Shown: positions 1 to 64,000 of the stretch, in pieces
Numbering within the stretch: position 1 is the stretch's first letter
How the letters are laid out: each line of letters begins with the position of its first letter
Source of the DNA: Treponema sp. CETP13
GTDB taxonomy: Bacteria; Spirochaetota; Spirochaetia; Treponematales; Treponemataceae
Direction: 5' to 3'
Assembly (NCBI GenBank): GCA_001885315.1
Contig: MLPZ01000001.1
Location: 186,001-250,000 of the forward strand
Length of the DNA stretch: 64,000 nucleotides
Program-made: the position numbers and the translations under genes
Notes under the pieces: generated by a model
The model's input: the letters and a program-made list of their open reading frames with translations, nothing else
Told to the model about the DNA's origin: nothing
Databases searched by the model: none

Positions 1-58
1 AAAGGGTAAAATATTTTTGTACAAACTGGGAAATCGTTTATTAAAAAGAGAAAGATTA

Positions 59-1936
59 TTATTCAAGAAAGAGTTCAATTTTCATATTCTCCGTTACAGG
101 TGTTCCTGGTTCAGGGCTTTGTGAGATTACATATCCTTCGCCATGAATAAGAACTTGTATATTTTTATTTAAAAAGAGATGTGTAAGTTCTCGTTTGGCT
201 GCTCCAGTAAAATCTGGTACTGTACGATCAATTGAATAATCTTTAGATGGTGGAATTACAATTTTTCCTGTATGTGTAATACTTGAAGCTCTACCTCGGG
301 CTAATCCTAGTTGATCGATAATAACGTCGGCGGCTTCTCCAATTATTGGCGCTACTATTCGTCCTGAGTATGTTTCTCCTTTTGCTTTTGAAATAACAAT
401 ATAAAGAATGATTTGCGGATCATCAATTGGGAAAATAGACATACAATTTGAAACAAAATCTGTTGTACTATATGTTCCTGTCTCTGGGTCTAGTATTTGT
501 GCTGTTCCTGTTTTTACACCTATATCAATGTCATCGCGATGTGCACGGAACCCAGTTCCTTTTTCTGCAACTGTTTGCATGTAACTTAAAATTTGTTTGG
601 CTACATTTTCATCTATTATGCGTTTTTTGTATTCTGGTTTATGTTGATAAACTACATTTGCATTTGGATCTGTTATTTTAGAAACAAGAGTGAGTTTAAC
701 TGGAATACCTTTGTTTGCAATTGCTGTTGTTGCTTGTACCATTTGTAGGGCACTCACACTAATTTCTTGTCCAATAGCCATAGTCGGTTTTGATCGAAAT
801 GACCAAAGCGGATCATATTTATCTTTTACTGAGCCTGCTGTTTCTCCTGGCCTTTGAAGACCTGTTTTGCTTCCAAATCCAAATTTGTTTATGTATGATA
901 AAAAATCATCTGTAGAAATCTTTTCTGCTATTTGTACAAGTACATCATTGCAAGAGTACATTAATGCTTCTCTGGCTGTAATTGTTCCGTGATGACCTAA
1001 ACATTTAATATACGCTTTTTCATTTCCGGTACCATAAATCCATTCTCCGCCATCGCAAACAAATTTTTGTTCAGGTGTAATTGCGCCTGTTTGCAAAGCC
1101 GTTGCTACTGTAAAAATCTTAAATACAGATCCCGGTTCGTATGCAGCCATTGCTGGTAAATCTTTTTGTTCTTCTTTTGTAGATTGTGGATATTCATTCA
1201 AATTTGCTGAGGGAAGGCTAATATATGAAAGAATTTCACCTGTTTTAGCATTTGCAGATATTAACATAAAACTTTCTGCCTGTGTTTCTTCCATAGCTTT
1301 CTGTGCTATCTCTTCCAATTGATATTGTAAATTTGCATCAATGGTTAAAAAAATATTGTTCCCAATATTTGAAGATCCTTTTTTTATCATTTCTTCACTA
1401 GGTTGCAAAATATTTTGCATTGTATATTCAATACCTGAGAGACCAGTTCCAGCATTGCCCATATATCCTATAACCTGAGAGGCTAATGCATTTTCTGGAT
1501 ATATTCGTCCAGGAATCTCGTCAAAATAGATTCCTGAGAGGGTGTGTTCTTTTATTGTTTTGCTTATTATATCTTTTTTGTCTCTGTTAATAGATTTTTC
1601 TAAGTATAAAAAGTCTATTGGTGCATTATTTATTTTAGAAATAATTTCTTCTTTTGTTAAATCTGTTACTGGAGCAAGGTATGTAGCAAATTCATTTAAA
1701 TTCCGAATTGCGGAAGGTTGGACTGCTATATGATAAAAATTACTTTCAATTGCAAGGGTTTTACCATTTTTATCATAGATACCTCCTCTTTGGGGAACTT
1801 CTACTTGTTGACTTTTGGCTGTTACAGGTATCGCAGCTAATTTGCCAAAAGTAAAAATGATATAAAATAAAAGAGCAACAAATACGATGCCTAAAATAAC
1901 CAATCTTCTAGGTTTAAAAAAATGATTTATTTGCAT
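59..1936 (-). CDS. ftsI: Class B penicillin-binding protein (FtsI/PBP2 type) with PASTA domain
   Basis: A peptidoglycan DD-transpeptidase anchored in the inner membrane, acting in septal or elongation cross-linking. The 625 residues begin with a short basic stretch and one membrane segment (about 11-32), then a dimerisation domain and a transpeptidase domain. All three penicillin-binding motifs are present: SVFK (SxxK, in EPGSVFKIF), SCN (SxN) and KTGTAQ. The C-terminus is a single PASTA-like domain (from VPDFTGAAKREL). The ATG overlaps the end of the signal peptidase gene by 10 nt, so translation is probably coupled. The family is certain; whether this is the divisome FtsI or an elongation PBP cannot be settled here, as no fts or mra neighbours are visible. 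Confidence 0.93.
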   Translation of the reverse strand: MQINHFFKPRRLVILGIVFVALLFYIIFTFGKLAAIPVTAKSQQVEVPQRGGIYDKNGKTLAIESNFYHIAVQPSAIRNLNEFATYLAPVTDLTKEEIISKINNAPIDFLYLEKSINRDKKDIISKTIKEHTLSGIYFDEIPGRIYPENALASQVIGYMGNAGTGLSGIEYTMQNILQPSEEMIKKGSSNIGNNIFLTIDANLQYQLEEIAQKAMEETQAESFMLISANAKTGEILSYISLPSANLNEYPQSTKEEQKDLPAMAAYEPGSVFKIFTVATALQTGAITPEQKFVCDGGEWIYGTGNEKAYIKCLGHHGTITAREALMYSCNDVLVQIAEKISTDDFLSYINKFGFGSKTGLQRPGETAGSVKDKYDPLWSFRSKPTMAIGQEISVSALQMVQATTAIANKGIPVKLTLVSKITDPNANVVYQHKPEYKKRIIDENVAKQILSYMQTVAEKGTGFRAHRDDIDIGVKTGTAQILDPETGTYSTTDFVSNCMSIFPIDDPQIILYIVISKAKGETYSGRIVAPIIGEAADVIIDQLGLARGRASSITHTGKIVIPPSKDYSIDRTVPDFTGAAKRELTHLFLNKNIQVLIHGEGYVISQSPEPGTPVTENMKIELFLE

Positions 1937-2421
1937 AGGACTTTACCAAATATTAATTGGGTTGGAATAAATCCATAATTTCTTGAATCGACAGAGACTG
2001 TACTATTATCACCTAATGCTAAAATAGTGTTTTCCGGAACTGTATTATTAAATTTTATTCTTTGATATTGTTGTTCTGTAAGAGGATATTCTTTTCCAGA
2101 TACATATAAATTATAGTTTGTGTCGGTGGAATATTCTAACGGTTCTGTAGCAATCCCACAACATCGTTTTACTATTTGTCTGTTCTCATGCATATATACA
2201 ATAATATCATTTTTTTGAGGTGTTGCCCACTGAAAAAGAAGAGATGGTTTTATTGGGTTTTTTATTCCGTATGCCAATTTATTTATAAATAGTGTATCAC
2301 CATTAGCTATATATGGTTCCATAGAGTCCCCAGAGACAATAACAATATCAATTACAAACAGTTTTACAAATATTCCTATAAAAATGCCTACTATAATTGG
2401 TATAAATGTTTTATTTTTCAT
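1927..2421 (-). CDS. lepB: Signal peptidase I
   Basis: Cleaves signal peptides from exported proteins at the outer face of the inner membrane. The 164 residues have one N-terminal membrane segment (about 6-28), then the Ser box SGDSMEPY with the nucleophile, the Lys box RQIVKRC with the general base, and the C-terminal GDN box GDNSTVSVDSR. The size fits short Gram-positive-like or spirochaete enzymes and lacks the second membrane segment of E. coli LepB. A purine-rich AAAGGA lies very close to the ATG. It is upstream of and overlaps the PBP gene. Confidence 0.95.
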   Translation of the reverse strand: MKNKTFIPIIVGIFIGIFVKLFVIDIVIVSGDSMEPYIANGDTLFINKLAYGIKNPIKPSLLFQWATPQKNDIIVYMHENRQIVKRCCGIATEPLEYSTDTNYNLYVSGKEYPLTEQQYQRIKFNNTVPENTILALGDNSTVSVDSRNYGFIPTQLIFGKVLCK

Positions 2422-2467
2422 TTCCTTTATTCTAATATGGACAGAGAATTATGTCGATAGTACAAAT

Positions 2468-3637
2468 ATGAAGATTTTTAGTTATCTAGAGCCTCAAATG
2501 GCTTCATCAAATTTTTATAATGCTCTTACGGTTGACGAAATGTTACAGGGGCAGAAAAAAAACAACTGGAAAAAATCGAATACCTCTATTGTTCATAATT
2601 TGTCTTTACCTCAGGTTTCGTTTAAATTTTATAACATAATAGAAGCTCTCTCTTCTATTATGTTAAAACTTCGCAGGGTATATTTTGTTGGAGTAATACT
2701 TCTTTTGATATGGGCTTTTGGCCTTTCTATAACAAATCTTGTGGTATCTGGTACAAGTAAAATTTCTTTTTCTTCAGAGGAAAAAGAGATAGCTTTGCTA
2801 TCAAATCATATGGAATCATTTATTAGTACAACTCCAATAGATGATTTTGATGAGAATGGGAATCTTACTTTACAGGATTTATCAAATATAAAATTTGAAC
2901 AACCTGTCACGTATTCAACTTATACTGTAAAATCTGGTGATAATATATCATCTATAAGTAAAAAATTTGGATTAACAAATATCTCGACGCTTATTTCTGT
3001 AAACTCTATAAATAATGTACGTAAATTATATGTAGGAGATACTTTAGAAATACCCTCAATCGATGGTATCGTTTATACTGTTCAAAATGGGGATACTCTT
3101 TCGCATTTAGCAAATAATTATGATATTCCTATTGAATCTTTATTAGATGTAAACAATTTAACAACCAGTATTCTTAGAACTGGGCAAAAGCTTTTTATTC
3201 CTGGAATAGCACTTGATAGTAATTCTTTAAAAAAAGCCTTAGGAGAATTATTTACTTTGCCTTTAAAAACTTCTTATAGAATATCTTCTCCGTATGGATA
3301 TCGTCCAGATCCTTTTACTGGACAGAGAAAATTTCACACCGGGATAGATATGGCTGCTCCATTGGGATCTGCAATTAGAGCTGCTATGTCAGGTACTGTT
3401 GTTGCTGCAAGTTATAGTTCTATATATGGAAATTATGTTATACTAAGACATGTAAATGGATATCAAACTTTATATGCACATATGAGTTCAATAAGTGTAA
3501 AAATAGGTCAAGAAATTTCTCAAGGGGGGCGATTAGGAGCTCTTGGTTCAACAGGTTATTCAACTGGACCACATTTGCATTTTAGCGTATATAAAAATGG
3601 GAAGTTGGTAAACCCAACCACGGTCTTAAAATTTTAA
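2468..3637 (+). CDS. LysM-M23 family murein metallopeptidase
   Basis: Predicted cell-wall endopeptidase or divisome activator facing the periplasm. I chose the ATG at 2468 (389 aa) because the longer frame from 2384 runs across the start of the divergent lepB gene. An N-terminal cytoplasmic stretch precedes one membrane segment (VYFVGVILLLIWAFGLSI), then two LysM domains (YTVKSGDNISS and YTVQNGDTLSH), then an M23/LytM domain. The zinc ligands are intact: HTGID (HxxxD) and HLHF (HxH). No strong Shine-Dalgarno supports either start, so the N-terminus is the weak point. It is divergent from lepB and upstream of the propeller-deacetylase gene. Confidence 0.9.
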   Translation: MKIFSYLEPQMASSNFYNALTVDEMLQGQKKNNWKKSNTSIVHNLSLPQVSFKFYNIIEALSSIMLKLRRVYFVGVILLLIWAFGLSITNLVVSGTSKISFSSEEKEIALLSNHMESFISTTPIDDFDENGNLTLQDLSNIKFEQPVTYSTYTVKSGDNISSISKKFGLTNISTLISVNSINNVRKLYVGDTLEIPSIDGIVYTVQNGDTLSHLANNYDIPIESLLDVNNLTTSILRTGQKLFIPGIALDSNSLKKALGELFTLPLKTSYRISSPYGYRPDPFTGQRKFHTGIDMAAPLGSAIRAAMSGTVVAASYSSIYGNYVILRHVNGYQTLYAHMSSISVKIGQEISQGGRLGALGSTGYSTGPHLHFSVYKNGKLVNPTTVLKF

Positions 3638-3657
3638 ATAAAGGAAGAAATAGAAGT

Positions 3658-5952
3658 ATGATAAGTTTTAAAAACAATAGACGATTTTCTTTTTTATTTT
3701 TATGTTTTTGTTTTCTACCACTATTTGCAATGTCAGAAAGTTTATCTTTTTCTGGATTAGATTTAAACTCGAACAATGAGCTTTTGTTTTCTGCAAAAAC
3801 GTCAAGTGGCTTATATACATGGAATAATTTGTATAGAGCAACTCTAATTAACGAGAAAAATGAGATTGCAGCAAGTAAAGAGGATCCAACTTTATTGACT
3901 TGTTTTCCATTAAAAATGGATGTTTTTTTAGAGGGGCGGTTTTTACAAATACGAAACAATGATGGAGTTTTTTTATATTCTAAAAACAAAAAAACACTAG
4001 AAAAAATTTCTAGTAGTTCTTCTTTACATAATTCACCACAAAATTCTGCAAAAATTCGTGATAATTTAGCAAATATTAGTGTAAGCCCTAATGGTAAATG
4101 GATATGTTATTTTGAAAGAACTTCACCGGCTAAGGGAAAAGTTCTTTTAAGTAACACAAGTACGGGTGGCAAATTTATACTAGCTGAAAATGCAGAGTTT
4201 AGTTTTGAAGAAATTCCTGTTATCTGGTGTCCAGATTCTTCTTTTGTAGTGTATGAAAAAGAAGGCCATTTATATTTTGTTAATCCAAAAGATGCTTTTG
4301 CAGAAAACTTAATTGACGAAAAATATAGATCTATAGGACCTGGTAATATTGGTAATGTAAAATGGGCTTCATCAAAAAAGCTTGTATATATAAGTCATGA
4401 TCTTGTTTTTTCAATAATGACTAACGAATTATATACGCGTGCTCTGTATTCTGAACTTGTAGGAGTAGGAGATATTTGTGGTCGATTACCTTCTGCCTTT
4501 GATGGAAAACGCGATAAGTTCTGGATTAACGAAAATTGTAATCGAATTGTGCTTGTCGACAATCAACATACTCTTTGGTATATGGAATTAAAAAAATCAG
4601 ATTCAGATGCTAGTTACGTTAAGACACTTTTTTCTTATCCTTTTGTAAATGTGCCTGGAACAGCCTATAACTTTAATATTTTTTGGTCACAATCTTCTTC
4701 TGGAGAACAAATTCCAATTGTGTGGATAGAATTGTTTCGTAATGGCGTAAAAGAAAGTTATGTGTATCGTTTAGTAAAAAATACAGAAGAAAATTATGCT
4801 TGGTTTGAAGCTTTACCTTTGCCGTCTTTTGTGCATGATCCTCAATTATCGCCAAATGGAAAATCACTTGCATTCATTGCTAACGATTTTATAGGTGTAT
4901 ACGATTTGGTAGGATGGAAGGAACGAGCTCGTTTTTCTGGTGAAAATATGGTTAGTTTTGCTTGGGTCGATTCTAATTCAATGTATGTTGGTGGTATTAA
5001 TACTATTCAATATTGGGACTATGTCTCTGATAATAAAAATGTGATTTTACTTTCATCAGCAAATAAGTATGCATGGGATGGTTCTACAGGTAGAGTTCTT
5101 GCAGAATGTTATGCGGGTAATTACTTTTATAACACAGAAACAAAAACTTGGGAAAAAACAGAGACTGTAATTTCTCGAAAAACGCTTTCTAGAAATGCCT
5201 TTTGGCGAGCTTTTATTGATGAAAGTCGAAATAACGAGTATGAGAATGCTATATATATAAGATCTCTTTCTGGAGCTAATACAACAAAACCTCTTTTGCA
5301 GGCATTTTATACTCCAGATCCAGAGAGCAAAAAAGTTGCATTAATTTTTGATGCATTAGATAATAGTGATGGAATATCTCAAATCTTAATGGTACTTAAT
5401 AAATATGGATTAAAAGCTACTTTCTTTTTAAATGGTGAATTTATTAGAAGATTTCCAAATGTTGTAAAAGAAATAAGTAATAGTGGTCATGAGTGTGCAT
5501 CTATGTTTTATACGGTAGCAAACCTTACCTCAGACACTTTTATTCCAGATAAGAAATACATTATGCGTGGTTTAGCACGCAATGAGGATGAATTCTATCA
5601 ACTTACAGGAAAAGAACTTTCTCTTGCTTGGCATGCTCCATCCTATGTATATTCAGATATCATAGAAGAAGCGAGTGACGAAGCTGGCTATTCTTATGTA
5701 AAAAGTTCAGTGAAAACTGGTGATACAAATACAATCGAAAAAGCTGCTAGAACAGGAACTCCATATATCTCTTCTGGAACAATTGTAGAAAATTTAGCAA
5801 AAGAATTTGAAGATAAGCAAATTATTCCAATTTCATGTGGTCTTTCCTATGGAACTAGACCAGATTATTTATATAATAAATTAGACGAACTTGTGAGCGC
5901 TTTATTAGGACAAGGTTTTAAAATAGTTCCTGTATCTGATGTTATTTGGTAA
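3658..5952 (+). CDS. Exported beta-propeller protein with degenerate NodB (polysaccharide deacetylase) domain
   Basis: A 764-residue exported protein. A basic N-terminus and hydrophobic core (FLFLCFCFLPLFA) form a signal peptide. Roughly residues 60-520 read as repeated WD40/TolB-like blades (for example SPNGKWICYF, SPNGKSLAFIAND). The last 210 residues look like a NodB fold (KKVALIFDALDN, LKATFFLNGEFI, GHECASMFYTV, HAPSYVY). The usual TFDDG becomes IFDALDN and the HSxxH metal motif is not conserved, so deacetylase activity is doubtful. It follows the M23 gene by 20 nt, suggesting a joint role in peptidoglycan or surface glycan handling. A carbohydrate-binding or scaffold role is equally possible. 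Confidence 0.75.
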   Translation: MISFKNNRRFSFLFLCFCFLPLFAMSESLSFSGLDLNSNNELLFSAKTSSGLYTWNNLYRATLINEKNEIAASKEDPTLLTCFPLKMDVFLEGRFLQIRNNDGVFLYSKNKKTLEKISSSSSLHNSPQNSAKIRDNLANISVSPNGKWICYFERTSPAKGKVLLSNTSTGGKFILAENAEFSFEEIPVIWCPDSSFVVYEKEGHLYFVNPKDAFAENLIDEKYRSIGPGNIGNVKWASSKKLVYISHDLVFSIMTNELYTRALYSELVGVGDICGRLPSAFDGKRDKFWINENCNRIVLVDNQHTLWYMELKKSDSDASYVKTLFSYPFVNVPGTAYNFNIFWSQSSSGEQIPIVWIELFRNGVKESYVYRLVKNTEENYAWFEALPLPSFVHDPQLSPNGKSLAFIANDFIGVYDLVGWKERARFSGENMVSFAWVDSNSMYVGGINTIQYWDYVSDNKNVILLSSANKYAWDGSTGRVLAECYAGNYFYNTETKTWEKTETVISRKTLSRNAFWRAFIDESRNNEYENAIYIRSLSGANTTKPLLQAFYTPDPESKKVALIFDALDNSDGISQILMVLNKYGLKATFFLNGEFIRRFPNVVKEISNSGHECASMFYTVANLTSDTFIPDKKYIMRGLARNEDEFYQLTGKELSLAWHAPSYVYSDIIEEASDEAGYSYVKSSVKTGDTNTIEKAARTGTPYISSGTIVENLAKEFEDKQIIPISCGLSYGTRPDYLYNKLDELVSALLGQGFKIVPVSDVIW

Positions 5953-5959
5953 GAATTAC

Positions 5960-7336
5960 CTATTTAACTAATTTAACAGCAATACTGTCAATCATTTGAA
6001 TAAATAGATTGGCAGTTTCTATTTTTCTATCCGAAACAAGTGGAATTTCTGCAATTACCATATTACCAGCTTTATATGTTTCTGTACCAATTTTTTCTCC
6101 TATTTCTAAAGGAGCAGATACAGGAGTTATGTGTATCTCTCGAGTAAGTTCTGGCTGTGAAGAAGCTTCTTTATTATATGGTATTGTAAAAGGTTCAACC
6201 CAAGCTTCTCGAACAATAACAGCAGATTCTTTTCCTTTTATAACAGGATGTGTTAAAGGTGAAAGTTTTGGATGTGAAACAGTTCGTATAGAAGAAAATG
6301 CACTTTCAAGCATAGTTTGAGCATCTTTTATTCGCCACATATTTCCTTCTGTACTATTGGAACCTGGACCTCTTAGAGAAACGGTCAGTAATTTTGTGCC
6401 ATTTCTTTCAGCTGTAATAGAAATATTGTAACCAGATTCATAAATAAAACCAGTTTTAAGCCCATTTACACCTTCTATAACACCGAGAGCTTTATTTGTG
6501 TTGTATTGGGTGATGCTATGATTATTCCCATCATTTTTATGCCATGAAGCAAGGTTATTTTGTTTTGGATAGGTAAAACTTTTTACTGAGTGAAAATCTG
6601 TTAGTGCTTGGGGATAACGAGTTACATATGTGCGTGCAAAAGTAGCAAATTCGCGTGCTGTTGTTATATTATGTTCGTCATATCCAGAAGGTTCTACAAA
6701 ATGAGTTTTTGTAAGTCCTAAATCTTTTATTTCTTTATTCATGCGGGCTACAAAATCATCGACAGAACCCGATACATAATGGGCTATGGCAATTGCGGCA
6801 TCATTCCCAGAACTTACTGCAAGACCTAATAAAAGTTCATGTAGAGTAACTGTTTGTCCTTGATCTAAGAACATAAGCGAAGAATGTAATGGAGCATTTT
6901 TTGCCCAGCTCTCTGGTGGGAGAGGTACAATATCATCCATAGAGATTTTTCCACTAGCAATTTCTTGAAATACGACATACATAACTACCAATTTTGTCAT
7001 TGATGCTGGAGGAATAATCTCATCAGCATTTTTTTCAAAAAGTATATCCCCATTGTCGATGTTTATCATAATTGAAGATTCTGCTCCAATAGTAAGGTCT
7101 TTAGATGGGGAATCCCAATAGAGAGGGCTTATAATTTCTTGGTGATATTTTGTTGTGCATATATTTTCAAACCGAGCTTCATCAAGTTTTGATAATTCCT
7201 CAGCTTTGGGGTTAGAAAGAGTGTATACACGTACACAAAGTGTGATGGTAAAAATTAGTATAAAAAAGGCTATTACAGATAATGTAATTATACTAATTTT
7301 CTTTTTAAGTGAGTATAGCTTTTTATTGTCTTGCAA
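5960..7336 (-). CDS. dacA: D-alanyl-D-alanine carboxypeptidase (PBP5/6 type)
   Basis: Trims the terminal D-Ala of peptidoglycan stem peptides. The 458 residues have an N-terminal membrane segment (about 14-34), then the S11 peptidase core with SMTK (in PPASMTKLV), SGN (in SSGNDAAI) and KTG (in LKTGFIYESG). A C-terminal beta domain of PBP5_C type follows. The start is a TTG supported by AGGAG six bases upstream. It lies 2 nt downstream of the aroC stop, so the two are one transcript. A C-terminal hydrophobic stretch (LFIQMIDSIAVKLVK) may act as the amphipathic anchor usual for this family. Confidence 0.93.
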   Translation of the reverse strand: MQDNKKLYSLKKKISIITLSVIAFFILIFTITLCVRVYTLSNPKAEELSKLDEARFENICTTKYHQEIISPLYWDSPSKDLTIGAESSIMINIDNGDILFEKNADEIIPPASMTKLVVMYVVFQEIASGKISMDDIVPLPPESWAKNAPLHSSLMFLDQGQTVTLHELLLGLAVSSGNDAAIAIAHYVSGSVDDFVARMNKEIKDLGLTKTHFVEPSGYDEHNITTAREFATFARTYVTRYPQALTDFHSVKSFTYPKQNNLASWHKNDGNNHSITQYNTNKALGVIEGVNGLKTGFIYESGYNISITAERNGTKLLTVSLRGPGSNSTEGNMWRIKDAQTMLESAFSSIRTVSHPKLSPLTHPVIKGKESAVIVREAWVEPFTIPYNKEASSQPELTREIHITPVSAPLEIGEKIGTETYKAGNMVIAEIPLVSDRKIETANLFIQMIDSIAVKLVK

Positions 7337-7338
7337 AG

Positions 7339-8583
7339 TTATCTCCTAGCGTTGCGATTTCTAAGTAGCATATCGGCGAGTACAATTGCAGTCATTGCTT
7401 CTACTACCGGAACTATGCGAGGACAAAGGCAAATATCATGTCTACCTTCTATTAGAATATCAGTGTTTTGAAATTTTGTATTTGAAGTGGTCATTTCAAA
7501 ATTATTTTTTTGTATTGTATGCTGTTTTATAAATATACTAGGAACAGGCTTTACTACTACATCAAAAATGATGGGAGCCCCAGTACTAAGTCCCCCTAAA
7601 ATACCTCCAGCATGGTTTGTTTCAAAATAGGGTGATGTGTCTAATTCTGATACAGAAGAACTTCTTATTGCGTCATTCCAGTCAGATCCGTGCATTTTAG
7701 CACTTTCGAATCCACTCCCAAATTCTATACCTTTTATAGCTCCTATAGAAAGCATAGCTTTAGCTAATTCAGCATCTAGTTTATCAAATACAGGTTCTCC
7801 AAGCCCTGCTGGAATATTTGTCACCAAGCACCGAATAATACCACCAGCGCTGTTTCCTTCAGCTCTACATTTAGAAATAGCTTTGCTCATTTCACTAGCC
7901 GTTTGAGTATCTGAAGTTCGCATCGAATTGGTTTCAATTGTTGATTGTAGAGTATCTATAGTTTGTTTATCTATACTTGAGGGATTATTAAGTGAAATAA
8001 CTTCAGGAGCTTTTACGCCAGCCGCTTCTTTGGTCCATGCAATAATGTTAATTTTAGAATTTGTGTGTACTGCAGTAGTGGTTGTGTTTTCAAGTACCAT
8101 TTGAGCAATTGCTCCAGCAGCAACTCGAGCTGCTGTTTCTCTTCCTGAAGAGCGTCCTCCACCAGTATAATCTCGAAAACCGTATTTTTGATCATACGTG
8201 TAATCAGCGTGACCAGGGCGATAGCTCTTTTTTAAGTTAGAATAATCTTTTGAATGTTGAGAAGTGTTTCGAATCAGTATGCCGATTGGAGTCCCTGTAG
8301 AAAGAGGAGTTTCAGTTGCATTGTTCGTGTCTGAGAATATGCCTGAAAGTATTTCTGCCTTATCAGCTTCTTTTCTCGCCGTAACAGCACTATTAAATAT
8401 CTCGTTTCCTTGAGCATCAATTTGTTTTGCCCCTGGTTTTCGTTTGTCTAAAGCTTTTTGAATTTTTAAAATATCGATTGGAATTCCTGCAGGACATCCA
8501 TCTATAACACATCCTAAAGCAGGGCCATGGCTTTCTCCAAAAGTGGTTACCTTAAATATTTCACCAATTGTATTTCCGCTCAT
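7339..8583 (-). CDS. aroC: Chorismate synthase
   Basis: Last step of the shikimate pathway: converts 5-enolpyruvylshikimate-3-phosphate to chorismate using reduced FMN. The 414 residues carry the family signatures GESHGPALG near the N-terminus, RPGHADYTY, FRDYTGGGRSSGRETAARV and NHAGGILGGLSTG. Length is slightly above the usual 350-390. It is followed by dacA with a 2 nt gap. No other aro genes are in the window, so the pathway is dispersed. Confidence 0.96.
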   Translation of the reverse strand: MSGNTIGEIFKVTTFGESHGPALGCVIDGCPAGIPIDILKIQKALDKRKPGAKQIDAQGNEIFNSAVTARKEADKAEILSGIFSDTNNATETPLSTGTPIGILIRNTSQHSKDYSNLKKSYRPGHADYTYDQKYGFRDYTGGGRSSGRETAARVAAGAIAQMVLENTTTTAVHTNSKINIIAWTKEAAGVKAPEVISLNNPSSIDKQTIDTLQSTIETNSMRTSDTQTASEMSKAISKCRAEGNSAGGIIRCLVTNIPAGLGEPVFDKLDAELAKAMLSIGAIKGIEFGSGFESAKMHGSDWNDAIRSSSVSELDTSPYFETNHAGGILGGLSTGAPIIFDVVVKPVPSIFIKQHTIQKNNFEMTTSNTKFQNTDILIEGRHDICLCPRIVPVVEAMTAIVLADMLLRNRNARR

Positions 8584-8705
8584 AATTCCTCACTAACTAT
8601 TAGAAAGATGCTTAACCATAGCATAAGAGGTATATTTTTACAACAATTTTTTATATTACAGCAAAAAAGATTGCTTTGATATATAAAATAAATTAAACTA
8701 ATACC
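8584..8705. promoter_or_regulatory. Divergent intergenic region between aroC and the 567-residue protein gene
   Basis: A 122 bp AT-rich spacer between two divergent starts must hold promoters for both directions. I see TATATAAAAT-like boxes around 8681-8690 but no convincing -35 partner, so no exact promoter is called. Confidence 0.4.
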
Positions 8706-10409
8706 ATGGATAATAAAGAAAATGCTTTTGATCAATTAGCTAGAACAATTAGTAATTCTGAGAGACTTAGTCTATTAGCAAAAATTAATTCTGTAATGAC
8801 TCCAGAAAGTCAGTCAGTTGTTGTTAATTCAAAAGAGGAAGAAGAAGAAGTCGACATTATGGTTAAATTCCAAAATGAATCATTGCTTTTAAGGATTTTT
8901 TTGGTTATAAAATCTTTATTCTCTAAAAAGGGAATTGAGGCAGAATATAATAAACATTTAATCGATAAAGTTGCAAAAAACATTGAAATTAATACACAAG
9001 GGCTGTTTTATGCAAAAAAACGTCTTTTGTTATCAAAATTTTATTTTCAATTAGAAACTCTTTATAAAGTTGCAAAATCATTTCAAGCAGGCATAATAGA
9101 ATATGAAGAAAACGAAGGGGCTTTTTATGTTTTTTTAGGAAGTCTTATTCTTACAGATTTTTCTACAAAATATAATGAAATAATAAACCCTTGTAATTTA
9201 CCACTTGATAGAGAAGTTACTAATGAATTAAGGACTTCATGTTTACGAAAGCTTGAAGATTCTTTATTAAATATCTCTTCAAAAGATAAGGCCAAGTTAT
9301 ATCTGTCGGTTCAGAGCATTAACTGGTTACGAGAGTTTTCTAATTTACCATATAGAAAATTTATTGCAAAGTTTTCAGAAGATGAGTTTTTTGGGAAAAA
9401 TTGTTCAATTAATCTTCTTCATAATGAAATATTAGATTTTGCCAGTGTTTTTTGTAATCAGCAGCCATTATCGTCAGATGTTCTCGAGGCTTTATTTATA
9501 TTTACGTTACAAAGAAAAGGAATACGTGTAGGAAGTGAAGATTATAAGAAACAGCTTGACTATTATATAAATAAAAGCGTTGAAAATCTTAATTGCATTA
9601 AAGATTTTCAAATGATGGTAAATATGAATGAACTCGGAATGGTTGCGTTTAATTCTGTAAAATGGACAGCCCCTATCTTACCGGGAGTTGAAGATTGGTT
9701 TGTGAAGTATAAAAATGAATGGCATAAACAATTTGATTTAGACTGGGCTCGTTGGTTAGACTTAAAAAAGAAGGATTCAACAAAAAGAGCTGTTCAAAAC
9801 TTTTTTCAAATAAGTGGATATCCCCTAATTCCAAGTCGTCCTTGGAATAGAGAAAATAGTGGTGTAACTTGTGATTGTGAATATTCTTTAGGATTTCTAT
9901 ATAAATATTTCGTAGATAAATATCCTCAAATCTATGAAGTATTTAAAATCATTATGGTAAATGGTGATTTTTCTAATAGGGAAATTGCTAATCAATTTAC
10001 AGGACTTATAGATGATTTTAATCATGAACAAGAGGAAATTCTAAAAATTAATACACAGTTAAACGATAAGGGAGAGTGGGGTGAAACCTTTAATCTTGTT
10101 CTTCAAGATGAAGTAAGAACTTTACAGAGTCAATCAAAATTAAACTCAATAATGGTTGCACTTAGTGCAGAGGTTCAAGAGTTAATAGCAAAATTTGGTA
10201 AAACTTGCCGTAAAACTAATAATTTGGTTTCAAGTATTTTAGATGCCACAGAAACTGTAAAACGGCCGGTTTTATTAAACCTTGATCATATTCCTACCAA
10301 AGGAAAAAAATCTTTACGTGATAGACTTAAAAGTAGTTTAGATATTCTTAATATTGCATATGAATTACTACTTGAACTTGAAACAATAGAACTTAGAGAA
10401 AAAAAGTAG
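8706..10409 (+). CDS. Uncharacterised spirochaete protein (possibly DUF5312-like)
   Basis: A 567-residue, largely helical, probably cytoplasmic protein with no signal peptide or clear membrane segment. It contains a short acidic run (EEEEEVD, about 44-50) and a predicted C-terminal helical bundle. It reminds me of an uncharacterised family that I associate with treponemes (DUF5312), but this is from memory and no catalytic motif is visible. It is transcribed alone, divergent from aroC and upstream of tRNA-Lys, which has its own promoter. Function unknown. Confidence 0.7.
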   Translation: MDNKENAFDQLARTISNSERLSLLAKINSVMTPESQSVVVNSKEEEEEVDIMVKFQNESLLLRIFLVIKSLFSKKGIEAEYNKHLIDKVAKNIEINTQGLFYAKKRLLLSKFYFQLETLYKVAKSFQAGIIEYEENEGAFYVFLGSLILTDFSTKYNEIINPCNLPLDREVTNELRTSCLRKLEDSLLNISSKDKAKLYLSVQSINWLREFSNLPYRKFIAKFSEDEFFGKNCSINLLHNEILDFASVFCNQQPLSSDVLEALFIFTLQRKGIRVGSEDYKKQLDYYINKSVENLNCIKDFQMMVNMNELGMVAFNSVKWTAPILPGVEDWFVKYKNEWHKQFDLDWARWLDLKKKDSTKRAVQNFFQISGYPLIPSRPWNRENSGVTCDCEYSLGFLYKYFVDKYPQIYEVFKIIMVNGDFSNREIANQFTGLIDDFNHEQEEILKINTQLNDKGEWGETFNLVLQDEVRTLQSQSKLNSIMVALSAEVQELIAKFGKTCRKTNNLVSSILDATETVKRPVLLNLDHIPTKGKKSLRDRLKSSLDILNIAYELLLELETIELREKK

Positions 10410-10439
10410 AAAAAATTGTATAAAACAGTATTTTGATTA

Positions 10440-10468
10440 TTGACACTTTTTTCCTGTTTTGCTATTAT
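10440..10468 (+). promoter_or_regulatory. Sigma70-type promoter of tRNA-Lys
   Basis: A perfect -35 TTGACA (10440-10445), a 17 bp spacer and TATTAT as -10 (10463-10468) stand just upstream of the tRNA gene, with initiation expected near 10475. A small AGGAAC-ATT-GTTCCT hairpin follows in the precursor leader. Confidence 0.85.
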
Positions 10469-10506
10469 ATAAAAGTAATCAACGAGGAACATTGTTCCTG
10501 ATTATT

Positions 10507-10579
10507 GGGCCATTAGCTCAGTAGGTAGAGCACCTCCCTTTTAAGGAGGTTGTCTGGTGTTCGAATCACCAATGGCTCA
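10507..10579 (+). tRNA. tRNA-Lys (anticodon TTT)
   Basis: A full cloverleaf can be drawn: acceptor GGGCCAT paired with ATGGCTC, D arm GCTC..GAGC, anticodon stem CCTCC/GGAGG with loop CTTTTAA (anticodon TTT), and T arm TGGTG-TTCGAAT-CACCA. The discriminator is A and CCA is not encoded. It has its own promoter and terminator. Confidence 0.97.
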
Positions 10580-10582
10580 TGT

Positions 10583-10615
10583 AAAACCAAACGTTTTTCG
10601 TTTGGTTTTTTTTTG
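10583..10615 (+). terminator. Rho-independent terminator of tRNA-Lys
   Basis: An 11 bp stem AAAACCAAACG / CGTTTGGTTTT with a TTTTT loop runs into a further T tract, immediately after the tRNA. Confidence 0.9.
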
Positions 10616-10639
10616 TCTTTTTAAAATTTATAAAACCAA

Positions 10640-10677
10640 AAAAGAGGGGGAATTGCATACGCAATTCCCCCTCTTTT
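10640..10677 (-). terminator. Strong terminator downstream of the outer-membrane-like protein gene
   Basis: A 17 bp perfect stem (10640-10656 with 10661-10677, 4 nt loop) has a GGGGG/CCCCC core and A/T tails on both sides. It follows the minus-strand gene ending at 10689 and can also work on the plus strand as a backup for the tRNA-Lys unit. Confidence 0.9.
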
Positions 10678-10688
10678 CGTATAATTAA

Positions 10689-11867
10689 TTAGTATGTAAT
10701 TGTCATTGATAACGCACTATTTAATAATGGATTTGCTCCTGGTTCTAATCCTAATTCACTACCATAAACAGCCAGATTCAAGGTAAACTTGCCAAGATCG
10801 ATTCCTATACCAGTACTTAAATATGATTCATTTATTCCTACTTTTAAAGTATATATATCAATTAATTTAACTTCAGTGCCAAGGGCTAATTCTAATATAG
10901 GATTCCGTGAGATAGAATCATCTTGAAACAGAGGAAGAAAATCTTTGTAATCAGCATAAATAGTACAATAATTAACTATGCCATGTGTTTTTTCTTTTAA
11001 TGGAATTTTTATCTCGGTTCCAATTCCCAGTTTTGTGTCAAGTGTTTGTGTGTCTAATTGTGTTCCATTAAATGCAAGTAAATCGTCAACATTGTCATAT
11101 TGAGTTATAAATACAGGGGAAAATGCATCCTGACATACGATTGCTGTTGTAAGAAAACCAATTTGATGTTCTATAGCAGCATCAATTCCAATACCTGCTA
11201 TGGTATAATAATCCAGTTCAGAAAGATCTAAATTCGTTGCTAATGAGATAAAATCATCTGATTGTGATTCAACTTGATATGTTCCTCTGCCAGACAATCC
11301 AATCGAAAGAGTTCCTGGTATTATTTTAAGATTTACTGGCAAGGCAATCGCAAATTCTATACCAGTGTCATAGCCAGCTATGGCAGATGAAGAAGTCAAA
11401 GAATCTATTGAAGTATCTTCATATAAATTATCCATAGTGGCTATAGCAAAACTAAAAGTGTCCAAATCTATTATTTTGCCGAAAGTTAGAAAACTTGAAT
11501 CAAAACCCATATCTAAACCTGAAGTTCCAACCAAATCAAGTAAAGGGGTAATAATATTTTCAGATATTTCTTCTGTATCATTAAAATCAGTAGAAAAAAC
11601 ATTCGTTATTAATTCTGGAAATTCGGTAATCGGTCCACTTATATTTACAGATGAGCTAGCTAAAAGAGATTTTTCTTCTGTAAACGCAATTGCAGCAGGG
11701 TTGCTATATAATGTATAAAAATGTGTAGTATCAGCAAAATGAGTGCCTCCCATAGCTAGAGAAGATACATCAACTGGTGTTACTCGATGAGCTTCGAACG
11801 CAGATAGAGTAGATAAACAAGAAAAAAGAGCCCCTACGATAAAAATATATTTAAAAGTTTTGTTCAT
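10689..11867 (-). CDS. Putative outer-membrane beta-barrel protein (UPF0164/FadL-like)
   Basis: A 392-residue exported protein. A signal peptide (MNKTFKYIFIVGALFSCLSTLSAF) is followed by SSLAMGGTHFADTTHFY and NPAAIAF, the opening I associate with treponemal UPF0164/FadL-related proteins. The rest is rich in alternating amphipathic strands and ends in a beta-type segment (LLNSALSMTITY) with a terminal aromatic residue, typical of outer-membrane insertion signals. It follows a lipoprotein gene on the same strand and ends at a strong terminator. Substrate unknown; a role in hydrophobic ligand uptake is only an inference from the family. Confidence 0.7.
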   Translation of the reverse strand: MNKTFKYIFIVGALFSCLSTLSAFEAHRVTPVDVSSLAMGGTHFADTTHFYTLYSNPAAIAFTEEKSLLASSSVNISGPITEFPELITNVFSTDFNDTEEISENIITPLLDLVGTSGLDMGFDSSFLTFGKIIDLDTFSFAIATMDNLYEDTSIDSLTSSSAIAGYDTGIEFAIALPVNLKIIPGTLSIGLSGRGTYQVESQSDDFISLATNLDLSELDYYTIAGIGIDAAIEHQIGFLTTAIVCQDAFSPVFITQYDNVDDLLAFNGTQLDTQTLDTKLGIGTEIKIPLKEKTHGIVNYCTIYADYKDFLPLFQDDSISRNPILELALGTEVKLIDIYTLKVGINESYLSTGIGIDLGKFTLNLAVYGSELGLEPGANPLLNSALSMTITY

Positions 11868-11908
11868 AATTAATCCTTGGAATAGAAGTTGTTAGTTATT
11901 TATAAATC

Positions 11909-11934
11909 AGCTAACTACAAACATGTAGGTAGCT
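11909..11934. other. Imperfect stem-loop between the lipoprotein and outer-membrane protein genes
   Basis: AGCTAACTACA and TGTAGGTAGCT pair with one mismatch around a 4 nt loop. There is no clear U tract, so it is more likely a processing or attenuation hairpin than a full terminator. Confidence 0.5.
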
Positions 11935-11943
11935 CTATATTAG

Positions 11944-12390
11944 TTAGTCTATCAAGTCGAATAAATCATCAAGTGTAAGCAGGTCACCTAATAAAGACAC
12001 ATTATCTGTGTCATCAGAAACTACTTTTAAAGCATTTATTGCAGTAGTTAGGTTCTCTTCTATTTCTGCCGTTTCTTCTTCTGACAAAGTCGAATCATCT
12101 GTTAGTATAGATACTATTTCATTTGTGGGGGTTTCTTCTATGTCGAAATCCTCAAATTTAGATTCTATATCAACACCTACATTATTTAACGTTTTTGCAG
12201 ACTGGGCAAGAACAGCTGAAGAATCCGCGTTATCAGTAGATAAAATCTCAGATGCAGAATATTCAGATAGTAAATCTGCTTCATCTCTAGCAAGATTAGT
12301 AGCTAATGAGTTTGTAAATAATTCACAAGATGTGGTTACAAGAAAAGTACACAAAATTAATGAATATAATAAGAATTTAAATTCTTTCAT
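11944..12390 (-). CDS. Small acidic putative lipoprotein
   Basis: I set the start at 12390 (148 aa) because a strong GGAGG lies 5 nt upstream and the reading frame then opens with a lipoprotein signal (MKEFKFLLYSLILCTFLVTTSC). The longer frame adds 26 residues without a Shine-Dalgarno. The mature part is very acidic (runs such as SEEETAEIEE, and Asp-rich ends), Ser/Thr-rich and without recognised domains. The lipobox VTTSC is looser than in enteric bacteria but acceptable for spirochaetes. It sits upstream of the outer-membrane-like protein gene, possibly in the same transcript. Confidence 0.65.
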   Translation of the reverse strand: MKEFKFLLYSLILCTFLVTTSCELFTNSLATNLARDEADLLSEYSASEILSTDNADSSAVLAQSAKTLNNVGVDIESKFEDFDIEETPTNEIVSILTDDSTLSEEETAEIEENLTTAINALKVVSDDTDNVSLLGDLLTLDDLFDLID

Positions 12391-12489
12391 GTTGCCTCCA
12401 ATTATGAATAAGAATTCATAATAAATAAAATATCGAAACAAACATTTTGAATAATTAAATTGTAACATAGTTTTTTTTTAAAAACAATG

Positions 12490-13998
12490 TCACTTTACTG
12501 TAATTTGACAATAACCATCAATTTCTTTATTATTCCCATTTTTTATAGTATCTGTTATTTTAACAGAAACTTGTTTCCCTCCAAGCGATAAAGGGGTTAG
12601 TTCATTAGATTTATCAAAAGGTATAGAAACAAGTAAGTGTAAAAAGTTTTCTGTGACAACGCGCAAGTGGCGACTTTGACGTTTTTCTACTATTGCTGAA
12701 ACATCCTTGCCAATACAGCTTTTTACATATTCTTCTTTATTTTTTATAGCTATTTTTGTTAGTTCTTGTACACGTTCTTTTGCAATTTCTTTTGGAATTT
12801 GGTTTCCCATCGAATAGGCTTCGGTTCCGGGACGAGGTGAAAAAGGGAATGCATGTATCCAAGAAAATTTACAAATCTTTACCATAGAAAGTGTTTGATC
12901 AAAGTCTTTTTTAGTTTCTCCTGGAAATCCTGTTATAATGTCACAAGCAATAAAAGGATTTTCTTTTACTTTACGAAGTTGTCTAACAGCTTGAATAATT
13001 TGTTCTGCTTTATATGGCCGGTGCATTGCTCGTAAAATAATATCGCTTCCTGATTGAACTGATAAGTGAAAATGAGGTTGTATGCGTTTATGTGAAAGAA
13101 CTGAACACATCTGTGCATCTACTCTTTCTGGATATAAACTAGAAATTCTAAATTTAATACTGTTTGTATTATCTAATAGTAACTGTAATAAATCTGCAAA
13201 ATCAAAAACCGAGCGATTAGACGAAAGAGGTTTACACCCTTTTGGTACGGGTACTTTATATTGTGTTAAATTTACTCCGGTGATTACAACTTCATGATGT
13301 CCGGCCTTTTCTAGTTTTTGTACTCGCTCCAAAACTGTTTCAGCTTCGAGTGAAACAGAAGGGCCTCTTGCAAAACATATTCTACAATAGGCACATTTAT
13401 TATTGCAGCCATCTTGAATTTTAATTGAAGCTCTTGAATGTGTTAGAAAGGTCGTTGTAGACAATTTAAATGTGTCTTCAGGATGTGCAATTGCTTTGGG
13501 AATTGCTTTTAATTTATTTTGTTCTCCAAAAGCATTTTCAGCTGTTCCCGAAAATAATAGCCGTAGTTTAGAGGCTAAAGGAAGACTTTCATATTTAGGT
13601 ATCGTGTTATTTTCAAACCATAAATTTAGTGTTTTAGGTAAGGAAGCTAATATACCTTTGCTTTGTCCTCCTAAAACAGCTATTCGTGTATCCATTTTTG
13701 ATAAAATATCTGCGTCCAGTTGTGCATAGCAACCGGTAACAATTATAGCTGCAAAAGGATATTTTTCTATTAGAAGTCTTATAACTCGTCTGCATTTTTG
13801 TTCAGCTTTTGATGTTACTGTACATGTATTTATAACACAAAGAAATACTTGGTTATTTACTTTTTGTGTTGCTAATACAGGTTTCATTGTACATGCATAA
13901 CCAGCTTCTATAAAATAATGAGCTACAGATTCTGTTTCAATCTGGTTTAGTTTGCATCCTAAGGTTTCAAAATGAATTTGAGGTATTTTTTTTACCAT
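12490..13998 (-). CDS. mtaB: MtaB-type tRNA threonylcarbamoyladenosine methylthiotransferase
   Basis: A radical-SAM methylthiotransferase predicted to convert t6A37 to ms2t6A37 in ANN-decoding tRNAs. The 502 residues have an N-terminal UPF0004 domain with TLGCKLNQIETE, NTCTVT and TGCYAQ cysteines, a radical SAM domain with CNNKCAYC (CxxxCxxC), and a C-terminal TRAM-like region. The TLGCKxNQ opening favours MtaB over MiaB or RimO. An insertion of about 50 residues (about 140-190) before the SAM domain makes it longer than the usual 430-450. It is the last gene of the bactofilin-TPR-mtaB operon, 2 nt after the TPR gene. Confidence 0.88.
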   Translation of the reverse strand: MVKKIPQIHFETLGCKLNQIETESVAHYFIEAGYACTMKPVLATQKVNNQVFLCVINTCTVTSKAEQKCRRVIRLLIEKYPFAAIIVTGCYAQLDADILSKMDTRIAVLGGQSKGILASLPKTLNLWFENNTIPKYESLPLASKLRLLFSGTAENAFGEQNKLKAIPKAIAHPEDTFKLSTTTFLTHSRASIKIQDGCNNKCAYCRICFARGPSVSLEAETVLERVQKLEKAGHHEVVITGVNLTQYKVPVPKGCKPLSSNRSVFDFADLLQLLLDNTNSIKFRISSLYPERVDAQMCSVLSHKRIQPHFHLSVQSGSDIILRAMHRPYKAEQIIQAVRQLRKVKENPFIACDIITGFPGETKKDFDQTLSMVKICKFSWIHAFPFSPRPGTEAYSMGNQIPKEIAKERVQELTKIAIKNKEEYVKSCIGKDVSAIVEKRQSRHLRVVTENFLHLLVSIPFDKSNELTPLSLGGKQVSVKITDTIKNGNNKEIDGYCQITVK

Positions 13999-14000
13999 TA

Positions 14001-14744
14001 TTACTGCAATTTAGACTTAACACGATTAATACCTCGTATTGCATCTGGTTGTGCTGAATTTAATTGCAATGCTTTTTCATAAGCTGCAAGAGAAGAACTA
14101 TAATAGCCTGCCATTTCTCGCGCATATCCTAAACGTGTCCACCAATAGTCATATAGAGGATCTGTTCTTACTGAATGTGAAAAAGAAATATCTGCATGAT
14201 CGTACATTCCTTTTCGAATATATATTTCACCCATAAAATAATAGGCATCACCAATATGACTGCCATTTACTGGAACAAGTGAAATATATTCTTGAAAAAG
14301 TTTTAACGATTCATCATTTTTGCCTAGATAATATTTTGCTTCTGCAAGGCTTTCGATAACGCGTTGATCATATTTAGATATCTTTAATGCTTCTGTGGCC
14401 CAGTATTCTGCTTCAGAGTATTCTTTATTTGCAAGAAGAGACCAACACATAACAACATATGAGTCAATATGTTGGGAATCTTCTTGTATTTCTTCTTGAC
14501 AAACTTGTATAGATTCTTTGTATTTTCCAGATGAATAAAGTTTTAATGCATCTTTTTTTATTTTAGTGTTTGCAGGTATATTAATTTGTGTTTCAGCTGT
14601 ATCATTCTGAGAATCTGTGTTCCCATTAAGGATTGTTTCTTGTGTACTAAGTGTTTCGTTCGTGGTTTGCGTTTGTGTAAATCCATTCAAAGTATAAAAA
14701 AACAAAAGTAAAGTTATTACTAAAATATGTTTTGATATTTTCAT
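14001..14744 (-). CDS. Exported TPR-repeat protein
   Basis: I chose the ATG at 14744 (247 aa): AGGAA lies 8 nt upstream and the protein then opens with a clean signal peptide (MKISKHILVITLLLFFYTLNGF). The alternative start at 14786 would overlap the bactofilin gene. A Thr/Gln/Asn-rich linker precedes four to five TPR-like helix pairs (for example LYSSGKYKESIQVCQ, AEYWATEALK, LAAYEKALQLN). TPRs mediate protein contacts; position behind bactofilin suggests a periplasmic cell-shape or envelope scaffold partner. Confidence 0.75.
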   Translation of the reverse strand: MKISKHILVITLLLFFYTLNGFTQTQTTNETLSTQETILNGNTDSQNDTAETQINIPANTKIKKDALKLYSSGKYKESIQVCQEEIQEDSQHIDSYVVMCWSLLANKEYSEAEYWATEALKISKYDQRVIESLAEAKYYLGKNDESLKLFQEYISLVPVNGSHIGDAYYFMGEIYIRKGMYDHADISFSHSVRTDPLYDYWWTRLGYAREMAGYYSSSLAAYEKALQLNSAQPDAIRGINRVKSKLQ

Positions 14745-14767
14745 TATAATAGTTCCTATAATTCTTG

Positions 14768-15163
14768 TTATTTTAACATTGTACAACGACCAGTAAAAGT
14801 ACTTCCTGGCTCAAGTACAATTTGTGTTGCTTCTATATCTCCACTCACAGTTCCTGTTGCTGTAACAAATACTAATTGTTGTGCAGATATGTTACCAATA
14901 ACTTTTCCTCTAACAAGTACTCGTTGAGCAACAATAGTAGCTTCTACATTTGCGCTACTATCAATGACTATATCACTTTTTGCATCTATTGAGCCTGTTA
15001 CAGCGCCTTTTATCATGAAAGGTTTTTTTAGGGTTATTTTTCCTTTAAATTTTATATCTGTAGCTAGAACTGTGTCAAAGTCTTCTTCTTCTAGTTCAAA
15101 AAAATCACTATCTTTTACGTCAAACATATCTCTAAATGTACCGTCTATAGGCTTTACTGTCAA
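14768..15163 (-). CDS. bacA: Bactofilin
   Basis: A polymer-forming cytoskeletal protein that assembles nucleotide-free filaments at the inner membrane and shapes the cell. The 131 residues have an acidic N-terminal tail and the hexapeptide-like beta-helix core (TDIKFKGKITLKKPFMIKG, VTGSIDAKSDIVI, VEATIVAQRVLVRGKVIGN) ending in a short C-terminal tail. Length matches the family (110-180). It is the first gene of its operon, divergent from pta. The gene symbol is by analogy. Confidence 0.87.
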   Translation of the reverse strand: MTVKPIDGTFRDMFDVKDSDFFELEEEDFDTVLATDIKFKGKITLKKPFMIKGAVTGSIDAKSDIVIDSSANVEATIVAQRVLVRGKVIGNISAQQLVFVTATGTVSGDIEATQIVLEPGSTFTGRCTMLK

Positions 15164-15294
15164 TGAGAAGTGTTTAAAATGTTTTTTTACTTCTTATAAA
15201 ACACTATTTGGAAAGATCTTTAAGTTCGGATACTTGAAAAATCTGATGTATAAGAATATTCTATATGTATATTTAGTTATAAAGGATTTATTTT

Positions 15295-16299
15295 ATGGAT
15301 TTTGTTAAAGTAATGAAGGCAAAAGCTGCCTCAAACTTAAAAAGACTTGTACTCCCCGAAGGAACCGAAGAGCGAACAATTAAAGCTGCTGCAAAAATTA
15401 TGCAAGAGAAGCTTGCTTCTTCAGTTACTTTACTTGGAGATACAGCAGATGTTAAAAAAGCTGTAATGGCTGCCGGTGTATCATTAGGTGATGTTACAAT
15501 TATTGACCCTAAAACATCTGAGTGGAACGAAGCTTTCGAAAGCAAATATGTAGAACTTAGAAAACATAAAGGTATGACTCCTGAACAGGCTAAAATTGAT
15601 ATGAAAAACAATTTGCGTTTTGGAGCAATGATGGTTCGTATGGGGAAATGTGATGCTATGGTAGCTGGAGCACTTTCTGCAACTGCAGATGTTCTTCGTG
15701 CAGGACTTACAATTATAGGTACTGAACCAGGAATGAAAACAGCATCTTCTTGTTTTATTATGGACACTCATAACGAAAAATGGGGTGCAGATGGAATTTT
15801 GGTATTTTCTGATTGTGCTGTTATACCAACTCCAAAACCAGAACAACTTGCAGATATTGCAGGATCTGCTGCTAAATCTTGTAAAGTAATGCTTGGTGTA
15901 GAGCCTGTTGTAGCTATGATGTCTTTTAGTACAAAAGGTTCTGGCGGAAAAAATGAAAATGTTTTACGTGTTCAAGAAGGTGTAAAACTTGCTAAAGAAA
16001 AATTTCCAGAAATTTGTTTAGATGGTGAATTGCAAGCCGATGCAGCACTTATTCCTTCTGTTACAGAAAAAAAAGCTCCAGGATCTCCTGTAACTGGCAA
16101 AGTAAATACACTTATTTTCCCTTCTCTTGAAGCTGGAAATATTGGATACAAATTGGTTCAGCGTTTAGCAGGTGCAGATGCCTTTGGTCCTATATTGCAA
16201 GGTTTTGCAGCTCCTATTTCTGATTTAAGTCGTGGTTGTTCTGTAGAAGACATTGTAACGACAGCAGCTATTACTCTTGTTCAAGCAGGTGCAAAATAA
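15295..16299 (+). CDS. pta: Phosphate acetyltransferase
   Basis: Interconverts acetyl-CoA and acetyl phosphate, giving ATP with acetate kinase in fermentative metabolism. The 334 residues form the short single-domain PTA_PTB enzyme, with LPEGTEERTIKAA at the start, MVAGALSATADVLRAGL, and GDGELQADAAL-like (LDGELQADAAL) and KVNTLIFPSLEAGNIGYK motifs. It lacks the N-terminal DRTGG domain of enteric enzymes. No ackA is adjacent. It is followed by a hairpin-T tract. Codon use is enriched in favoured codons, as expected for an abundant enzyme. Confidence 0.96.
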   Translation: MDFVKVMKAKAASNLKRLVLPEGTEERTIKAAAKIMQEKLASSVTLLGDTADVKKAVMAAGVSLGDVTIIDPKTSEWNEAFESKYVELRKHKGMTPEQAKIDMKNNLRFGAMMVRMGKCDAMVAGALSATADVLRAGLTIIGTEPGMKTASSCFIMDTHNEKWGADGILVFSDCAVIPTPKPEQLADIAGSAAKSCKVMLGVEPVVAMMSFSTKGSGGKNENVLRVQEGVKLAKEKFPEICLDGELQADAALIPSVTEKKAPGSPVTGKVNTLIFPSLEAGNIGYKLVQRLAGADAFGPILQGFAAPISDLSRGCSVEDIVTTAAITLVQAGAK

Positions 16300-16470
16300 A
16301 AATATCTGTTGAAATATATTTGTTTATTAGTAATAGTAGTTGTGTGCTAAATTGTGCAATTCAATAATAACTAAAAAGCAAAGAGGCTTTCGATGTGTCA
16401 TATAATATGCAGATCGAGAGCTTTTTTTATAAAAAGGATTTTATGTATTTTTTTGTAGGAGGAGACAACT
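16300..16470 (+). promoter_or_regulatory. Leader region of the membrane-protein/M20 operon
   Basis: A 171 bp spacer. TTGAAA near 16309 and TAATAG about 16 bp downstream form a weak promoter candidate, then a terminator hairpin (16386-16428), then AGGAGG before the GTG start at 16471. If the promoter is real the hairpin would lie in the operon leader and could act as an attenuator. Confidence 0.35.
16386..16428 (+). terminator. Rho-independent terminator after pta
   Basis: A 9 bp stem GCTTTCGAT / ATCGAGAGC (one G-U pair) encloses an 18 nt loop that can itself pair (CATAT/ATATG) and ends in TTTTTTT. It can end pta transcripts or attenuate the next operon. Confidence 0.75.
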
Positions 16471-17196
16471 GTGGAATTTAGCTCAAATTCACGATTTATG
16501 TATTTACTGGCTATTCTAGTAATCATCTTTATTCTTGCAATGTCATTTTTTTTCTTAGTACGTTCTTATCGACGTGGATTAGAAATTGGCATGCAAAAAA
16601 AAGTTTTAATGAACAGCATCATTTCTACGGCTATTTTTACACTAGCACCAGCAATTTCTATTTTATTAGGGATAATAACTTTATCTAAGTTTTTAGGGAT
16701 TCCCTTGCCATGGATTAGAATGAGTGTTATTGGAGCTTTAACCTATGAGTTACCAGCTGCATCTGCAACTGCTAGTGCTCTAAATATATCACTTTCAAAA
16801 ACTATAACAGATCCTAAAGTTTTTTCGGCTATTGCATGGGTAATGACTATAGGAATTTTACCAAGCATTGTGCTTACTCCAATTTTAATGAAGCGAATAC
16901 AAGGTGGTATAATTAAAATTAAGTCCAAGGATTCTAAATGGGGCGATATTTTTATGGACGCTATGTTTTTAGGAATGATTTCAGCTTTTTTAGGAATGGT
17001 GTTTGGAAAAGTTCAGACAGATAGAGTTTCAGGATTGATATCTATTTTAATTTTAATTATATCTGCATTACTTATGGGAATATGTGGCTTGTTAATTAAA
17101 AAGCGTAATATGAAATGGTTAGAAACCTATGCACTTTCTATTAGCATGATAGGATCTATGGCTTTAGCTTGTATAATAACCCCTCTAATTAAATAA
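16471..17196 (+). CDS. Multi-pass membrane protein, DUF5058-like
   Basis: A 241-residue hydrophobic protein with about six to seven membrane segments. It starts with GTG behind a perfect AGGAGG. The N-terminus (one membrane helix, then SYRRGLEIGMQ) and PAISILLGIITLSKF resemble an uncharacterised family (DUF5058, from memory) often found beside amidohydrolase or peptidase genes. A short polar loop (ALTYELPAASATASAL) is the most distinctive stretch. It is the first gene of a tight three-gene operon with a second membrane protein (9 nt gap) and an M20 peptidase, which suggests a transporter subunit for a peptide or acylated amino acid. That role is inference. Confidence 0.7.
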   Translation: MEFSSNSRFMYLLAILVIIFILAMSFFFLVRSYRRGLEIGMQKKVLMNSIISTAIFTLAPAISILLGIITLSKFLGIPLPWIRMSVIGALTYELPAASATASALNISLSKTITDPKVFSAIAWVMTIGILPSIVLTPILMKRIQGGIIKIKSKDSKWGDIFMDAMFLGMISAFLGMVFGKVQTDRVSGLISILILIISALLMGICGLLIKKRNMKWLETYALSISMIGSMALACIITPLIK

Positions 17197-17205
17197 GGAA
17201 AAAAG

Positions 17206-17865
17206 ATGACTAGTTTGGAATATAACTTAAAATCACATGTCTATGGTAAAATATGGATTTGGACTGCTGTTGTTGTTGTTTTATTGGTACCTGTCGCAAT
17301 TTGTGTAAATTATGATGCATGGCCTAATTTAGGTGCTGTAGGAAAAGGTTTGTTAGGAGTTGCTCCTATTTATTGGACTGTGGGAATTATTGAAATTATT
17401 ACATATACTCCAATGCTTGGGACAGGAGGAACTTTTCTTGCTTTTGTTACAGGGAATTTAACTAGTATGAAAGTTCCAAGTGCACTTAATGCAATGCAAA
17501 ATGCAGATGTAAAACAAGGAACAGAGGAAGGCGAAATTATTTCGACAATTGCTGTTGCTGTTTGTTCTATTGTGACTACAATTATTCTTATTGTTGGCGT
17601 AATTTTACTATCTTCAATAACGCCAATTCTTAATTCTCCAACATTAATTCCTGCATTCGACAATATATTACCTGCTTTGTTTGGTGGACTTGCTGTTGTC
17701 TATATATCAAAAAATTGGAAGGTCGCCTTAGTCCCTCTTTTTGCAATGATAGCTATCTTTATTATGATACCGTCACTTGCAAATGCTGTTGGGGTTCTTG
17801 TTCCTGTTGGTATAGGTATTTCGCTCTTGTCTGCAAGAATTTTATATAAACATGGAAAACTTTAG
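17206..17865 (+). CDS. Multi-pass membrane protein, partner of the DUF5058-like protein
   Basis: A 219-residue membrane protein with about six segments. It contains the Gly/Thr-rich loop TPMLGTGGTFLAFVTGNL and a soluble loop with MQNADVKQGTEEGEIISTIA, features that look like a substrate or ion path rather than an enzyme. It is 9 nt after the preceding membrane protein and 11 nt before the M20 peptidase. AAGGAAAA precedes the ATG. I do not recognise a named family. The pair most likely forms a hetero-oligomeric transporter. Confidence 0.65.
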   Translation: MTSLEYNLKSHVYGKIWIWTAVVVVLLVPVAICVNYDAWPNLGAVGKGLLGVAPIYWTVGIIEIITYTPMLGTGGTFLAFVTGNLTSMKVPSALNAMQNADVKQGTEEGEIISTIAVAVCSIVTTIILIVGVILLSSITPILNSPTLIPAFDNILPALFGGLAVVYISKNWKVALVPLFAMIAIFIMIPSLANAVGVLVPVGIGISLLSARILYKHGKL

Positions 17866-17876
17866 GAGGCAAATAC

Positions 17877-19310
17877 ATGATTGGATATTGTATACTGGCA
17901 ATAATTATTTTATGGTTAGTAGTAATTTTATTGCGAGCAGTAACTTTTAAACCAAAGACCGAAAAAAAAGTTGAGACTATAGATGTAAAAATCAATGAAG
18001 AAAAAGTAATACAAGATATGTCAGATATGATAAAGTGCAAAACTGTTTCGTATCGTGATGATAATTTAATAGACGAAGATGAATTTCAAAAATTTAGAGA
18101 CTTACTGCAAGAGCGGTTTCCTCTTGTTCATCAAAAATGCACACTAGAGCATCTTGGTAAAAATGGTTTGCTATATTATTTAAAAGGCGAATCGTCTAAA
18201 AAACCGTCAGTTTGTATGGCGCATTATGATGTTGTTCCTGTAAATGAAGAAAAATGGACAAAACCTGCCTTTGAAGGTCTAATAGAAGGTGGTTTTATTT
18301 GGGGGCGAGGCACTTTAGATACTAAAGGTACTCTTTGTGGTGTTATGGAAGCTCTGGAGTTTTTGCTAAAGCAAAATTATGTACCTAAAAATGATTTATA
18401 CCTTTCGTTTTCTGGGCAAGAAGAAATTGATGGTCCAACGTGTGCTGAAATTGTTAAATATCTACAGACAAAAGGGGTTAAACCCGCAATTGTCTTAGAT
18501 GAAGGTGGAGCTGTTGTCGAAAAGGCTCTTCCTGGCTTAGAGCACGAATGTGCAATGGTTGGAACAGCAGAAAAGGGAAGTGTCAATCTAGATTTTATCA
18601 TAGAAGGGGCAGGAGGGCATGCCTCCGCTCCTCCTACTCATACTCATATTGGAGAACTTGCTGCAGCAGTTCAAGCTGTCGAAAATCATCCTTTTAAACC
18701 TCATTATACAAACCCTTTTCTAGAAATGTTTGATACATTAGGGCGTTATTCAAAATTTGGTTATAGATTGATTTTTGCTAATCTTTGGTGTTTTAAACCC
18801 ATCTTAAATGCTGTTTGTAAAAAAACAGGGGGAGAGTTAAATGCACTTATAAGAACAACTTGTGCTTTTACTAGAGCTTCTGGAAGTGATGCATATAATG
18901 TTTTGCCACCCAAAAGTAGTGTAGGCATGAACATGAGAGTTATTCAAGGTGATACAATAGAATCTACTACTAAATACCTTAATAAAATCATACACAATGA
19001 TAAAATTAAAATAAGCTTAGTAAATGGAATGAATCCTTCAATATGCTCTGATACAAGTTGTGCTGAATGGCAATTATTAAAAGATGCAATTAAAGAGACT
19101 TGGAGTGATGTTATTGTTTCCCCATATTTAATGATGGCATGTTCAGATTCTAGACATTATTGCAGAATAACGGATCACGTTTTTAGATTTTCGGCAATGA
19201 AATTAACAAACGAAGAGCGTAAAATGATTCATGGTAATGATGAGCGAGTACCAATAGAAACAATGATTAAAACTGTAAAGTTTTATGTTCGGTTTTTACG
19301 TAAAATTTAA
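17877..19310 (+). CDS. Membrane-anchored M20 family metallopeptidase
   Basis: A 477-residue M20 peptidase of the carboxypeptidase S/dipeptidase type. One N-terminal membrane segment (about 2-20) anchors it, then the dinuclear zinc motifs appear in order: MAHYDVVPV (His, catalytic Asp), WGRGTLDTKG (bridging Asp), SGQEEIDG (catalytic Glu-Glu), VLDEGGA and, near the end, KMIHGNDERVP (His ligand). The dimerisation lid lies between. Predicted reaction is hydrolysis of a dipeptide or N-acyl amino acid. Strong AGGAGG precedes the ATG. Operon context suggests it works on the substrate moved by the two membrane proteins. Confidence 0.85.
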   Translation: MIGYCILAIIILWLVVILLRAVTFKPKTEKKVETIDVKINEEKVIQDMSDMIKCKTVSYRDDNLIDEDEFQKFRDLLQERFPLVHQKCTLEHLGKNGLLYYLKGESSKKPSVCMAHYDVVPVNEEKWTKPAFEGLIEGGFIWGRGTLDTKGTLCGVMEALEFLLKQNYVPKNDLYLSFSGQEEIDGPTCAEIVKYLQTKGVKPAIVLDEGGAVVEKALPGLEHECAMVGTAEKGSVNLDFIIEGAGGHASAPPTHTHIGELAAAVQAVENHPFKPHYTNPFLEMFDTLGRYSKFGYRLIFANLWCFKPILNAVCKKTGGELNALIRTTCAFTRASGSDAYNVLPPKSSVGMNMRVIQGDTIESTTKYLNKIIHNDKIKISLVNGMNPSICSDTSCAEWQLLKDAIKETWSDVIVSPYLMMACSDSRHYCRITDHVFRFSAMKLTNEERKMIHGNDERVPIETMIKTVKFYVRFLRKI

Positions 19311-19327
19311 AAATACTTAAAATGCAT

Positions 19328-19362
19328 AAAAAAGAGGAGATATCTTTCTATCCCTCTTTTTT
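19328..19362. terminator. Bidirectional terminator
   Basis: Stem AAAAAAGAGG (19328-19337) with CCTCTTTTTT (19353-19362), 15 nt loop. A and T tracts flank both sides, so it serves the M20 operon on plus and the 257-residue gene on minus. Confidence 0.88.
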
Positions 19363-19363
19363 A

Positions 19364-20137
19364 TTAAATAATCAAAGCAGATTTTGCCCAATCGTAATGT
19401 TTTTCTTCAAGGTCGTTGATAGCTGGCATTTTAAAAATAATTAAGTTATTTTGATCTGCTGCATAAATACCTCTATTGATTAACTGGTAGCTAAATTCTG
19501 CTCCATGGGATCTATCAAGTGTTTTCATGACTTTATTTGGATTATTTTTAACAGAATCAATACATACTTTTAAGTGCTCAATGTTTTTGTCGTAAAAACA
19601 ACCTATATTACCGGTGTTATCTAAATCATCAAAATCTATAATCTTCAAATCAGTAAAAAAAAGTGTCGGTGCTGTTATTTTATTGTCACCACTTATAATA
19701 TATTGTGCAAATTTATCGGGAGAAAGTTTACTAACAACAAGAGGTCTAATAGGGCATAACTCTTGATAAAGAGTATAATTCCGTTTTTCTTTTTCTGGAA
19801 TAACAAAAACTTCTTTTTTTAGAGCAAGTACACTGCCGTCTTTTGTAGTAAGATATAGGTTTCCAATTTTATCTAATGGAACGTTTTCGGCAACACGGTA
19901 AACAGAAAGATACAGAGAATGTTTAGGCTCTCCATTGGGATGAGATACACATTTTTTATGAGCATATTCCCAGTCAAAATAAGTCCCGAATTCTTCAAGA
20001 ATCTCGACGAAAATTAGTTTCTCAGATGTTCCTTTTTTAGATCCTGTTGCCATATAGCTACCAAATTCTTTAGGTGAGAGTTCCGAAGCAACCAAAGCTT
20101 CCATTGGAAAAAGCGTTAAATAATAACGAATACTCAT
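19364..20137 (-). CDS. Uncharacterised protein with an internal duplication
   Basis: A 257-residue soluble protein with no signal peptide. GAGGAG precedes the ATG. Two halves share a motif: PMEALVASELSPKEFGSYM near residue 11 and PIRPLVVSKLSPDKFAQYI near residue 128, both followed by a Gly and a strand such as LIFVEI or LFFTDL. This looks like a tandem duplication of a roughly 115-residue unit. It is 13 nt downstream of hppA, so it is probably co-transcribed. I do not recognise the family; function unknown. Confidence 0.7.
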   Translation of the reverse strand: MSIRYYLTLFPMEALVASELSPKEFGSYMATGSKKGTSEKLIFVEILEEFGTYFDWEYAHKKCVSHPNGEPKHSLYLSVYRVAENVPLDKIGNLYLTTKDGSVLALKKEVFVIPEKEKRNYTLYQELCPIRPLVVSKLSPDKFAQYIISGDNKITAPTLFFTDLKIIDFDDLDNTGNIGCFYDKNIEHLKVCIDSVKNNPNKVMKTLDRSHGAEFSYQLINRGIYAADQNNLIIFKMPAINDLEEKHYDWAKSALII

Positions 20138-20150
20138 AAATTTCTCCTCT

Positions 20151-22316
20151 TTAGTTAAAAAAAAGTGATATCAGATTATATTTTACAAAAATAGACACCG
20201 TAATAAGCGAAATAACTGACATAATTTTAATAAGAATATCTAGTGAAGGTCCTACAGTATCTTTTAGAGGATCCCCAACTGTATCCCCAATAATCGAAGC
20301 AGAATGGGCTTCAGAACCTTTTCCTCCATGGTGTCCATCTTCTATGTATTTTTTCCCATTATCCCAAGATCCTCCTGCATTTGCTGTAAACAAAGCAAGC
20401 ATAATAGCAGAAAGAGTTGTCCCTATTAAAAGGCCTCCTACAAATTCTGCTCCAAACAGGAATCCAGTTGCAAGTGGGGTAATGACAGCTAACAGTGCTG
20501 GGAGTTTCATTTCGGATAAAGCCCCAGCTGAAGAAATTTTAATACATTTTACATAATCAGGTTTACTTTTTCCGGTAAGAATTCCTGGGTTATTTCTAAA
20601 TTGTCGACGTACTTCTTGTACCATTTTTCTTGCAGCATTTGACACTGCTTCAATAAGAATACCAGAAAAAAGATACGGAAGGGCAGCTCCAACAAGTGCT
20701 CCTGCAAGGGTTAAGGTATTTATCATGTTTAGAATAAGTTTTATGCCTACTGTTTGTCCTGGTTCTGCCTGAGCATATAAGTATGATGCAAAAAGAGAAA
20801 GAGCAGCAAGTGATGCACTCCCAATAGCAAAGCCTTTTCCAATAGCTGCAGTTGTATTGCCAACAGCATCGAGTTCATCTGTTATTTTTCTAACATTTGG
20901 ATCAAGATGCGCCATTTCGCTAATGCCTCCAGCATTATCTGCTATGGGACCATAGGTATCGACTGAAACTGTAGATGCAACAAAAGAGAGCATTCCAATG
21001 GCTGCCATAGAAACCCCATATAATCCTGCTATAGCATTTGATCCAATAATAGCAATTCCTAAAACAACAACTGGCAAAAATACAGATTTCATACCAGATC
21101 CAAGCCCTTCTGTAATATTTAGAGCAGCACCTTCTCTAGAAGCGGCAGAAACTTTCTGTGTTGGTTTATAATCATAACTTGTAGAATACTCGGCAAGTTG
21201 CCCTATAACAATTCCACTAATTATTCCTAAAGCCGCAGCAATCCATGGTGATAATGTTCCAGCATAAAAACCAATTGAAGCAAGGTTTGTGTTTTTAAAA
21301 AAGAACCAAGTTATTACACCATTAATAGTAATAGTAAGAATAGCAGATATCCACGTAGACATATTTAATTCTTTATGTGGGTGATCAGAAACCTTTTTTG
21401 ATAGAAGTGAAATAATTCCTATAATCGATGAAATTAAGCCTGTAGAAGCAAATAAAAGAGGAAACAAAATGAGTTTTCTAGTTAGTTCTGCAGTTATTGG
21501 ATTAGAGGATGATAGGTTTGTATAATACATATATGAAGCCAAAACAACACTTGAAATGATTGCTCCTACAAAACTTTCTAGAAGATCAGCCCCAAGCCCG
21601 GCAACATCACCAACATTATCACCAACGTTGTCAGCAATAGTTGCTGGATTTCTAGGATCATCTTCTGGAATTCCAGCTTCTGTCTTTCCTACAAGGTCGG
21701 CGCCCATATCTGCAGCTTTTGTATATATCCCACCACCGACACGATCAAACATTGCTATAATTGAACATCCTAGGGCATAGCCTGAAACTGTCATTGTAAA
21801 TGGAATAAAATTTATACCAATGTGATTAGATACAATAACAAGTTGTTCTGAAGTTGTTTGTCCCAGGATTCTTCCAAAGACAATATACACTATGGTTAAA
21901 CCAAGTAATGCAAATCCTCCAACACAAAGTCCCATAACTGATCCACCTCGGAAAGCCACTTTGAGTGTTGAGCCAAGACTTTTTGTTTCTCTAGCGGCAT
22001 TAGAAACTCTAACATTAGATATTGTTGCTATTTTCATGCCAATAAAACCAGCACTTGCACTCATTATAGCTCCTAAAATAAAAGCAACCCCAGTGTACCA
22101 AGAAACAACTCCTCCCAGTATAACAGCAATAATAAGAGCTATAGGAAAGATAACTTTGTATTCATGCTTAATAAAAGCATCTGCTCCTTCTTTTATAGCT
22201 AATGCGATTTCTTTCATGAGGGGTGTGCCATCTGACATATGCTTTACTCTATAAAAGTTATAACTTGCATAGCCTAGTGCAAAAATAATAGCAATAATTG
22301 GAATTAAAAACATCAT
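20151..22316 (-). CDS. hppA: Membrane-bound pyrophosphatase (ion pump), K+-dependent type
   Basis: Couples pyrophosphate hydrolysis to H+ or Na+ export. I place the start at the ATG at 22316 (721 aa), 9 nt after AAAGGA; the longer frame begins at a TTG with no Shine-Dalgarno. About 15-16 membrane helices are visible. The active-site signatures DRVGGGIYTKAADMGADLVG, IPEDDPRNPATIADNVGDN and a second DNAGG site are intact. GNTTAAIGKG has Ala and Gly where K+-independent pumps have Lys and Thr, so K+ dependence is expected. Whether Na+ or H+ is pumped needs alignment. Likely an energy-saving pump in an anaerobe. Confidence 0.95.
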   Translation of the reverse strand: MMFLIPIIAIIFALGYASYNFYRVKHMSDGTPLMKEIALAIKEGADAFIKHEYKVIFPIALIIAVILGGVVSWYTGVAFILGAIMSASAGFIGMKIATISNVRVSNAARETKSLGSTLKVAFRGGSVMGLCVGGFALLGLTIVYIVFGRILGQTTSEQLVIVSNHIGINFIPFTMTVSGYALGCSIIAMFDRVGGGIYTKAADMGADLVGKTEAGIPEDDPRNPATIADNVGDNVGDVAGLGADLLESFVGAIISSVVLASYMYYTNLSSSNPITAELTRKLILFPLLFASTGLISSIIGIISLLSKKVSDHPHKELNMSTWISAILTITINGVITWFFFKNTNLASIGFYAGTLSPWIAAALGIISGIVIGQLAEYSTSYDYKPTQKVSAASREGAALNITEGLGSGMKSVFLPVVVLGIAIIGSNAIAGLYGVSMAAIGMLSFVASTVSVDTYGPIADNAGGISEMAHLDPNVRKITDELDAVGNTTAAIGKGFAIGSASLAALSLFASYLYAQAEPGQTVGIKLILNMINTLTLAGALVGAALPYLFSGILIEAVSNAARKMVQEVRRQFRNNPGILTGKSKPDYVKCIKISSAGALSEMKLPALLAVITPLATGFLFGAEFVGGLLIGTTLSAIMLALFTANAGGSWDNGKKYIEDGHHGGKGSEAHSASIIGDTVGDPLKDTVGPSLDILIKIMSVISLITVSIFVKYNLISLFFN

Positions 22317-22420
22317 ATATTTTGATCCTTTGTATAAAATTCTAATACTCAATTTCTATTTTATTCCTGTTTGTTAAATAAAGCAAACAGCAAAGAAGAT
22401 AAATGTGAAAAAGATATGGA

Positions 22421-22501
22421 TTATATTTTACTTACAGGATCTACAAATTGAACATACTCATACTTTCTACCTTTGCGTTTAAAAACATAAAACGAATGCA
22501 T
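22421..22501 (-). pseudogene. Remnant N-terminus of a tyrosine recombinase (integrase)
   Basis: A 26-codon frame with a good Shine-Dalgarno (AAGGAG, 6 nt before ATG). Its residues include FKRKGRKYEYVQFVDP, which resembles the arm-binding N-terminus of phage or integrative-element integrases (Tyr/Phe-rich, ending in a DP-x-x motif). It then stops at TAA, and the region down to hppA shows no catalytic domain. It lies about 170 bp from the 3' end of tRNA-Arg and points away from it, the usual place for an integrase. I read it as a decayed integration remnant, though a real 26-residue peptide cannot be excluded. Confidence 0.5.
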
Positions 22502-22536
22502 GTTAACTCCTTTTAGAGTAACTACGCATTCGTTTT
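22489..22536 (-). promoter_or_regulatory. Hairpin sequestering the start of the integrase remnant
   Basis: An 11 bp perfect stem (22489-22499 with 22526-22536, AAAACGAATGC / GCATTCGTTTT) is extended inward by ACTC/GAGT and GTT/AAC pairs. On the minus strand it encloses AAGGAG and the ATG, so translation would be blocked when folded. Confidence 0.6.
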
Positions 22537-22569
22537 ACACGAGAAGCATAATAAATTAAAATTATTTCT

Positions 22570-22591
22570 TTCTGCCACTTTTCTGCCACTT
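22570..22591. repeat. Tandem 11 bp repeat near tRNA-Arg
   Basis: TTCTGCCACTT occurs twice with no gap (22570-22580, 22581-22591), between tRNA-Arg and the integrase remnant. Such short direct repeats are a plausible recombinase arm-type binding site. No duplicate of the tRNA 3' end is seen nearby. Confidence 0.55.
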
Positions 22592-22624
22592 AATTTAATA
22601 AGAAGGTAGAAAAATGGGACAAAT

Positions 22625-22658
22625 AAGTTTAATTTATTGCCATACAATAAATTAACTT
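22625..22658 (-). terminator. Possible terminator of tRNA-Arg
   Basis: AAGTTTAATTTATTG and CAATAAATTAACTT form a 14 bp imperfect AT-rich stem just downstream of tRNA-Arg on the minus strand. The following U-rich stretch is broken, so this is a weak call. Confidence 0.5.
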
Positions 22659-22669
22659 GTTTCTTTTCT

Positions 22670-22743
22670 TGCGCCTGACACGATTCGAACGTGCGACCTG
22701 CGGATTCGAAGTCCGATACTCTATCCAGCTGAGCTACGGGCGC
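22670..22743 (-). tRNA. tRNA-Arg (anticodon TCG)
   Basis: The minus strand folds with acceptor GCGCCCG/CAGGCGC (one G-U wobble), D arm GCTC..GAGT, anticodon stem TCGGA/TCCGC with loop CTTCGAA (anticodon TCG), and T loop TTCGAAT. CCA is not encoded. It is the only tRNA here with an integrase trace beside it. Confidence 0.95.
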
Positions 22744-22775
22744 AAATTGTTACTAAAATATTACAAGGTAACAAT

Positions 22776-22806
22776 AAAAAAACTGACCAAATTTAGAGTC
22801 AGTTTT
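22776..22806 (-). terminator. Terminator of tRNA-His
   Basis: Stem AAAACTGAC (22779-22787) and GTCAGTTTT (22798-22806), followed on the minus strand by a T tract. It separates tRNA-His from tRNA-Arg, so the two are probably transcribed independently. Confidence 0.75.
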
Positions 22807-22810
22807 AAAG

Positions 22811-22883
22811 GGTGCCTGACGAGATTTGAACTCGCGACAACCAGATCCACAATCTAGCGCTCTACCACTGAACTACAGGCACC
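22811..22883 (-). tRNA. tRNA-His (anticodon GTG)
   Basis: Acceptor GTGCCTG/CAGGCAC with an encoded extra G opposite C73, the hallmark of bacterial tRNA-His. Anticodon stem CTAGA/TCTGG with loop TTGTGGA (anticodon GTG) and T loop TTCAAAT. CCA is not encoded. Confidence 0.96.
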
Positions 22884-23008
22884 ATGTAATATGTTTAATA
22901 AATATATTAAAAATTAGATACTTGGTCAAGAGTGTAAAAGCTAATTTTAGTAAAAATACTATTTTTTTGCTTTACATAATATAAATTAATACTTTTACTA
23001 ATATTTTA

Positions 23009-23035
23009 TAAAGTTTTAATTTCAAATTCCGATGA
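23009..23035 (+). promoter_or_regulatory. Sigma28-like promoter of the flgN-csrA operon
   Basis: TAAA (23009-23012), exactly 15 bp, then TCCGATGA (23028-23035), which matches the FliA consensus GCCGATAA at six of eight positions. The start site would fall close to the GAGG of flgN, giving a very short leader. Confidence 0.6.
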
Positions 23036-23056
23036 TGTAATGAGGTAAATTCTAAA

Positions 23057-23563
23057 ATGAAAGAAATAATTGAAAATCCAACAGATAGTTTATCCCAAAA
23101 AACGTATAAAATACTTGTGGAACAAGATGATTTAATTAAAGAAATCATTGTCATTCAAAAAAAAATTCATGCATCTGTAACTGATAAAAAATGGAAAAGT
23201 ATGGAAGAATTGTTAAATACATTAAATAAGTATACAGAGCAGTTTAAAATGCTTGAAAATAAACGTATTGAATTATGTACAAAAATTTACCCTGAAGATC
23301 CTAGGGACATGTACAAAGTAGCAGAAAAAATGCCTCCAATATTTAGGAAACCTTTCATAGAAACTTTTCAGGATTTACGTCAAAAATTAACAATCTCTAA
23401 AATTGAGAATAAGGCTATTAACGATTATATTCGTATTACACGGTCATTTTTGCAAGGTGTTATGGAAAAAGTAATTCCACAACGTAAAAATAAAGTTTAT
23501 TCACGTACTGGTGATATTGTCAAAAATGAACCAGATTCTGTTGTATTAAATACGTACATGTAA
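23057..23563 (+). CDS. flgN: FlgN-like flagellar export chaperone
   Basis: A 168-residue, mostly helical cytoplasmic protein. FlgN chaperones keep hook-associated proteins FlgK and FlgL unfolded for export. The sequence shows a long N-terminal coiled region (IIVIQKKIHASVTDKKWKSM, then LNTLNKYTEQFKMLENKR) and a C-terminal amphipathic tail (VYSRTGDIVKNEPDSVVLNTYM), as in FlgN. The assignment leans on position: it is the first gene before flgK (12 nt gap) and behind a sigma28-like promoter. Confidence 0.75.
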   Translation: MKEIIENPTDSLSQKTYKILVEQDDLIKEIIVIQKKIHASVTDKKWKSMEELLNTLNKYTEQFKMLENKRIELCTKIYPEDPRDMYKVAEKMPPIFRKPFIETFQDLRQKLTISKIENKAINDYIRITRSFLQGVMEKVIPQRKNKVYSRTGDIVKNEPDSVVLNTYM

Positions 23564-23575
23564 AGGAGAGAAATT

Positions 23576-25456
23576 ATGGGTTCAACATTTGGTACTATAG
23601 AGATGGGTAAACGTAGTCTAATGGCTACCAATCAACAACTTGCAACAACTGGTCATAATATTAGCAATGCAGATACAGAAGGGTATTCAAGGCAGCGTGT
23701 TACATTGTCTGCAATGGATCCGTTATACAGGGCAGATTTATCACGAGAAGAGCGTGCTGGACAAATTGGGCAGGGTGTAACAGTAGAAAGTGTTACTCGT
23801 GTTCGAGATGAACTACTTGATACCCGTATTGTTGCTCAAGCAAATGAAAAAAGTTATTGGAGCACACGGGATGACTACTGTACTATGCTCGAAAGTATTT
23901 ATAACGAACCAGAAGACATCTCTATACGTTCAAATATGGATAAATTCTGGGAAAGCTGGCAAGAATTATCAACGTATCCTGATTCAAAAGCAGCTCGACA
24001 AGCTGTAATAACTAGAGGTGAAACCCTTGTCAACTCAGTGAAACAAAGATTTACCAGTTTAAGCGGCATTGGTACTATGTTGAATGGAGATATAGAAGGA
24101 ACTGTTTCTGAAGTTAATTCTTATGCAAAACAAATAGCTTCTTTAAATAATCAAATTGTAGAATCAGAAGGGCTTGGAGATAATCCGAATGATTTATATG
24201 ATAAACGAGATTTGCTAACTGATAAATTATCAGAACTTATAAATATCAAAGTAGATCATCGAGACCCAGATGAATTTATGATTCATGTTGGTGGGAAAAT
24301 ACTTGTTCAGGGTGATCAAAATCGTTCATTTGATTTAGAAAAAATGAGTGATAACAATGGCTATTCAAAAGTAGTTTGGGCTGATACAGGTGATGATGCT
24401 ACAGATATTACGGGCGGACAACTAGGAGCGCTTATAACATTGCGTGATGACGATGTACGTTCTGAAATGCAAAGTTTAAACACAATGAGCATGAACTTTG
24501 CTGACTTAGTAAACGATATCCATCGAAATTCAGTTGGAGCAAACAATACAACAGGATTAGATTTCTTTGTAGAAGAGCCTTTTGTTACAAATGCACAAGG
24601 AAATTTTGATCGGAATGGAGATGGAGTAGAAGATTCTTCATACATATTCCGTATGACTGGCGGAAATAAACTTGATTTACAAGCAGAAACAGGATTAGAA
24701 GGTGTAATGACGCTTTCTTCTGATACAGGAACTGTCGATATCAGCTATGGTCCGGCTGATACAGTCGAAACAATTATAAATCGTATTAATGATTCTAGCA
24801 GTGATGTAAAAGCTTATTTAGATAGAAATTCAAATCTTGTATTAAAAGCTACCACTGCAAAATCAATGGAAAATCCTGATTTTGTTATTCGGCATGTTGA
24901 AGATTCAGGATATTTTTTATCGGGTTATTCTGGATTGCTAGCTGGAAGAGGTGCTGAGAACGCTTATGATTTTGGGACAGCAAATGCTGTGGAAAGTTTA
25001 GCTTCAAATAATGCAGGTTATGCAGTAGCACCTGTGCTTAATCCTTCTGGATATATGGAAGTAAATAGTTTGATAAAAAGTGATGTTCAATCTGTAGCTG
25101 CTTCTAAACCTAATTCCTATGGAATGGCTGAAGCAGGAGATGGCTCTGCTGCAGTCGAAATTGCAGCATTACGTAACTCAAATATTATGATTGGAAATTC
25201 AAAAACCTTTGATGATTATTTTGCGGATACAGTAACAAAAATTGGATTAAAAGGGGAAGAGGCACAGATAAACTTAGAAAGTCAAACTGCTGTTATGGAA
25301 GATCTTACGAATCTAAGAGATTCTATCTCTGGGGTAAATATGGATGAAGAACTTGCAGATATGCTAAAGTTTCAACACGGATATAATGCAGCAGCAAAAT
25401 TTATTTCTGTAATGGATGAGCTATTAGATACCGTAATTAATGGTATGGGTGTATAA
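23576..25456 (+). CDS. flgK: Flagellar hook-associated protein 1
   Basis: Joins hook to filament in the periplasmic flagellum. The 626 residues start with the rod/hook signature (TIEMGKRSLMATNQQLATTG, then NISNADTEGYSRQRV) and end with the D0 coiled helix (LADMLKFQHGYNAAAKFIS, then MDELLDTVINGMGV). The middle holds variable domains. AAAGGAGAG precedes the ATG. It is followed by flgL after 12 nt. Confidence 0.96.
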   Translation: MGSTFGTIEMGKRSLMATNQQLATTGHNISNADTEGYSRQRVTLSAMDPLYRADLSREERAGQIGQGVTVESVTRVRDELLDTRIVAQANEKSYWSTRDDYCTMLESIYNEPEDISIRSNMDKFWESWQELSTYPDSKAARQAVITRGETLVNSVKQRFTSLSGIGTMLNGDIEGTVSEVNSYAKQIASLNNQIVESEGLGDNPNDLYDKRDLLTDKLSELINIKVDHRDPDEFMIHVGGKILVQGDQNRSFDLEKMSDNNGYSKVVWADTGDDATDITGGQLGALITLRDDDVRSEMQSLNTMSMNFADLVNDIHRNSVGANNTTGLDFFVEEPFVTNAQGNFDRNGDGVEDSSYIFRMTGGNKLDLQAETGLEGVMTLSSDTGTVDISYGPADTVETIINRINDSSSDVKAYLDRNSNLVLKATTAKSMENPDFVIRHVEDSGYFLSGYSGLLAGRGAENAYDFGTANAVESLASNNAGYAVAPVLNPSGYMEVNSLIKSDVQSVAASKPNSYGMAEAGDGSAAVEIAALRNSNIMIGNSKTFDDYFADTVTKIGLKGEEAQINLESQTAVMEDLTNLRDSISGVNMDEELADMLKFQHGYNAAAKFISVMDELLDTVINGMGV

Positions 25457-25468
25457 GAGGAGTAACAC

Positions 25469-26710
25469 ATGAGAGTTAGTTCAAATCTTTTAAATAACGA
25501 TGTTCAAAGTAATTTAAGAATTCAAGAGTCTCGTAAAAATAAAGTTAATAATCAAATTGGTAGCCAGCAGCGCATTCAACAGTTGCGTGATGATCCTCTA
25601 GGTGCTGGACACCTTGTCCGTTATAATTCATATTTAAACCGAGTAAATCAATTTGAAAAAAATGCCAAAACAATCAGTGATCAATATTCAGTAACTGAAG
25701 GATATCTAAATCAATCAGTGGATATATTACAGCGTTTACGAGAACTTGCAGTAACAGGTGCTAATGGTATTTATACCAAAGAAGATACTCAAAAAATGGC
25801 AGCAGAAACAAATGAGCTATTAAAAGAACTTATTAGTACAGCGAATGCTGTAGGTCCGGATGGTACTTCTCTTTTTGCTGGAACTCGTACGACGAGTACT
25901 GCTTACGATGTTGAAATGGGAAATGTTGAAGGTTCTGAAGAAAGTCTAATTACGAACATCCGGTACAATGGTTCCATAGATGAAAGTAAAATTGAAGTTG
26001 ACAATCAGTCTTATATGAGTATAAATCGTGCTGGAAATAGTATTTTTTGGTCTGAACAGCAAAAATTATTTTCTCAACGTGATGTTTCTGCTTATCAAGC
26101 AAAAGAAGATAGTGTTATAGGTATTGATGGCAAAACTATAAATATAGCGACTGGAGATAATGTATATTCAATTATTGCAAAAATAAACAATTCAGGAGCA
26201 GCAGTAAAAGCTAGTATTGATCCTGTAACCAATGGTTTAAATCTTGAAACAACTGATGCACGACAATTGTGGCTAGAAGATAAAAATGGGACTACTCTGC
26301 AAGATTTAGGTATAATTAAAGATAAAAGTCAACAACCTCCTTATAACATTGCAACTTCAGCTACGGTTTCTGGTGGGTCCCTTTTTGAAAGTGTTATAGC
26401 TTTGCGTGATAGTTTACTTACTGGCGATGCAGAAACTGTTGGGGGTAAGGTTCTTGGAAGCATTGATAGTGGTTTAGATAATTTACTTCAAAGGTTATCA
26501 GAAACTGGTGCCCAATATGAGCGAGCTCAACAAAATATAGCACGCGCCGAAACAAATCAGATAAATGTAACTAATATGATAAGTAGAGAAGGTGATTTAG
26601 ATATAACTGAGGCTATTACTGACATGAAAATGTTAGAATATGTAAATCAGGCAACTTTAAGTACAGCGGGTAAATTATATGATACCACTTTACTCAATTA
26701 CATGAGATAA
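25469..26710 (+). CDS. flgL: Flagellar hook-associated protein 3
   Basis: The second hook-filament junction protein. The 413 residues have flagellin-like termini: MRVSSNLLNNDVQSNLRIQE and the D0/D1 helices at the start, and the closing helix with EAITDMKMLEYVNQATLSTA. A central domain contains a flagellin-hook IN-like segment (TINIATGDNVYSIIAKIN). It sits in the usual flgK-flgL order, with GAGGAG before the start. Confidence 0.95.
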   Translation: MRVSSNLLNNDVQSNLRIQESRKNKVNNQIGSQQRIQQLRDDPLGAGHLVRYNSYLNRVNQFEKNAKTISDQYSVTEGYLNQSVDILQRLRELAVTGANGIYTKEDTQKMAAETNELLKELISTANAVGPDGTSLFAGTRTTSTAYDVEMGNVEGSEESLITNIRYNGSIDESKIEVDNQSYMSINRAGNSIFWSEQQKLFSQRDVSAYQAKEDSVIGIDGKTINIATGDNVYSIIAKINNSGAAVKASIDPVTNGLNLETTDARQLWLEDKNGTTLQDLGIIKDKSQQPPYNIATSATVSGGSLFESVIALRDSLLTGDAETVGGKVLGSIDSGLDNLLQRLSETGAQYERAQQNIARAETNQINVTNMISREGDLDITEAITDMKMLEYVNQATLSTAGKLYDTTLLNYMR

Positions 26711-26727
26711 TAACAGGATAGGTAATT

Positions 26728-27177
26728 ATGGATATAAAAACCAAATCATTAGGCATTGTAAATATTGACAAAAAACCGAAATTTCAAATTCCTTCAGGAT
26801 TGTTTGGTTTTGAAGAAGAAAAAAAATATGTTTTACTAGAATCGGACTATAGCCCTTTTTTTTGGTTACAATCTATAGAAAACGATAAGCTTGCATTTCT
26901 TGTTGTAGATCCATTCACTTTTTTTAGTGATTATGAAATAGATTTAGATGATGGAACTGTTGAAGATTTGGGAATAAAAAAGCCTTCTGATGTGATGATA
27001 CTGACTATTATAACTATTCCAAAAGAAGGAAAACCTATAACAGCAAATTTACAAGGACCCTTAGTAATTAATAAAAGAAATAATATCGCAAAACAGGTTA
27101 TACTTGACAACCCTCAATGGACAACAAAACATTCTTTACATGAAGCTATGCAGTCTAAACGAGGTGATAAATGCTAA
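26728..27177 (+). CDS. fliW: Flagellar assembly factor FliW
   Basis: Binds and sequesters CsrA, and is itself titrated by cytoplasmic flagellin, so that flagellin translation tracks export. The 149 residues show the family opening ([20 protein letters not shown]), [20 protein letters not shown] and [20 protein letters not shown]. It overlaps csrA by 7 nt, the standard pairing, which supports the FliW-CsrA control of flaB proposed below. Confidence 0.96.
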
Positions 27178-27401
27178 TATTATCAAGAAAAATAGATGAG
27201 AAAATAAGAATTGGAAAAAATATTAGTATTACGGTCATCGAAATTCGTGGTGATCAAGTGAAATTGGGCGTAGAAGCTCCTAAGAGTGTAAAAGTTTTTC
27301 GACAAGAAGTTTTTAATGCTATTGAAAAAGAAAACGCTGAAGCTGCTTATGCAAGTTCTAATATTACAAATCTTTCAAATTTATTAGATAAGGAAGATTA
27401 G
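27171..27401 (+). CDS. csrA: Carbon storage regulator, RNA-binding translational repressor
   Basis: A dimeric RNA-binding protein that recognises GGA in hairpin loops and blocks ribosome binding. The 76 residues begin [15 protein letters not shown] and contain [18 protein letters not shown], including the conserved Arg (VFRQEV) that contacts RNA. The C-terminal tail is slightly long, as in FliW-regulated CsrA proteins. It overlaps fliW upstream and its end overlaps the convergent tsaB by 4 nt. Confidence 0.97.
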
Positions 27402-28081
27402 CTATTTATTAGATTTAATTCTGCTTCACTTTTCCTAATGTAAAGAGGCCCTTCATATTCTGGGAAACCTTTTTCTTTTTTTAAATACTTACTCTGACCT
27501 AGTTCTAAAAGTGAAAAGGTGGATGAATGAGAAATTCCGTTTACTACAGTAAAATGTTGTGTCGGACGAAATGATTTTGCTTGTTCTACAAACAAAGTTA
27601 CATCAAGGGGAGCTCCACACACGAGAACATTCTCTTCTATATCGACTAAAGAAAGAACATTCTCTGTTTCAGTATCTTCTATTTCTGAACATGCTTGACC
27701 ATTTCGGAATACTTGTGCATAAAAACGATTTTTCTTTGCATCAATAATACTTAAAACAGCTCCAGAGAAAAAAGACCAAGGGTATGCATTAGCTTCTAAA
27801 GAAGGAATACCATATAGGGGAATACTATATGCTAATTGAAAAGCTTTTAATGCAGAAAAGGAAAGGCGCAATCCTGTAAAAGATCCAGGTCCTAAGGCTG
27901 TGCATGCAAATTCAAGAGTTTCAGGTTTTAGTCCTGTTTTTTTCATAACTTCTTCGATTCCAGGTATCAGATTTTCTGATTGATGCATTCCTATATTTAA
28001 ACTAAGAGAAGCTGTTTTTTTTTCGTTAATTGCAGTAAAAGTTATGCAACTACTAGCACTATCTATAGCTAAAGCTTTCAT
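27398..28081 (-). CDS. tsaB: tRNA threonylcarbamoyladenosine biosynthesis protein TsaB
   Basis: Scaffold partner of TsaD in t6A37 synthesis. The 227 residues form an ASKHA-fold protein opening with [14 protein letters not shown] and containing [19 protein letters not shown], the family signature. Its ATG overlaps the TGA of tsaE (ATGA), so it is translationally coupled. The two genes head away from the flagellar operon, convergent with csrA. Confidence 0.95.
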
Positions 28082-28527
28082 TTTATGTCTTCCTGTTTTA
28101 TTTCAGTATATTTCCAATTTTGAATTTCAATTTTCCTGTTACCGTTTTCGAGGGTGTTAATTTTTATAACAATAGTATCTTTTGGTAACTCTTCCATAAT
28201 TTTTTCGCTCCATTCAATTATACATACACCATCACCATAAAGCATTTCTTCAACGCCCAAGTTTAAAAAATCTTCAGTTGAATCGAGCCTATATACATCC
28301 ATGTGATACAAAGGAAATTTCCCAACATATTCACTAATAAGCGTAAAAGTCGGGCTTGTGACCGTTTCTTCAATTCCTAATGAATCAGCAATTCCTTTTG
28401 TAATTGTAGTTTTCCCGGCGGCTAGGGTTCCTTGTAATGCAAGAATATCTCCTACTTGTAAGTAAGAACCAATTATGCGGCCAAGAGCTATTGTTTGTTC
28501 TGCCGAAGATGTTTTAAGTGTTAGCAT
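28078..28527 (-). CDS. tsaE: tRNA threonylcarbamoyladenosine biosynthesis ATPase TsaE
   Basis: P-loop ATPase of the t6A37 complex. The 149 residues show the Walker A motif GTLAAGKTTITKG, SPTFTLISEY (switch I) and HMDVYRLDS, with VCIIEWSEK near the end. Its start overlaps the stop of the preceding 88-residue gene. Confidence 0.96.
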   Translation of the reverse strand: MLTLKTSSAEQTIALGRIIGSYLQVGDILALQGTLAAGKTTITKGIADSLGIEETVTSPTFTLISEYVGKFPLYHMDVYRLDSTEDFLNLGVEEMLYGDGVCIIEWSEKIMEELPKDTIVIKINTLENGNRKIEIQNWKYTEIKQEDIK

Positions 28528-28787
28528 GGTAAAATCCCGTTTGAATCTATTTCTCGAATATATTCTGAAAGTTTTTTTCGTAATGGTATTATAGGATATT
28601 GAATAAGACCCTTTAACTCAATTGTAAGATTTGATCCACCTAAAGGGGTGTTTTCAATTGTAAATTTAATTGGTAAGTCTATATTTTGTATAGGAAGCTG
28701 TACAACAGCATTAGCTGTATAGGTGCGAAGATAGTAAATAGAAGTTTTATCTATTCGTTCAATATTTGATAATTTTAGTATTTTCAT
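28521..28787 (-). CDS. Small conserved protein upstream of tsaE
   Basis: An 88-residue cytoplasmic protein of mixed beta-strand character with no signal peptide, Cys motif or recognised domain. It precedes tsaE with a 7 nt overlap and follows the 196-residue gene by 39 nt. I recall a comparable small gene at this place in treponemes, between the fliD region and tsaE. Function unknown. Confidence 0.6.
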   Translation of the reverse strand: MKILKLSNIERIDKTSIYYLRTYTANAVVQLPIQNIDLPIKFTIENTPLGGSNLTIELKGLIQYPIIPLRKKLSEYIREIDSNGILPC

Positions 28788-28826
28788 ATATAAAAAAAAA
28801 TCTCCGAAACATGAAAAAATATATTA

Positions 28827-29417
28827 CTACATTTCTTTGATCGACGCAATAAGTTTTGTCAATCTTGGCATTATTTCATATTCTGCTAAGTCGCCTATTA
28901 AAACAGTATCTTTGTCTTTAAGAGCGTTTTCAAATTCTTTAAGCATTGGTGAAAAATCTTTTAAATATTGGTTAATATCCATTTCATCGATTCTGAATGC
29001 ATCAAATCGTTCTGGGAAAAGGGCAGTAAGGGAGATTAAATGACAAAGAGTGTCAAAAGAATTTGCAAAAGAAGAAATAACTGTATTTACTTGAGCATCT
29101 TGATTTGTCTGTAAGTTTATGGGGATTTGTTCTAATCCTGTGCAAACAGTTGACAGTTGAATAGCAAAATTTTTCATTGCAGTTACAATATCATTTTCAC
29201 AAATAGTGGATATTTCTAAAGTTTCAATTTCTGTTAGTGGTTTTCCAAACTCAGAATCAAGCTCTTCCGCCGAAATTTCTTTTCCATTTACTATAATTTT
29301 TACTATAGTTGCATTATTTTTAATGCCTTCTTCTTCAAAATATGATAAAACTTCTTGTAATGTTTTTTCATTTTCTATTTGAGCATCAATTTTTATACCA
29401 TTTATAAATAAATCCAT
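28827..29417 (-). CDS. Small protein downstream of fliD (possible flagellar accessory or chaperone)
   Basis: A 196-residue protein. Its N-terminus reads as a ubiquitin-like or beta-grasp half (LFINGIKIDAQIENEKTL, then VKIIVNGKEISAEELD) and the rest is helical (ENDIVTAMKNFAIQLSTVC and a C-terminal helix pair). It is 11 nt after fliD, where many bacteria carry fliS. Helical content and place suggest a chaperone or regulator, but there is no sequence signature of FliS. Unknown. Confidence 0.6.
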   Translation of the reverse strand: MDLFINGIKIDAQIENEKTLQEVLSYFEEEGIKNNATIVKIIVNGKEISAEELDSEFGKPLTEIETLEISTICENDIVTAMKNFAIQLSTVCTGLEQIPINLQTNQDAQVNTVISSFANSFDTLCHLISLTALFPERFDAFRIDEMDINQYLKDFSPMLKEFENALKDKDTVLIGDLAEYEIMPRLTKLIASIKEM

Positions 29418-29428
29418 TTTGTTCCTCT

Positions 29429-31438
29429 TTATTTGCTATTATTTTGATTTGTAAAATTTTCTATAGTTGATGATTGCGATTCTAAAGAATTGAGTGTTGA
29501 TTCCATAGTCCCATACTTTTCCTTTAGAGAAGCTTCTTTCTCATCAACTTCTTCTTCTAAACTGGCAATTTTTGTATTGGAAGTCTCTATTTTTGAATCA
29601 AGACTTGTTGTTTTCATTGCAATAACACCACCAGTCATTGTATAGCTATGTAAGTTTTGATATATAAGATATCCAACACCTGAATCTATTATTTTATCGT
29701 TATCAGAATCATAGCCAAATATATTCTTTATATCATCTAAATTTGTTTCTAGTACAGTATCCAATGTATCTTCATTAATTTCAAGATAGCCTCTTAATTG
29801 GCTTGAAGAATAGCCATTATATCCAGAGCTGGCATTTGTAGATATTCCAATATCTGTAAGCATATTTATTTCAGCATTATCTGTTGTTCGATAGTAATTA
29901 GACACAATGTTTTGTAATCGTTGTTTACTACTTGTAAGAGCAATTTCTGATTGGAACATTCCTAATTGTTTCTTTGCGGTTTCTACTTCTTCATCGGTAA
30001 AATAATCTAATTCTGAAATTATAGCTTCTTTGTTTTGGGTTACTATATTCATCTGAGCCATGAGCTTGTTATAATTTCCTACAAATTCTATTAAAGCATC
30101 TTTTATTGTGTCTTTATCGGGTTTTATTTCAAGTGTTGCTGTTTTTTGTGTAGGTTCTTTAAGATGCAATGTAACATTGGGAATTACATCATCTATATCA
30201 TTATCTGGTCGCGTCATAGTAATCCCTTCGTATTGGATTTTTGCATCTGCCGCTGTCGTTACAGGGTTAACAGCTTCGTATCCAGAATTAGTGTCAGGGG
30301 CTAAGACTTCTGGTTGTGACATGGTCAATTGTTTTCTTGTGTTATTATTTCTGATAATAAATGATTCTGGAGTAGAATCATAATCAGATAGATCAATTGT
30401 ATATGTTTTACTTTTACCAGAGGCAGAAAGATCAGGTAATTTTATTTCGTTTCCATCAGATGTTTTTAAGTAAACAGAAGAATAGTCTTCTATGACAGTA
30501 GGAGTTGCTGTTGTTACTTTCTCAGGCAACGCAGTTTCAAGAGCCTCTTGATTGATGGTAATATCCTTAAAAGTAACGTTTCCTGCTGAAGGGAGTACTG
30601 GTTCGTTATCAAGTAGTTCCTCTTCTGTTAAATCATTTAATGTGAACGTAATCGCAATTTTATTTCTGCTGTCGCTTTTTACCTCTGTTGGTATTTTAAC
30701 TTCAAAACCTGATTTTGGTGGTAATTCAATAGAATCAGAAGATACAGCAACCGAAAAAGAGGATAGTGTACTTGTATCTTGTAATTGATTTTTTGAAATG
30801 GTAAATGTATTTGAAGAATTTCTTGCAGGTGTAATTATCTCATTATCGAGTGCAAATGTAAGAGCATCATCCTTAAAGGTAAGCTTATTATTTTCTCCGG
30901 GGATAAGAGATTCAATTAAAAGTGATTTTGAGTTTTTTGTTACACCAATTAGCCGAGCCTTTAATAATCCTGTAGAACGTTTATTCAGTGAAGTAACAAA
31001 TTTTTCTAAATTACCACCTTTCCAATTAAAAGTCATACTTTTTTCGCCTACAGCAAATTTATATGATCCTTTAGGTACCTCTGTATCAGAGTCGATTGTT
31101 TTAGATAAAAAACGATCAGCCGTAGCAATATTTTTTACATTAATCTTATACGTTCCTATATCAGCATTTCTGTCTGCGTCTATAGTAATAGCGTTTTCGT
31201 CTGAAGAGGTTGTCATTCTACTGTTAAAAGGATTATCATATGAATATAGGTTTTTTGAACTTTCTAAAACTTTGTTCATTTGCGTATTAATCATACGCCA
31301 AGCATCTTCTTGTGCTTTATATTCTTCTAATTTGTCTTTTTCATTATTAAGAGGAACTTTTGCTTCTTCTACGAGAGCTTGAATGAGTTCATCTGTATTA
31401 TATTTATTGCTTACACCAGGTATACTTATATCGGCCAT
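29429..31438 (-). CDS. fliD: Flagellar filament cap protein (hook-associated protein 2)
   Basis: Caps the growing filament and promotes flagellin folding. The 669 residues have the FliD_N opening (ISIPGVSNKYNTDELIQAL, then VPLNNEKDKLEEYKAQEDAW) and the FliD_C coil near the end (SLDSKIETSNTKIASLEEEVDEKEASLKEKYG-type heptads, ending with MESTLNSLESQSSTIENF). It lies downstream of flaG. Its Ser/Thr-rich middle is the variable domain. Confidence 0.94.
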   Translation of the reverse strand: MADISIPGVSNKYNTDELIQALVEEAKVPLNNEKDKLEEYKAQEDAWRMINTQMNKVLESSKNLYSYDNPFNSRMTTSSDENAITIDADRNADIGTYKINVKNIATADRFLSKTIDSDTEVPKGSYKFAVGEKSMTFNWKGGNLEKFVTSLNKRSTGLLKARLIGVTKNSKSLLIESLIPGENNKLTFKDDALTFALDNEIITPARNSSNTFTISKNQLQDTSTLSSFSVAVSSDSIELPPKSGFEVKIPTEVKSDSRNKIAITFTLNDLTEEELLDNEPVLPSAGNVTFKDITINQEALETALPEKVTTATPTVIEDYSSVYLKTSDGNEIKLPDLSASGKSKTYTIDLSDYDSTPESFIIRNNNTRKQLTMSQPEVLAPDTNSGYEAVNPVTTAADAKIQYEGITMTRPDNDIDDVIPNVTLHLKEPTQKTATLEIKPDKDTIKDALIEFVGNYNKLMAQMNIVTQNKEAIISELDYFTDEEVETAKKQLGMFQSEIALTSSKQRLQNIVSNYYRTTDNAEINMLTDIGISTNASSGYNGYSSSQLRGYLEINEDTLDTVLETNLDDIKNIFGYDSDNDKIIDSGVGYLIYQNLHSYTMTGGVIAMKTTSLDSKIETSNTKIASLEEEVDEKEASLKEKYGTMESTLNSLESQSSTIENFTNQNNSK

Positions 31439-31461
31439 TAAAAGTATTTATCGACTGAAAA

Positions 31462-31821
31462 TTATCTTAACTCATTTACAAGGAAACCAAAAGTTTCTTT
31501 CATATGTATTCTAAGTTTTTGTATTTCTTCTGTCGGTATCTCCTTAATTACCTTATCGGTATAGGGATCAACAACCTTGATAATTACATCTCCTAATCTG
31601 TCGTTTACAGAAAATTGAATTTTTCTGCCGACTGCATTTGAAATATCCTGAATTTCTTGAATATCATTCTTTGTTTGTTCAATATTTTTTTGCAATTCTT
31701 TAGATACTTTGGCTATGTTTTCGGTTGTAGATGTGTTGTGAATTGATTTTGAAAATTTTTGTGTTGATGTACGGCCATCCATTGCCGAAATTTGCCCAAT
31801 TGTATTTATCTGTAAACTCAT
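31462..31821 (-). CDS. flaG: FlaG family protein
   Basis: A 119-residue flagellar protein thought to affect filament length. I moved the start to 31821 (MSLQINTIGQISAMDG) because GGAGG lies 8 nt upstream; the longer frame to 31863 would run into a strong hairpin. A coiled N-terminal half is followed by the FlaG core (KIQFSVNDRLGDVIIKVVD, DKVIKEIPTEEIQKLR, MKETFGFLVNELR). It lies between flaB and fliD. Confidence 0.9.
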   Translation of the reverse strand: MSLQINTIGQISAMDGRTSTQKFSKSIHNTSTTENIAKVSKELQKNIEQTKNDIQEIQDISNAVGRKIQFSVNDRLGDVIIKVVDPYTDKVIKEIPTEEIQKLRIHMKETFGFLVNELR

Positions 31822-31847
31822 GGGAAAATCCTCCGTGAAAATAGATG

Positions 31848-31871
31848 CCAAAGAGGGGCGCACCTCTTTGG
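31848..31871 (-). other. Stem-loop in the flaB-flaG intergenic region
   Basis: A perfect 9 bp stem CCAAAGAGG / CCTCTTTGG with a 6 nt loop, just upstream of the flaG Shine-Dalgarno. There is no U tract, so it is more likely an mRNA stabiliser or processing site that lets flaB mRNA outlive the flaG-fliD part. Confidence 0.7.
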
Positions 31872-31939
31872 TTCTAGATAATTACTTAAAAAGACGACAT
31901 CCAGTTTTCTCTTAAAGTAATTAAGCATAGACTGTTTTG

Positions 31940-32797
31940 TTATTGCAACAGGCTCAACACGTTTTGTGATTGTGAATTTGCTTGTGCAAGCATAGCAGTA
32001 CTAGCCTGTGTTAAAATTTGATTTTTTGTAAAATCAACCATTTCTGAAGCCATATCTGAGTCACGGATTTGTGATTCTGCAGCTTGTGTGTTTTCCGCAG
32101 CAACATTAATACCGTTAGCAGCCATTTCAAAACGATTTTGATAAGCACCTAAGTTAGCTCGTTGTTTTGAAACAGTTTTGATTGCTTCATCAATTGTACC
32201 AATAGCCATGTTTGATGAACTAGCATCCGATATAGAAATCGAAGCTGTTGTATCGCCTTGAGCTCCTGTTAAACCGAGGGCTTGGGCACTCATGGTTCCA
32301 ATAAAAATTTGTGTGTTCTGGTCCATATTTGCACCAATTTGGAACTGCATCCCTTCACCAAGTTCAGAAGTTTCTGCAAATCTACCTGTAAGCATATTCA
32401 TTCCATTGAATTGTGCTTGACTAGCAATTCTATCTACTTCAGATACTAGTTGTGAAACTTCTACCTGAATCTGCATTCTATCTTCATCAGTATAAATACC
32501 ATTAGAAGATTGAACTGCTAATTCACGAACTCGCTGCAAGATATCAGTAGTTTCGCTAAGATAACCTTCAGTAGTTTGAATAAAAGAAACACCATCTTCA
32601 ATATTTCGATTAGCTTGATTTAAGCCACGAATTTGAGATCGCATTTTCTCTGATACAGCAAGACCTGAAGCATCGTCTCCGGCTTTATTTATGCGTTGAC
32701 CAGAACTGAGTCTTTCCATGCTAGATTGTGTATTAGCATTGTTAATGCCTAACTGTCTGTTCGCATACATTGAACTCATGTTGTGATTGATAATCAT
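31940..32797 (-). CDS. flaB: Periplasmic flagellin FlaB (copy 1)
   Basis: Core filament protein of the periplasmic flagella. The 285 residues show the D0/D1 termini typical of spirochaete Fla[41 protein letters not shown], and the ending [19 protein letters not shown] then [13 protein letters not shown]. The variable central domain is minimal, as in all FlaB. GGAGGG precedes the ATG. It is about 75% identical by eye to the second copy just upstream. It has its own long, structured leader. Confidence 0.97.
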
Positions 32798-32960
32798 ATG
32801 TTACCCTCCATGTTTAGTGAACAGGAACTTCTTGTTCCTGTCCTGTCGTATATACACCGAGCATATAAAGGTTTTAGCGCCTTCCTTTATATGTTTTAGT
32901 CTCTTACAACAGGAACTGTCACATTTTTAATAAATGTAACCGTTTCTGTTGTATGTATAT
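32798..32960 (-). promoter_or_regulatory. Structured leader of the downstream flaB
   Basis: Three successive hairpins precede the start: 32821-32841 (ACAGGAAC/GTTCCTGT), 32862-32893 (CATATAAAGG/CCTTTATATG) and 32906-32952 (ACAACAG/CTGTTGT enclosing ACATTT/AAATGT). On the minus strand ACAGGACAGGA repeats give two GGA cores beside the first hairpin, and GGAGGG is the Shine-Dalgarno. This fits CsrA-type translational control. Confidence 0.6.
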
Positions 32961-33188
32961 ACTGGAGGATATTTTTTTTAAAGAACAATTGCCATAAAAT
33001 ATGGTTTGTAACTAAGAGCTACAAACGATTGGTAACAGATTTTACATCGTTACAATCACAAAAATAGTTACTAAAAAAACATAAAATACTTTTTTGGATT
33101 TCTAAGAAGTGAAATGATAAGCAATAATCCAATCAAAGTCGTAGATGCAAGTAAAAAAATACTTACACCTACAACCTATTATAATACA
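32961..33188. other. Rest of the intergenic region between the two flaB genes
   Basis: AT-rich, no gene. I see no confident sigma28 or sigma70 promoter on the minus strand, so the downstream flaB may be made from a longer flaB-flaB transcript or a promoter I cannot recognise. It contains the hairpin at 33141-33172. Confidence 0.5.
33141..33172. other. Long hairpin downstream of the upstream flaB
   Basis: A 13 bp stem (33141-33153 with 33160-33172; two wobble pairs on the minus-strand RNA) and a 6 nt A or U loop. No U tract follows the stem on the minus strand, so it is not a standard terminator; stabilisation of the flaB 3' end is plausible. Confidence 0.65.
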
Positions 33189-34049
33189 CTATTGAAGCAA
33201 AGACAAGACATTTTGTGAACTTGAATTAGCTTGAGCCAACATTGATGTACCAGCTTGAACTAGTATAGAGTTTTTCGTGAACTCAACCATCTGTGAAGCC
33301 ATATCCGTATCACGAATAGTGCTTTCAGCTGCTTGTAAGTTTTCTGATGCAACTCCTAAACCTGTAACAGTCATTTCTAAGCGGTTTTGATAGCCACCAA
33401 GGTCTGCACGTTGCTTGTTTATTTTTGTTAAAGCTTCATCTAGTGTACCGATTGAACGGTTTGCCTCATCAGGAGTTGATATATCAAGAACTCCTTCTGT
33501 GCCAATGTCACGTACTCCAAGAGCTTCTGCTGTCATTGTACCGATAAAAACCTGTGTTCGCTGATCCATATTAGCACCAATGTGGAGCCACATAGAAGAA
33601 GTTACAGTGTTCTCACCTGTAGGACGAGCAAATCTGCCTGTGAGCATGTTTAGGCCGTTAAACTGTGCCTGACTAGCAATTCTGTCAACTTCAGCAACTA
33701 GCTGAGAAACTTCAACTTGAATTTGCATACGATCTTCATCAGTATAAATACCGTTTGAAGATTGGACTGCTAATTCACGAACTCTCTGAATAATATCTGA
33801 CGTTTCTTGTAGATATCCTTCAGTAGTTTGAATAAAACTAATGCCATTAGATGCATTATTAGAAGCTTGATTTAAACCTCTAATTTGGCTTCTCATTTTT
33901 TCAGAAACTGCAAGACCTGAAGCATCATCACCAGCATGGTTAATTCTTTCTCCAGATGATAGTTTCTGCATATCTTTCTGTTGTGAAAGATTTGCTGTTC
34001 CTAGTTGTCGATTTGCATACATTGCCGACATGTTGTGGTTTATGACCAT
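33189..34049 (-). CDS. flaB: Periplasmic flagellin FlaB (copy 2)
   Basis: The second flagellin paralogue, 286 residues, with [17 protein letters not shown] at the start, [20 protein letters not shown], and the closing [20 protein letters not shown] then SQNVLSLLQ. Differences from its neighbour cluster in the short central region (about 140-200). The Shine-Dalgarno GGAGGA is inside a hairpin. It is served by a sigma28-like promoter about 165 bp upstream, hence a long leader. Treponemes usually carry several FlaB paralogues that co-assemble. Confidence 0.97.
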
Positions 34050-34053
34050 AATT

Positions 34054-34095
34054 TTTCCTCCATGGAAATTGTAATAGAAAGCATCCTTGCTTTCT
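34054..34095 (-). promoter_or_regulatory. Two CsrA-type hairpins over the flaB ribosome-binding site
   Basis: Upstream hairpin: AGAAAGC-AAGGAT-GCTTTCT (34095-34076), whose loop matches the ARGGAU core of the CsrA consensus. Downstream hairpin: TTTCC-ATGGA-GGAAA (34068-34054), with GGA in the loop and the Shine-Dalgarno in its 3' arm. The GGA cores are about 25 nt apart, within reach of one CsrA dimer. Confidence 0.7.
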
Positions 34096-34162
34096 TTTGT
34101 TGTGATAGTTTTCCCCTTTTGTATTTAAGGCTACGTTGGGGAAAACAGACACATTGTTTAGA

Positions 34163-34199
34163 ACTAGATAGATTAAATTATTCGTTTAATAAATCTAGT
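34163..34199 (-). promoter_or_regulatory. 5'-end hairpin of the flaB mRNA
   Basis: ACTAGAT-(2 nt)-ATTAAA, a 7 nt loop, and TTTAAT-(2 nt)-ATCTAGT form a long symmetric stem starting about 8 nt after the predicted transcription start. Such 5'-terminal stems usually protect abundant mRNAs. Confidence 0.65.
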
Positions 34200-34213
34200 A
34201 CCTCACATTTGTA

Positions 34214-34241
34214 TATTCGGCATATATACATAAATGCTTTA
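34214..34241 (-). promoter_or_regulatory. Sigma28-like promoter of flaB
   Basis: On the minus strand TAAA (34241-34238), 16 bp, then GCCGAATA (34221-34214), close to the FliA consensus TAAA-N15-GCCGATAA. It lies about 165 bp upstream of the flaB ATG, with no other gene between. Confidence 0.7.
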
Positions 34242-34272
34242 GTTTTTTTTAAAAAAAATATATATTTTATTT

Positions 34273-34989
34273 ATGAAATGTCCATTTTGCAGAAAAAATG
34301 ATTTATATTCTATCTATAACACAAAAAATATGTACTGGAGATGTAAAAATTGTAATGGGATTATTAGAGATAAAAGTTTTTTATTATCTCCTCCTGAACA
34401 AAAAAAACGATATTTATATCATAATAATGATATAAATGACCCTGGTTATAAAAAATTCTTAATGGATTTTATTCAACCCATTCTTGATGAGGCAAGTCAA
34501 AATTGTTCTATCATACAAAAGCCTATTACTCGAATAATTGATTATGGTTGTGGTCCAATTAAAATAGAAACTCTTTCCAATCTCAATTGTATTTTTCAAG
34601 CACTAGTCGAAAAAAGTAATAGTGACAATCAAACCTTGTTTGCTTCTGATTGTGAGCTTTTACAATGGGATCCTTTTTTTTCTCCTAATCCAATTGCACT
34701 TAAAGATCCAGCTGACCTTGTCTGTTGTTTAGAAGTAGTTGAACATTTTGAGAATAGTAAAGATGATTTTGAATATTTAGCTAAAGCTTGCAAGGTTGGA
34801 GGAATAGTTGTAATTGGAACTATGCTTGTGCCAGATAAGGATGAAGATTTTAAAAAATGGTGGTATAAAAATGATGCCACACATGTTTCTTTTTATTCTT
34901 TAGAATCATTAAAACAGTGTGGCATTAATGTAGGACTACAATATGTAAAGGCTTTAACTGAAAGGTGTTTTATGTTTGTAAAAATATAA
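34273..34989 (+). CDS. Zinc-ribbon SAM-dependent methyltransferase
   Basis: A 238-residue class I methyltransferase. An N-terminal zinc ribbon (Cys3, Cys6, Cys24, Cys27) is followed by a Rossmann fold with the SAM-binding IIDYGCGPI, a CCLEVVEHFEN post-I region and GGIVVIGTML as strand 5. Similar proteins act on various substrates, so the target cannot be named. The gene is divergent from flaB and convergent with rdgB (2 nt between the ends). A flagellar role is possible only from position. Confidence 0.8.
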   Translation: MKCPFCRKNDLYSIYNTKNMYWRCKNCNGIIRDKSFLLSPPEQKKRYLYHNNDINDPGYKKFLMDFIQPILDEASQNCSIIQKPITRIIDYGCGPIKIETLSNLNCIFQALVEKSNSDNQTLFASDCELLQWDPFFSPNPIALKDPADLVCCLEVVEHFENSKDDFEYLAKACKVGGIVVIGTMLVPDKDEDFKKWWYKNDATHVSFYSLESLKQCGINVGLQYVKALTERCFMFVKI

Positions 34990-34991
34990 AA

Positions 34992-35651
34992 CTACAAAAG
35001 TTTTAATATTTTTCTACTAGCTTTTCCTCTGTGAGAGATTTTGTTTTTTTCATTTTCACTTAATTCTGCTATGGTTTTGCCATATTCAGGAAGATAAATT
35101 ATTGGGTCGTATCCAAACCCCCCATCTCCTCGTTGTTCGTGTATGTTTTCAATAAGCTGTCCCTGAAAAATTTCTTGAACACAATAGAAAGTATCTTTTT
35201 CTAAATATACAGTCATTGCACATACATAATAACAGCTTCGCAGAGCCATTCGTTCATTTTTTGTCATCGAAGATAGAGCAGATCCATATTTATCATTTAG
35301 TACTTTATCAGTATGTGCTAGAAGCATACGGTTTTGCTCGTCTTGAGGTATATCATGACTTCCAGGAAATCCTTGTGGATGTTCAATTCCTGCATATCTT
35401 GCTGAATAAATACCTGGTATACCTTCTAAAATATCTACACAAAGACCTGAATCGTCAGCAATAACAGGTTTATGTACAATGTTCCACAAAGCTTTAGATT
35501 TTATAAGACTATTTTCAGAAAAAGTTTTACCATTTTCTATTGGGTTAAAATTTATATTTTTGTCAGAAGGAATGTATATTGTATAGTCTTTACATATATT
35601 AGCCATTTCAATTTTTTTGTTTAGGTTCCCTGTTGCCATATATAGTATCAT
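34992..35651 (-). CDS. rdgB: Non-canonical purine NTP pyrophosphatase (HAM1/RdgB)
   Basis: Removes ITP, dITP and XTP from the nucleotide pool. The 219 residues carry ATGNLNKKIEM (the SGNxxKxxE motif), FSENSLIKSKALW, IADDSGLCVD, GIPGIYSARYAG, GDGGFGYDPI and KISHRGKA. It overlaps the preceding sigma-like gene by 44 nt, an unusually long overlap on the same strand, which suggests translational coupling. An inserted segment around residues 85-125 makes it longer than the usual 195-205. Confidence 0.95.
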   Translation of the reverse strand: MILYMATGNLNKKIEMANICKDYTIYIPSDKNINFNPIENGKTFSENSLIKSKALWNIVHKPVIADDSGLCVDILEGIPGIYSARYAGIEHPQGFPGSHDIPQDEQNRMLLAHTDKVLNDKYGSALSSMTKNERMALRSCYYVCAMTVYLEKDTFYCVQEIFQGQLIENIHEQRGDGGFGYDPIIYLPEYGKTIAELSENEKNKISHRGKASRKILKLL

Positions 35652-36561
35652 GCTCTAATAATATACCATTTAATAACTTTTGGCTATTCGTCGGGTCTTT
35701 ATATTTATGAAGTATATAATAAACTTGATCTTCACTGATTTGTAATAAATTTGCTATTTCATGATTTCTTGGGCATAGATAAGATGGTTTTGGTTTGTTT
35801 GTAATCATTGTTATCCACCTTTTTTTGTGAAATTGGTAAGCTTTTAATCTTGTTTCGTATGTATATGTACCTTTTTCTTGGTATTGTAATTCATGAAAAC
35901 TTCTGTTTTTTAAGAGAAACTCTCGATTAATTTGTTGCATTTTTTTTCTATATCTCTCAATTCTTGGTTTTAATGATTCTTTAACAAGAGTACACATTTT
36001 TTCAATTTCTTCAGCTGACAATTTAGTATAATATGATATTTTTTTTATCATATCTGGATTTATGTAATAGGATGATTTTAGCGTAATAACAAGTATTATT
36101 CTGGATAAATTATTATTTATTAATTCTTTATTTACATAAAAGTTTTTTTGGGGAAATAATATTTGTTTTTCATACGCATTATTTGTAATACTCGATATGA
36201 CTTCATCAATAGGGTTTATATCATTTTGGTTATAAGTGAAATTACGGCAATAATCAGTACTAATAGTTTCTGTTGCTTGTTTGCGATAGTATTCTCTAAA
36301 ACAACGAGTTCGTAATCCTTTTATTGTAGCAGCAAGATATGTTACAAAACTCCCATATTTTGGATCGTATTTATTTAGAATAGATTCCAGAGAGTTGTGC
36401 AATAAAATAATCAAATTACTTTGTAAATCTTCTGGTAGATTTTGTAATTGAAAGTATTTTTTGTTCTTAAATACTAATTCAATAATTTGATTGCGACAAA
36501 CATCCAATGTGCATGTTTTCTTTTTGTACACTTGGTAACAATTAAATAATTTTGTTTTCAT
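35608..36561 (-). CDS. Sigma-factor-like protein behind a sigma54 promoter
   Basis: A 317-residue basic protein. Residues about 45-95 (SLESILNKYDPKYGSFVTYL, then IKGLRTRCFREYYRKQ) resemble region 2 of sigma70-family factors, where a FDP-x-x-GSF-x-x-YA signature precedes the DNA-melting helix. A C-terminal helix-turn-helix (HEIANLLQISEDQVYYILHK, about 260-285) resembles region 4. The middle segment is not recognisable. GAGGAG precedes the ATG and a sigma54 promoter lies just upstream. It could be an atypical sigma factor, an anti-sigma-like regulator or a DNA-binding protein that merely resembles one. Confidence 0.55.
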   Translation of the reverse strand: MKTKLFNCYQVYKKKTCTLDVCRNQIIELVFKNKKYFQLQNLPEDLQSNLIILLHNSLESILNKYDPKYGSFVTYLAATIKGLRTRCFREYYRKQATETISTDYCRNFTYNQNDINPIDEVISSITNNAYEKQILFPQKNFYVNKELINNNLSRIILVITLKSSYYINPDMIKKISYYTKLSAEEIEKMCTLVKESLKPRIERYRKKMQQINREFLLKNRSFHELQYQEKGTYTYETRLKAYQFHKKRWITMITNKPKPSYLCPRNHEIANLLQISEDQVYYILHKYKDPTNSQKLLNGILLEHDTIYGNREPKQKN

Positions 36562-36590
36562 AAAGGCTCCTCACTTTTTTAAAAAAAAGA

Positions 36591-36608
36591 AGCAATTTTT
36601 GTGCCAAG
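36591..36608 (-). promoter_or_regulatory. Sigma54 (RpoN) promoter, -24/-12
   Basis: On the minus strand TTGGCAC-AAAAA-TTGCT (within 36608-36591) matches the RpoN consensus YTGGCACGRNNNTTGCW with correct GG-to-GC spacing of 10 bp. The start site would be near 36581, giving a leader of about 20 nt with GAGGAG before the ATG at 36561. Confidence 0.8.
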
Positions 36609-36868
36609 TGCATTAATAAAAGTTTAATTTTTTGTATTATAAATAAATATTTTCTTAAAATTAATAGATTGTGTTCCAAAATGTTTTATTTTGATAAATA
36701 AATTATTATAATTAGTTTTTTTTCTATGTTAATTAATTAAAATTCTATTCTTATATTGTAATCCTTTGAAAAATTCAATTAAATAATTAAAAACCTTTGA
36801 AATTTATAAGAAGAATATTTAAACCCTTGTAAAAAATATAGAACACACAAAAATATTTGAAAGATAAT
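36609..36868. other. AT-rich gene-free region upstream of the sigma54 promoter
   Basis: About 260 bp, very AT-rich, no gene. It repeats CTTTGAAA-like words (36763, 36793, 36890) and could hold enhancer-binding sites for an RpoN activator, but I cannot define one. Confidence 0.4.
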
Positions 36869-37858
36869 TTAATTATTCTGGAAAATCTTTGAAAACTCTT
36901 TTATAATTTGAGGCTTTAAAGTGTCAATTTTAGCTTTTGTAGAGAGACCAGAAGCATTTTTATGCCCCCCACCACCAAAAACGCTTGCAATAGCACTAAC
37001 ATCAATCATATCTTTAGAGCGAAGCCCCACGGTGCAATGTGTTAAGGATTCTTGTCGTATAAAAACGACTGCTTCAACATTTTCAACAGTTAATAACATT
37101 GAATATAGAGCATCAGAATCTCGACCTTCTTTAGCAAGCTTTCGAGTATCGGACATTTTTTCATAAGTTATTATAAGTCGTCCATCAAAATATTGTTCCG
37201 CTCTGTCAAGCATAATACCTAAAAGTTTTCGTGTGTTAAATGGTTTTCCGCTTGTGATATAATCATACGTTTTGCGAGGACTTGCGCCTGCTTCTACTAA
37301 TCGTGCGAGAGCTTTAAATATTTCTGAACTCGAAGAGTCTAAAAATCTAAAAAATCCAGTATCTGTCGATATTCCTAAAAAAAGGATTTTAGCAGTTTCT
37401 TCTGGGATAGTATCACATTCGTGTTCGTAAATTTGTTGTATTAGATATGCAGTTGCAGGAGAAAGAGGGTCAATTATTGAACTTTTGGGATCTCCTTTCC
37501 CTGTTTTATGATGATCTATGATAAAAGTATCAAAATTTTGAATTTTTTGTGCTAAATCTCCAATGCGTTGGGTTTCAGAGCAATCAACGATAAATAAACC
37601 AGTTCTTTCTTTTTTTGAGGTAAGTGGTTTTATATCAGCAGCAAAGTATTTCTCGAACTTTTTTGTTTCAGGTCTTTTAAATGGGCCTTCATTTATTATT
37701 AAGATAGGTTTATTGTATGTTCTTAACAAATTACCGAGTGCTAGGGAACTAGCGATGCAATCTCCATCTGGTTCTTTATGCCCCGCAATGATAAAAGCAT
37801 CGTGAGAAGATACAAAATTTGTAAAATTAGAAAATTGTTGTTCAGTTATGAGTTTCAT
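36869..37858 (-). CDS. nrnA: DHH-family phosphoesterase (NrnA type)
   Basis: Predicted nano-RNase and 3'-phosphoadenosine-5'-phosphate phosphatase. The 329 residues show the DHH motifs GHKEPDGDCIASSLAL, LFIVDCSETQRIGDL, IDHHKTG (the DHH itself) and the C-terminal DHHA1 signature GGGHKNASGLS. No signal peptide. The gene stands alone upstream of the sigma-like gene. A role as a cyclic di-AMP or pApA phosphodiesterase is also possible for this family. Confidence 0.92.
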   Translation of the reverse strand: MKLITEQQFSNFTNFVSSHDAFIIAGHKEPDGDCIASSLALGNLLRTYNKPILIINEGPFKRPETKKFEKYFAADIKPLTSKKERTGLFIVDCSETQRIGDLAQKIQNFDTFIIDHHKTGKGDPKSSIIDPLSPATAYLIQQIYEHECDTIPEETAKILFLGISTDTGFFRFLDSSSSEIFKALARLVEAGASPRKTYDYITSGKPFNTRKLLGIMLDRAEQYFDGRLIITYEKMSDTRKLAKEGRDSDALYSMLLTVENVEAVVFIRQESLTHCTVGLRSKDMIDVSAIASVFGGGGHKNASGLSTKAKIDTLKPQIIKEFSKIFQNN

Positions 37859-37928
37859 GAAAAATCCTTTATGAGTAATGTAGATAAATAAAAAAAGCGT
37901 TTATGACAATGTATGTAAGTTAAATAAA

Positions 37929-39167
37929 TTATTTTATTGTTAATAAGTCCTTTTGAGGTACTGGTAAGCTATTAAATGAACGAAATCGTTTACCTGATAT
38001 TATGGGTTGTCCATCTTGAATGTAAATATCAATTTCTGTACGCATTCCTTCATTACTACTATAAATGCCTGGTTCTACAGAAAAGCAACTTCCTTCAAGA
38101 AGAGTTCGTTTATCGGGAAATTCAACACTATCAAGATTAACACCAGATCCATGGCAATCGGTATCAATGCCATGACCTGTTCTATGGCGTATATTATTTT
38201 CATAACCGTCATTAATAAGGCTTTCTCGAACAATTTTGTCGAGAGAAAAACCTGTCTGTTGTTTTAATGTATTGTTATTTGAAGACTCTAATAGTTTTTT
38301 GTAAACTAAATCACGTGCTTTTGTAAGATTATAAAAGTCATTTTTTTGTTTTTCACTAGGTGCAGAAGAAAAAACACCTACCCAAGAAATGTCGGCATAT
38401 ATAGAATTTTCTGGTGATATTGTTCCATCTATTCCTGTTGCAACCGTTTCTTTTGCCCAAATGTCAAATTGAATTAAATCTCCTTCTGTTGCGCGTAACC
38501 CTCTTGTTTGAGAAATCTCGTAATGAGGGTTTCCTGTGTTTTTACCAAATGCCACTATAGGTGGATGATCTGTAACAAGATTATATTCTTCAAAACACTG
38601 CATAATAAATGATTCAAGTGTTTTTTCATACAAAGGTTCCTTTTTTTTATATGCTTTGCAAACTAAATCCCAAGTACGTTGAACAATAGTGTAAAGAAGA
38701 GTTGCTGCACGTTCATGGCTTTGAATTCCTTTCGTACTAAGAATCCCTTTGCATCGTTGAATAAGCGGGGCTGCTGTTGTTGTTTTTATACCTGAGTCAT
38801 GAAGTAATTTAAGAAACCCACCGTCCATAGTTGAAATTTCAGCATTATAACAATCAGAAAGAACAGCGAAATTTAATCCATTAAGCTCTTTTAAATATTC
38901 CTCTAGTTTCTCTATAGCATAATAGTATTTTGCATCACCTGGTAAGCTGTTAAGTACATTTGGCTCTATAGAGTGGAGTATTTTTAGGGGTTTTTTATTT
39001 GTAAAAATAATATAAACCCAACGTCGTGTGGAAATTGTATTATCTAATTTTAAAAGAGAGTCTGTAAGAGCATCATGATGGGAAAAATTAGAAAAAAACC
39101 ATCCGTCCAAATTTGAACGAACAGATTCTTCTTTTAGTGCTGAGGTGAATAGTGTGATATCAGTCAT
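37929..39167 (-). CDS. M24 family aminopeptidase P-like metallopeptidase
   Basis: A 412-residue creatinase-fold peptidase, likely Xaa-Pro aminopeptidase. The metal ligands are visible: LIQFDIWAKE (Asp), IYADISWVGV (Asp), RTGHGIDTDCHG (His), FSVEPGIYS (Glu) and GMRTEIDIY (Glu). The substrate-binding N-terminal domain (about 1-190) is divergent. The gene is followed after 2 nt by a small exported-protein gene and then argF. Confidence 0.85.
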   Translation of the reverse strand: MTDITLFTSALKEESVRSNLDGWFFSNFSHHDALTDSLLKLDNTISTRRWVYIIFTNKKPLKILHSIEPNVLNSLPGDAKYYYAIEKLEEYLKELNGLNFAVLSDCYNAEISTMDGGFLKLLHDSGIKTTTAAPLIQRCKGILSTKGIQSHERAATLLYTIVQRTWDLVCKAYKKKEPLYEKTLESFIMQCFEEYNLVTDHPPIVAFGKNTGNPHYEISQTRGLRATEGDLIQFDIWAKETVATGIDGTISPENSIYADISWVGVFSSAPSEKQKNDFYNLTKARDLVYKKLLESSNNNTLKQQTGFSLDKIVRESLINDGYENNIRHRTGHGIDTDCHGSGVNLDSVEFPDKRTLLEGSCFSVEPGIYSSNEGMRTEIDIYIQDGQPIISGKRFRSFNSLPVPQKDLLTIK

Positions 39168-39169
39168 TA

Positions 39170-39634
39170 TTAGTATTGCATAATAAAATTTTCGTCGGCT
39201 AGATAGGCATCAAGGTTATCTTGTTTCCAAACTCCCCAAATATCGTCATCTCGATTAGGTGGAACAGATAATTTAACGAAAGCGAATTTTCCATCTTTAT
39301 AAAAAACAGTCATAAAAGAACCAAACTTTGCTGGTAAGCTTCGAATTCTACCTCTATCATCGAATTGAGAAAACCATTCCTTAGGAAATGCAACTTTTGA
39401 AATATCCCATTCACCACTTTGATACATTACAAGATATGAATGAGGAGCATCGTATATTTTTAATATAGTTGCATTTTGATAGGTCATATTTGAAGCTTTA
39501 TCTGCAGGGATTTCTTTAGAAACTTTTACTGTAGAATTTGCTTTAGCTGAACTAGAATCAGTGGCATTTGCTTGAGAAAATGTTAGTGCTATAGATGCAC
39601 AAATCATAACTACCATTAAAATTGTTTTCTTCAT
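39170..39634 (-). CDS. Small exported protein of unknown function
   Basis: A 154-residue protein with a clear signal peptide (MKKTILMVVMICASIALTFSQA) and an Ala/Ser/Lys-rich linker. The folded part is beta-rich and includes SYLVMYQSGEWDISKVAFP and FGSFMTVFYKDGKFAFVKLS. No known domain. It lies 2 nt before the M24 gene and downstream of argF on the same strand. Confidence 0.75.
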   Translation of the reverse strand: MKKTILMVVMICASIALTFSQANATDSSSAKANSTVKVSKEIPADKASNMTYQNATILKIYDAPHSYLVMYQSGEWDISKVAFPKEWFSQFDDRGRIRSLPAKFGSFMTVFYKDGKFAFVKLSVPPNRDDDIWGVWKQDNLDAYLADENFIMQY

Positions 39635-39657
39635 CTCGAATCTCCTAGTAAAATGTT

Positions 39658-40608
39658 TTATATTAATGCAAGCATAATTGCTTTTATAGTATGTTTTCTG
39701 TTTTCAGCTTGATCCCATACTTTGCTAGATTGTCCTTCAAATATTTCTTCAGTTACTTCTTCACCTTTTATTGCAGGTAAACAATGTAAGAAGATTGTAT
39801 TATCTTTACCCGTTAATTTCATAAGTTTTTTGTTTACCTGGTATGGAGCAAGAAGAGTTTGTCGAGTTTGTTTTTGTGACTCTTCTCCCATCGATGTCCA
39901 TACATCAGTATAAATACAATCTGCATTTTTTACAAGTAAAACATTTTCAGATATTGTTATTTTTGCTCCTGATGCTTTTGCAAATGGCGTACATGTATTG
40001 ATCAATTCTTGAGATGGGAAAAGTTCTTTAGGGCTAATTATAATAAAATTAATTCCTAATTTTGCACATATAATCATAAGAGAAACAGCCATATTATTTC
40101 TACCATCTCCACAGTAGGCGAGTGTAAGACCTTTTAAATAGCCAAAGTTTTCTTTTAGAGTAAGAACATCGGCAAGTACTTGTGTCGGATGGAATTCATC
40201 CGTTAATCCGTTTATTACAGGAATCTTTGAAAATTCTGCCAATTTTTCTACATGTTCTTGTTTGAATCCTCGAAATTCAATTGCATTATACATACGACCA
40301 AGTACTCGTGCAGTATCTTGAACGCTTTCTTTTCCCCCCAGTTGTATGTCCTGGGTTGAAAGAAAAGCCGGGTATCCACCTTCTTCTCCAAAAGCTGTTT
40401 CAAAAGAACTTCTTGTTCTTGTTGATCTTTTTTCAAAAATAAGTGCAATTGTTTTTCCTACAAAACGTTGGTGAACTTCACCTTTATGTGCTTCGGCTTT
40501 TACTTGTTCTGCTATTGCAAGAATTGTTAAAATTTCATCTGGTTCCCAAGTAAGCCATGTTAAAAGTGATCTACCTTTAAATGGAGCATCAAATTTTTCT
40601 CTTATCAT
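39658..40608 (-). CDS. argF: Ornithine carbamoyltransferase
   Basis: Transfers carbamoyl between carbamoyl phosphate and ornithine, either for arginine synthesis or, in anaerobes, in reverse in the arginine deiminase pathway. The 316 residues carry FEKRSTRTRSSFE (carbamoyl phosphate binding), FHPTQVLAD, and FLHCLPAIKGEE (ornithine loop with the catalytic Cys). No other arg or arc gene is adjacent, so biosynthetic or catabolic use cannot be decided. Confidence 0.96.
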   Translation of the reverse strand: MIREKFDAPFKGRSLLTWLTWEPDEILTILAIAEQVKAEAHKGEVHQRFVGKTIALIFEKRSTRTRSSFETAFGEEGGYPAFLSTQDIQLGGKESVQDTARVLGRMYNAIEFRGFKQEHVEKLAEFSKIPVINGLTDEFHPTQVLADVLTLKENFGYLKGLTLAYCGDGRNNMAVSLMIICAKLGINFIIISPKELFPSQELINTCTPFAKASGAKITISENVLLVKNADCIYTDVWTSMGEESQKQTRQTLLAPYQVNKKLMKLTGKDNTIFLHCLPAIKGEEVTEEIFEGQSSKVWDQAENRKHTIKAIMLALI

Positions 40609-40665
40609 ATTAACCCCTTATTGTACTATTTCTTCTGATTGCTAATTCTAGCAGATATTTAAAAC

Positions 40666-40700
40666 AAAAAAAGGACTGTTCAATGAACAATCCTTTTTTT
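40666..40700 (-). terminator. Terminator of tRNA-CAT
   Basis: Stem AAAAAAAGGA (40666-40675) with TCCTTTTTTT (40691-40700), extended by TGTTCA/TGAACA inside. It lies just downstream of the tRNA on the minus strand and ends in U residues. Confidence 0.88.
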
Positions 40701-40702
40701 TA

Positions 40703-40775
40703 TAGCGGCAATGGGACTTGAACCTATGACCGTTCGGATATGAGCCGAGTGCTCTACCAACTGAGCTATACCGCC
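40703..40775 (-). tRNA. tRNA with anticodon CAT (probably elongator Met)
   Basis: Acceptor GGCGGTA with TGCCGCT, D arm GCTC..GAGC, anticodon loop CTCATAT (anticodon CAT), T arm ATAGG-TTCAAGT-CCCAT. It lacks the mispaired first acceptor position and GGG/CCC anticodon stem of initiators. A tRNA-Ile2 with lysidine-modified CAT cannot be fully excluded. The top base pair of the anticodon stem is a C-A mismatch. Confidence 0.9.
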
Positions 40776-40855
40776 ATAACGATATTTATACTATAAGATA
40801 TTTTTATTTGTGTCAATATAAGAATGTGCGTTTATTTAAAAAAAATAGTTTTTTA

Positions 40856-41569
40856 TTAACGTAATTTTGCATTTGGTATAATAGCTTTTGCCTGAGAAAT
40901 AAGAGATTCTACTTCACTGTTGGTGTATGTTGAAATGCTGTTATACGCTTTATTTATACAGTTTTCTGCTCGAAATTCTGCAAACTGCCATGATGCATCT
41001 TTAGGAAGTAGTTGTGCTATAGCTTCGATATCTTTGCTAGCGATGAGTGGGGGAACAAGAACTGTCCTAAATTCCCGATTTTCAGGAGCCATTCTAGAAA
41101 CGATTGATATTGATTGTTGTATGTTTTTTGTGTAGTTAATATTGCTTTCTTTGGCTCTTGCTAGTTCCTTATATCTTTCAGGTGCTGTTTTTACATCAAG
41201 AGCAACAAAGTTTGGGGTTGTTTCCGGTTTCTCAAAAAGCTGTTCTAATCGCTCCGGTAGCATTCCGTTTGTGTCAAGTTTAACGCTAATACCTATTTTT
41301 TTTATTTCGGCTATAAATTCAGGAAGTTCTTTGTGTATAAGAGGCTCTCCACCTGAGAGTGTTATACCTCCAAGAACAGCTTTGCGTTTTTGTAAATGTG
41401 CAATTACTTCTTTAGGACTCGTAGAATCTTCATTTGGCAAAGTGTTCTCTACGAGTTCTACATTGTAACAATAGGGGCAATATAAGTTGCAACCACTCAT
41501 AAAATAAGCGGCTGCAACTTTACCTGGATAATCAACAAGTGTAGTTTTTACTAGTACGCCACGTATCAT
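40856..41569 (-). CDS. nrdG: Anaerobic ribonucleotide reductase activating enzyme
   Basis: Radical SAM enzyme that generates the glycyl radical of class III ribonucleotide reductase. The 237 residues contain MSGCNLYCPYCYN (CxxxCxxC iron-sulfur motif), GITLSGGEPL and VKLDTNGMLP. Its ATG overlaps the stop of the preceding glycyl-radical gene in TAATG. It is the last gene of the nrdR-nrdD-grd-nrdG operon. Confidence 0.95.
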   Translation of the reverse strand: MIRGVLVKTTLVDYPGKVAAAYFMSGCNLYCPYCYNVELVENTLPNEDSTSPKEVIAHLQKRKAVLGGITLSGGEPLIHKELPEFIAEIKKIGISVKLDTNGMLPERLEQLFEKPETTPNFVALDVKTAPERYKELARAKESNINYTKNIQQSISIVSRMAPENREFRTVLVPPLIASKDIEAIAQLLPKDASWQFAEFRAENCINKAYNSISTYTNSEVESLISQAKAIIPNAKLR

Positions 41570-42120
41570 TATGCGATTTTTTTTACCAAATTTTCTAATT
41601 CTTTTGTTGAATGTGCTCTACCAATTTCATTTGTGCCATTAAATAAAATAACAGTAGGAGCAGCAAATACGCCAAGTTCAGAAGCTCGTGCTAGTCCTTC
41701 GTCAGAATCAACATCAATATTTATTATATCATCTGTAATTTTTTTTAGAAGATCTCTAACAGGAGGGCAGTTAGGGCATGTTTTTCGTGAAAAAAATTCA
41801 TAATGTAATGATGAAACGTTTTCCTTTGAAGTAAGATCTTCTGTGTTAGTAGGGGTATTTTCTTCTACTTTATCAAAAAGTGTTGCTTCTGGGGTGTTTG
41901 AAACCTCTATGGTAAGTTTTGATTCTGTTTCTTTATTATCTATTTCATAAAGTTTTCGTTGTGTGTATTCTTCAGCCTTACCTTTATTCCAGTTTCTAAC
42001 AGGTCTATAATATCCTACTATACGTGCATATACTTCGGAATCAGTTCCGTGTACATTTCTGATTTCCTCTTTTTTTGAAGCAATTTCTGCTTCAATTTCT
42101 GCTAATGAATTTGTTGTCAT
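41569..42120 (-). CDS. Detached NrdD glycyl-radical domain fused to a thioredoxin-like domain
   Basis: A 183-residue protein with two parts. Residues about 29-60 (YARIVGYYRPVRNWNKGKAE) match the C-terminal glycyl-radical segment of class III reductases, with Gly36 as the expected radical site. After an acidic linker, residues about 105-183 form a thioredoxin-fold with CPNC (115-118) and a likely cis-Pro (FAAPTVILF). It has its own GGGAGG and ATG, 23 nt after the nrdD stop, so it is a separate protein. It probably completes NrdD in trans and brings its reductant. That is inference from motifs and position. Confidence 0.7.
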   Translation of the reverse strand: MTTNSLAEIEAEIASKKEEIRNVHGTDSEVYARIVGYYRPVRNWNKGKAEEYTQRKLYEIDNKETESKLTIEVSNTPEATLFDKVEENTPTNTEDLTSKENVSSLHYEFFSRKTCPNCPPVRDLLKKITDDIINIDVDSDEGLARASELGVFAAPTVILFNGTNEIGRAHSTKELENLVKKIA

Positions 42121-42143
42121 AATAAATACCTCCCAATATTAAT

Positions 42144-44273
42144 TTATGCATTTTTTAAGAGGACTTGTTTTTGAGCCTCTAATTCTTTTAATTGCCGTTT
42201 CAGTTTTTTTTCATTTTCAATTTTACATTTTGGACATTCAAAGTGTTCTCCACTTAAGTAACCATGAATAGGGCATACTGAATACGTTGGTGAAATAGTA
42301 AAATATGGAATGCGATAATTGTTAGAAATAGCTTTAACCAAATCTCTACAAGCATGCCAATCTTTTATACTTTCACCTAAGTAAGTGTGAAAAACTGTTC
42401 CACCAGTATATTTTGTTTGTAAGGCTTCTTGATGATCAAGTGCTTCAAATACATCTGTTGAGAACTCAACTGGTAACTGACTTGAGTTATTATAATATGG
42501 TTCGTCTGTACCTGCTGTAATAATATCAGGGAACTGATCTTTATCATGTTTTGCTAGTCGATAAGATGTACTTTCTGCCGGTGTTGCTTCTAAATTAAAT
42601 AATTCATCTGTTTGTACTTGATAATCAGAAAGTCGATTTCGCATATGTGTAAGAACTTTTTCTGCAAAGGCTTTGCCTTTAGGATCAGTTAAATTAACAC
42701 CTAAAAAGTTTAAACAGCATTCGTTCATTCCATTAAGACCAATTGTATTAAAGTGGTTATCTAATGTTTTAAGATATCTTCTTGTGTATGGAAACAACCC
42801 ACCATCAAATAATTTTTGAATAACTTTTCGCTTTATAAGAAGGCTATCGCGAGCTAAATCCATAAGATGATCTAAACGCTCAAAAAACTGCTTTTCAGTT
42901 TTTGTAAGATATCCAATTTGAGGGAGATTAATAGTTACAACCCCAATCGATCCAGTAAATTCATCTGAGCCAAATAATCCACCACCTCGTTTTCGAAGTT
43001 CTCGTTTGTCAAGTCTAAGACGACAACACATAGAACGAACGTCGCTTGGATCAAGATCAGAGTTAAGAAAGTTAGAAAAGTATGGAGTACCATATTGAGA
43101 TGTCATTTCAAACAAAAGTTTTGCATTTGGACTATCCCAATCAAAATTTTCTGTAATATTGTAGGTAGGAATTGGATATGCAAATCCTCGTCCATCCGCA
43201 TCTCCGGCTGTCATTAGTTCAATGAAATTTTTATTAATCATATCCATTTCAGCTTGACATTCACCGTATGTAAAATCTTGTTCTTTACCAGCAACAACTG
43301 CAGGAGTGTTTTTTAAATCTTCTGGTACATTCCAATCAAGAGTAATGTTTGTAAATGGAGCTTGTGATCCCCATCTACTTGGCGTGTTTACACCGTAAAT
43401 AAAACTTTGAAGGCATTGTTTTACTTCTTTTTCTTTCATGTTGTCTTTTTTTATGAAAGGAGCAAGATATGTGTCAAAAGAACTAAAAGCCTGTGCTCCC
43501 GCCCACTCATTTTGTAAAATACCTAAAAAGTTTACAATTTGTTGAATTAGAGTTGATAAATGTTTTGGAGGTGCAGAAGTAATTTTATCTGGTACTCCTC
43601 CTAAACCTTCTCTAATAAGTTGTCGAATTGACCATCCGGCACAGTATCCAGAAAACATTGACAGGTCATGAATATGCATTGCTGCTGTTCTGTGTGCGTT
43701 GGCAATTTCTTCGGTATAAATATTTTTAAGCCAATAATTAGCTGTAACTGTTCCTGAATTATGTAAAATAAGTCCACCAAGTGAAAAATTTACATTTGCA
43801 TTTTCGTTTACGCGCCAATCTTGTTGACTCAAATAGCCGTCCATTGTTTTATTTATATCGAGTTGTAAGTTTTTAGCATCTCGAATTGCTTGATGTCGAG
43901 CACGATATAAAATATAAGCTTTTGCAACATGAACAACTTTTTGTTCGATGAGGACAGTCTCTACAATATCTTGAATTTCTTCAACAGCTGGAATCGAATA
44001 AGTATAACGAGATACCATCATAGTTCTAAGTCTGTCTTCTACAGCAGAAGTGAGTTCTTCTGTTTTATCTGGATTAGGACGTCCTTCGACGCTTATTATT
44101 GCTTTTGCAATTGCGTCGTAAATTCTTGTTCGATCAAAATCCCTTATCTCCCCTGATCGAGTTATTACTTGCTTGATGAACACAGCCGGTTTATCGTCTG
44201 TTGTACCGAGGAAACTTCTCCATTCTGGAAAAATATTATCGGTATTTTTTTTTGAACCATCTGGTTCTGTCAT
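42144..44273 (-). CDS. nrdD: Anaerobic (class III) ribonucleoside-triphosphate reductase, body lacking the glycyl-radical segment
   Basis: Reduces ribonucleotides to deoxyribonucleotides without oxygen. The 709 residues start with an ATP-cone (VITRSGEIRDFDRTRIYDAI, about 30-125) and continue with the ten-stranded barrel, including RSMCCRLRLDKRELRKRGGG, GLNGMNECCLNFLG and the C-terminal zinc site CPIHGYLSGEHFECPKC. After the zinc site the protein ends in a Lys/Glu-rich helix with no RxxGY segment, so it should be inactive alone. The next gene supplies that segment. Confidence 0.93.
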   Translation of the reverse strand: MTEPDGSKKNTDNIFPEWRSFLGTTDDKPAVFIKQVITRSGEIRDFDRTRIYDAIAKAIISVEGRPNPDKTEELTSAVEDRLRTMMVSRYTYSIPAVEEIQDIVETVLIEQKVVHVAKAYILYRARHQAIRDAKNLQLDINKTMDGYLSQQDWRVNENANVNFSLGGLILHNSGTVTANYWLKNIYTEEIANAHRTAAMHIHDLSMFSGYCAGWSIRQLIREGLGGVPDKITSAPPKHLSTLIQQIVNFLGILQNEWAGAQAFSSFDTYLAPFIKKDNMKEKEVKQCLQSFIYGVNTPSRWGSQAPFTNITLDWNVPEDLKNTPAVVAGKEQDFTYGECQAEMDMINKNFIELMTAGDADGRGFAYPIPTYNITENFDWDSPNAKLLFEMTSQYGTPYFSNFLNSDLDPSDVRSMCCRLRLDKRELRKRGGGLFGSDEFTGSIGVVTINLPQIGYLTKTEKQFFERLDHLMDLARDSLLIKRKVIQKLFDGGLFPYTRRYLKTLDNHFNTIGLNGMNECCLNFLGVNLTDPKGKAFAEKVLTHMRNRLSDYQVQTDELFNLEATPAESTSYRLAKHDKDQFPDIITAGTDEPYYNNSSQLPVEFSTDVFEALDHQEALQTKYTGGTVFHTYLGESIKDWHACRDLVKAISNNYRIPYFTISPTYSVCPIHGYLSGEHFECPKCKIENEKKLKRQLKELEAQKQVLLKNA

Positions 44274-44291
44274 TGTATTTCCTCCCTCTGC

Positions 44292-44753
44292 TTATTCGTT
44301 TTCACCCAATTTGTTAACTGCACTGACAAATTCTTCTAAATTTTCAAAATGTCTATAGACAGATGCAAATCGAATATATGCAACTTTATCGATTGCATGA
44401 AGTTTGTCCAAAACAAGATTTCCCAAATCTGACGTTGAAATTTCTCTTGTGACTTTTCCTTGCATAATTGCAGTATCTTCAATTTCTGTTACAACATTAT
44501 CAATTTGTGCACTAGAAAACGGACGTTTTTCTAATGCTCTCTCGATTCCTTTTTCTAATTTTGTTCTATCAAAAGGTTGTCGTCTTCCATCGCTCTTTAC
44601 AACCATAAAAGGTTTTTCTTCTATACGTTCATAACTAGTAAAACGGTATCCACAAGATAGACATTCACGCCTACGTCGTATACTTTCACCTTTTGACATT
44701 GTACGAGATTCTAGGACTTTATCTTCTAGACTACCACAATACGGGCATCGCAT
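44292..44753 (-). CDS. nrdR: Transcriptional repressor of ribonucleotide reductase genes
   Basis: A 153-residue ATP/dATP-sensing repressor. An N-terminal zinc ribbon (MRCPYCGSLEDKV..CLSCGYRFTS) is followed by an ATP-cone (VVKSDGRRQPFDRTKLEKGI and DKVAYIRFASVYRHF). It is the first gene of the nrd operon, 18 nt before nrdD, with paired NrdR boxes in its own promoter, so it should regulate itself. Confidence 0.96.
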   Translation of the reverse strand: MRCPYCGSLEDKVLESRTMSKGESIRRRRECLSCGYRFTSYERIEEKPFMVVKSDGRRQPFDRTKLEKGIERALEKRPFSSAQIDNVVTEIEDTAIMQGKVTREISTSDLGNLVLDKLHAIDKVAYIRFASVYRHFENLEEFVSAVNKLGENE

Positions 44754-44788
44754 AGGTTTGTTACCTCATTAATAGATGTATAAGAGTA

Positions 44789-44841
44789 ACATATATAGTG
44801 TTACTCTTAGTGATATTGTTATATTACTACACTATATATGT
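44789..44841 (-). promoter_or_regulatory. Paired NrdR boxes in the nrd promoter
   Basis: ACATATATAGTGT (44789-44801) and its exact inverse ACACTATATATGT (44829-44841) match the NrdR consensus ACACWATATATWGTGT. Their centres are 40 bp apart, about four helical turns. One box fills the spacer of the predicted promoter and the other follows its -10. Confidence 0.85.
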
Positions 44842-44849
44842 TTTGTCTA
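44821..44849 (-). promoter_or_regulatory. Sigma70-type promoter of nrdR-nrdD-grd-nrdG
   Basis: On the minus strand TAGACA (44849-44844), 17 bp, TAATAT (44826-44821). The distal NrdR box lies inside the spacer, a good position for repression. Confidence 0.7.
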
Positions 44850-44873
44850 GTAAATTCTTCTGATACATAAAAA

Positions 44874-45566
44874 TTATTTTCTATTTTCTAATGCGAGAAA
44901 TGTGTGGTGTGCTTTTTGTAATGATACAGAAATGAATATAGGTAAAAGAGTTACATATTTTGATATATTATTTTTCCCAGCTCGAGCAAGCCAAGCAAGG
45001 TTAATCTGGTTCCATACTCTGAATACAGTTGGAATAAAAGTAAGAAAAAGTGAGAAAGTTTGTGCAAAAAAACCTGAACTTTTTCCTAAAGTAATTTTGC
45101 TTTCTATGTTTTCAAGTGCTTCTTTTAAATGTAATGAAGTAGTAGTTTTAAAGAAAAATGATGTAAATTGCATAGTACATATTAAATGTAGAATGAGTAG
45201 TTGTGTTTGTCTTTTTGGTTTGCATAGGAAAAGTAAAGTTTCAGTAATTGTAGATGGTGTATTGATTAAAAAGGGTTGTTTTACAAAAAAATACGTGTAG
45301 AGACTTGAAAAAAAACCAATGATAATAAGAAAAAAACTATAAATAATAATAGGCTTTATATCTCGAAGTTGCATATAAAAAGAAATACCACACATCCGAG
45401 AGGAAAGGGAAATTACAAGCATAAAAATTAAGCAGACTTGTAAATTTGTGAGGAATAAGAGAGGCGGACAGATTAGAATAAGAAATATTTTTATTTCTGC
45501 TGGAAGTTTGTGTACAGGACTAGATCCATTAATATAAGAAAAAAGTGAAGAATCATGTGTTGTCAT
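44874..45566 (-). CDS. bioN: ECF transporter transmembrane protein (BioN/CbiQ family)
   Basis: The EcfT-type membrane subunit of the biotin transporter. The 230 residues have about five membrane segments and the LARAGKNNISK region near the C-terminus that corresponds to the coupling Ala-Arg-Gly motif (here ARAG, in AWLARAGKN). AGAAGG precedes the ATG. It is the last gene of bioY-bioM-bioN, 16 nt after bioM. Confidence 0.85.
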   Translation of the reverse strand: MTTHDSSLFSYINGSSPVHKLPAEIKIFLILICPPLLFLTNLQVCLIFMLVISLSSRMCGISFYMQLRDIKPIIIYSFFLIIIGFFSSLYTYFFVKQPFLINTPSTITETLLFLCKPKRQTQLLILHLICTMQFTSFFFKTTTSLHLKEALENIESKITLGKSSGFFAQTFSLFLTFIPTVFRVWNQINLAWLARAGKNNISKYVTLLPIFISVSLQKAHHTFLALENRK

Positions 45567-45582
45567 TTTAACCTTCTATATA

Positions 45583-46347
45583 TTATAACCAAACTAAATC
45601 GTTACTATTAGAGTATTTTGTTAGTGGATTTCGTATTTTCCAGTTTTCTAGAGGTTGCTTTAATCCCTCGTGGGGTGTGCCATTAAAAACTAATTTACCA
45701 TTATATAAAATAAGAAAATGATCAGCGAGGGCGAGACATTTTTCAAGCTCATGGGTTAATATTATAACAGTTTTTTGTTCTCTTTGAAGCATACAAATAA
45801 GAGCATTTACTTGCTGAACTCCCTCGTAATCGAGGTTTGCATACGGTTCATCAAATATGATTGTAGGGCATTCAACAGCGAGAATTCCTGCGACTGCGAG
45901 ACGGCGCTTTTCTCCACCGGATAAAAAACGTGCAGGGAATCCTTTTCGGTGAGAGAGTCCTGTTTTTTGAATCATATCTTGTATAATTTTTTCTCGTTTC
46001 TGTTTGGGGACTTTTGTGTTTTTTAGTCCAAATGCGATATCTTCTTCTGGTGTCTCGCCAAGAATCTGGGTATCTGTATCTTGAAAAATAAGACCAACAC
46101 GACCATCGGTACTTACCGTACCTGTTGTTGGGTTTGAAAGTTGTGCAATAATCGACATGAGAACACTTTTCCCAGATCCATTTGCTCCACCAATTACAAC
46201 GGTAGAACTTTTTTTAATTGTGAAACTTACATTATCTAATGCTGTAAACAGGCTATTATTGTTTATGTTTGTCTCTTTTTTTTTAGAGGACGTTGTTCCA
46301 TTATGAAATTGTTTTGTTATATCTTTGACTATGACTGCGTCTGACAA
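45583..46347 (-). CDS. bioM: ECF transporter ATPase (BioM)
   Basis: The energy-coupling ATPase of the biotin ECF transporter. I set the start at a TTG (46347; 254 aa) because GGAG lies 8 nt upstream and the frame then begins MSDAVIVKDITKQF; the longer frame runs back into bioY. Walker A (GGANGSGKSVL), ABC signature (FLSGGEKRRLAVAG), Walker B (TIIFDEPYANLD) and the switch His (LTHELEKC) are all present. Confidence 0.92.
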   Translation of the reverse strand: MSDAVIVKDITKQFHNGTTSSKKKETNINNNSLFTALDNVSFTIKKSSTVVIGGANGSGKSVLMSIIAQLSNPTTGTVSTDGRVGLIFQDTDTQILGETPEEDIAFGLKNTKVPKQKREKIIQDMIQKTGLSHRKGFPARFLSGGEKRRLAVAGILAVECPTIIFDEPYANLDYEGVQQVNALICMLQREQKTVIILTHELEKCLALADHFLILYNGKLVFNGTPHEGLKQPLENWKIRNPLTKYSNSNDLVWL

Positions 46348-46349
46348 AT

Positions 46350-46931
46350 CTAATTCTCCGAAAATACATAGCGAGCAACAAGGGGACGAAGTTTCCAACC
46401 TAAAAAAACAGTAATAATAAGTTTTACGATAAGCCCCGGTAAAAAGGGTATTACACAAGCTGAAATGGTAGCCAAAAATGAATATTCTGTTACTGCCATA
46501 AATTGAACAATTCCTGCAATATAAACAATTAAATAACCAATAAGACTAGCAGAAATTATTTTAGCTAAAGGTGTTGGTTTGTCAAAATTTGGTTTCCCTA
46601 TATATAAGCCAACAATGAGAGCTGCTATAAAATATCCAAACAAAAAACCTCCTGTTGGACCTATTAAGTGGCTCATTCCACCTTTTCCACCAGCAAAAAC
46701 AGGAAGTCCAAAGCTGCCGGCAAGTAAAAATAAACCGACTGCTCCTCCTCCTTGAATCCCCCCAAGAAGGATTCCAGTAGTGATTGCAAGCATGTTTTGT
46801 AAAACAATTGGTACTCCACTAGGGGTTGGAATTGCTATAAATCCACCTGCGGCTACAAGCGCTGCAAAGAGTGCTACAAATACAGAAACTTTATTGTTTA
46901 AACGATTTTTTTGTGTATCTTGGTTTTTCAT
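46350..46931 (-). CDS. bioY: Biotin ECF transporter S component BioY
   Basis: The biotin-binding membrane protein of the ECF transporter. The 193 residues show about six membrane segments and the BioY signature (FAGGKGGMSHLIGPTGGFLF). It is the first gene of the operon. The stop TAG lies 2 nt before the bioM TTG. A candidate BirA-type operator is upstream. No biotin synthesis gene is in the window, consistent with uptake. Confidence 0.95.
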   Translation of the reverse strand: MKNQDTQKNRLNNKVSVFVALFAALVAAGGFIAIPTPSGVPIVLQNMLAITTGILLGGIQGGGAVGLFLLAGSFGLPVFAGGKGGMSHLIGPTGGFLFGYFIAALIVGLYIGKPNFDKPTPLAKIISASLIGYLIVYIAGIVQFMAVTEYSFLATISACVIPFLPGLIVKLIITVFLGWKLRPLVARYVFSEN

Positions 46932-46944
46932 CCTTATACCTTAT

Positions 46945-46978
46945 ATGTTACCCTTTTTTATTTTTTTAATGGTAACAA
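46945..46978. promoter_or_regulatory. Candidate BirA-type operator upstream of bioY
   Basis: ATGTTACC (46945-46952) and GGTAACAA (46971-46978) form an inverted repeat around an 18 bp A/T spacer. It resembles the BirA operator (TTGTwAAC-N14/16-GTTwACAA) in half-site and layout, with a slightly longer spacer. Confidence 0.5.
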
Positions 46979-47067
46979 TAAAAAACTATTATGTCAAGAG
47001 TGAACGTCTTCTTCCATTTCATCTAAACATAGAAGCCGATTAGATACACAGTGTATTTTGTTTACTT

Positions 47068-48711
47068 TTATAAGAAATAATGTATAAGAAATAATGAGGA
47101 AATTGAGAAGAGTATAAATAAAACCAGTGGAAGCCAGTCCCCTAGGAGGCAATATGTGGTCAGTTGTCTCTTGTAAATAGGTATAGTCATTGTTTTTGCC
47201 ATTGTTGTAAAAAGAGGCATATCATCTAAAACACGTCCTGCTGGATCAATAACAACAGAGTATCCTGCATTTGTAGATCTAACTAATGTTGTTCTCATTT
47301 CTATAGCTCTAAAAGAAGCTATAACAAAATGTTGATATTCCGCTGAGTTTGTTTGAGACCAAGAATCATTTGTTAAATTAATAAATACTTCACTTCCTTG
47401 TTTCCATAAAGCACGGCAAAGATCTGAAAAAGCATCTTCAAAGCAAATTGGAGTTGTAAAAGCAACTGTCGATTTAACTTGAGGGGTGTTATTTTGTAAG
47501 GGTAAATGGAATAGAGTGTATGTTGTCCCTGGAGCCCAAGAACTTGAAAACCCGACAAATGAATTCATTAAAGCTTGCATCCATGGTTTTTCGGCGTAAG
47601 GAATTCCTTCTGCAAATGGAACTAGATGAATCTTTCCATACCAAGTATTAGTGTCTCCTTTTTTTTGTATGAAATCTTGATCAAAGAGGTTAGCTGCATT
47701 GCAAAACTGTCTTTTTTCATAATTGAGGGTGTGTGGACAACCAATAATAAAGGGTATTTTTTTTTCTTCTATAAAATCTATTAATGATTGTTTTTGTGGT
47801 GTGTGTTTATAATAGCCAAAATTTTCTGGTAGGGTAAAAGGTAAAACGGATTCAGACATAATAACTGTATCGATTTTTATTCCTTTTGCTTCATTTACGT
47901 TAATTTCTTTTTTTGAAAGATTAATTAAATTTTGAATAGTGTTTTTAGGTTTTTCTGTCCAAGAATCTGCATTTTGTTGAACAAGTACAGCTGTAATTGT
48001 TTTATTTGGAGTTCGTGTTTTAGAAAATTGGAAAACTCCATATAGAGTCGATAGAACAAAAAGCGTTATACAAAATCCAGCAACATATGCATATGAACTG
48101 TATTTTTTTGAAAAATCATTGTTTTTTAAAATTAAAAAACCTTCTGCGATGACTGCATTAAACAAAGCAAAGAGAAAGCTTAACCCCCATGTTCCTGTAA
48201 TATCACAAATTTGTGAAACTAATTTCCATTTGTATGCACTCATCAGAATAGTTCCCCATGGATAAGCTAAAAAACCATAGGATTTATACCATTCATATAT
48301 TGTCCAAATTGCTGCAAATGAAAAAATGCGTATTGGAATAGACCATTGTATTGTGCCTGCTCGTTCTTTAAGTTTAAATTTATTAGTATATGATATTGAA
48401 ATATATAGTAACTGTCCCCAAAAATATCCCCATAAAAAATAAACCAAGGCAGATCCACCGAGTGTGAATACAGCAAAATCTTTAAAATTACCAAGCCAAA
48501 AACTAGTAAGTAAATGTACAGAACCCATTTGAAGAGAACAAAGTCTTCCAGCAATTTTAAAAGATTTAGCGCTTGAGATACAAATATAGAGAGGAACGAG
48601 TGCAAAAAGGCCTATAAATGGGGAACCAAATGTTAAAAATTCATTTGGAATTGCTGTTGCAGTGAGTAAAGCAGAAAAAAGGGCACAAAAAACTTGTAAA
48701 AACACTATCAT
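47068..48711 (-). CDS. lnt: Apolipoprotein N-acyltransferase
   Basis: Adds the third acyl chain to lipoproteins. I prefer the ATG at 48711 (547 aa); a TTG at 48750 would lengthen it by 13 residues. Six or more N-terminal membrane segments precede a nitrilase-fold domain with the triad: MSESVLPF (Glu), WYGKIHLVPFAEG (Lys) and TPICFEDAF (Cys). A final membrane segment closes it. It stands alone, divergent from the galactokinase-like gene. No Shine-Dalgarno is evident for either start. Confidence 0.92.
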   Translation of the reverse strand: MIVFLQVFCALFSALLTATAIPNEFLTFGSPFIGLFALVPLYICISSAKSFKIAGRLCSLQMGSVHLLTSFWLGNFKDFAVFTLGGSALVYFLWGYFWGQLLYISISYTNKFKLKERAGTIQWSIPIRIFSFAAIWTIYEWYKSYGFLAYPWGTILMSAYKWKLVSQICDITGTWGLSFLFALFNAVIAEGFLILKNNDFSKKYSSYAYVAGFCITLFVLSTLYGVFQFSKTRTPNKTITAVLVQQNADSWTEKPKNTIQNLINLSKKEINVNEAKGIKIDTVIMSESVLPFTLPENFGYYKHTPQKQSLIDFIEEKKIPFIIGCPHTLNYEKRQFCNAANLFDQDFIQKKGDTNTWYGKIHLVPFAEGIPYAEKPWMQALMNSFVGFSSSWAPGTTYTLFHLPLQNNTPQVKSTVAFTTPICFEDAFSDLCRALWKQGSEVFINLTNDSWSQTNSAEYQHFVIASFRAIEMRTTLVRSTNAGYSVVIDPAGRVLDDMPLFTTMAKTMTIPIYKRQLTTYCLLGDWLPLVLFILFSISSLFLIHYFL

Positions 48712-48782
48712 TATAGTATCATAATAAGTGATTTTCTGGGAAACAATCAATAAGAGGGCATCAACGGGGATTAAAAAAAAGT

Positions 48783-49952
48783 ATGGAAAAAATTATTGCT
48801 GCACATAAAAAAGAATATGGGAAAAACCCAGACATTATTGCTACTGCTCCTGGGAGGTTTCATCTTGCTGGTGAACACTCATGGTATTTTAAAGATAAAA
48901 CACTTTCAATGGCTGTTAATATGCCTGTTTATATTGCGGCTTCTCACAGAGAAGATTCATCCTTACGATTTTATTTTTTTCAATTAGACGAAAGAAAAAG
49001 GGCAACAATTTCAACTTTAAAATATAGGAAGGAAGATCGTTGGGCAAATGCCTTAAAAGCTGTTATTTATGGGTTTGGATCTTGTGGATTTGATTGTGGG
49101 GGAATGGATATTACTATCTATTCTGATATTTTACCTTCAGCTGGATTTGGAATTACAACGGCGCTAAAAATTGGTATAAGTTTAGTTTGCCGTACTTTGT
49201 TTAATCATCCTTGCGTTGATTCTCAAATATTTCAAATAATAGAAAGAGGAAATACATATTTTTTAAATAATGGAAATTATCTTGCTGATATATATTCAGC
49301 ATGGTATGCACAAAAAGGAACCTGTCTTCTTACGGATCATAAAGAAAATTCATGGCGGACAGTCCCGTTTAATTTCGAAGGGTACACTATTTTACTTACA
49401 GATGCTCGTGTACCACGTATTTCGGTTTGGGACAAAGAAACCTTACACTCTGCAGAAAACTTCTTACTCATGGCGGAATTAAAAGTTCAAAAAGATAAAT
49501 ATTGGGTGTATGAAACCTCTCCTGTAGAAATAAATGATGTTTTTTCTGTTTTAGATGAAGATACTAGAAGAAGATTGACTTGTATTATGATGGAACATGA
49601 CAATGTTCGTAATGCCGTAAAAGGCTTAGAAACAAATGATTTTGCGTTATTTGGTCGTGCTATAAATCATAGCCATGAAATTATGAGAGATATGTTTAAT
49701 ATATCGTGTCCAGAAATTGACTGGTTGGTAAAAAGGGTTTCAGAATTTGATCCAACCGCTTCATCCCGACTACCTACAAATTGTGCTCGTATTACAGGGA
49801 AAGGTTTTGGACGATGTGTATATACTATTTTAAAAAATAAAGATGTAGAAAAATATAAAGCAAAACTAAGTGAATATGAACGTATTTTTGGATTCCATAC
49901 TTCTTGTTATGAAGTAACTCCTGTAGATGGAGCTCATTTAGTTGAATTTTAA
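48783..49952 (+). CDS. Divergent galactokinase-family (GHMP) kinase
   Basis: A 389-residue GHMP-fold small-molecule kinase closest to galactokinase. The galactokinase signature GRVNLIGEHTDY becomes GRFHLAGEHSWY (24-35), so the sugar-contacting Asp is gone. Motif 2 is PSAGFGITTALKIG instead of PxGxGLSSSA. GNYLADIYSAW holds the likely catalytic Asp and ITGKGFGRCVYTIL is motif 3. It lies upstream of surE (34 nt). The substrate may therefore be a sugar other than galactose. Confidence 0.75.
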   Translation: MEKIIAAHKKEYGKNPDIIATAPGRFHLAGEHSWYFKDKTLSMAVNMPVYIAASHREDSSLRFYFFQLDERKRATISTLKYRKEDRWANALKAVIYGFGSCGFDCGGMDITIYSDILPSAGFGITTALKIGISLVCRTLFNHPCVDSQIFQIIERGNTYFLNNGNYLADIYSAWYAQKGTCLLTDHKENSWRTVPFNFEGYTILLTDARVPRISVWDKETLHSAENFLLMAELKVQKDKYWVYETSPVEINDVFSVLDEDTRRRLTCIMMEHDNVRNAVKGLETNDFALFGRAINHSHEIMRDMFNISCPEIDWLVKRVSEFDPTASSRLPTNCARITGKGFGRCVYTILKNKDVEKYKAKLSEYERIFGFHTSCYEVTPVDGAHLVEF

Positions 49953-49986
49953 TGTTTTTTAGTAGTTCTGTACCTGGAGAAAATTA

Positions 49987-50745
49987 ATGCGAATACTAGT
50001 GGTTAACGATGACGGAATAAATGAAGAAGGTGTACAAATTCTTTTAGATGTTCTAAAAGAGCGTCATGATGTTTGGGCTATAGCCCCTGATAAAAATCGG
50101 TCAGGGGTTTCAAATGGTATCACTATGAAAAATCCGCTTTGTTTACATAAGATAGCAGAAAAAAAATATACTTGTTCTGGTTTACCTGTAGATTGTACGA
50201 TAGAAGGTTGCAAAGGTTTTTTGGATTTTACTCCTGAGGTTGTTTTATCTGGAATAAATAGAGGTGCTAATATTGGTACAGATATATTGTATTCTGGGAC
50301 AGCTGCTGGAGCTCGACAATCATCTTTGTATAATATACCAGGCATTGCAGTAAGTCTTGAAAAAGGTAACGGGGAGTGGAATTTTAAACCGCTTGCAGAA
50401 TTTGTACTCGATAATTTAGAAGAGCTTTGTTCATTATGTGAAAAAAATATATTTGTGAATATAAATGCACATTCTATAAGGCAAGACGAAGTTTACAAAG
50501 GTGTGAAAATGACAGTTCCCGCGATTCGTGATTATTGTGATGGTCTCGATTTTTATAAGGCAAATGATAGAGACACGTATAGTTTTTTTAAAGGTGGCGA
50601 TATTCATACTGAATTTGGAGAGAACACAGATAATTATGCGGTAGATAGTGGGTTTATTTCAGTAAGTCAAATATATGCACAACCAATAGCTAAAAATGGA
50701 GATACGATTCCATCTTTTACACTTAGAAGGCAGTATTATGGCTGA
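49987..50745 (+). CDS. surE: 5'/3'-nucleotidase SurE
   Basis: Divalent-metal nucleotidase acting on nucleoside monophosphates. The 252 residues carry RILVVNDDGINEEGV (Asp-Asp metal ligands), PDKNRSGVSNGIT and VLSGINRGANIGTDILYSG with the Asn and Ser ligands. GGAG precedes the ATG. Its last codons overlap the start of the next TPR gene. Confidence 0.96.
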   Translation: MRILVVNDDGINEEGVQILLDVLKERHDVWAIAPDKNRSGVSNGITMKNPLCLHKIAEKKYTCSGLPVDCTIEGCKGFLDFTPEVVLSGINRGANIGTDILYSGTAAGARQSSLYNIPGIAVSLEKGNGEWNFKPLAEFVLDNLEELCSLCEKNIFVNINAHSIRQDEVYKGVKMTVPAIRDYCDGLDFYKANDRDTYSFFKGGDIHTEFGENTDNYAVDSGFISVSQIYAQPIAKNGDTIPSFTLRRQYYG

Positions 50746-51418
50746 TACCTTACAAAAAGGAATACAACTGTATACACGAGGTAAATACCCAGATGCGCTT
50801 ACTGTGCTACTTTCTTTGGATCTACCTGAGGATGATGAAGAAGCGCTAGAAATTGCATATTATACAGGGTTGTCCTATGTCCAAATGAAAAGGTACAACG
50901 AAGCTTTATTATATTTAGAGCAGGTTGTAACGGCAACTACCGATGAAAAAAGACTTGAACAATGCAGGCTAACGCTTTCCATTATTTATAATATGACTGG
51001 AAGAGATAAACTTGCTGAATATGAAATAAATGAGCTGTTAGAAAATGGAAATGATTCTTGTGCTGCTTACTGTGCACGTGCTTTTATTGAATGGGAACAG
51101 GGACAAAGCGAGAAAGCTGTAAAAGATTATGAAACAGCGCTCAAATTAGATAGTGAGAGTCCAACAGCATTAAATGGACTTGGTTATGTACTAGCTTGTC
51201 TTGATCGAGAATTAACACGTGCATTATCACTTTGTAAACGAGCTGTAGATATTCTGCCAAATTCACCTGCTTGTTTAGATTCTCTTGGGTGGGTTTACTA
51301 TATGCTAGGATTAGATAAAGAAGCTCAAACGTATATCTCTCGAGCCTATTCGTATAATAAAAATAGCAAAGAGATATATGGTCATTATATAAAAATAATG
51401 AAAGGGGCTGAAGGATAG
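50738..51418 (+). CDS. TPR-repeat protein
   Basis: I chose the start at 50738 (MADTLQKGIQLYTRGKY, 226 aa), overlapping the surE stop by 8 nt, rather than the earlier ATG inside surE. Five to six TPRs are visible (for example YTRGKYPDALTVLLSL, NALGYV-like LNGLGYVLACLDRELTRALS and SLGWVYYMLGLDKEAQTYIS). No signal peptide. It is translationally coupled to surE and the next exported protein; likely a partner-binding adaptor. Confidence 0.8.
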   Translation: MADTLQKGIQLYTRGKYPDALTVLLSLDLPEDDEEALEIAYYTGLSYVQMKRYNEALLYLEQVVTATTDEKRLEQCRLTLSIIYNMTGRDKLAEYEINELLENGNDSCAAYCARAFIEWEQGQSEKAVKDYETALKLDSESPTALNGLGYVLACLDRELTRALSLCKRAVDILPNSPACLDSLGWVYYMLGLDKEAQTYISRAYSYNKNSKEIYGHYIKIMKGAEG

Positions 51419-53460
51419 TGTTAAAACTAAGAAATAGTATACTTTTTTGTTTTTTGTTATTTAGTATGTTCAATCCGCTCTTAGCTCAAGAAAAGGCTAT
51501 ATCTCCTGCCGATTTAGAATTTGCAGAAGAGGATTTCAGAAGAGGGGTTCAATCGTATTATCGTGGATCATACAATGATGCACTCTTACTTTTTGAAAAT
51601 GCATATTCATATAACCCTCAAGATAATCGTATTCTTGATTGGCTTGGAAAAGCGTATTATCGCTCTGGAATAGAAGGGACTTCTCTACAACAATGGCAAG
51701 TAGCTTCTGATGCTGGGTATGGTGGATTACTATTACAAAATCGCATAGATATTGTTTCAAATAGGCGAGTTTCACAAGATTCGAACGAACAAACTTCAAG
51801 TTTTGTTGAAGTAGGAAATTTCCCCGGTTACAATAATGGCAATGTATATTTTAGCCAACCAAGTGCGGTTTTACCTCTTTCAGATGGTACGTTTTGGGTT
51901 GTTGCTTATGGTTCAAATGAAATTGTAAAGTTAGATGTAAACGGTCATGTTCTTTATCGTGTTCAAGGTACATTAGCTGGCTTTGATAGACCAATGGATA
52001 TAATAAAATTAGATGATGGGCGTTTATTGGTTAGTGAATATGCAGGGGATCGGATTTCTCTTCTTTCTTCAAAAGGAGATTTTATTTCTTCATTTGGAGA
52101 AAAAGGATGTGATGATGGTTGCCTGCTAGGGCCCCAATATATGGCTCTCGATTCGAGTGAAAATATATTTGTTTCAGATTTTGGGAATGGTAGAATTTCT
52201 GTTTTTTCTTCTGGTAAAACAGATAATACTGAACTTGGAGAGTTCCTCTTTTCTTTTGGTAATTTTACAGCTCCTTCTGGTATAGCCATAATTAACGATA
52301 TAGTATATGTTGCGGATACTGTTAAAGGTTCTATAGACATGTATGATATTTCTGGAAATTATCTTGGCGTTTTAGTTCAAGAAGGCTCCTTAAATCATCC
52401 TGAATCTATGAAAAAATGGGAAACATATTTGTTGTGTGTGGATGGTCGGCAAGTTATTACAATTGATACAGTAACAGGAGCAATTTATAAAACAGCTAAT
52501 GCTGGATTGAGCGATACAAAACTGACCTGTGCTGCTGTTGATGTTAATAATAATATTATTGCAACAAGTTTTTCAGATAGTGAAATATTTTTAATTTCAC
52601 CAATAACAGAATTAGTTGGAGGAATGTTTGTTCAAATTGAGAGAGTTAATTCTGATAACTTCCCTAAAGTTACTTTAGAAGTTAGAGTCGAAAATCGTAA
52701 AAGACAACCTATTGTGGGGCTACGAGCAAATAATTTTCTTATTACTGAAAATAAACAAATAGGTCAAGAATATGAATTTGATGGGGCTTTTTCTTCTCAG
52801 AAATTATGTGATATAGCAATTGTTTTAGATAATTCTAATTTAGATACGACGGCACAGCATTCTATGGAGCTTGCTGTACAAGAAATTGCTCAGAGTATGG
52901 GTGGAAAGGGAACTCTTACTATTGTTTCTGCTGGCGAAATCCCTGTCTTAGAATATACGGGGTCACCAACAGAAATGCAAAATTTTACATATTCGTCACT
53001 TAAAGGCGTTGCAGGAAATCAAGTCCCAATAGATTTGGGAATTAGACTTGCTGCTACTACAATCATGAATGGAAATAAAAAACGTTCAATTGTATGTATA
53101 ACTGAAGGTCATGATTATCCAAATAGATTTAGTAGTTATGGGCTGGCAGATATTTCAGCTTATTTAAATAATAATGGAATATACTTTTGTGCAGTTACAT
53201 TGCAAAATAATGCACTAGATGCCGGCCTTAATTATATTACTAGCCAAACGCCTGGAAAATCTTATTATGTATATCGAGCCGAAGGTCTTACTAATATAGC
53301 AAATGATATTATCGATATTCCTTGTGGTTTATATCAGTTTTCATATGTTTCTAGTCAATCGACAGATTTTGGTCGCAAATATCTTCCTGTTGAAATAGAA
53401 GTTTATTTGTTAAATAGTTCGGGACGTGATGAAACTGGTTATTATGCACCTTTAGAATAG
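51418..53460 (+). CDS. Exported TPR-NHL propeller protein with vWA-like C-terminus
   Basis: A 680-residue exported protein. Its GTG overlaps the previous stop (TAGTG). A signal peptide (ILFCFLLFSMFNPLLAQ) is followed by a TPR region (about 28-100), an NHL-type beta-propeller (about 125-400, blades such as NVYFSQPSAVLPLSDGTFWV and DRPMDIIKLDDGRLLVSEY), a linker and a von Willebrand A-like domain (about 465-660). The vWA opens DIAIVLDNSNLD; MIDAS DxSxS is changed to DNSNL, so metal binding is uncertain. I recall a treponemal homologue. It is the end of the surE-TPR unit and abuts the convergent dinB fusion gene by one base. Confidence 0.75.
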   Translation: MLKLRNSILFCFLLFSMFNPLLAQEKAISPADLEFAEEDFRRGVQSYYRGSYNDALLLFENAYSYNPQDNRILDWLGKAYYRSGIEGTSLQQWQVASDAGYGGLLLQNRIDIVSNRRVSQDSNEQTSSFVEVGNFPGYNNGNVYFSQPSAVLPLSDGTFWVVAYGSNEIVKLDVNGHVLYRVQGTLAGFDRPMDIIKLDDGRLLVSEYAGDRISLLSSKGDFISSFGEKGCDDGCLLGPQYMALDSSENIFVSDFGNGRISVFSSGKTDNTELGEFLFSFGNFTAPSGIAIINDIVYVADTVKGSIDMYDISGNYLGVLVQEGSLNHPESMKKWETYLLCVDGRQVITIDTVTGAIYKTANAGLSDTKLTCAAVDVNNNIIATSFSDSEIFLISPITELVGGMFVQIERVNSDNFPKVTLEVRVENRKRQPIVGLRANNFLITENKQIGQEYEFDGAFSSQKLCDIAIVLDNSNLDTTAQHSMELAVQEIAQSMGGKGTLTIVSAGEIPVLEYTGSPTEMQNFTYSSLKGVAGNQVPIDLGIRLAATTIMNGNKKRSIVCITEGHDYPNRFSSYGLADISAYLNNNGIYFCAVTLQNNALDAGLNYITSQTPGKSYYVYRAEGLTNIANDIIDIPCGLYQFSYVSSQSTDFGRKYLPVEIEVYLLNSSGRDETGYYAPLE

Positions 53461-53461
53461 G

Positions 53462-56400
53462 TTAAAAGTTAATGTCTCCACCTATACTTATAGTATTTGT
53501 TAGTTCAAAACTATCTGTAGCAAGTAAAATTGTTTCTTCTATGCTCGTGTATATATCTAAAAAATCTGTAATAGAAGCTGTAAGAATATGACTTAAACTT
53601 ATTGAGTGCTCTTTTTCATCATCTGAGTCATTATTTAATTCGTAGGAAAAAGATTCTTCTCGTTCTGCATTTTTAGACTCATCTAAAAACTCAGGTTTAA
53701 ATTGCATTACCAAATCAGTTATAAAACAATCCGGTTTATTCCATGTATAAGTCGCAGATAATTCTAACGAATCAGAATCATCTGTATCAAAATCACTTTC
53801 AAGAGTAAAAGAGAGCATGTCATCATTTTTTATATAAATATTTGTTTGTGAATACAGTTCAATTTCTGTTGTAATTGTATCTTCAAATTTAAAAGTAGCA
53901 CTGGCAGAATTAATAAATTCATCTTCTTCATACCATGAAAATAAGGTATGAGAACCAATCGTACCAAAGCAGTTAAAAGCAGTTCCAGCAATTCCAACTG
54001 ATGTTTGGTATATATCCGTATAGTCAGAAGATGAAGCTTGCACATCTCTTTCTAAAGCAATTGAAGCCGAAGATGGAATAAAAAAGTCGAGGACAGAGGC
54101 AAAAATAGGTCTTTTCCAAGAAAAACCGACGGATGACACTGTTGTATTTGTTTGAATATCTTCATTTGTAAGGCAAGTTTCCATTAATTCTTCTGCAAGG
54201 ATTTGATTGTAAAGCCCTGCAAATGGGTATGCAATCCAAAATGATTTTTGATATGGCAAGGAATTGTACCAATCATAGTAATTAGTAAAATAAGTTGTAT
54301 TTTCAGAAGCATCTGTTGTTGTAGTGCATTTTTTCTTAAAACTAATTTGAAACCCCTGCATGTTTATAGAAAAAGGGATTTCAAATGTCATAGTATTATA
54401 TGCTATGTTTTCATCTGTAGTGTCGTTGTTTGAAGCGTCGAAGGACAAAACCGGGGTTACAGAAATTGCAGGGATTACTACTGTAAGAGTAGAATTTAAG
54501 GAAATTTCTTTATTGGAAGCATCTGTGTCGCCAGTACTAAATTGCAAATTTGAAAGGTTTCCCCAGGAACTAGTAAATGCATTTGTTGTTATTGAATCAA
54601 ACTGTGAACAAACAGGGCTATCTAAAGATTGACTTGCACTTCCTTTAATATACAATGTTGGCATTAAATATGTAAATATTGGATTGAGACGAATACTAGA
54701 AGAAAAATCTTGTTCTGCACTTGTTGTGTCGGTCGTTGCAGAGGCAGAAGAAGATAGTGTTAACGGAATTCCGATCTTAGAGAGCTGAATCTGTGCTTTT
54801 GAACTGCGTGTTCCTTCAAGAGCGACATAGTTTGTAGAAAAATTGGTGCTATCTTCTCCAGAAAGTATGTTAAATAGTATACTTTTTTCAAAATTTAGAT
54901 TGTTTGTTTTGAGCGAATATCCAAGGCCTGTAAATTCTAGAGTAGTTGTATCTGCATCAAATAATGAATTTATGCTAGTAGAAATATCTAAAAGAGGAAT
55001 TGTTGTTTCTGCAGTTGCATCTGTTTCGATAATAGCACTGGTTTCTGTTGAATATTGGTCTCCGTTACTTATAGAACCTTCTGAGTTTATATCAAGAGAG
55101 GTGTCTTGGGCAAAAATAAAACCACTAGAATTTGTAAAATCTTTTTGTTGTGCCCATGATAGAGCGAGAATATCGGTGATTTTTGCTTCTAATTGTGTTT
55201 CCGAAAAATATATTTCATCAATATATAACGAACCACTATTTCCGCTAGCTTCTGCTAAAGTTTGTGCATCACCATAATCATCTGTTTGTAAAATCTCTAT
55301 TGTAAGACAGGTTGGCGAAACATCTGAGTCTATGCTGTACGAAAAAAGACTTTCATCTATTGTTACATCGTTTATCGAAAGTGTTTTATTTACCATGTCA
55401 AATGAGCATTTCTGCCAGTTATCTTCAAATTTGCTCACTGCATCTGGATACAAGGTGAGTGTTATGGCGTTGTCGGTGTCGTCTGTATCAGGTCGGTCAA
55501 ATGAAAATGTAATAGTATAATTTTCATCGCTATCAAAATAGGCAAAAAAGTTTAAGGTGCTGTATTCGGAGAAGGGAATGCTGTCGGTATACTTTACAGC
55601 TGTAATTTCAGTAATATCTGTATCATCATCTATACTTGAATCTCCACTCCATGAGATTTCTTGAACGTAATTGGTAGAATCTGTATTAAAGGTGAGCATT
55701 TCTGCCAATTGAGTTCCCGCACTACTTGGTGGAAGAATCTCTTTAGTTTTTACCGATGAATATCCGTCTGGGCAGTTTGCAGCAAAGGATACTTGCGTTA
55801 CAGAACATGTTTGGATTATGAGAGGGGACTCTTCATTCCCTTCTTCTGTCGAACTTTCAATAATAATACGTGCACAGGTATTATCATCTATGCGAGCTCT
55901 GTCTACGTCACTAAGAGTAATTGTGTAAGTCGAATCTACATATAAATCTTGATTATTAGGATCGAGATACCGTTTTGGTGAGAGAGATGTTACTTCTCCC
56001 GTGTCAGAAACACCTAATTGTAGATATGCTTTACAATCGGGCTCATTTGTTTCATCATAAGCAAAACAGTCTCCATCGAGCCCTTCAAGTTGAATAATAA
56101 ATTCTTGGGCGGTTGCAATACTTGATGAAGAGTCAGCAAATTGGAATGATTGGTATGCGGTCCCTTTATTCTCTTCGGTTATGCTTTCATCAGTGAAATT
56201 AGTGGTTAGTGTTAATTCATAACCTGTTGTTGTCTCTGATCGACTAACACTCGCTTCTATGGACTGAGAAGCGTCATCAATTATTGGATCGCTGTCCAAA
56301 TATAAGGTTATAGGTTCATCATCATTCATGCTAAAAACTCGTAAATTTCCTGAGATATTATTTTCTTTTAAGGTTCCCGCAATTGTGTTGTTTAGAGAGA

Positions 56401-59374
56401 GTGAATCGGTGTGTAAATTTGTGTTAAATGCAAGGGTTGCAGACAGGGAAGTTGTATCATCGAGTGTAAAATAATCAGTGTCTTCAAGAATAGGATAAAA
56501 AAACGACCCAGAAATATTATAATCAAAAAAAGTAGATACTGTTTTTTTAAATCCGACTGCAACAGTTAATAATCCTGTATCGGCATCATCATCATATTCT
56601 GACCATTTTATGAGTATTGTGTCGACATCTGAAGGATTTGGAGATAGGGTGACAGTTCCATCGTCACTATCGTAAATAAAATTTTGTTCTTTTATACCGT
56701 TTCGATATACTTCAATAGAACTTGTTGTGACATTTGTTCCAATATTCAACTCATCTACACTAGAATATGTCTCTAAAGATAATTCTAAATCTGTTAGTGG
56801 TTCATCACTTACATATACAGATGGATTTGTTTGTGCAAGTGGATATCGATCAAGCAAAACATCATCTACACTGTATACCTGTATTACGGTAAAACTGTCT
56901 CCAAAAAAATCTGTATCGGTAAAAGTTCCACCAAAAAGGGATGAATTTTCAAGTGTTTTTGCTGCAAAATCACTAGACGTTGATTCAGAAGATTCATATT
57001 GGACTGTTACAGATTCTGCTGTTTCGCCGGATGATGTTTTATAGAGAGAATAATCAGCAAAAGGAGAAAAGCATCCTGAACGCTGTAGATACAGTGCCCA
57101 AGATTCAGAACTTGCTATATCAGAAGAAGAATCAGATGTGCTACCTGTATTAACAAAAAGGTATTCAAGATTAGTATCACTAGTTTCTCCTCCACATAAC
57201 TCAGTAAAATCGACTTGTATACCTTCTTTGTCGAGTCCTTCGTCGAATGTGGTTTGTATAGTCCCTAAAAAAGAGCTGGAATCATCCCACCCCCCCAAAT
57301 CACCTTTTAAAGTATCATCAGAATAAGAGGTAAAAAAGCGAACAAGGATATTCCCTGTCTGAGCATTTTTAAAGACAATAGAATTGATTGACGGTAAAAG
57401 CATGTAATCATCTGAACTAATAATTTCATAATATTTTCCGTCCTCATCGACATAATCAACGTCAGATTCGTCTGTATCCTCGTCTACTTCGAGCAATAGT
57501 TCAAAAATATTGTCAAAAGCTTCTTCTGGCAGCTCGAAACGCAGACTCCCATTATATTCATCAAGTCCTATCGTTGTTTCTGTAACTTCGTTTTGACCTA
57601 CCCATTCTTTTTCATAGCTTTCTATTTTATCGTAGCGTATAATCGAATTAGCCTGCCAATCGTCTCCACTCCATTCTGTCATAAATCCGGGCATTTGTGA
57701 TGAATTATCACTACTTCCATATCCTACATCTGAAATACCGTACGTATCAGGAAAATCAATATATCTGTTTCCAATTCTAGCATGTTTTAAAAAACCATCC
57801 CCATAATAGCCTGCAGCAACTGTATTGTTATCAAAGTCATCGGCTACATTTGCTTCAAAATACCACGTTTTAAAAAGAAAAAACCATGCAGTAAGATCTA
57901 CATCTGTATCTAAAACAAAAGAATCTTGTTCAAAAGAAACGGAATCATCATCACTGTCTTTTGAAATAGTAGAAGAAGCAGTTAAAGATGTATCCCATTC
58001 TCCCTCGGCAAAAAATTCTACATTTTCATCATCCGAAGATATTTCGTATAAAGATTCAGGGTCTTCAGCTTCTAATTCTTTGGGAAAGTCTATCGCATAT
58101 AATGAACTTTTAGATTGTAGTGATGTTGGTGAAGGGGTAAAAAAAGTACAGACAGGAATAAAAAGTGCAAAAATAAAAGCAAAATTATGCCGTCTCGCTG
58201 GATTTTTTGTAAGAAGCCGAGCTTTTTGTATTTTTATATTTGAATCTTTTGATTGAATATGCATAATGGTGTTTTCAATTTTACGTTTTTTTTCATCACC
58301 AAAATCAAATAATTCCGCTTGTTGAGGAATATCTGAACTTTCTAGATTTTGTGCTCCACACCCAATTAAGCGAATTCCTCTATCCTTTTCGTGCTTTTTA
58401 TGAAATAGTGAAACAACTCTACTATAAAAATCATCTGTAGAAAGAAAACATCGGTCTGTGGTAATTTGTGCAGTTAATGTTGTAAAATCTTCATACCGTA
58501 TTTTTATAGCTGCTGTCTTGCTGTTCCAGCCTTTTTTCATCATTCTAAAAAAAATTTCATAGCTTAAGTCCATAAGCGTTGTTTCTAATATATAAGGATC
58601 TTTTACATCCACTGGGAAAGTTCGCTCAGAACTAATAGAATGCGATTTTGCTTTTGTATTAAATTTTTCAGTTATATTGCCACGAACAGCATTTGCTAAA
58701 AAATGGGCTGTAGTCGAACCAACGATGCCCGCGAGCATGTTTTCAGACGCTGCATGCAACAATTGTGTAGAATTTATACCAGCTTTTTTAAGCTTTTCTA
58801 GAGTTTTATTTCCAAGCCCCCAAATTTTATTTAGAGGCAAAGAAAGCATAAAGGATTCCTCATCTCCATTTTTTATATAATAAATTCCGTTTGGTTTTTT
58901 TATATCAGATGCTATTTTTGCAATGTATTTATTCGACGCGAGCCCTATAGAAACGGTAAGTCCTGTTTTATCAAAAACTTCCTGTTGAAGTCGTTTTGCT
59001 GTATCAATAGGATTTCCAAATAGTTTTTCTGTTCCTGTAATGTCAATAAACGCTTCATCAACAGACATTTGTTGAACATCAGGTGAATAGTTACAAAATA
59101 TTTGCATTACTTCTTGTGATTTTTCTTGATAGCGTTTCATTCTGCCTCTCAAAAAAATTCCTTGGGGACAAAGTTTATAAGCCTGAAAAATAGGCATTGC
59201 AGAATGAATCCCAAATTTACGTGCTTCGTAGGAGCAAGTTGAAACAACTCCTCTTTTGTCAGTTGGCAAACTTCCTACAATAACTGGTTTGTTACGATAC
59301 TCAGGATTGTCTAATTGTTCTACAGAAGCAAAAAATGCATCTAAGTCAACATGCAGAAACTGGGGATTACTCAT
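53462..59374 (-). CDS. dinB: DNA polymerase IV joined in frame to an exported outer-membrane-type protein
   Basis: One uninterrupted frame of 1970 codons. Residues 1-391 are a complete DinB: HVDLDAFFASVEQ, SVDEAFIDITGTEKLFG, SIGLASNKYIAKIAS, the WGLGNKTLEKLKKAG hairpin and an LFDFG beta-clamp motif near the end. From about residue 392 a signal-like segment follows (PARRHNFAFIFALFIPVCTF) with a probable cleavage after SSLYA (about 428). The remaining 1540 residues are acidic, Ser/Thr-rich, beta-strand-rich and end in F (TNTISIGGDINF), as outer-membrane barrels do. The only internal ATG before the signal is Met371, without a Shine-Dalgarno. It may be a read-through of two genes after stop loss, or a real fusion. 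Confidence 0.8.
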   Translation of the reverse strand: MSNPQFLHVDLDAFFASVEQLDNPEYRNKPVIVGSLPTDKRGVVSTCSYEARKFGIHSAMPIFQAYKLCPQGIFLRGRMKRYQEKSQEVMQIFCNYSPDVQQMSVDEAFIDITGTEKLFGNPIDTAKRLQQEVFDKTGLTVSIGLASNKYIAKIASDIKKPNGIYYIKNGDEESFMLSLPLNKIWGLGNKTLEKLKKAGINSTQLLHAASENMLAGIVGSTTAHFLANAVRGNITEKFNTKAKSHSISSERTFPVDVKDPYILETTLMDLSYEIFFRMMKKGWNSKTAAIKIRYEDFTTLTAQITTDRCFLSTDDFYSRVVSLFHKKHEKDRGIRLIGCGAQNLESSDIPQQAELFDFGDEKKRKIENTIMHIQSKDSNIKIQKARLLTKNPARRHNFAFIFALFIPVCTFFTPSPTSLQSKSSLYAIDFPKELEAEDPESLYEISSDDENVEFFAEGEWDTSLTASSTISKDSDDDSVSFEQDSFVLDTDVDLTAWFFLFKTWYFEANVADDFDNNTVAAGYYGDGFLKHARIGNRYIDFPDTYGISDVGYGSSDNSSQMPGFMTEWSGDDWQANSIIRYDKIESYEKEWVGQNEVTETTIGLDEYNGSLRFELPEEAFDNIFELLLEVDEDTDESDVDYVDEDGKYYEIISSDDYMLLPSINSIVFKNAQTGNILVRFFTSYSDDTLKGDLGGWDDSSSFLGTIQTTFDEGLDKEGIQVDFTELCGGETSDTNLEYLFVNTGSTSDSSSDIASSESWALYLQRSGCFSPFADYSLYKTSSGETAESVTVQYESSESTSSDFAAKTLENSSLFGGTFTDTDFFGDSFTVIQVYSVDDVLLDRYPLAQTNPSVYVSDEPLTDLELSLETYSSVDELNIGTNVTTSSIEVYRNGIKEQNFIYDSDDGTVTLSPNPSDVDTILIKWSEYDDDADTGLLTVAVGFKKTVSTFFDYNISGSFFYPILEDTDYFTLDDTTSLSATLAFNTNLHTDSLSLNNTIAGTLKENNISGNLRVFSMNDDEPITLYLDSDPIIDDASQSIEASVSRSETTTGYELTLTTNFTDESITEENKGTAYQSFQFADSSSSIATAQEFIIQLEGLDGDCFAYDETNEPDCKAYLQLGVSDTGEVTSLSPKRYLDPNNQDLYVDSTYTITLSDVDRARIDDNTCARIIIESSTEEGNEESPLIIQTCSVTQVSFAANCPDGYSSVKTKEILPPSSAGTQLAEMLTFNTDSTNYVQEISWSGDSSIDDDTDITEITAVKYTDSIPFSEYSTLNFFAYFDSDENYTITFSFDRPDTDDTDNAITLTLYPDAVSKFEDNWQKCSFDMVNKTLSINDVTIDESLFSYSIDSDVSPTCLTIEILQTDDYGDAQTLAEASGNSGSLYIDEIYFSETQLEAKITDILALSWAQQKDFTNSSGFIFAQDTSLDINSEGSISNGDQYSTETSAIIETDATAETTIPLLDISTSINSLFDADTTTLEFTGLGYSLKTNNLNFEKSILFNILSGEDSTNFSTNYVALEGTRSSKAQIQLSKIGIPLTLSSSASATTDTTSAEQDFSSSIRLNPIFTYLMPTLYIKGSASQSLDSPVCSQFDSITTNAFTSSWGNLSNLQFSTGDTDASNKEISLNSTLTVVIPAISVTPVLSFDASNNDTTDENIAYNTMTFEIPFSINMQGFQISFKKKCTTTTDASENTTYFTNYYDWYNSLPYQKSFWIAYPFAGLYNQILAEELMETCLTNEDIQTNTTVSSVGFSWKRPIFASVLDFFIPSSASIALERDVQASSSDYTDIYQTSVGIAGTAFNCFGTIGSHTLFSWYEEDEFINSASATFKFEDTITTEIELYSQTNIYIKNDDMLSFTLESDFDTDDSDSLELSATYTWNKPDCFITDLVMQFKPEFLDESKNAEREESFSYELNNDSDDEKEHSISLSHILTASITDFLDIYTSIEETILLATDSFELTNTISIGGDINF

Positions 59375-59377
59375 ATG

Positions 59378-61348
59378 TTAATCTCCTAGATTTTCTGACG
59401 CATTTATAATAATTTCTTTTGTTTTAGAAATAACTGTATCATTTATATCATAATAAGCAATCGTTTTGCATTTTATTGTATGATTCGCAGTATATGAGAA
59501 TTTAAGGTTTAACGGTTCTGGGGGATAGGCATCGAGGTTAAAAGTTGCAATGTAAGGAGCCCCGAGAATATCATATGGATAATTTGCTTCTAAAATCGGA
59601 ATTTGATTTTGAGATTCAAGAATTATTTTATAACGTAACACTGGAATTCGGGATGAAACTTGTAAATCAACGAAGGAACGACCAACAAGTTGATTGTAAG
59701 AAGTTGTAAGTGTTAGAATATTAGAAAGTTCAGTCATGTTATTATTTTCAGTTTTTTTTAAGTCAGCAGGTAAAACCTCTAATGTAAAAAGTACTGACCC
59801 TATAATAAACAATATTATAGCACTAGCCGTGATTATGGCTCGAATTACAGTTTTTTTTATTGTTGCAGTAGGATGACGGCCCCATATTTGTAGACGAATT
59901 GCAATTCTAATCATCATAATTTCAAATGGGACAAGAGCCCATGAAAATAAAAAATTAATTTTTAAAGAGGTGTTTTTAATTAAATTTAGACTATATGAAT
60001 CAGCATAATAAAAAAATGACACTAAATATGGTACATAGGGTACTAACATACAGAACATAATTAAAACAATATAAATAAGCTTTCGAGTCTTTCGTGTAAT
60101 ATAAATAATGATATATTCTATAATAAAAACTACTGCTAAAGGTAAATCGACAGATGCAAAAATAAAAATATTTATCAAAGAAACAATTGTCAGTAAAAAA
60201 CCATAAATAAATCCTGTCATAGGAAAGTTAAAAATCTGTTGTGCTAATGAAAAGAGTAAAACAAAGAGAATAGTAAAGATTATTTTTAAGAAAAAAATAA
60301 AAAGAATATTTACAGTAGTATCTGAAATTATTAAGTTTGTTAAATTTTGTGATAAGATAAGAAATATAAGTGTAATTATTACTGCCAAGGGAATAATAGG
60401 CCATGCTTTTGCAAACTCTTTTCTATGTATGTAGCTGTGAGCTCCATTCACAAAAGATAAACCAAATGATAAAAATAACATAATTGCAATAGAAATAATC
60501 ATTAATATTACATACATATATTCACTTACGAATACTGTATAATGTGAGAGGTGTATCAAACTGTAATGTATATCAGTTATTGAACTGTCCCAATTTTCGC
60601 TTTCAGACATAAATGTTTGTAAAAATTGAAATACCTGTATTACATTTGAGTTAGTTAAATCAATTGAAATTGCTGGGACACCTTCTTGTAAAAGGTAAGA
60701 AAGAGTTTTTGAGGTGTTAATTAATCCTAATCGATATAAGTTAAAAAAGGTCCCTTTTATTCTGTATGAAATATTTTCTTTGTTGCACGTTTTTATAATT
60801 GTAGAAAGAACAGAGCTTGAACATACAACTCCTTTATTATTTTCAGATCTTCCACCTGGAGTAATTACAAAATCAGGAGAAGAATTATTTTTATCATAGT
60901 CTAAGTGAAGTAATAGTGTAGATTCTTTATTGTCTAAAGAACTAATATAAGTTTTGGTTCCTGCTATAGTTTTTTCTGAGCTTTCATCTGCTGCAGTAAA
61001 TATAAAGCTAATAATAGGTCTGTTTGTTGAGTTCTTTTGTAAATAAGTAAAGAGGTTATTAAAATTTTTAAGATATCTGCCAACGTAGTCTTGTGAAACT
61101 AAAATTGATACTTTATTATTTTCAAGTTCTGATTTCTCATTGTTAAAAGTAATAATTATGTTATAAGGGAAATTGTCCGATAAAGAGTTAGAAAGTAATT
61201 GTTTTTGGGGATGTAAGTTTAAATCTTCAAAATAGAAAAAAAGTTTATCTGATGTTATAGTCTGTGATGATTTTAGCGATGTTGCGAGTAGTGACCCATT
61301 TGCGATAATAAATAAAATCACAAATGCAAATATCCGCCGATTGTTCAT
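59378..61348 (-). CDS. Gaa1/M28-like multi-pass membrane protein
   Basis: A 656-residue protein (ATG at 61348; an upstream TTG adds five residues). A signal-anchor (RIFAFVILFIIANGSLLA) is followed by a periplasmic domain of about 270 residues with RPIISFIFTAADESS, LLLHLDYDKN and a Ser-Gly-rich stretch, reminiscent of the M28 aminopeptidase fold, then about seven membrane segments. This order resembles Gaa1 and ER metallopeptidases of eukaryotes. The usual zinc residues are not evident, so it may be inactive. It ends 3 nt before the dinB fusion, in the same transcription direction. Confidence 0.6.
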   Translation of the reverse strand: MNNRRIFAFVILFIIANGSLLATSLKSSQTITSDKLFFYFEDLNLHPQKQLLSNSLSDNFPYNIIITFNNEKSELENNKVSILVSQDYVGRYLKNFNNLFTYLQKNSTNRPIISFIFTAADESSEKTIAGTKTYISSLDNKESTLLLHLDYDKNNSSPDFVITPGGRSENNKGVVCSSSVLSTIIKTCNKENISYRIKGTFFNLYRLGLINTSKTLSYLLQEGVPAISIDLTNSNVIQVFQFLQTFMSESENWDSSITDIHYSLIHLSHYTVFVSEYMYVILMIISIAIMLFLSFGLSFVNGAHSYIHRKEFAKAWPIIPLAVIITLIFLILSQNLTNLIISDTTVNILFIFFLKIIFTILFVLLFSLAQQIFNFPMTGFIYGFLLTIVSLINIFIFASVDLPLAVVFIIEYIIIYITRKTRKLIYIVLIMFCMLVPYVPYLVSFFYYADSYSLNLIKNTSLKINFLFSWALVPFEIMMIRIAIRLQIWGRHPTATIKKTVIRAIITASAIILFIIGSVLFTLEVLPADLKKTENNNMTELSNILTLTTSYNQLVGRSFVDLQVSSRIPVLRYKIILESQNQIPILEANYPYDILGAPYIATFNLDAYPPEPLNLKFSYTANHTIKCKTIAYYDINDTVISKTKEIIINASENLGD

Positions 61349-61363
61349 TATTAAACAATACAA

Positions 61364-61449
61364 TTATTTTACAAAAAAGTCGATATGGTATACAATGTAT
61401 TTACGTAATACGAAGGCTTTTTTGCTTTGTTGGGAGAAATAATAGTAAT
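61364..61449. promoter_or_regulatory. Divergent intergenic region
   Basis: About 86 bp between two divergent starts. A GGGAG ribosome site lies near 61431 for the plus-strand gene; promoters must be here but none is clear by eye. Confidence 0.35.
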
Positions 61450-62616
61450 ATGGCATCTACGGTTAAAAAACCTTTACTTAGTCTACCTCTAAAGGTTGTT
61501 CTTACAGAAGAGGGCGCATCCTATTTTATTGGGAATAATAAAAAACTCTTACGATTCCGCTTAGCTGATAATGCAGAAGAATATGGGATTATGTTAAACA
61601 AGTTTTCTCCGCTTTCTTTACAACGTATGATGCTAATGAATTATGTTTCTAAAATTGAAATTTCTATGGCAGAGTTTGTAAGTAAACGCCTTGATGTTAT
61701 GGACTTAGCAAAGTTAATTGTTTATTCTCTTTTATATAAACAATTTAATAATCAAATTTTAGAGATTTTACTAGCTACTGATTGTATTAAAAAACATAAC
61801 CGGGCTAATCCATCTCATTTATTTGACAAAAAAACAAAAATGAATGACTCTGTTTTGCATTCAGCTTTAGCAGGAAAAGCTACTATAATAGCTGAAACTC
61901 GGAGAGAAATTTTAAAGCCTATTAATGAAAATATTATAAAGAACACGGAATATTCAGCAGAAGAAAAAAATATGTATATCTTAATGGCTGAAAAATTTTT
62001 AAATAGATTGGGATTGTTTAACTGGTATATTATTATTCTTTTTAAAAATAACAGTGGATTTCCAGAGATGGTTGAAGGTATCCGAGGTTTAATAAAAAAA
62101 TATCTCGAGAAAAGTAAGGTTGCCGAATTTACAGCTCTCATGATTATGGAATTAGCTCAAATGTCTGAAAATGCTAATATGAAAAAAACTGCAATGAAGA
62201 TGTATCCAGACAATGATAATGATATGTTATTATATGATCCAGAAATTCGACAAAAAATTATTGAAGAATTAATTAGAAATCATGAGTTGGTTTTTTTATC
62301 TTGGAAAATTGGTGGGGGTGCTACAGCCATAGGTAAGCAAGGTCGTCTAGAAATTACTCTTTATAATAAAGATGATGAGTTCCAAGAGTTTAAAGAAAAT
62401 ATGGATCAAAAAAAATCAGCTGATTTAAATAAAAAAAATCTAATTGATTTTTATCGTGATATACCAGAAGGTGAAAATAGTGGAAATGATTTAGGATTAT
62501 ATTATATTTCATATCTTGATGATGCATGCCGCAATATGAATATAAAATTTGATTCAACTGTAAACCAATTTACTTCGAGTGACTTGACTGTTATTACCCT
62601 TATGTTTAATTTTTAA
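61450..62616 (+). CDS. Uncharacterised cytoplasmic protein, possibly with a degenerate GHKL-like C-terminus
   Basis: I place the start at 61450 (388 aa), since the longer frame enters the divergent gene. The protein is helical (LAKLIVYSLLYKQFNNQILE) with a Lys-rich middle. The last 130 residues contain LSWKIGGGATAIGKQGRLEI and GNDLGLYYISYLDD, which faintly recall the N and G boxes of histidine-kinase ATPase domains. I would not assign a function. It precedes a lipoprotein and trmB. Confidence 0.6.
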   Translation: MASTVKKPLLSLPLKVVLTEEGASYFIGNNKKLLRFRLADNAEEYGIMLNKFSPLSLQRMMLMNYVSKIEISMAEFVSKRLDVMDLAKLIVYSLLYKQFNNQILEILLATDCIKKHNRANPSHLFDKKTKMNDSVLHSALAGKATIIAETRREILKPINENIIKNTEYSAEEKNMYILMAEKFLNRLGLFNWYIIILFKNNSGFPEMVEGIRGLIKKYLEKSKVAEFTALMIMELAQMSENANMKKTAMKMYPDNDNDMLLYDPEIRQKIIEELIRNHELVFLSWKIGGGATAIGKQGRLEITLYNKDDEFQEFKENMDQKKSADLNKKNLIDFYRDIPEGENSGNDLGLYYISYLDDACRNMNIKFDSTVNQFTSSDLTVITLMFNF

Positions 62617-62618
62617 AG

Positions 62619-63050
62619 ATGAGGATTTGTAAGAAATTGATAAGACCATATTCTGTTGCACTAAATTTTATTTATTTTTGTGGTCTCATATTCTTTTTTT
62701 CATGTTCTGGCAGTGTTCCAGTTGTAAATGACGTGTATTATCATCATTTTGATAAAACAGATTCTCAATCGGAAAGAATGGCTGTATTTGTACAAATTGA
62801 AAACAATCCAGAAAACATAAATTCTATTACTATCAAAAATAAATCATCTGGTAAAGTTTGGTTTATTGATACCCCAGAAATAGTTCAAGACAAAAAGACT
62901 AAAAAATATTATTGTGGTAGTTCTAATTTAGTACCTGAAAGAGATGGTAGTTTTTCTGGCGGTGAATTTTCAGTAATATATACCGATCGTGCGGGACGAA
63001 AAATAGAAACACAGTTTTTTTATATAAAGAATAATAATAATAAGGAGTAG
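62619..63050 (+). CDS. Putative lipoprotein
   Basis: A 143-residue exported protein. The N-terminus has a long basic and hydrophobic segment ending in FFFSCSGS, so Cys30 or so is the likely lipidation site. The mature part is a small beta-rich domain (MAVFVQIENNPENINSITIK, SGKVWFIDTPEI, GGEFSVIYTDRAGRKIETQF). No family recognised. It is 2 nt after the preceding gene and 7 nt before trmB. Confidence 0.7.
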   Translation: MRICKKLIRPYSVALNFIYFCGLIFFFSCSGSVPVVNDVYYHHFDKTDSQSERMAVFVQIENNPENINSITIKNKSSGKVWFIDTPEIVQDKKTKKYYCGSSNLVPERDGSFSGGEFSVIYTDRAGRKIETQFFYIKNNNNKE

Positions 63051-63057
63051 TAAGTAG

Positions 63058-63762
63058 ATGGACAGTAAGCCTCCTCTTGAGGACTCATTTTACCGTAAAG
63101 TACAAACTTTTGTTCTAAGAAAAGGACGTATGACGGAAGGACAGCAAAGAGATTATGAAACACTTTCGGGTTCATGGTGCCTTCCTTTTAATAACCTTCC
63201 ACTTAATTATAATTCTGTTTTTGATAATACAAATGAAGTTACAATCGAAATAGGATTTGGAATGGGTCATGCAACTGCAGATTTGGCCGAAAAAAATCCA
63301 GATAAAAATTATCTAGGCCTTGAAGTTCATACTCCGGGTGTAGGACGCTTATTGGGTGAAATAAGAAAAAGGCAACTGCATAATCTTTTTATTATTGAAC
63401 ATGATGCTCTTGAAGTTCTTCAGGTGATGATACCTGATAATTCAGTTCAAGCTTTTCATATTTTTTTCCCAGATCCTTGGCCTAAGAAAAAACATCATAA
63501 ACGACGGTTAATGCAACGTAATAATATTGATCTGATCGTAAAAAAATTAGCTCCAGGTGGCTACCTTTATTTTGTTACAGATTGGTTAGAGTATGCAGAA
63601 TCTACGCTAGAACTCCTTGAAAACACAGCTAATCTTAAGAACAAATATCAAGGTTTTGCAGAGAAACAATCGTGGCGCCCTCAAACAAAATTTGAGCGAA
63701 AAGGATTAGAAGCTGAAAGGCCAATAACTGAATTAATGTTTATAAAGCCATTACAGGATTAA
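63058..63762 (+). CDS. trmB: tRNA (guanine-N7-)-methyltransferase
   Basis: Methylates G46 of tRNA with SAM. The 234 residues show the SAM-binding [33 protein letters not shown], and the signature [18 protein letters not shown] with [16 protein letters not shown] precedes the ATG. Length matches the family. Confidence 0.96.
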
Positions 63763-63766
63763 AAAT

Positions 63767-64000
63767 ATGGGTAAAGAGTCTAACCATTCACTTTCTACTT
63801 TAAAACGTATTAGCGAGCTTGAAAAACGTATCCTCAAGTATCAAAAATCATATTACACAGGTAATGGGGATGTTATTCCTGATGCCGAATTTGATGAGAT
63901 GTGGGATGAACTTGCTGAATTAGATCCTTCAAATATTATTTTTACTAAAGTTGGTTCAGATATTGAAGAATCCTATAAAGATTCGCCTCTTAATACTGGT
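63767..64000 (+). CDS. ligA: NAD-dependent DNA ligase, N-terminal part (cut by the window end)
   Basis: Seventy-eight codons without a stop from an ATG 4 nt after trmB. The reading LEKRILKYQKSYYTGNGDVI then PDAEFDEMWDELAELDPSN matches domain Ia of LigA, whose tyrosines and DAEFD motif bind NMN. The rest lies beyond the window. Confidence 0.85.
   Translation, partial: MGKESNHSLSTLKRISELEKRILKYQKSYYTGNGDVIPDAEFDEMWDELAELDPSNIIFTKVGSDIEESYKDSPLNTG

Follow-up and report, generated by a model that had tools for sequence, protein, structure and literature searches.

The leader of the flaB1-type flagellin gene of Treponema sp. CETP13 carries two hairpins of the type bound by CsrA, the second of which lies over the Shine-Dalgarno sequence (SD), and we estimate at about 0.88 the probability that this leader functions as a CsrA-controlled translational switch.

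The flaB1 locus

The DNA analysed, hereafter the window, is a stretch of 64 kb from contig MLPZ01000001.1 (positions 186,001-250,000) of a 2.54-Mb genome in 21 contigs. Its minus strand carries two adjacent flagellin genes (33189..34049 and 31940..32797), whose products of 286 and 285 aa both contain Flagellin_N and Flagellin_C domains, followed by the genes for FlaG and FliD. The pair was named flaB1 and flaB3 because, according to the available text of PMC9481697, flaB1 and flaB3 of T. denticola share one operon and flaB2 lies elsewhere. A third FlaB gene of Treponema sp. CETP13 (flaB2) is found on a separate contig. On the plus strand, the window contains genes for an FlgN-like protein (22.4 bits, under the Pfam cut-off), FlgK, FlgL (assigned from its position and flagellin-type domains), FliW and CsrA.

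The gap between flaB1 and flaB3 contains a separate hairpin, CATATAAAGG/CCTTTATATG with loop AAGGCGCTAAAA (32862-32893, minus strand), a possible processing or attenuation site, and most flaB3 leaders across the order have a GGCGC block at the same position. Further downstream (31821-31930, minus strand), FlaG probably starts at the ATG at 31821 rather than at the listed GTG, behind a leader with a strong hairpin CCAAAGAGG/CCUCUUUGG and the SD CACGGAGG.

Two CsrA-type hairpins in the flaB1 leader

Direct reading of the minus strand from 34095 to 34076 gives the first hairpin, P3, with the sequence AGAAAGC[AAGGAT]GCTTTCT (as RNA AGAAAGC[AAGGAU]GCUUUCU), a hexaloop at 34088-34083 closed by a stem of 7 bp. 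The second, P4, extends from 34068 to 34054 and reads TTTCC[ATGGA]GGAAA (UUUCC[AUGGA]GGAAA), with a stem of 5 bp. The SD GGAGGA occupies 34061-34056, ahead of the ATG at 34049-34047, so that the P4 loop takes in half of the SD (its GGA) and the rest is paired in the stem. The two sites are 25 nt apart from A to A. The initial annotation, which had proposed two such hairpins with one over the SD, a consensus AAGGAT loop, a second ATGGA loop tying up the GGAGGA and a spacing suited to a bridging CsrA dimer, is thus borne out, the length of the P3 stem being a small correction; the spacing falls inside the range of 10-63 nt given for two bridged CsrA sites in the accessible part of PMC7652899. 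The leader therefore has three features of CsrA/RsmA-repressed leaders: an ANGGA(N) motif in a hairpin loop (P3, on a covarying stem), a second site overlapping the SD (P4) and a permissible distance between the two.

Folding of a 76-nt RNA yielded exactly P3 and P4 in the leader at -14.9 kcal/mol, as compared to -7.45 +/- 2.24 kcal/mol for 200 shuffled sequences (z -3.33), none of which folded as well. The Vienna fold places an extra A-U pair within the P3 hexaloop, which CsrA would need to open. On both strands of the window, P3 is the sole ANGGAN hexaloop closed by at least six Watson-Crick pairs, when 0.15 perfect hexaloops of this kind are expected (mean of 60 Markov-1 windows). With G-U pairs permitted, one further hexaloop appears (16434, plus strand), for a total of 2 vs 1.35 expected. 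Since ANGGAG is a common SD sequence, an SD-overlapping copy of it carries no information by itself.

Conservation in relatives

The leaders of the 80 best protein relatives and the window's own two were scanned for both hairpins. The hexaloop hairpin was present in 48 of these 82 leaders, the SD hairpin in 47 and both in 46, vs 1.0%, 0.17% and none, respectively, of 8100 shuffled leaders. The 34 leaders devoid of the hexaloop resemble those of other flaB paralogues, as judged from the leaders themselves, with the exception of L011, in which the hairpin is imperfect. Spacing between P3 and P4 is 22-31 nt in 46 of the 48 hexaloop leaders; the other two (L050 and L063) carry an additional hairpin between P3 and P4, which brings the A-to-A distance to 53 and 55 nt. 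The flaB1 leader of another genome (L280, G151) contains a tandem duplicate of P3, GCGGAAGC[ACGGAT]GCTTCCGC followed by CCGGACGC[ACGGAT]GTGTCCGG.

An alignment of 45 leaders was built from the 48 by removal of the duplicates L060 and L076 and of the two with an inserted hairpin, and by addition of L011 by eye. The A-N-GGA of the P3 loop is invariant in all 45 leaders, and all eight stem pairs of this hairpin show compensatory changes on both sides. Alignment cells of P3 and P4 are paired in 94.5% of cases vs 72.4% after shuffling, and the covariation score reaches 0.592 vs 0.195 +/- 0.016 in shuffles, falling to 0.039-0.125 when the structure is slid by one to three columns. The A-N-GGAGG of P4 is likewise invariant across the alignment. 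Its stem is 94.7% paired yet mostly invariant, four of the five pairs being devoid of compensatory change and only the outer pair varying on both sides; P4 is hardly testable through covariation because its right arm is the SD, and its support comes from sequence conservation and from the outer pair.

A fixed loop on a changing stem is what a CsrA site should show, and this bears on the idea that P3 and P4 merely stabilise the mRNA or tune the ribosome, their GGA being a purine-rich, SD-like sequence with which CsrA has nothing to do. P4 fits this idea, since it holds the SD and would keep its GGA regardless. The loop of P3, a hairpin outside the SD, is nevertheless fixed in every aligned leader while every stem pair changes, and a mere stabiliser would not be expected to fix the loop. 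Together with the co-occurrence of csrA and flagellin genes described below, this makes simple stabilisation a very improbable explanation, the least probable of those considered here.

CsrA and FliW

The fliW gene (26728..27177, plus strand) encodes a 149-aa CsrA antagonist, identified by its profile (146.9 bits vs a cut-off of 25) and by a match to chain A of 5dmb at 1e-30. It overlaps by 7 nt the beginning of csrA (27171..27401, plus strand), which encodes a 76-aa protein scoring 84.6 bits against PF02599 (cut-off 27). One csrA and one fliW are present in the whole genome. Their placement about 7 kb from flaB1 in the initial annotation agrees with our distances to the flaB start, 6.6 kb from the end of csrA and 7.3 kb from the start of fliW, with the correction that the pair lies on the opposite strand.

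Residues 1-67 of the 76 align to 1t3o, the CsrA of B. subtilis, and the protein also matches the FliW-bound CsrA of 5dmb, as expected of a FliW-regulated CsrA. R44, which contacts RNA, is kept, as are N55 and a C-terminal extension. An N55D mutant of CsrA was used in the work described in the available sections of PMC6529632. Taken together, the conservation of the hairpins and a single csrA that overlaps fliW and keeps R44 and N55 make CsrA-FliW control of flaB1 translation very likely; binding of CsrA, repression and relief by FliW are the steps that we infer.

Across the order, csrA was found in 260 of 291 genomes. In 60 genomes of other families that were searched, it accompanies FlaB in 48 of the 52 genomes with this flagellin and occurs in none of the eight genomes lacking it (Fisher p 2e-7). 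Nine flagellin-bearing genomes of the order without csrA were checked for the neighbouring flgL. Six of them (G084, G231, G245, G246, G036 and G053) have no true FlgL, only flagellin-level matches, so that the flgL-fliW-csrA block is probably lost in an assembly gap; FlgL is cut short in G288 and partial in G052, which again points to assembly gaps. A full FlgL is kept in G049 alone, which may be a real loss of csrA. We consequently do not retain these genomes as counter-evidence, with G049 as the exception. In two more genomes (G136 and G236), FliW is truncated at the edge of a contig or close to it.

A second structured domain upstream

A sigma-28-like promoter, TAAAGCAT-N12-GCCGAATA (34214..34241, minus strand), precedes flaB1 and corresponds to a TAAAG...CCGA element in most aligned relatives; the strict pattern was met in 32 of 49 leaders, two of the 32 being spurious. 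The predicted leader begins near 34207 and is about 160 nt long. Two hairpins occupy its upstream part: P1 at the 5' end (34155..34207, minus strand), seen in the single-sequence fold and as a consensus helix with compensatory changes in relatives, and P2 (34108..34146, minus strand), composed of GUUUUCCCC/GGGGAAAAC with the apical loop GUAGCCUU (34134-34127) and seen in the fold and in alignments. Most flaB1 leaders of the family measure about 145-185 nt from the conserved element and contain both. P1 of the window has diverged in sequence from its Treponema relatives.

A second alignment of 59 full leaders was obtained from 77 candidates after removal of duplicates and near-duplicates, leaving out the short L056 and L083, the atypical L050 and L063, and L085 and L022, which have neither P1 nor P2. 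In these 59 leaders, 32 of the 40 pairs over all helices change on both sides, with a covariation score of 0.497 vs 0.212 +/- 0.008, and the P2 apical loop AGCCUUGUA is nearly invariant on a covarying stem. The window has GUAGCCUU on a differently built P2 stem and its row is out of register, so that the evidence for its own two upstream hairpins is the single-sequence fold. Since rows were chosen, for instance by excluding L085 and L022, this alignment is uninformative on how frequent P1 and P2 are; a loose pattern of the P2 loop was found in 46 of the 48 hexaloop leaders, the exceptions being those same two.

Several candidate identities for this domain were considered and rejected. A known RNA element was not recognised: Rfam returned four tRNAs only over the whole window at the gathering cut-off, and chance-level matches to unrelated families only at E<=5 over 32780-34330. 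Within 946 kb of collected loci, the P2 motif GATGTAGCCTTGTA was found 55 times, always ahead of an SD and ATG, and is therefore not a dispersed repeat. Kissing of the P2 loop (CCUU) with the AAGG of the P3 loop or with the SD is unsupported because the second loop letter varies in both P3 (A 49, C 7 and U 3 of 59) and P4 (A 28, C 20 and U 11 of 59) while the P2 loop remains nearly constant.

P1 and P2 may serve to stabilise the 5' end or may provide another binding site. It could also be supposed that flaB1 is controlled chiefly through this domain and another factor, the CsrA hairpins being secondary or a relic, as the near-invariant P2 loop on its covarying stem in 59 leaders would allow. 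P3 and P4 are nonetheless present without P1 and P2 in a T. denticola-like genome (G058), in T. parvum and across the phylum, which identifies them as the older and wider module, and we regard a leading role for P1 and P2 as very unlikely.

flaB3 and flaB2 leaders

At the position of P3, the flaB3 leader of the window carries a hairpin, ACAGGAAC[AAGAA]GUUCCUGU (32821..32841, minus strand), whose loop has no GGA and which is followed by the SD AUGGAGG. This hairpin is usually kept in place in the family of the window, where about 39 of 47 loops have no GGA and typically read ANGAN. GGA is present in the loops of eight of the 47 leaders, a count corrected by eye from the nine obtained with RNAfold (L039 and L046 have other hairpins and L057 had been missed). 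No CsrA-type hairpin was found in the leader of the third FlaB of Treponema sp. CETP13, which has only CCCAAGGAG at its SD. From these sequences, CsrA control appears to be concentrated on flaB1 in this lineage, and with a flaB3 hairpin devoid of GGA and a flaB2 devoid of any such hairpin, CsrA of Treponema sp. CETP13 probably determines the proportions of the flagellins in addition to how much of them is made.

Leaders of flaB2 type from rumen Treponema (L023, L025, L028-L030, L048, L053, L059, L079 and others) share a conserved AGGGUGG after the TCCGA box, with no ANGGA hairpin in the last 100 nt before the start. A riboswitch was considered in these leaders and discarded, with no Rfam match at 14 loci and no supported consensus fold among 18 leaders.

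Distribution in the order and the phylum

Both hairpins, as found in the Treponema relatives, were combined in a covariance model (R1). At E<=0.1 it matches 227 of the 291 genomes of the order, including about 170 of the 177 in the window's own family (counted by hand from the result table), and a FlaB start opens every one of the 30 best loci. Among the seven family genomes without a match, G012 has both flaB1 hairpins by eye; the flagellins identified in the remaining six do not belong to the flaB1 type as judged from their leaders, so that flaB1 was probably not recovered there. Four relatives in the family have a second match; it lies on the leader of the gene that follows flaB3, FlaG by its position.

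Three further families of the order, represented by 99 often GC-rich stretches, have the same loops on different stems. The hexaloop hairpin was found in 36 of 42 flaB1 leaders (2.0% of shuffles) and in 47 of 57 lone, mostly flaB2, leaders (1.1% of shuffles), and 35 of 42 flaB3 leaders have the corresponding ANGGA hairpin with a loop of 5-8 nt (4.2% of shuffles). By eye, the six flaB1 leaders failing the rule also have the ANGGA loop, on a stem with a mismatch close to it.

Over the phylum, R1 matches 82 of 247 genomes at E<=0.01. Of 16 matches read outside the order, in other families and classes, 15 are located directly on a flagellin start; the remaining one, in G482, falls on an unrelated gene. 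The T. denticola-like G058 has the P3/P4 pair on flaB1, and a GGA hairpin was seen by eye in all three of its flaB leaders. The breadth of this two-hairpin layout suggests an old brake on the making of the swimming filament.

Proposed mechanism

In the switch that we favour, a single CsrA dimer would bridge the two hairpins, one of its surfaces on the ANGGAN hexaloop of P3 and the other on the ANGGA loop of P4, and would thereby cover the SD and block ribosome loading. For as long as flagellin export continues, free FliW would bind CsrA and lift the block; once export stops, flagellin would occupy FliW and CsrA would shut flaB1 off. These CsrA and FliW steps are established in B. subtilis (available text of PMC7652899 and PMC6529632), and the roles of both proteins in C. 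jejuni (available text of PMC4894983).

The leader could instead act chiefly as a sponge that titrates CsrA away from other flagellar mRNAs, self-repression being secondary. The flaA mRNA of C. jejuni is a precedent in the portion of PMC4894983 consulted, and a flagellin mRNA behind a conserved sigma-28-like promoter is expected to be abundant. The location of P4 on the SD serves repression, however, and other targets of CsrA are not evident, as there is no other perfect hexaloop hairpin in the window and one R1 site at E<=0.1 in the genome. We consider a predominant sponge function unlikely, with a better claim than stabilisation or a leading role for P1 and P2, and retain the translational switch.

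Comparison with known systems

Borrelia burgdorferi has a single flaB gene and differs from Treponema sp. CETP13 in having no sigma-28. Its flaB leader is alike in that CsrA represses FlaB through sites over the SD (Sze 2011, as related in citing papers). The closest likeness is the flaA 5'UTR of C. jejuni, with two ANGGA-loop stem-loops (SL1/SL2), the second over the ribosome site, compensatory changes, a flagellin gene, a sigma-28 promoter and FliW as antagonist; it differs in a leader of 45 nt, vs about 160 nt from the predicted start and the additional P1 and P2 here, and binding was proved there by mutation, gel shift and footprint (PMC4894983, available text), while for Treponema it is deduced. 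The hag leader of B. subtilis also has two CsrA sites, one over the SD, with fliW and csrA adjacent and coupled and the N55 position of CsrA kept, but B. subtilis has a single flagellin, and no counterpart of P1 and P2 is described in the available text of PMC7652899 and PMC6529632.

Among spirochaetes, CsrA binds the flaB3 and flaB4 leader RNAs of Leptospira at a GGA hexaloop near the start codon, and the flgN-flgK-flgL-fliW-csrA order is the same; in contrast, one site per leader is described, and overexpression of CsrA in L. interrogans raised flaB transcripts, an effect of opposite sign (PMC8668096, accessible part). For T. denticola, Kurniyati 2022 mentions CsrA sites near the SD of flaB1 and flaB2, with no structure or alignment in the available text, and a sigma-70-like flaB1 promoter (PMC9481697), whereas a sigma-28-like TAAAG...ACCGAAG element lies upstream of flaB1 in the T. 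denticola-like G058 (L121). CsrA sites near T. denticola flaB1 and flaB2 are thus already mentioned in print, and the layout itself is that of C. jejuni flaA. Among openly licensed papers, we found no report of the phylum-wide conservation, of the flaB3 hairpin losing its GGA, as it has in the window and in most Treponema relatives, or of the upstream P1/P2 domain with its near-invariant GCCUUGUA loop, which is also absent from Rfam.

Biological significance

Spirochaete filaments are made of several flagellins in fixed proportions, and how these are set is an open question. In much of the order, flaB1, flaB2 and flaB3 all have ANGGA hairpins, which have been stripped from flaB2 and flaB3 in the lineage of the window. 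A tentative extension, which we would rather bet against than on, is that P1 and P2 form an undescribed regulatory RNA of the Treponemataceae flagellin mRNA, whose near-invariant AGCCUUGUA loop would bind another partner, whether a protein, an sRNA or FliW itself, flaB1 integrating this signal with CsrA, and that the family rewired its control by loss of GGA from the flaB3 hairpin, CsrA setting the ratios through flaB1. The two-hairpin leader defines an RNA family lacking in Rfam, with an unexplained upstream domain. If our reading holds, CsrA should also control flaB1 in T. denticola and in the T. pallidum-sized G012, which is difficult to investigate directly. The reading also offers a concrete and testable answer to the question of flagellin proportions, in which CsrA and FliW would tune each flagellin separately.

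Follow-up and report, generated by a model that had tools for sequence, protein, structure and literature searches.

Can a cytoplasmic DNA polymerase and an exported outer-membrane protein (OMP) be made as a single chain, and what is the exported part? The question is raised by one open reading frame in the stretch of Treponema sp. CETP13 DNA analyzed here (the window: 64,000 nucleotides, positions 186,001 to 250,000 of contig MLPZ01000001.1 in assembly GCA_001885315.1). The original prediction had described a Y-family polymerase that runs without a stop into a signal-peptide-like segment and an outer-membrane-type protein. It reasoned that two such proteins should not share a chain, and that either the dinB stop had been lost and the exported part was made from an internal start, or the product was processed, or the fusion was genuine. 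We confirmed the reading frame, which runs on the minus strand from the ATG at 59374 to the TAA ending at 53462 and has 1970 codons with no internal stop. Its contig is 440 kb long and the assembly is 99.9% complete. The features of the locus, in window coordinates, are as follows.

53462 to 59374, minus strand: fused open reading frame (DinB, internal signal, SprA-like OMP), 1970 codons plus TAA; the same fusion is found at 61 distinct loci.
59383 to 59387, minus strand: AGGAG Shine-Dalgarno sequence, 8 nt before the dinB ATG (59372 to 59374), read from the sequence.
58205 to 59374, minus strand: DinB, residues 1-390 (palm/fingers, HhH, little finger, C-terminal tail), with catalytic D10, D106 and E107, assigned by domain models and a structure model.
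58307 to 58321, minus strand: QAELF (Q352-F356), a putative beta-clamp-binding motif close to the DinB end that fused and unfused forms both retain.
58205 to 58225, minus strand: KARLLTK, residues 384-390, the natural C-terminus of DinB; A385 and R386 are invariant in the alignment of fused proteins.
58139 to 58183, minus strand: hydrophobic core of the internal signal, about residues 398-412, FAFIFALFIPVCTFF, read from the sequence.
53465 to 58093, minus strand: predicted exported SprA-like OMP of about 1543 residues, from alignments A1-A3 and a homologue model that matches SprA.
59378 to 61363, minus strand: upstream operon neighbor of 661 aa with many hydrophobic segments, 3 nt before dinB; it resembles GAA1 by eye only.
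51418 to 53460, plus strand: convergent NHL/VWA-type gene that ends just past the fusion, from domain searches.

The fusion is real. We surveyed DinB in 395 genomes of the class. Outside the window's family, most carry an ordinary DinB of 390-450 codons, and about half of the family genomes listed have DinB within a frame of 1300-2100 codons. Searched with the OMP part, 79 of 145 family genomes yielded relatives, which are 21-44% identical to it and mostly lie in frames of 1100-2100 codons. We collected 61 distinct fused loci, 18 loci scored as split, 32 in which dinB has no adjoining OMP, and one that was undecided; loci were gathered by similarity and these counts are not prevalences. In-frame joining at 61 distinct loci is far beyond chance, and it contradicts the premise that a polymerase and an exported protein should not share a chain. 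The named fused genomes are those of T. ruminis (CP031518.1, complete), T. parvum (NZ_CP054257.1, complete), T. berlinense, T. bryantii and T. lecithinolyticum. Because they include isolates and two complete genomes, the fusion is not an artefact of assembly or of metagenome-assembled genomes (MAGs). Its recurrence in isolates, complete genomes and many MAGs excludes both an assembly error or chimera and a recent stop loss. Comparison with related treponemes, the check proposed at the outset, found the fused form at these 61 loci and separate, ATGA-overlapping genes in basal relatives. A 1135-codon DinB frame in a genome of another family (G230) had no OMP match and was taken as a high-GC open frame.

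The N-terminal half of the fused frame is an intact DinB. Matches in Pfam and NCBIfam bear out its assignment as a Y-family polymerase: residues 1-352 match the Y-family models (IMS, E 2e-54; IMS_C, E 4e-18), the DNA polymerase IV model scores 323 bits against a cut-off of 256, and the IMS, HhH and IMS_C domains are all above curated cut-offs. The catalytic residues D10, D106 and E107 are invariant at all 61 fused loci, which also have a QxxLF-type motif, a putative clamp motif by its sequence; we take QAELF to be this motif from general knowledge. In a structure model of window residues 1-1200, DinB residues 1-342 were predicted at a pLDDT of mostly 80-90, and Foldseek matched the model to DinB, Dpo4 and Pol kappa. 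In the model, the confident polymerase is followed in turn by a helix, the signal (a weakly predicted helix), a disordered linker and a beta domain. The protein resembles DNA polymerase IV in having the whole polymerase, the catalytic triad, the little finger, a clamp-type motif and the usual C-terminal tail. It differs in that the fused frame runs on into an exported OMP and in that the DinB tail appears to double as the n-region of a signal sequence. The window's genome also encodes a second Y-family polymerase, which is UmuC-like (L002, G000:C4:91015-91848).

The unfused relatives suggest how the fusion arose. In most split loci, the dinB and OMP genes overlap by four bases (ATGA), and the OMP has its own ATG, usually a good Shine-Dalgarno sequence (median SD energy of split OMP starts, -6.9) and a normal signal peptide. 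The dinB starts in relatives have a median SD energy of -5.7; in the window, no good ribosome-binding site was seen for the fusion other than the AGGAG before dinB. Two loci that were scored as split read as fused loci with one defect each and were entered as fused on the DinB tree. One (L069/L006, G108) has a frameshift at an A-run in the dinB tail, attributable to sequencing error or phase variation, and in the other (L149) an assembly gap of two Ns breaks the fused frame. Fused and split forms have a common gene order, GAA1-like gene, dinB and OMP, with the convergent NHL/VWA gene behind. Where enough flank is available, the 661-aa GAA1-like gene tightly precedes dinB in almost every fused or split relative; a Pfam search of this upstream protein returned no family. 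OMP-less genomes often have the NHL/VWA gene directly after dinB. In one of them (G013), DinB ends KARFFIKLFAAAVLPFLQFIGVPAVF, which by its sequence is likely the remains of the signal, and in another (G001) a signal-like sequence is kept behind a stop. At L071, L116, L117 and L137, the OMP genes have moved away from dinB; at L116, the OMP gene shares a GTGA overlap with the end of the frame upstream of it.

A tree was built from DinB residues 1-348, with the tail omitted. One large clade in it (support 98) contains 63 fused rows, 25 rows without the OMP and 2 split rows, and the other split rows lie outside it in another part of the tree. The simplest reading of these sequences would be one ancient fusion followed by repeated OMP loss and rare re-splitting, with the tree stopping short of proving a single origin. 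The nested lineage L115 is split again, which shows that the fusion can be undone. The fusion probably derives from two translationally coupled, ATGA-overlapping genes, the state still present in basal relatives.

How the exported part begins is recorded at the junction. DinB in the window is followed by a hydrophobic segment (residues ~398-412) and then by an acidic, beta-rich protein with a terminal Phe. In 60 of the 61 fused loci, the start of the hydrophobic core falls in the interval from 3 residues before to 22 residues after the natural end of DinB (KARLLK), and the 14 residues before the core contain 2-7 Lys/Arg. Because the core begins at the end of DinB with Lys/Arg before it, the DinB tail can be read as the n-region of the signal. 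At the remaining locus (L143, Treponema sp. RUI378), which is fused with an insert of ~80 residues between DinB and the signal, no hydrophobic core was found at the junction. An [AVST]xA site lies behind the core in 44 of the 61 loci and a strict site is absent in 17. The possible signal-peptidase site in the window, after A427 (58094; between LYA and ID), is weak and lies ~30 residues past the start of the core.

The segment behind DinB, mostly disordered in the model, has 26 distinct lengths between KAR and the first conserved OMP motif, all in frame and ranging from 28 to 86 residues. This variety demonstrates a dependence of the OMP on the reading frame, but not any usefulness of the fusion itself. 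In pooled close pairs, dN/dS was 0.07 for DinB, 0.06 for the tail, 0.38 for the signal, 0.13 for the linker and 0.12 for the barrel. Synonymous divergence (dS) was not lowered at the junction, which gave no indication of a hidden ribosome-binding site. Between the clamp motif and the signal core, ATG, GTG and TTG are all absent from 29 of the 61 fused loci, and 32 have at least one. A start lies no more than 25 codons from the core in 31 fused loci, none with an SD energy <= -5, and a search of the fused loci for a shared start position with a good Shine-Dalgarno sequence near the junction found none. In the window, Met371 (codon 58262-58264) is the sole in-frame ATG between the DinB clamp motif and the signal; as originally stated, it lacks a Shine-Dalgarno sequence, with ATTGAAAACACCATT in front of it. 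There is no sign of a second start in the nucleotide sequence. Given the in-frame linker lengths, the dN/dS values and the lack of starts, we read the OMP as part of the DinB frame.

The exported part was recognized by its fold. The 1580 residues that remain after DinB had no match in Pfam, NCBIfam or PDB sequences, and the OMP of the window ends in a BAM-type terminal strand (..ISIGGDINF). For the T. bryantii homologue, a structure model of 1200 residues, lacking the N-terminal part and built from a 43-sequence alignment, reached a pLDDT of 83.6 and has dozens of long strands. The four best PDB matches to this model in Foldseek were SprA (E 1.4e-16 to 8e-9), followed by LptD (7e-6). In VIA-align, SprA aligned over the whole length, 983-991 of the 1200 residues, at Z 16.8-16.9; the other barrels listed align at most about 410 residues, and many reach Z 14-17. 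Coverage, and not Z alone, sets SprA apart from other barrels in these model comparisons. The approximate number of long strands in our count is compatible with the 36 strands of the SprA barrel (PMC10994853). The window's own barrel was modeled in part (pLDDT 74), and the best 50 PDB matches to the model of residues 1-1200 were all Y-family polymerases, with nothing on the barrel; the window OMP is linked to the SprA-like fold by homology to the modeled relative.

We call the protein SprA-like, and not SprA, because the SprA sequence models TIGR04189 and PF14349 failed to match the OMP. Its likeness to SprA (PDB 6h3i, 8gl6; PMC10994853) lies in the modeled whole-length fold match and the very large barrel, in its co-occurrence with proteins that end in a CTD-like domain, and in the presence in the genome of a UPF0164 protein, a candidate member of the PorV/PorQ family. 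Unlike SprA, it has about 1140-1700 residues rather than 2100-2400, occurs in spirochaetes, is fused to or overlaps dinB, and is not matched by the SprA sequence models. The original assignment to an outer-membrane type held, and the fold of the homologue model supplies the SprA-like identity that it had not given. What stands is that a repair polymerase and a SprA-like barrel were fused long ago and have been maintained in one frame, which is a stronger case than the original prediction had made.

Candidate substrates of such a barrel are encoded in the same genomes. The window's genome has one 2884-residue protein with a C-terminus like the T9SS CTD (L174/L200; G000:C6, CTD 43751-44080). Of 140 family genomes, 69 have related C-termini, on frames of 580-7300 codons and almost exclusively alongside the SprA-like OMP; these 69 genomes gave full-length matches to a CTD profile at E <= 1e-37, and matches in the others were weak and partial at E >= 1e-7. 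Among the 140 genomes, 68 have both OMP and CTD, 8 the OMP only, 1 the CTD only and 63 neither (Fisher p 1e-29), and phylogenetically independent pairs on well-supported branches all point in the same direction (6/6). Five of the 8 OMP-only genomes are at most 81% complete (G007, G015, G026, G039, G079). In G001, from which the OMP has been lost, a 33-codon remnant of a CTD protein, GMYFMRVYGAGIDETRKIMLEKC, persists (L201:3544-3642; G001:C22), by its sequence an apparent case of correlated loss of the two. The T9SS model TIGR04183 matches at the C-terminus above cut-off in 42 of the 140 genomes and below it in the window's genome, and FlgD-type Ig models match the CTD-like domain at least as well. 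The UPF0164/PorV-PorQ-family protein of the window's genome (L175:1351-2658; G000:C17), which has a TPR-like C-terminus, matches PorV_fam at E 1e-23 with 83-84 bits against a cut-off of 90, making it a candidate partner of the SprA-like barrel. UPF0164 proteins are also known from T. pallidum papers; a T. pallidum-like genome (G019) has no SprA-like OMP.

The type 9 secretion system has been described as confined to Bacteroidota (PMC7906972, PMC7463736, PMC10994853). Treponema goes unmentioned in a BLAST survey of the oral microbiota with 16 T9SS proteins (PMC11705866), our search of the literature on the T9SS with spirochetes or Treponema found no T9SS reported in Treponema, and that on Treponema with DNA polymerase IV or dinB found no fusion described. 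Reduced sets in Ignavibacteria have SprA, PorV and Plug without the other T9SS proteins (PMC11705866). The treponemes resemble these in having a candidate translocon without evidence for the remaining system, and differ in that SprA is recognized there by sequence and the treponeme OMP by fold alone. The data hint at a T9SS-like system in spirochaetes, with a translocon that may usually be encoded within a DinB fusion, as its C-terminal part.

We consider it probable that the fused frame encodes a polyprotein with two destinations. Translation would begin at the dinB start codon only, and DinB would fold in the cytoplasm. Its tail, KARLLK, would supply the positively charged n-region to an internal Sec signal, which starts at once. 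The chain downstream would be exported behind the folded enzyme, and signal peptidase would cut behind the hydrophobic core. The freed C-terminal part would become a giant barrel in the outer membrane, and DinB would retain, at its C-terminus, a hydrophobic tail lodged in the inner membrane. The SprA-like barrel would probably act as a translocon that carries one giant surface protein, or a few of them, with a T9SS-like CTD, across the outer membrane. The fuller proposal, that the Treponema group has a type 9-like outer-membrane translocon for giant tail-bearing proteins of the surface, which most members make only as the C-terminal part of a DinB polyprotein cleaved by signal peptidase, with DinB held at the inner membrane, we advance tentatively, as possible and a little short of probable. 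Proteins of the ToxR, CadC and RodZ type have a cytoplasmic N-terminal domain, which binds DNA in ToxR and CadC, and stay in the inner membrane. The fusion shares with them a cytoplasmic N-terminal domain, one hydrophobic segment and an exported C-terminal part; it differs in that they remain whole in the inner membrane, whereas its exported part is predicted to be an outer-membrane barrel with a likely cleavage site.

Two of the possibilities raised originally, a true fusion and a processing step, are joined in this proposal: the fusion is ancient and maintained, and the sequence favors processing at the internal signal. The third, a lost stop with an internal start, is disfavored. It would have each protein made separately, DinB at its own start and the OMP at an internal one, so that the fused chain was irrelevant. 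Met371 exists, 32 of the fused loci have some start codon between clamp motif and core, and a product consisting of DinB only fits ordinary biology. Against this stand the 29 loci with no start codon, the lack of a good Shine-Dalgarno sequence at any start within 25 codons or at a shared position, and the unremarkable dS; unfused relatives have both a start and a Shine-Dalgarno sequence. Moreover, with no stop after DinB, a DinB made from its own start still carries the OMP. We regard two separate products as very unlikely. An uncut chain, in which DinB would be tethered across the inner membrane and periplasm to the barrel, would draw on the mostly disordered 28-86-residue segment behind DinB and on the weakness of the window's cleavage site. 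However, a typical signal-peptidase motif follows the core in 44 of the 61 loci, and such a tether would keep a DNA polymerase at the envelope, an arrangement that unfused relatives manage without; we judge it highly improbable.

The barrel could also be a large one of a different sort, resembling LptD or serving as a giant porin or adhesin, with no secretion translocon involved. Large barrels look alike, LptD itself is among the matches and many barrels score well in Z, and the SprA sequence models found nothing. Yet among the barrels listed only SprA aligns with the whole model, at far better E-values, and OMP presence tracks proteins with T9SS-like tails in every independent pair. We find another kind of barrel unlikely. 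That the fusion is a neutral relic, a stop lost once and tolerated by export, is the alternative to which we give most weight, as a genuine if lesser possibility. Separate genes with the ATGA overlap serve basal species well, the split state has returned in at least one nested lineage (L115) and many lineages have lost the OMP; on the other side, the fusion has been kept across a large, deep clade through all 26 in-frame linker lengths. Within the two-destination polyprotein that we prefer, the fusion may be of use, through dosage coupling or a membrane-held DinB, or may merely be tolerated.

If polymerase and barrel are maintained on one chain, they form a striking single precursor for two compartments, and Sec signals would be able to act behind a folded enzyme of 390 residues. 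Lists of treponemal OMPs are probably incomplete, because predictors of signal peptides and OMPs that are based on the N-terminus miss such proteins. Should the barrel prove to work as a SprA-like translocon, the T9SS would have a divergent spirochaete relative with candidate giant substrates, and the origin of the T9SS would become testable. The split ATGA form is found together with one CTD protein at L064 (G048:C1, 2,843,201 bases).
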